Shown: positions 1 through 15,525 of the stretch, piece after piece
Layout of the letters: each line of letters opens with the position of its first letter
Numbering within the stretch: the first letter of the stretch is position 1
Assembly (NCBI GenBank): GCA_945907105.1
Contig: CAMDSB010000029.1
Location: 1 to 15,525 of the forward strand
DNA from: Rickettsia typhi
GTDB taxonomy: Bacteria; Pseudomonadota; Alphaproteobacteria; Rickettsiales; Rickettsiaceae
DNA: 15,525 nucleotides
Direction of reading: 5' to 3'
The notes under the pieces: generated by a model
What the model saw: the letters and a program-made list of their open reading frames with translations, nothing else
Told to the model about the DNA's origin: nothing
The model's database searches: none
Position numbers and translations under genes: made by a program

Positions 1-8
1 ATTATACT

Positions 9-1517
9 TTAAAAATTGACCCTAGTTTGTATAGAACCAGCATGTGAATAATATTTCTTACCTAATGCTAGATCATACCCAACACTGAGATCAAAACTTT
101 GTATTTTTGATATTTTCACCGAAGTCCCAATTTTATAAAGTGTTTTGGATGGCTCACCTGCTAGGGTTTCAACAGGCACCATTCCTGTAAACAAAGTAAT
201 AGTTGTTTTATCATTTTTCCTTTTCAATGTGTGATCGATGTTAATATGTAATTCTGGTAGTAGTACAAGTGTTGATGTGTTTATAGAATAATTAATGGTC
301 ATTCCTAATAAAGCGGCTGTTTTATTTCCATTTCTTCTGTTAACTGTACGGTTAAGGCCCCCTCCAGTTTCTGTATATTTTTTTACCGTAATATCATCAT
401 GCGATACTCCAATCGATGGTATCAATTGTAAATTATTTACAAAATCATAATAATAACCTACGTCCATACGCCCTCCAGCCAAGGTCGCCTTCGTATCCCC
501 TATGGCCACATTATTGCCCAAATCATTAGTGCTTCTAAGTTTGTTGATATCAGCTTTACCGTATCTAGCTTGTCCACTAAAAAATAAATTGTTATCGAAA
601 TTGAGTAAATTATATAGAGTACCTAGGTTGCTTTCTATAGTTTCTATGTTATTAGGATGCTTTATCTTGCTATGTGCAGCAGTATAGGCTATCCCAAGAA
701 TATAATCTTCTCCTACGTCAAAACCTACCGTAAATCCCCCTTGACGATCTTTATGTTCGGGTAAAAGATTTACCTCTTTTTGCTTAGCATAAGATAAAAA
801 GCCTTTTACCCACAATCCATAAGACTTCAATAAGTCATCACCAGCAGCTATACCACTTGTTTCTCCTTTAGCTTCAGCTATATTAAATTCTAACACTCTA
901 TTATTTACTATATCGCTAATAATCTCAGTTGTGGAAAGTAAACTATCTGTGGTTAAAGTGTCTGGGGCTTGGAGAGAGCTTAAGCTAGAAAAACTTGATT
1001 GCGGATTTATCTGGTCAAATAAGGCCTGCGTTTGGCCTTGCAAAATTTTTATATATTCTTCATTTTTACTTAAATTCGATATAAGTACTTTTACGGTTTC
1101 TTGTAAAGCAGCTTGCTTTTGAGTTACATCTTGTTGAAATGCATCGAATGTAGGATCAAATGTCGCAGCGTTCCTAAGTATCTCTGTAATCATATTAAAG
1201 AGTGCAGGAGCAGGATCATTAGGGCCACCATCACTGCGAAGAGTAATATCTCCCGGAAGAGCAAATATTGATTGATAATATTTGCCTAATAGGGTGAAAC
1301 CCCCAGTGGTATTATACTTTAGTACCCCTTTGAGTAAAGGAGTTAATTGCGCTGGGTCAGTAATAGTATATTGTTGATTATGTATTGTTATATCTCCAGT
1401 ATTAAAATTCGCTGCAAAAAGTGGACTTGTTGGATCACCTAATATTAACCTAGCGTCGGCAATGCTATTTGTTGCAAACAAGAGGCTCAACAAAAATACT
1501 GTAAACATTTTCTTCAT
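9..1517 (-). CDS. Sca-like autotransporter outer-membrane protein with short passenger
   Basis: Probable type V secreted surface protein of 502 aa. Residues 1-20 form a signal peptide (KK followed by a hydrophobic run ending ...NSIA), so it should enter the Sec pathway. Residues about 21-230 are a short passenger without visible beta-helix repeats; 125-170 look helical or coiled-coil (FQQDVTQKQAALQETVKVLI). From about 232 (SYGLWVKGF) to the end is a 12-strand-type autotransporter beta-domain with alternating hydrophobic strands. It ends in phenylalanine (RVNF), as required for BAM-dependent outer-membrane insertion. The linker before the barrel (NNRVLEFNIAEAKGE...GIAAGDD) and the C-terminus resemble rickettsial Sca/OmpB proteins; that is recalled family resemblance, not a search. 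Rickettsial Sca passengers are usually much longer. The ATG lies 7 nt after a weak GAG ribosome site. Adhesin or surface-display function is inferred only. Confidence 0.85.
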   Translation of the reverse strand: MKKMFTVFLLSLLFATNSIADARLILGDPTSPLFAANFNTGDITIHNQQYTITDPAQLTPLLKGVLKYNTTGGFTLLGKYYQSIFALPGDITLRSDGGPNDPAPALFNMITEILRNAATFDPTFDAFQQDVTQKQAALQETVKVLISNLSKNEEYIKILQGQTQALFDQINPQSSFSSLSSLQAPDTLTTDSLLSTTEIISDIVNNRVLEFNIAEAKGETSGIAAGDDLLKSYGLWVKGFLSYAKQKEVNLLPEHKDRQGGFTVGFDVGEDYILGIAYTAAHSKIKHPNNIETIESNLGTLYNLLNFDNNLFFSGQARYGKADINKLRSTNDLGNNVAIGDTKATLAGGRMDVGYYYDFVNNLQLIPSIGVSHDDITVKKYTETGGGLNRTVNRRNGNKTAALLGMTINYSINTSTLVLLPELHINIDHTLKRKNDKTTITLFTGMVPVETLAGEPSKTLYKIGTSVKISKIQSFDLSVGYDLALGKKYYSHAGSIQTRVNF

Positions 1518-1577
1518 AACAATACTCTTTTTTTTTAATAATTATTCTATTATTAGCATTTCTGTACTTTAATTAGA

Positions 1578-1607
1578 TATATAAGCCAAAATATCAAGTT
1601 GTCACAA
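1578..1607 (-). promoter_or_regulatory. Candidate promoter of the autotransporter gene
   Basis: On the minus strand a -35-like TTGTGA (1602-1607) and a -10-like TATATA (1578-1583) are separated by 18 nt and lie about 60 nt upstream of the ATG. Both boxes are imperfect. The -35 overlaps an 11-bp palindrome at 1598-1608. Confidence 0.35.
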
Positions 1608-1608
1608 C
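1598..1608. repeat. 11-bp palindrome over the -35 region (GTTGTCACAAC)
   Basis: GTTGT and ACAAC are perfect inverted arms around one central base. The site overlaps the candidate -35 box of the autotransporter gene, a position that would suit a small dimeric repressor. Only one copy was noticed, so an operator role is speculative. Confidence 0.3.
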
Positions 1609-1658
1609 GAAATTATTCTAAATACAGAACTTTTTCATCTAATAGTTGTCTTTTAGTT

Positions 1659-1717
1659 CTCTTCTTAAATTTGTATCAGCACCGTCACCTTAACAAATGA
1701 GGTGATATTAAGAAGAG
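1659..1717. repeat. Nested inverted repeat next to the gshB remnant
   Basis: Outer arms CTCTTCTTAA (1659-1668) and TTAAGAAGAG (1708-1717) are perfect 10-bp complements. Inside them TCACCT (1685-1690) and AGGTGA (1700-1705) form a 6-bp stem with a 9-nt loop. Neither strand has a T-run after the outer stem, so it is not a typical intrinsic terminator. It sits where the gshB-like reading frame is lost. A small rickettsial-type palindromic insertion is one explanation and chance another. Confidence 0.4.
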
Positions 1718-1858
1718 GCACAGGGTAGTGTAGGTATGATAGATGAATATTTGATAGAAATTAATATTACCTCTCCAACTGGTCTTGTAGCAATTGAGCA
1801 GCTTTATGATCTTAATTTGGCGGGACCACTCGTAGACTATATTGAGAAAAGAATATGA
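1712..1858 (+). pseudogene. gshB: C-terminal remnant of glutathione synthetase (gshB)
   Basis: About 48 codons in one plus-strand frame end at TGA 1856-1858. The core DEYLIEINITSPTG followed by LVAIEQLYDLN matches the conserved C-terminal end of bacterial ATP-grasp glutathione synthetases, where EINVTSPTG carries metal and glutathione-binding residues. The frame is closed upstream by TAA at 1709-1711. The neighbouring frame just before it reads LRRG, which could be the residue of the preceding family segment shifted by an indel. The ATP-grasp body (normally about 310-320 aa in total) is missing, so the piece cannot be active. An ATG at 1736 could start a 40-aa peptide, but nothing indicates that it is used. 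It is most simply a gene-decay relic. The family assignment rests on recalled motifs. Confidence 0.7.
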
Positions 1859-1947
1859 AACTTAAAAAATGACTCGATCTTATAGCTCAGCTGATAACTT
1901 CATATAATTTAAACGCTGCGGTTAACATTCTTAATCAACTATTATCA

Positions 1948-1983
1948 AAGCTTCTCCTTTGTAGAACATGTAGGAGCGCGCTT
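1948..1983 (-). terminator. Weak hairpin just after glmS
   Basis: On the minus strand AAGC and CTCCT pair with AGGAG and GCTT around a 13-nt loop and a small internal bulge, 3 nt beyond the glmS stop. Only TTTG follows, not a real T-run, so termination here is doubtful. The rest of 1859-1986 holds no recognisable gene. Confidence 0.25.
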
Positions 1984-1986
1984 AAT

Positions 1987-3792
1987 TTACTCAACCGTCA
2001 CGCTTTTGGCTAGGTTACGTGGTTGATCAATATCATTTCCTTTTAGAAGGGCTGTGTAATAGGCTAATAATTGCATAGGAATAGAATAGATCATAGGAGC
2101 AATAAATTCATCGCAATCTGGTATGGATACTACCCAAGAAGATGAATCAGACACTTTACTGGCGTGGCGATGACCAACAATAGTCAGTAGTTTTCCTCCT
2201 CTAGCGCTAAGCTCTTGTAAATTGGAAAACATTTTTTCAAATAAATGGCCACTTGGCATCAGAGCAACAACCGGCATATTACTGTCGATTAAGGAGATCG
2301 GCCCGTGCTTTAATTCCCCTCCTGGATAGCCTTCTGCATGGATATAGGACAATTCTTTTAGTTTCAACGAGCCTTCCATAGCAATTGGATATAAATTTCC
2401 TCTACCAATAAATAATACACTAGGTGAGTCCTTAATCTGCATAGCTACTTTTTTTATATCTTCTGACTTAGATAAGATTTCCGTAATCAAGTTTGGTACT
2501 TTTGATAGTTCAGCTGTTAGTGTTTCAAATCTGTTTTGACTAATATTACCTTTTTTCAAGCCAATATCTAAACCAAGTGCAGCAATAACCATTAATTGCC
2601 CGAGAAAAGCCTTGGTAGAAGCAACTCCTATTTCAGGACCAACCATTATTGGCAATATATAATCTGCTATTCTGCCAATAGAACTATTCTCTGTATTCAA
2701 GATAGCTATTGTTTTCTGTCCATAAGATTGCGTTTTTCTCAAAGCTTCGAGAGTATCTAAAGTTTCTCCAGATTGCGAAATGACGATGGTGATTTCATTT
2801 TTTTTCGCCGCATTACGGCGATATCTGAATTCAGAAGCTACTTCGAGGTCAACAAATATGTTTGTCAATTCTTCAAGCCAATATTTGGCAACTAATCCTG
2901 AGTAATAAGCAGTACCACAAGCTAAAATCTTGATACTATCAATCTTATTCCAGTCAATTTTTACTTTGTCTAGTTCATTTCCTGTTAAATATTTTTTGAT
3001 GGTTTGCTCTAAAACCACGGGCTGCTGGTATATTTCTTTAAGCATGAAATGGGGAAAATCATTCTTTGTGACTTCTTCTAATATAGAGGATTTTTTCAAA
3101 GACCTCTTAACTGGATTGTTATTCTTATCAAATATCTGATACGAATCTAAACTAACCACAGCTTTATCACCATCTTCCAAATAAATTACGTTGTTAACTT
3201 TATTACCAAAAGCCACCACGTCTGAAGCAATGTAACTAGCATCTTCTGCTAGCCCTAATATTAGAGAAGTTTTTCTCGAAGTGGCAAATAGAAATTTATC
3301 ACTCTTGAACATGAAAACTACTGAGAATGACCCTTCCAATCTCCCTATAGTCTGAATAGAGGCCTCTTTTGGATCGTTATTTAATGAAATATAATAATCC
3401 AGCAAATTTGTAATTACTTCTGTATCCGTCTCTGATTTAAATTGATAGCCAAGGTTTTGCAACTCTTGCTTTAACTCCTTATAGTTTTCAATAATCCCAT
3501 TATGAACTACAGCAACTCTAGCAGTAGCATGTGGATGAGCATTTACTGCATTTGGCACACCATGAGTTGCCCATCTTGTATGACCGATTCCTATTTGACT
3601 GTTAAACTTCTCTTTGGCTAATAGGTTTTTTAGCACAGCAACTTTGCCGGCAGCTTTAACTACATGTATATTGCCACTCAGAATTAGTGCTAGTCCTGCA
3701 CTATCATACCCTCTATATTCTAGTTGCTCCAGCCCACCGACTAAGATTGGTAATATATTACTTGTAGTAATTCCAGCGATAATTCCGCACAT
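1987..3792 (-). CDS. glmS: Glutamine-fructose-6-phosphate aminotransferase (isomerizing)
   Basis: GlmS makes glucosamine-6-phosphate from fructose-6-phosphate and glutamine, the first committed step to UDP-GlcNAc, in the cytoplasm. The 601-aa length is normal. The N-terminal glutaminase (about 1-240) has catalytic Cys2 (MCGIIAG), the conserved EYRGYDSAG (25-33), GHTRWATHG (70-78) and HNGIIENY (97-104). Two SIS sugar-isomerase domains follow: ACGTAYYSG (291-299), ISQSGETLDT (338-347), GVASTKAF (389-396), EGYPGGELKHGP (487-498) and the usual C-terminal DQPRNLAKSVTVE. No key residue appears altered, so it should be active. The start is fixed by Cys2. It lies 2 bp after the glmU-like stop, with its ribosome site inside that gene, so the two are very probably co-transcribed and translationally coupled. 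Confidence 0.97.
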   Translation of the reverse strand: MCGIIAGITTSNILPILVGGLEQLEYRGYDSAGLALILSGNIHVVKAAGKVAVLKNLLAKEKFNSQIGIGHTRWATHGVPNAVNAHPHATARVAVVHNGIIENYKELKQELQNLGYQFKSETDTEVITNLLDYYISLNNDPKEASIQTIGRLEGSFSVVFMFKSDKFLFATSRKTSLILGLAEDASYIASDVVAFGNKVNNVIYLEDGDKAVVSLDSYQIFDKNNNPVKRSLKKSSILEEVTKNDFPHFMLKEIYQQPVVLEQTIKKYLTGNELDKVKIDWNKIDSIKILACGTAYYSGLVAKYWLEELTNIFVDLEVASEFRYRRNAAKKNEITIVISQSGETLDTLEALRKTQSYGQKTIAILNTENSSIGRIADYILPIMVGPEIGVASTKAFLGQLMVIAALGLDIGLKKGNISQNRFETLTAELSKVPNLITEILSKSEDIKKVAMQIKDSPSVLFIGRGNLYPIAMEGSLKLKELSYIHAEGYPGGELKHGPISLIDSNMPVVALMPSGHLFEKMFSNLQELSARGGKLLTIVGHRHASKVSDSSSWVVSIPDCDEFIAPMIYSIPMQLLAYYTALLKGNDIDQPRNLAKSVTVE

Positions 3793-3794
3793 AT

Positions 3795-4772
3795 TTATTT
3801 CCTCTTATTTGGTTTCATAATTTGCTCAGCTCTGCCTTTAGCAAAAGTGTAGTCCGGAACATCTTTGTTTATAAAAGAACCTGCGCCTATAAGCGAATTA
3901 ATTCCAATAGTTACAGGTGCAATTAAAGAACTGTTCGATCCAATGAAACTATTATCTCCAACTACTGTGACGTGTTTTTTAAAACCATCATAATTACAAG
4001 TGATAACACCTGCACCAACATTAACATTCTTACCTATTTTGGCGTCCCCTATATAAGAAAGATGAGATGCCTTAGTACCAGAAGCCAGCTTGCTGTTCTT
4101 GATCTCAACGAAATTTCCTATCTTGGCTTTTTTTCCAATCTTACTATCACCTCTTATTCTGGCAAATGGCCCTATTTCTGCGCCACTTTCTATTTCCGCT
4201 CCTTCCAAATAAGAAAATGCTCTGATACGGACATTATCATGTAGCTTAACATTTGCTCCAAAATAAACATTGGGTTCAATTATAACTCCCTGACCAAACT
4301 TAGTGTCATGAGATAAATAGGTGGTAAATGGATCTTGTAAATACACCTCCATATCAATTGCATTTTGGCGCAATATATTTTGTACTTCTTGGTTAAAAGC
4401 ATTGATATCAGCGGCATTGTCCAATAATTTAAGTTCACTATGCTCTAAATCCAAACAGGGCCATTCTTGCCTTATATTATTGTAAAATAAATTGATATCA
4501 GGAAAAAATTTATCGAGTAAGTTAATATTAACAGCTGCTATGCATGGTTTTGAGCCTAGTAGACCAACTAAAATATCCTTTTGCGCTTTTTTATTTATAA
4601 ACTCATCAATCATTTTGGTGGTCAATCCTATTAAGTCAGATCTAACCACCACCATAATATCTTCAGAAATTATTAATGGCTTTATAGCATCAAGAGCAAA
4701 TTCTTTTATCGGTCTTGACGCTACAAGGTAATTCCCATGCTCGGAATCTACAAAAAAAATTCTGTTATTCAT
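3795..4772 (-). CDS. glmU: GlmU-like glucosamine-1-phosphate acetyltransferase with degenerate N-terminal domain
   Basis: From the ATG at 4772 the protein is 325 aa, against about 450 for a full bifunctional GlmU. The C-terminal half (about 145-325) is a clear left-handed beta-helix acetyltransferase: hexapeptide repeats, GPFARIR (201-207), KASHLSYIGDA (234-244) with the expected catalytic His237, and GAGVITCNYDGFKKH (253-267). It should convert glucosamine-1-P to GlcNAc-1-P. The first 115-120 residues lack the GxGTRM...PK nucleotide-binding start of the uridylyltransferase domain. What remains (DIMVVVRSDLIGLTTKMI, 38-55, and the LLDNAADINAF linker, 117-126) aligns loosely with the middle and end of that domain, so it looks shortened and degenerate. 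An upstream in-frame extension to 4901 would run antisense to glmM and shows no family motif, so 4772 was chosen. UDP-GlcNAc pyrophosphorylase activity is doubtful. Confidence 0.88.
   Translation of the reverse strand: MNNRIFFVDSEHGNYLVASRPIKEFALDAIKPLIISEDIMVVVRSDLIGLTTKMIDEFINKKAQKDILVGLLGSKPCIAAVNINLLDKFFPDINLFYNNIRQEWPCLDLEHSELKLLDNAADINAFNQEVQNILRQNAIDMEVYLQDPFTTYLSHDTKFGQGVIIEPNVYFGANVKLHDNVRIRAFSYLEGAEIESGAEIGPFARIRGDSKIGKKAKIGNFVEIKNSKLASGTKASHLSYIGDAKIGKNVNVGAGVITCNYDGFKKHVTVVGDNSFIGSNSSLIAPVTIGINSLIGAGSFINKDVPDYTFAKGRAEQIMKPNKRK
3801..3806 (-). promoter_or_regulatory. glmS ribosome binding site inside the glmU-like gene
   Basis: Minus-strand AAGAGG lies 8 nt before the glmS ATG and forms the last sense codons of the upstream gene. 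The upstream stop and the glmS start are 2 nt apart, the classic layout for translational coupling. Confidence 0.7.
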
Positions 4773-4839
4773 AAAAACAACTATATTGTTTACCAGAAAA
4801 GATGTAGAAATAGGGTATTTTAGACAAGGTTTGTATATT
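4773..4839. promoter_or_regulatory. Divergent 67-bp control region between glmU-like gene and glmM
   Basis: Two amino-sugar transcription units start back to back here, so both promoters must lie in or beside this short AT-rich gap. TTGTTT (4786-4791) and TATTTT (4816-4821) are visible on the plus strand but are 24 nt apart, too far for a standard promoter. I cannot assign either promoter. An AGG at 4828-4830, a few bases before the glmM ATG, is the only ribosome-site-like element. Confidence 0.4.
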
Positions 4840-6207
4840 ATGCAAAGGAAATATTTCGGTACAGATGGAATAAGAGGTAGGAGCAATACAGGAACCATCA
4901 CACCTGAAATTATGATAAAATTGGCAAGAGCAACTTCCCTAGCTTGCGATTTTTTAGGAAAAAAACCAACTATTGTTATCGGAAAAGATACTCGTCTATC
5001 TGGTTATATGCTTGAATTTGCTTTAACTTCTGGGTTCATTTCAATGGGAGCTAACATAGTATTGGTTGGTCCAATACCAACGCCTGCAATATCAATGCTG
5101 GTTCAAAGTTTAAGAGCAGATTTAGGTATGATGATTTCAGCTTCCCATAATCCATATTACGATAATGGAGTTAAGTTTTTCACTTCCTCAGGTCATAAAA
5201 TCTCCTCTGAACTTGAAAATAAAATTGAACAATTAATGAAAACTGAATTATCAGAATATGTTGCAGGCTATGATGATTTAGGCAAAGCTGTTAAGCTTGA
5301 GGATGCACGCGGACGCTATATCGAACATGTAAAATATTCATTTCCTGGGAAGCTTAAATTAGATGGTATAAAAATCGTAATTGATTGTGCTAATGGTGCG
5401 GCTTGGGATATTGCTCCAAAAGTATTTCATGAACTAAAAGCAGAGGTTATTTCATGTGGTATAAGTCCGAATGGTTTTAACATCAATCAAGAATGCGGCG
5501 TTATGGATCCGCAAGTTGTAGCCAGCGAAGTTCTAAAACACAAAGCAGATTTAGGAATTGCCTTAGATGGTGATGCCGATAGAGTGCTCATTGTTGATGA
5601 AAATGGTAAGGTTATAAATGGAGATCAAGTTATAGCGGCATTAGCTGATTATTCTTTGCAATCAGGCACTTTAAAAAATAATTTTGTGGTTACGACTATT
5701 CTATCAAATATGGGTCTAGGGTTGTATTTGAAAACTATTGGCCTAGATTTAATCCGTACGAATGTTGGTGATAAGTATGTCGTAGAAAAAATGACCGAAC
5801 TCGGTTGCAATTTAGGTGGAGAGCCATCGGGTCATATCATTACTGGACCCAACCAAGCCACGGGCGATGGTATAAAAGCAGCTCTTGGTGTTCTTGCAAT
5901 GTACAAGGAAGCAAAAAATATTCCTATCAGCCATTTGCTTAATAAATTTACGCCAGTCCCGCAATACACTCGTAATATTAAATACGATCACAATCATTTT
6001 AGTCAATTTACAGCGTCTGGCGATGAAAAAATTAAGACTCTAGCGAGATCTTATCAGGAGCGCTACAAAGATGATGCTAGGATCATAATAAGACCTTCTG
6101 GCACTGAACCGATCATAAGATTAATGATCGAAAGTAAAAATGAAGCTCTGGCCCAGCGGTTACTGAAGGAGATCGAGCGGGAGGTAGAGAAAGTGAGTTC
6201 TTTTTGA
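4840..6207 (+). CDS. glmM: Phosphoglucosamine mutase
   Basis: GlmM interconverts glucosamine-6-P and glucosamine-1-P, the step between GlmS and GlmU. From the ATG at 4840 the protein is 455 aa, normal for the family. It begins MQRKYFGTDGIRG, the standard N-terminus. A start at 4786 would add 18 residues (MFTRKDVEIG...) absent from the family and was rejected. All four alpha-D-phosphohexomutase motifs are intact: phosphoserine loop MMISASHNP with Ser102, metal loop DGDADR (243-248), sugar loop GEPSGH (327-332) and phosphate loop RPSGTEPIIRL (418-428). It should therefore be active. It stands alone on the plus strand, divergent from glmU-glmS, and its stop is only 7 bp from the stop of the convergent acyltransferase gene, leaving no room for a terminator. 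Confidence 0.97.
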   Translation: MQRKYFGTDGIRGRSNTGTITPEIMIKLARATSLACDFLGKKPTIVIGKDTRLSGYMLEFALTSGFISMGANIVLVGPIPTPAISMLVQSLRADLGMMISASHNPYYDNGVKFFTSSGHKISSELENKIEQLMKTELSEYVAGYDDLGKAVKLEDARGRYIEHVKYSFPGKLKLDGIKIVIDCANGAAWDIAPKVFHELKAEVISCGISPNGFNINQECGVMDPQVVASEVLKHKADLGIALDGDADRVLIVDENGKVINGDQVIAALADYSLQSGTLKNNFVVTTILSNMGLGLYLKTIGLDLIRTNVGDKYVVEKMTELGCNLGGEPSGHIITGPNQATGDGIKAALGVLAMYKEAKNIPISHLLNKFTPVPQYTRNIKYDHNHFSQFTASGDEKIKTLARSYQERYKDDARIIIRPSGTEPIIRLMIESKNEALAQRLLKEIEREVEKVSSF

Positions 6208-6214
6208 GTCAATC

Positions 6215-8323
6215 TTATTTTGAACTTTTTGTTTCTAACTCCGATACCCAGTTAATAAAATCGTTAATTAAGATTTTAGCACCTACATCGTTCAAATGAT
6301 CATCGTCGTTATACAATATAACACCATCCTTTTTTACATAGCATCGATGTTTATCACAAAATAAATGAGTTGGGTCGTAAACCACCAAGGATGGAATACG
6401 TTTTTGAATTTCAGCTACTAGCTCGCGATATTTCTTTTGTCTTGCATCTACCTCGCTTCGATCTAAAGAACATATTGGCATTTTTTTCCAAAAGTTCAAC
6501 GGTCTTTTTAAGCATGCTTTTGGGTCAAAACCAATCTCTGGGATATCTATAGTAAAAATTACTTTTTTTCCTCTTGAGATTAAATAATTTATTATTTCTA
6601 CATAACCTTCTACAAACTTCTTATTTATATCAGCTGCGTCATTTTTGTCCTTTAGATTTTCTATAGTCCAGTCTTTCATGTCCGATGCATTTAGTTCGCA
6701 TCCGAATCCGAAACCAGATTGATAAAATGCCCCTCTATTTACTAGCACTATGTACTCTATTGAGTCATAAGAGTTGAGAATTTTATTTAGAGCCTCCATT
6801 TTTCTTAGCGAACCATTTAAGACACTTTCTTTATCATGAACAAGTGGGCTGTAATTTATATAACTGATGAATGGTAATCTTCCGCCCATTGATAGCGCAA
6901 TAAAATCAAAATTATGTGAAGTATCTGGAGTAATAAATGCCAATGAATGACTATCTCCTAGTACGAAAAATTTTGGATTGCTACTATTTTTTGAACAATA
7001 TGGGTCTGGCGCCACTCCTTCTATAGGCTTCAACTCTCCACCAGTAAGACAATCAACTCCAACTTTTTGAAGTAATTTTAGGTCGGTAAAAATGACATGA
7101 GGTAAAGCAGAGCTTAGGTTAGCTACTCTCAAGGGATATCCTTTATTCCTAGCAACCAAAGCACCGAAAACTCCTATTATAATTAAAAACAAACTCAAAA
7201 TAAATACTACAATTTTTTTGTTTTTGGATAAGCGAATTGGTTTTTCAAAAAATTTATATGTTACCCACGCAAGTACGAAACTAATTAATATTACTATCCA
7301 TATAATTTTTTTTGGTAAATCACCTCCATCTAATATATGTCCAAATGATAATAATGGCCAATGCCACAAATACAATGGATAGCTTATTAAGCCAACCCCG
7401 ACAAACAACTTTTGGGACAATATTTTTTTATTAATCCAAGTGTTCTTTCCAGCTGCTATAATTAATACACTACCAATTACGGGGAATATTGCTTGCCACC
7501 CAGGAAAGTTATTACTTTTTTTCAAATAAGTAATAGAGAGAATGCACATAGCTAGTCCCCCTATTGAGGCTAGCTCTTGAAGCGTTGTATCCTTGTGACT
7601 TTTGTAACTATTATAAATTATTATATTAAGATAGTGATTTATAGTTTTCTTAAATTTTTCAATATTTGCATTTTTTTCCAAATTTATATAAGCAAGCATA
7701 GAACCGATAATTAATTCCCACATACGACACCATGGAAAATAAAAAGCATTAACAGGATTTTTATGCAGTATGTGGATGCTAATAAAAAATGAGAGAAATA
7801 TCGTTACTATGATAATTGAAAGTAAGTTCAAACCATATTTTCTTCCCAGGTAAAGAAACAAAGGCCAGAATATATAGAATTGCTCTTCAACTGCAAGTGA
7901 CCATAAATGTAACAATGGCTTTGCAATAGAGGCTATGTCAAAATAGCCAGCTTCTTTTGCGAGTGTAAAATTTGTGTAAAATAGTGTGCTTGCCTTGATA
8001 TGCTTTCCAAGCTGAATATATTCAATATCAGTTAAAACAAACCAACCTAATAGAGCACAAGAAGATAAAACCAATAGCAACGCAGGAAAAATTCGTTTTA
8101 TCCGCCTTGCATAAAATTCAAAAAGACAAAAATTATTATTCTCTAGATTTTTGAGAATTATAGAACTGATTAAGTAGCCAGAAATCACAAAAAAAATATC
8201 AACTCCAACAAAACCACCTTTTACATATTTTGGAAAAGCATGATGAAGAACAACTGCAAGAACCGCTAGAGCTCTTAAACCATCAATGTCACTGCGATAT
8301 CTAATTAGGGAGTAATTGTTCAT
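6215..8323 (-). CDS. O-acyltransferase, acyltransferase-3 plus SGNH domains (copy 1)
   Basis: Integral-membrane, OafA-type protein of 702 aa that probably transfers acetyl or another acyl group to a surface glycan. Residues 1-390 form the acyltransferase-3 domain with about ten membrane spans: YRSDIDGLRALAVL (9-22), HH (27-28), FFVISGYLIS (44-53), RRIKRIFP (73-80), HLWSLAVEEQFY (139-150) and YPLYLWHWPLL (315-325). After a last span (about 370-390) comes an SGNH-hydrolase-like domain, presumably periplasmic, with GDSH (456-459, nucleophile Ser458) and the C-terminal D-x-x-H (DDDH, 673-676). Both catalytic blocks appear intact. The ATG has a good AGGA site 4 nt upstream. It is a close paralogue of the gene at 8860-10959; residues about 395-560 are the diverged part. 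It is the last gene of the glycan cluster and converges on glmM. Confidence 0.92.
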   Translation of the reverse strand: MNNYSLIRYRSDIDGLRALAVLAVVLHHAFPKYVKGGFVGVDIFFVISGYLISSIILKNLENNNFCLFEFYARRIKRIFPALLLVLSSCALLGWFVLTDIEYIQLGKHIKASTLFYTNFTLAKEAGYFDIASIAKPLLHLWSLAVEEQFYIFWPLFLYLGRKYGLNLLSIIIVTIFLSFFISIHILHKNPVNAFYFPWCRMWELIIGSMLAYINLEKNANIEKFKKTINHYLNIIIYNSYKSHKDTTLQELASIGGLAMCILSITYLKKSNNFPGWQAIFPVIGSVLIIAAGKNTWINKKILSQKLFVGVGLISYPLYLWHWPLLSFGHILDGGDLPKKIIWIVILISFVLAWVTYKFFEKPIRLSKNKKIVVFILSLFLIIIGVFGALVARNKGYPLRVANLSSALPHVIFTDLKLLQKVGVDCLTGGELKPIEGVAPDPYCSKNSSNPKFFVLGDSHSLAFITPDTSHNFDFIALSMGGRLPFISYINYSPLVHDKESVLNGSLRKMEALNKILNSYDSIEYIVLVNRGAFYQSGFGFGCELNASDMKDWTIENLKDKNDAADINKKFVEGYVEIINYLISRGKKVIFTIDIPEIGFDPKACLKRPLNFWKKMPICSLDRSEVDARQKKYRELVAEIQKRIPSLVVYDPTHLFCDKHRCYVKKDGVILYNDDDHLNDVGAKILINDFINWVSELETKSSK
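7635..7753. repeat. 119-bp tract identical to 10271-10389 (copy 1)
   Basis: Base-by-base comparison shows this segment to be identical over 119 bp to 10271-10389 in the paralogous gene, including all synonymous positions. Flanking sequence differs frequently. It encodes about residues 190-231 of the acyltransferase domain. Recent gene conversion is the simplest explanation. Confidence 0.9.
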
Positions 8324-8344
8324 TTGTCCTAAAGATTGTTATTA

Positions 8345-8369
8345 AGGTTTATTTTCTTAATATAAACCT
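8345..8369. repeat. 8-bp inverted repeat before acyltransferase copy 1
   Basis: AGGTTTAT (8345-8352) and ATAAACCT (8362-8369) form a perfect 8-bp stem with a 9-nt loop, 22 nt upstream of the ATG of copy 1. No T-run follows on the minus strand. It might end transcription from the fkbM remnant or shape the leader, but neither is shown. I see nothing else in 8324-8381. Confidence 0.35.
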
Positions 8370-8381
8370 CAGGTGTTGTTG

Positions 8382-8864
8382 TTAATTCAAACCTAAACCA
8401 TCTGCATTATCTAGATCATAAAAAAACCAAGTAAAAATGGTATTACTAAAAGCTTTATTAGTGTATACATTAGCTAGAGTCTCAGTATGAACCTTAAAAA
8501 AAGCAGTAGTTTTTAAGCCCTATTGTTCATATTTTGCACGTACTTCTGGATCCAAGCTATTACCACTTCCTCCGCCCGCTGAGTCAATTTCTAAAAATTT
8601 AAAATATTTCTGTTCACCCATATTTTCTGCAACAGCAACATTAATATTGGTATCTCTTGGCCTATCAGCATCAAATAATTTGATAGTATCTATTATATTA
8701 GGATCAATATTAACGCCCTGCCAGCCTCGATCGTAGAGTTTTTTGGTATTAGAAAACAGACTTGGATGATAACAACCAATATCCATATATATTCCTTTTT
8801 TTGATTTTTTAAAAATGTACTCCAATATTACATCTTCACAATAATGTGAAAAATATTCTTTATT
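8382..8864 (-). pseudogene. Broken FkbM-family methyltransferase
   Basis: The minus-strand frame between the two acyltransferase copies reads KEYFSHYCEDVIL, then GIYMDIGCYHPSLFSNT, LYDRGWQGVNIDPN and RPRDTNINVAV. These are the N-terminal and SAM-binding parts of FkbM-family methyltransferases, often found in glycan clusters. The gene looks broken in three ways. There is no ATG before the conserved start: an in-frame TAA lies at 8865-8867, and the first possible starts are a TTG at 8825 and a late ATG at MDIG. An in-frame TAG (8520-8522) interrupts it after AKYEQ. Beyond the TAG, GLKTTAFFKVHTETLANV still resembles the family, but the frame ends at TAA 8382 about 45 codons later, well short of a full C-terminal half. 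It joins the copy-2 stop by a 5-bp overlap. It is probably a relic trapped during the acyltransferase duplication. Confidence 0.75.
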
Positions 8865-10959
8865 TTAAACTTTTTGTTTCTAAATCTGAAACCCACTTAA
8901 CAAAGTCGTTAACTAATATTTTAGCACCTTCTTGGTTTAAATGATCCTGATCATAGTATAGTATTATACCATCTTTTTTTACATAACATTTATGTTCATC
9001 ACAAAATAAATGATTGGGATCATAAACTAATAAAGATGGAACACGCTTTTGAATTTCCGCTACTAATTCACGATATTTTTTTTGTCTCGCATCTACGTCG
9101 CTTCGATCTAAAGAACATGCTGGCATTTTTTTCCAAAAGTTCAATGGTCTTTTTAAACATGTTTTTGGGTCAAAACCAATAGCAGGATTGTCAATAACAA
9201 ACACCACTTTTTTTCCTTGAGAATTTAAAAAATTTATTAACTCAACATAGCCCTCCACATACTTTTGATCTGGATCTGATAAATCATTTTTATCTTTTAA
9301 ATTCTCTATGATCATAGGGCTGTTTTCATTGTAACCGGAATAAGATATTCCTATATTAACTAATACCACATACTCAATTGAGTTATAAAAATTAAGAATT
9401 TTGTGTATGATTTCCATCTTCAAAGAGTGCAGTTTTAACTGATTTTCTCTACCAAAATAATTCGAAAAGGAATCATTGAAATAAAGGAGATAATTTATAA
9501 ATGGCAGCGTAGAGGGATCGTTTAGAGTAAAAAAGTCATAATTTTCATTAAGCTCAAAATCAATAAATGACAACGCATGACTATCTCCAAGTACAAAAAA
9601 CTTTGGTTTTTTGCTATTTCTTGAGCAATATATGGGATACCATACATTTTCTGCCGCTTTTTTATTTATATCAGGAACTGGTATACAATCTAACGTCATG
9701 TTCTCTAATAAACGCGCATCTTCGCGCATAGCACCGGGAATGTAAGTATTTAAATTAGCCCAGCGCATAGGGTATCCCTTATACCTCACAATAACATGAC
9801 CAAAAACTCCCATTACAATGAAACACAAAGTCAACATGAGTACTATAACTTTTTTGTCTTTGGATAAACGAATTGGTTTTTCAAAAAACTTATATGTTAG
9901 CCAGGCAACTATGAAGCTCAGTAATATTGCTATCCATATAATTTTTTTAGGTAAATTGCCGCCCTCTAATATATGTGCAAATGATAATAATGGCCAATGC
10001 CACAAATACAATGGATAGCTTATTAAACCAATACCGACAAATAATTTTTGGGACAATATTTTTTGGTTAATCCAAGCGTTGTTTCCAGCAGCTATAATTA
10101 ATACACTACCAATTACCGGTAATATTGCCTGATACCCAGGAAAATTATTACTTTTTTTCAAATAAACAATAGGAAGAACGCACATGGCAACTCCAACGAC
10201 TGAAGCTATATCTTGAAGAGTTGTATCTTTGTGGCTAGATTGGTTTTTATAAATTATTATATTAAAATAATGATTTATAGTTTTCTTAAATTTTTCAATA
10301 TTTGCATTTTTTTCCAAATTTATATAAGCAAGCATAGAACCGATAATTAATTCCCACATACGACACCATGGAAAATAAAAAGCATTAACTGAATTTTTAT
10401 GCAGTATAGTGATGCTAATGAAAAATGAAAGAAGTAGTATTACTATGCTAATTGAAAGTAAATTCAAGCTGTATTTACTTCCAAAATAAAGCAACAATGG
10501 CCAGACTATGTAGAACTGTTCCTCAACTGCAAGCGACCATAGATGTAACAATGGCTTAGCAATAGAGGCTATGTCAAAATAGCCAGCTTCTTTGGCGAGT
10601 GTAAAATTTGTGTAAAATAAAGTGCTTGCCTTAATATGTTGTCCCAATTGGATATATTCAACATCAGTTAAACTAAACCAACCCAAAGCGACGCAAGAAG
10701 ATAACACCAATAGCAACGCAGGGAAAATGCGTTTTATCCGCCTTGCATAAAATTCCAAAAGACAAAAATTATTATTCTCTAGATTTTTGAGAATTATAGA
10801 ACTGATTAAGTAGCCAGAGATCACAAAGAAAATATCAACTCCAACAAAACCACCTTTTACATATTTTGGAAAAGCATGATGAAAAACAACCGCCAGCACT
10901 GCTAAAGCTCGGAGGCCATCAATGTCACTGCGATATCTAATTAGGGAGTAATTGTTCAT
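8860..10959 (-). CDS. O-acyltransferase, acyltransferase-3 plus SGNH domains (copy 2)
   Basis: A 699-aa paralogue of the gene at 6215-8323 with the same layout: multi-span acyltransferase-3 domain (1-390) with YRSDIDGLRALAVL, FFVISGYLIS, RRIKRIFP and HLWSLAVEEQFY, then an SGNH domain with GDSH (458-461, Ser460) and D-x-x-H (DQDH, 670-673). The catalytic residues are intact, so it should also acylate a surface glycan. By hand count the first 370 residues match copy 1 at roughly 87%, and the last 130 are also very similar. Residues about 398-560 share well under half. The two genes agree at the DNA level through the start codon and 4 nt upstream, then diverge. Copy 2 lies 79 bp behind the GT2 gene, so it may be read from the wecB operon. 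No clear ribosome site precedes its ATG. Confidence 0.92.
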   Translation of the reverse strand: MNNYSLIRYRSDIDGLRALAVLAVVFHHAFPKYVKGGFVGVDIFFVISGYLISSIILKNLENNNFCLLEFYARRIKRIFPALLLVLSSCVALGWFSLTDVEYIQLGQHIKASTLFYTNFTLAKEAGYFDIASIAKPLLHLWSLAVEEQFYIVWPLLLYFGSKYSLNLLSISIVILLLSFFISITILHKNSVNAFYFPWCRMWELIIGSMLAYINLEKNANIEKFKKTINHYFNIIIYKNQSSHKDTTLQDIASVVGVAMCVLPIVYLKKSNNFPGYQAILPVIGSVLIIAAGNNAWINQKILSQKLFVGIGLISYPLYLWHWPLLSFAHILEGGNLPKKIIWIAILLSFIVAWLTYKFFEKPIRLSKDKKVIVLMLTLCFIVMGVFGHVIVRYKGYPMRWANLNTYIPGAMREDARLLENMTLDCIPVPDINKKAAENVWYPIYCSRNSKKPKFFVLGDSHALSFIDFELNENYDFFTLNDPSTLPFINYLLYFNDSFSNYFGRENQLKLHSLKMEIIHKILNFYNSIEYVVLVNIGISYSGYNENSPMIIENLKDKNDLSDPDQKYVEGYVELINFLNSQGKKVVFVIDNPAIGFDPKTCLKRPLNFWKKMPACSLDRSDVDARQKKYRELVAEIQKRVPSLLVYDPNHLFCDEHKCYVKKDGIILYYDQDHLNQEGAKILVNDFVKWVSDLETKSLK
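10271..10389. repeat. 119-bp tract identical to 7635-7753 (copy 2)
   Basis: Partner of the tract in the first acyltransferase copy. It lies about 2.6 kb away in the same orientation, so recombination between the two could delete one chimeric gene length plus the fkbM remnant. Confidence 0.9.
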
Positions 10960-11038
10960 TTGTTTTTACTAGTAGTTTGTTGAGTTTTGTATGCTTAATT
11001 TCTAAATAAAATTTGCAAATTGTTGTAAAAAATATTTG

Positions 11039-11869
11039 TTATAATCTTCTAAAATTTCTCATAATATAGCGAAGAGTTACAACCGGTGATAAGCCGAGAA
11101 TCTTAACTAACTTAAACCACGAAAGCAAATTTTTTTTCTCTATAAACCACATGTACAAGTCGCTAATCGGTTTATATTTTTCAGGAATTCTATATTTAGA
11201 TAAATAAACTTGCTTAAGCCTCAGTTTTGCTATGCGAATCTCTTCTTTTTTTGTCTTAGTTAAACTATGTGGATGAACCCTGTAGTAATATAAAGACTCA
11301 GAGAGATGAAAAAAATTTGTGTTCAAGCCCATACGAAGCCAATATTCATAATCTTCTACTAATGTTAATTCTTTATCATATTCTCCAATTCCTTTGGCAA
11401 CGTCTGCTCTGTAAAGAAAACAAGCTCCTACGCAATCTCTAATTGGTAAAAAATCAGGATCTTCTTGGTAAATCCTTGAGCCAATTTTGCCTTTATCATC
11501 TATTAACGTATAATCTGCATAAACTAGCCCTATGTTGAGCATCGTATCTAATCGAGAGGACATTTCTTTTAACGCATTTGGTGCAAAAAGATTATCGTCT
11601 GAAATCCAAGTAAAATACTGTCCTTTTGCTTTTTCAAATCCTATGTTTAATGTAGATGGCAATTTTTGATTAGTTTTGTTAGCTATTACCTTGATTCTCG
11701 AGTCTTGTTGAGAGTAAAATTCTGCTACCTCTATACTAGCGTCAACTGAGCAATCATCCACAATAATCAGCTCAAAATCTTTTAATGTTTGAGCAAGACA
11801 GCTATCTATTGTTTGAGCCAAATATTTGGCCCGATTATATGAAGGCAAAATAATAGAAATTTTAGGCAT
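11039..11869 (-). CDS. Family 2 glycosyltransferase
   Basis: A 276-aa GT-A fold inverting glycosyltransferase, probably cytoplasmic at the inner face of the membrane, adding one sugar to a lipid-linked glycan. Visible features in order: PKISIILPSYNRAKYL (2-17), nucleotide-binding IIVDDCS (35-41), GFEKAKGQYFTWISDDN (77-93) with metal-binding SDDN (90-93), and EDYEYWLRM (172-180) holding the likely catalytic acid/base region. YYYRVHPHSLT (194-204) follows, and the tail (205-276) is basic and partly hydrophobic, suited to membrane association. Length is typical of the short GT2 family. Donor and acceptor sugars cannot be read from the sequence. Its ATG is 14 bp after the methyltransferase stop, so it belongs to the wecB operon. 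Confidence 0.92.
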   Translation of the reverse strand: MPKISIILPSYNRAKYLAQTIDSCLAQTLKDFELIIVDDCSVDASIEVAEFYSQQDSRIKVIANKTNQKLPSTLNIGFEKAKGQYFTWISDDNLFAPNALKEMSSRLDTMLNIGLVYADYTLIDDKGKIGSRIYQEDPDFLPIRDCVGACFLYRADVAKGIGEYDKELTLVEDYEYWLRMGLNTNFFHLSESLYYYRVHPHSLTKTKKEEIRIAKLRLKQVYLSKYRIPEKYKPISDLYMWFIEKKNLLSWFKLVKILGLSPVVTLRYIMRNFRRL

Positions 11870-11883
11870 ATTTAAATACTTTT

Positions 11884-12621
11884 TTAAATATTTGCATTAT
11901 TGCTGTATATTAATAAAATCTGCTTTTCGCCCCAAAATTTTGGATCAGGATACAATATTTTTTTAAAAGTTAGAGTAAAATTGTTGATTATATTTGGTAT
12001 ATTACCATAATTAAAACTGTAAAAATGTTCATCGTTAGGTATACCTGGCTGGTCAAACGGCACCAGAACTATTACATGCTTGGTAGCTTTTGTGGTAAGT
12101 TTACTAAGCACCTCCCATGGTTTATAAAAATGCTCTAAAGTATTTGAAGATATAACAATATCAAATTTAGAAGATAATGTATCAGAATTCATTAAATCTT
12201 CGCAAATAAAAGATACATTTATATGTTTTTCTTTAGCTATTCTAATCGCTTCATAAGAAAAATCTATACCCGTTAGTTTGGTTTTAGAAAGCATTTTTGC
12301 AAAGAAATTAGTTCCCTCTCCTTGAGCACATCCAAAATCTAAGACAGAGTAAGCGTTAGTACTCATTTCTTCTTGCAAAGCTTCAGGTATCCCATTTAGT
12401 AATAAAGTATAAAAATGCAAAGTCTGTTCATCTCCAAAATTATTCTGCCAATCTTTGGTTTTAAACCTAAAATCCCAGTAGTTCTTAGAATTTATTACAA
12501 AATCGCCTTTAGATAGATCTTTAGATACATTGTTATTATTCATTTTGTACCCTATTAAAAATAGAACGCTTAATATACCAACGACTAATATTAATTTTTT
12601 ATTAAAATTACTTTTGCCCAC
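11884..12621 (-). CDS. Class I SAM-dependent methyltransferase, possibly membrane-anchored
   Basis: A 245-aa protein with a Rossmann-type methyltransferase domain: motif I VLDFGCAQGEG (93-103), GIDFSYEAI (118-126) ending strand 2, CEDLM (140-144) and SSNTLEHFYKPW (158-169). NYWDFRFKTKDW (47-58) before motif I is common in methyltransferases from polysaccharide clusters. Residues 9-25 are a hydrophobic span (LILVVGILSVLFLIGY) after a basic head, which would anchor the enzyme at the inner membrane with the catalytic domain outside or inside depending on topology. That span exists only if translation starts at the GTG 12621, which has GAGAG 4 nt upstream. An ATG at 12543 (residue 27) has AGGG 6 nt upstream and gives a soluble 219-aa form. 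It is 9 bp after the GT-B gene. It may methylate the glycan; substrate unknown. Confidence 0.88.
   Translation of the reverse strand: MGKSNFNKKLILVVGILSVLFLIGYKMNNNNVSKDLSKGDFVINSKNYWDFRFKTKDWQNNFGDEQTLHFYTLLLNGIPEALQEEMSTNAYSVLDFGCAQGEGTNFFAKMLSKTKLTGIDFSYEAIRIAKEKHINVSFICEDLMNSDTLSSKFDIVISSNTLEHFYKPWEVLSKLTTKATKHVIVLVPFDQPGIPNDEHFYSFNYGNIPNIINNFTLTFKKILYPDPKFWGEKQILLIYSNNANI
12550..12553 (-). promoter_or_regulatory. Ribosome site for an internal start of the methyltransferase
   Basis: Minus-strand AGGG lies 6 nt before the ATG at 12541-12543, better spaced than the GAGAG that precedes the GTG start at 12621. Use of this start would remove the membrane anchor. Confidence 0.4.
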
Positions 12622-12630
12622 CGTACTCTC

Positions 12631-13911
12631 TTATTTTTTTATAAGCAATTGATGCAGTTCCTTAGCACGCATAGTCCACGAGTTTTCCTCAGCATACCGT
12701 TGATACTTTTGTTTCAGTTCAGGATTATTACTGTGTTCAATTGCTTCATCAATTTTTTTAATAAATTCTTCAGGAGTGCTAGCTGAAAAAACCCCGTCAA
12801 ATTTTATACATTCCACCAAATCTGAGGTAACAATGACAGGTTTACCAATTGCAAAATACTCAAATAATTTCAGTGGAGAGGTAGATCTAGCAATTTCTCC
12901 TAACCTAAATGGTATAATACTTACATCAAAATAATTTGCATATAATGGCAAATCTTTATAATCCACAGCCCCTGTAGAAATAATATTCTCCTTTGTTGGG
13001 ATAGTATCCCTATCTCCATATAATGGACCTATTAATAATAAGCAATATTCAGGTCTATTTTCTGCTAATTCTAGAATTAATTCATCCCATATCCAAGGTG
13101 CTATAGCCCCAAAATAGCCAATGATTTTCCTTTTTTCTTTAATAGCATTTTGTAGCCTTGCGGGTAGCTTAATATGACGAGCAGGGATTTTAGAATTACT
13201 AATGTAATGGTCTACATCAACAGCATTCGGTAAATACAAAATTCTTTTATTTGGAAAGTTGTGTTGTAACTCTTCATATAAGCTTTGCGCTGTCGCTAAC
13301 ATAAAACATATTTGTTGATTCTTTATATTTTGGAATCTATTTTTAACAGCTTCTGCATGCGCAGCAGCAATTATCTGCTCATTAAAATGATCTACATATT
13401 CATAAAACACACTATTATTTGCAAAGAAATCATCTGTTAGATATTTGTCAAAGCCATGCAAAGGGTAGTTACAGTACACAGAAACAATTGCACCCGATAA
13501 ATATGGTAATATTTCTCTTTGATCTGTTAAATACAAGTTACTCTCAATTCGTGTAATTTCACCTTTGCTATGGTAGCCAGGTTCTATATATATAACTAGG
13601 TAACCATTTCTATTCATTGCAATAGCGAGCTGCTGAGGTCGTTGAAATAATTTAATACCCCAAGGTACTACTGGAAACTGGACAAAAACTGGAATACCAT
13701 TATTTTTTGCTTGATTGATAAGTTTCTTCAATTCCCTTATCGCTTTCATATTTTTTCTATGAAGAAGCGTGTCTCTAAAGTAAGTAACCATCCAACCTAT
13801 AAAATGAAATCTATAATACCCCATCCATATCATAGCCCTTATCCTATAGTAAACCCTTACCAAAATCGGACGTATTATTTTGAGATATAAACTTTGTTTA
13901 TTCTTTTCCAT
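12631..13911 (-). CDS. GT-B glycosyltransferase, GT4/TuaH-like
   Basis: A 426-aa glycosyltransferase of the GT-B fold. Residues 1-50 are basic and aromatic (KIIRPILVRVYYRIRAMIWM), probably a membrane-associating amphipathic segment. The N-terminal Rossmann domain carries FQRPQQLAIAMNRNGY (89-104), a motif recalled from TuaH-like (teichuronic-acid) and related enzymes, then LPNAVDVDHY (227-236) at the domain junction. The C-terminal donor-binding domain has IIGYFGAIAPWIWDELI (263-279), LLLIGP (291-296) and SPLKLFEYFAIGKPVIVT (345-362), with Glu351 in the usual donor-binding position. It appears complete. It should move a sugar from a nucleotide donor to a growing surface glycan; a ManNAc donor from the neighbouring WecB is possible but unproven. 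It starts 10 bp after wecB and ends 9 bp before the methyltransferase. Confidence 0.9.
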   Translation of the reverse strand: MEKNKQSLYLKIIRPILVRVYYRIRAMIWMGYYRFHFIGWMVTYFRDTLLHRKNMKAIRELKKLINQAKNNGIPVFVQFPVVPWGIKLFQRPQQLAIAMNRNGYLVIYIEPGYHSKGEITRIESNLYLTDQREILPYLSGAIVSVYCNYPLHGFDKYLTDDFFANNSVFYEYVDHFNEQIIAAAHAEAVKNRFQNIKNQQICFMLATAQSLYEELQHNFPNKRILYLPNAVDVDHYISNSKIPARHIKLPARLQNAIKEKRKIIGYFGAIAPWIWDELILELAENRPEYCLLLIGPLYGDRDTIPTKENIISTGAVDYKDLPLYANYFDVSIIPFRLGEIARSTSPLKLFEYFAIGKPVIVTSDLVECIKFDGVFSASTPEEFIKKIDEAIEHSNNPELKQKYQRYAEENSWTMRAKELHQLLIKK

Positions 13912-13921
13912 ATAGAAGTTC

Positions 13922-15052
13922 TTAACTAACTTTACTTAACACATCTATTATATATTTACTACTTTTTCCATCCCCATAAGGATTAATCGTTGTAGAAATA
14001 GATTCGTAATAATCACTATCCTCAAGCAATTTTTGAGTTTCGGTAATTATTGTCTCAGTATTAGTTCCGACAAGTTTGGCTGTGCCAGCATCAATACCTT
14101 CAACTCTTTCTGTAACTTCTCGAGTTACTAAAACAGGTTTGCCAAGAGAGGGTGCTTCTTCTTGAAGCCCGCCTGAATCAGTAATTATTAGATATGACTT
14201 CTCCATGAGCCATATGATATAGGGATATTCTAAAGGCTCAATTAGAAAAAAATTCTTAATATCGCTAAGCATAGGTTTTACAATTTCTTGTACATTTGGA
14301 TTAAGATGAACAGGATATACAAATTGTACTTCAGGATACTTGAAAGCTAGCGTTTTGAATGCGGTGCAAGCATCTTGCATAGGCTTCCCAAAATTTTCGC
14401 GTCTATGGCCAGTAATCAAAATTATTTTTTTATTAAAATCTAAAAAATTAAAATGCCTCATGTAAGGGCCTTCATTAGAATTTTTGATTAAATTTAAGCC
14501 TAAAAAAAGGGCATCAATTACTGTATTACCAACTACATAAACATGATCTTTTATATTTTCTTTATTTATATTTTCTTTTGACAGATCAGTTGGAGCAAAA
14601 TGATAATCTGCAATATGTCCAACTAAAGTACGATAAGTTTCCTCTGGATAGGGAGACTGTTTATCTCCACTTCTAAGACCTGCCTCGATATGGGCTACTT
14701 TGCACTTTTGATAAAAACCGGCTAAAGCACCAATAAAAGCTGAAGTGGTGTCGCCCTGTACGAGCACTATATCGGGTTGTACCTTTTGCATAACTGGTTT
14801 GAGAGCAGCAAGACCAATGCTTGTTACATCTGAAATATCTTGATTGGGACGCATTAGATTCAAATTAAAATCAGGCTGTATTTTAAAAAAATCTAGAACC
14901 TGATCTAGCATCTCCTTATGTTGACCAGTTACGCATATTATTACTTCAAAATTTTTAGGATGATTTTTTGCTTCTTGAATTAGAGGGGCCATTTTAATTG
15001 CCTCCGGTCTAGTGCCAAAAATAAATAAAAGTTTTTTACATTTTTTTATCAT
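13922..15052 (-). CDS. wecB: UDP-N-acetylglucosamine 2-epimerase (non-hydrolysing)
   Basis: WecB interconverts UDP-GlcNAc and UDP-ManNAc in the cytoplasm, supplying ManNAc or ManNAcA for surface polysaccharides. The 376-aa length is normal. Family landmarks are intact: FGTRPEAIKMAPLI (12-25), VTGQHKEMLDQVL (41-53), VQGDTTSAF (98-106, Asp101), HIEAGLRSGD (121-130, Glu123), PEETYR (136-141), TGHRREN (214-220, His216), TDSGGLQEEAPSLGKPVLVTR (starting at 291) and NPYGDGKSS (357-365). The conserved acid and His positions of the E. coli enzyme have counterparts here, so activity is expected. It is the first gene of a tight minus-strand operon. Its ATG has no strong ribosome site. No wecC (UDP-ManNAc dehydrogenase) is in the window, so the final sugar could be ManNAc itself or its acid. 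Confidence 0.95.
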   Translation of the reverse strand: MIKKCKKLLFIFGTRPEAIKMAPLIQEAKNHPKNFEVIICVTGQHKEMLDQVLDFFKIQPDFNLNLMRPNQDISDVTSIGLAALKPVMQKVQPDIVLVQGDTTSAFIGALAGFYQKCKVAHIEAGLRSGDKQSPYPEETYRTLVGHIADYHFAPTDLSKENINKENIKDHVYVVGNTVIDALFLGLNLIKNSNEGPYMRHFNFLDFNKKIILITGHRRENFGKPMQDACTAFKTLAFKYPEVQFVYPVHLNPNVQEIVKPMLSDIKNFFLIEPLEYPYIIWLMEKSYLIITDSGGLQEEAPSLGKPVLVTREVTERVEGIDAGTAKLVGTNTETIITETQKLLEDSDYYESISTTINPYGDGKSSKYIIDVLSKVS

Positions 15053-15355
15053 TTTGTGTCTAAAAATTTGCGTCTAAAAAAGCAGATCACTGCCAAAAAT
15101 TTGAGTGGATACTAGCTGCTAAATTACGTTTTTGCAACATTTTTTTGCAGTCAAGTTTTTATTTGGGAAGTTAAGTAAATGGCAAAAATCGATCCTATCA
15201 CCTCTGTGAATATAGGTAAAGCAAAATTCTACTAATAGAAGGAAAGCGCCACTTAGTAAATTTTGTATTTGCGAACCTCACACAAACAGTAACAGACTAG
15301 GCTACACTTTGTGTAAACAGTTTGATATGTTTGTGAAATGCACTAAAGATAAAAA
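15053..15355. other. Intergenic leader region between tRNA-Gln and wecB
   Basis: About 300 bp without a supported gene. The wecB operon promoter is expected here on the minus strand. A TTGACT (15149-15154) is the best -35-like element, but no good -10 lies 16-18 nt downstream. CACAAAC (15281-15287) has inverted partners around 15310-15345 that could fold into alternative hairpins. No strong terminator follows the tRNA, so read-through into wecB is possible. Confidence 0.5.
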
Positions 15356-15431
15356 TGGCTGGGACGGAAGGACTCGAACCTTCGACCTACGATACCAAAA
15401 ACCGTTGCTCTACCAACTGAGCTACATCCCA
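15356..15431 (-). tRNA. tRNA-Gln (anticodon UUG)
   Basis: The 76-nt minus-strand sequence folds as a full cloverleaf. Acceptor TGGGATG pairs with CGTCCCA (one T-G pair), the D stem is GCTC/GAGC with loop AGTTGGTA, and the anticodon stem is ACGGT/ATCGT with loop TTTTGGT, giving anticodon TTG. The T stem is GAAGG/CCTTC with loop TTCGAGT. The discriminator is G and CCA is encoded in the gene. The unusual U1-A72 pair is a known identity feature of bacterial tRNA-Gln. In many alphaproteobacteria this tRNA is first charged with Glu and then amidated by GatCAB; that is general knowledge, not visible here. Confidence 0.96.
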
Positions 15432-15445
15432 ATATGACTATAGAT

Positions 15446-15474
15446 CTTATAACAATATTAAACTCACCAGTCAA
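15446..15474 (-). promoter_or_regulatory. Sigma-70-type promoter of tRNA-Gln
   Basis: On the minus strand TTGACT (15469-15474) and TATAAG (15446-15451) are separated by exactly 17 nt. The -10 ends 14 nt before the mature tRNA 5' end, leaving a short 5' leader for RNase P. This is the strongest promoter match in the window. Confidence 0.8.
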
Positions 15475-15525
15475 TAATAATTTGGGATGGCTATAACTAT
15501 TGATGTTATAATTTGATCATGTTTG

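Follow-up and report, generated by a model that had tools for sequence, protein, structure and literature searches.

The window, by which we mean the whole 15,525-nucleotide stretch of DNA analysed here, carries glmS, a shortened glmU and glmM side by side. At 3795..4772 on the reverse strand lies the gene for a 325-residue protein, the acetyltransferase half of GlmU (GlmU-AT), a predicted glucosamine-1-phosphate N-acetyltransferase without a working uridyltransferase (UT) domain. Its frame runs from an ATG at 4772 to a stop at 3795; the mechanical open reading frame begins farther upstream, at a GTG at 4901, with an extra stretch that overlaps glmM, and in the alignment relatives begin at the equivalent of the ATG (MNN, MSN or MDH). 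Directly downstream is glmS (1987..3792, reverse strand), full length with 738 bits to TIGR01135 (cut-off 418). The divergent neighbour is glmM (4840..6207, forward strand), also full length with 515 bits to TIGR01455 (cut-off 448), whose start is placed at ATG 4840 by homology, the mechanical frame running from 4786. Since glmM begins on the opposite strand only 67 bp upstream of the GlmU-AT ATG, there is no room upstream for a longer domain. Elsewhere in the window, wecB (13922..15052, reverse strand) encodes, by family match, a UDP-GlcNAc 2-epimerase and hence a consumer of UDP-GlcNAc. The original prediction, made from the letters of the window, regarded GlmS, GlmM and WecB as intact, and all three are full-length family members above their cut-offs. 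In the corresponding regions of relatives, glmS adjoins glmU-AT in all seven, and the window order of glmS, glmU-AT and divergent glmM is kept in six. The exception (L027, in genome G021) has glmS next to the acetyltransferase gene and a different gene at the place of glmM. L027 is a more distant short form; its N-terminal part differs and is even shorter, and its neighbours are a MurF-like gene, recognized by eye, and a divergent glmS.

Profile matches, structure matches and a model agree that residues 151-325 (3798..4322, reverse strand) form a left-handed beta-helix acetyltransferase domain. It is preceded by a linker or helical arm (residues 113-150; 4323..4436, reverse strand) that corresponds in the alignment to the arm and the last part of the UT domain of fused GlmU and is modelled as a helix at 120-140. 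GlmU models match the protein from about residue 100 to 323, with 226.2 bits for TIGR01173 (curated whole-protein cut-off 366.85) and 293.5 bits for PRK14353 (cut-off 505). The beta-helix half aligns with solved GlmU structures, and the conserved active-site residues that characterize this domain in TIGR01173 are present. H237 of the motif HLSYIGD, which we take to be the catalytic His of GlmU and whose codon falls at 4062..4064 (reverse strand), is unchanged across all 20 rows of the conservation alignment, 16 of them short forms. This half is also strongly constrained, with dN/dS of 0.05-0.15 in six pairs. The predicted intactness of the beta-helix half is thus borne out by GlmU profile, solved structures and invariant His alike. 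In an alternative bacterial GlmU, TIGR03991, the beta-helix acetyltransferase follows an N-terminal domain of another kind; its model gives 46.7 bits on GlmU-AT against a cut-off of 225.3, over residues 138-314 only. With bifunctional GlmU (TIGR01173, PRK14353; 1hv9, 3dj4), GlmU-AT has in common the linker arm, the beta-helix half and the invariant His, and its substrate would likewise be made by the products of glmS and glmM, here its neighbours. Unlike bifunctional GlmU, it has no working UT domain or nucleotide loop and scores below the curated cut-offs; profile matches and alignment therefore agree with the prediction of a GlmU-like protein that keeps the acetyltransferase without the UT active site.

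Residues 1-112 (4437..4772, reverse strand) occupy exactly the place of the UT domain in GlmU, at about half its size. The GxG[ST]RM...K nucleotide loop of the TIGR01173 UT domain is absent from the GlmU-AT sequence, and residues 1-118 gave no nucleotidyltransferase match in Pfam or NCBIfam; a short N-terminal part of about 115 residues without the nucleotide-binding loop had been predicted and is confirmed, at about 112 residues. The accompanying claim, of a faint resemblance that this part would keep to the centre and end of the UT domain, holds for the end and the linker arm, from about residue 100-113, and is not borne out by sequence for what lies before: residues 1-112 do not resemble the UT domain significantly in sequence (HHalign probability 0.6%), and 24 of 200 column shuffles score equally high. 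In the structure-match list for the predicted fold of residues 1-118, modelled from an alignment of 25 short-form proteins including that of the window, nucleotidyltransferases, GlmU among them, are ranked throughout. The domain is under purifying selection (dN/dS below 1) and is fast-changing, and the motif KSNLIGLT appears in it in most short forms. Predicted fold and position make it most likely that residues 1-112 are what remains of the original UT domain, reduced in size and without catalytic activity. Three relatives of 206-217 aa (P0027, P0028 and P0030), 79-80% identical over the matched part, carry no N-terminal domain at all.

Relatives carry the short form too, with at least 28 proteins among the best 120 of 7,995 matches, in searches restricted to proteins 0.55 to 1.75 times the query length, and with 8 of 85 Rickettsiaceae genomes. 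The lengths of these 28 proteins range from 312 to 350 aa, and their matches span at least 93% of the query with identities of 44-100%; 'Candidatus Rickettsia vulgarisii' is the named source of one. Given this conservation, a frameshift or an upstream start that hides a full UT domain in GlmU-AT is excluded.

The missing activity has a candidate elsewhere in the genome. A scan of genomes with GlmU-AT returned two loci, L001 in a Rickettsiaceae MAG (G001) and L002 in the complete chromosome of a Candidatus Megaira symbiont (CP084576), in which the short form is present. L001 is 99.47% identical in DNA to the window over 3,024 bp, and G001 is therefore taken as the same species. In both genomes the glmU model hits at two distinct places, once on the acetyltransferase half and once on a stand-alone UT that matches model positions 1-241 or 2-240. 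The G001 UT (C54) has 241 aa, matches TIGR01173 positions 1-238 with 210 bits, and aligns with solved GlmU over residues 3-236, the AAGKGSRM...LPKVMH loop included; it is a complete UT domain with its nucleotide loop, no hexapeptide (beta-helix) match being found in it. Among its 120 listed relatives, 119 measure 236-288 aa and the remaining one, of 173 aa, is a partial record; a hexapeptide domain is seen in none of them, GlmUs longer than about 420 aa lying outside the length range of the search. Rickettsiaceae bacteria and two Rickettsia endosymbionts are among the named sources. All eight motif patterns are held by 17 of 17 UT loci, the patterns having been fitted to these sequences and so being no independent test; the same eight miss many of 30 fused GlmUs, one pattern being matched by only 3 of the 30. 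An incomplete protein, P0138, encoded on a 605-bp contig that was deposited under the brown alga Ectocarpus sp., is 99% identical to the G001 UT over 72%. This suggests an association with brown algae for the window species or for one very close to it.

When the 85 Rickettsiaceae genomes were searched with the glmU model at E 1e-20 or better, 63 had a match, with a UT match in 62 and the acetyltransferase half in 8 (G001, G002, G021, G022, G024, G027, G084 and G085). In none of the 85 did a GlmU match span both halves or exceed the cut-off; of 261 genomes sampled across the wider order, with Rickettsiaceae among them, 166 have a full GlmU above the cut-off. Seven of the eight short-form genomes hold both pieces as separate genes, and the eighth, G021 (assembly about 0.9 Mb), has the acetyltransferase half alone, with no UT match. 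No match at this threshold was found in 22 genomes, some of which are small assemblies. GlmS was found in 8 of the 85 genomes, precisely those with the acetyltransferase half, so that the two are jointly present or absent in 85 of 85, kinship not being corrected for. With the same reservation about kinship, GlmM exceeds its cut-off in seven genomes, namely six of the eight short-form genomes and G077, which has no GlmS or acetyltransferase-half match. In G021 a nearly full-length GlmM match falls below the cut-off and lies on another contig than GlmU-AT, and the G001 contig stops inside the acetyltransferase gene, where glmM would come next and where the window has it. Two separate UT matches, with no acetyltransferase half, were seen in G031. 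G260 and G290 (L106 and L107) combine a fused GlmU with a second, divergent protein that is UT-only. In another family of the order, GlmU is matched at G227:C1:27864-29169 by two neighbouring pieces that overlap and contain stops, so that this gene may be broken or newly split.

We consider it highly probable that GlmU-AT is the acetyltransferase half of a split GlmU and that a separate UT encoded elsewhere completes the pathway. GlmS and GlmM, encoded adjacently, would supply GlcN-1-P, which GlmU-AT is predicted to convert to GlcNAc-1-P; the stand-alone UT, a homologue of the N-terminal GlmU half, would then join GlcNAc-1-P and UTP into UDP-GlcNAc. We infer that the two halves would serve one pathway, the ordinary GlmS-GlmM-GlmU route with GlmU spread over two genes. 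The original prediction had left uridylyl transfer to the odd domain, to another enzyme or to the use of host UDP-GlcNAc, and had called for a search for a stand-alone pyrophosphorylase elsewhere in the genome. That search yielded a UT gene in G001 and in seven of the eight short-form genomes overall, which favours another enzyme and not the other two options. Likewise, of a pathway foreseen as split or replaced, the first description fits and the second does not, the UT gene being homologous; nothing in these genomes requires host UDP-GlcNAc or a replacement enzyme.

The odd N-terminal domain could be imagined to perform the uridyltransferase reaction with an altered active site, in keeping with its nucleotidyltransferase-like predicted fold and its purifying selection. 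We regard this as very improbable, since the nucleotide loop is absent, the domain is about half the size of a UT domain, the related 206-217-aa proteins do without it, and a canonical UT is present in trans in seven of eight short-form genomes. Hardly more probable is that UDP-GlcNAc is taken from the host and that the acetyltransferase half is a decaying leftover. Rickettsia is predicted, in the part of PMC5615194 drawn on here, to use host sugars, and the N-terminal domain does change fast; against it stand the strong constraint on the beta-helix half and the joint presence or absence of this half and GlmS in all 85 genomes, most genomes with the two having GlmM and UT as well.

A sequencing frameshift, misassembly or wrong start concealing a full GlmU has a negligible chance of being the explanation: the upstream mechanical GTG was the one point found in its favour, and against it stand the 28 short forms listed, the complete Megaira chromosome and the glmM start 67 bp away. 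That a small domain was newly acquired, perhaps to serve in docking or regulation, would be compatible with a split enzyme and concerns the nature of residues 1-112. In its favour are the lack of a sequence-profile link to the UT domain, the domain's own motif and its purifying selection, and we think it unlikely, if worth keeping in mind, because the predicted fold ranks nucleotidyltransferases including GlmU through the match list and the location is exactly that of the UT domain. The split of GlmU itself remains the reading that we prefer.

Half of such an arrangement has been described. Driscoll and colleagues, in the portion of their report considered here, describe a Rickettsia GlmU without the entire acetyltransferase domain, that is, UT only, and propose that Rickettsia converts host GlcNAc-1-P (PMC5615194). 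That protein belongs to the same bacterial family and is split at the same domain border; Rickettsia is reported with the UT half only, whereas the window has the opposite half together with GlmS and GlmM. According to the relevant passages of one review, GlmM and GlmS are missing from all Rickettsiaceae that it covers (PMC5814848), and the part of a further report used here describes Orientia tsutsugamushi as being without glmS, glmM and glmU (PMC2408715). Because the window has the half that Rickettsia is reported to lack, and GlmS and GlmM with it, the blanket absence, as worded in those passages, does not hold for the window lineage and Megaira. The acetyltransferase half was not found described in the portion surveyed of the literature on GlmU (Rickettsiales, Rickettsiaceae, Megaira, monofunctional, gene fission) or in the part surveyed of the matches for glmS with Rickettsiaceae, and a search for Megaira together with glmU returned nothing. 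The expectation of new biology, taken as wholly new, goes too far: the UT-only GlmU of Rickettsia and the absence of GlmS and GlmM are already in print in the passages cited (PMC5615194, PMC5814848), and the acetyltransferase half appears, within that coverage, not to have been described.

The history of the split was approached with a quick and a careful set of trees. Stand-alone UTs form one clade in both, with 10 rows in the quick tree (7 near-identical rows of 17 left out) and 13 Rickettsiaceae rows at 100/100 in the careful one; the L106 UT-only protein is placed outside this clade. The quick tree joins them with the fused L057/L079 and two other fused GlmUs (97), a grouping absent from the careful tree; holding them with L057/L079 is not rejected (AU p 0.53). 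The quick tree unites the acetyltransferase-only rows, chosen from those available, in a single group (15 rows, 89); the careful analysis (11 rows) does so in only 50% of bootstrap trees, with an AU p of 0.46 as one clade and 0.36 with L057/L079 added. Fused rows were 30 loci picked by a motif script from 50, L081 being left out of the careful trees, and other fused proteins were every fourth or fifth in the GlmU-AT protein search listing. Duplication or fission of a single GlmU is a plausible origin of both halves. When presence of the acetyltransferase half is placed on a UT tree with 36 Rickettsiaceae rows, taken from 62 UT-bearing genomes with the long-branch rows L118 and L121 kept, at least four changes are required; this fits lineages losing the glm set repeatedly, passing it to one another, or both. 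The glm set of G027 (L101) is divergent, with GlmU-AT 42% and GlmM 58% identical to the window, and its glmS, glmU-AT and glmM are much more distant from the window than those of the other relatives compared, G021 excepted; its UT groups with that of G033, among close relatives. This contrast does not fit simple descent; uneven rates or a transfer of the glm set would fit it.

GlmU-AT may be viewed as the counterpart of the UT-only Rickettsia GlmU, as the latter is described in the part of PMC5615194 considered here, and suggests that the Rickettsia form is the one remaining half of a split enzyme. The name 'bifunctional GlmU', which some sources use for either half, misfits these proteins. 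Related genomes with and without glmS, glmU-AT and glmM offer a natural comparison for the source of UDP-GlcNAc precursors in Rickettsiaceae. We raise, as a tentative possibility, that the glmS/glmU-AT/glmM set, leading from fructose-6-P to GlcNAc-1-P, moves as a unit and feeds a family-wide UT. If so, the set would be kept, lost or moved together among Rickettsiaceae, its presence or absence would decide whether a lineage must take GlcNAc-1-P from the host, and the shrunken UT domain might survive by holding the acetyltransferase trimer or by docking the separate UT.

Other genes of the window include, at 9-1517, a protein with an autotransporter beta-domain (PF03797), and, at 6215-8323 and 8860-10959, two similar acyltransferase-3/SGNH proteins. 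Between these two lies a 101-aa frame (8520-8825) without a Pfam match, and the pair is possibly a duplication around a gene remnant.
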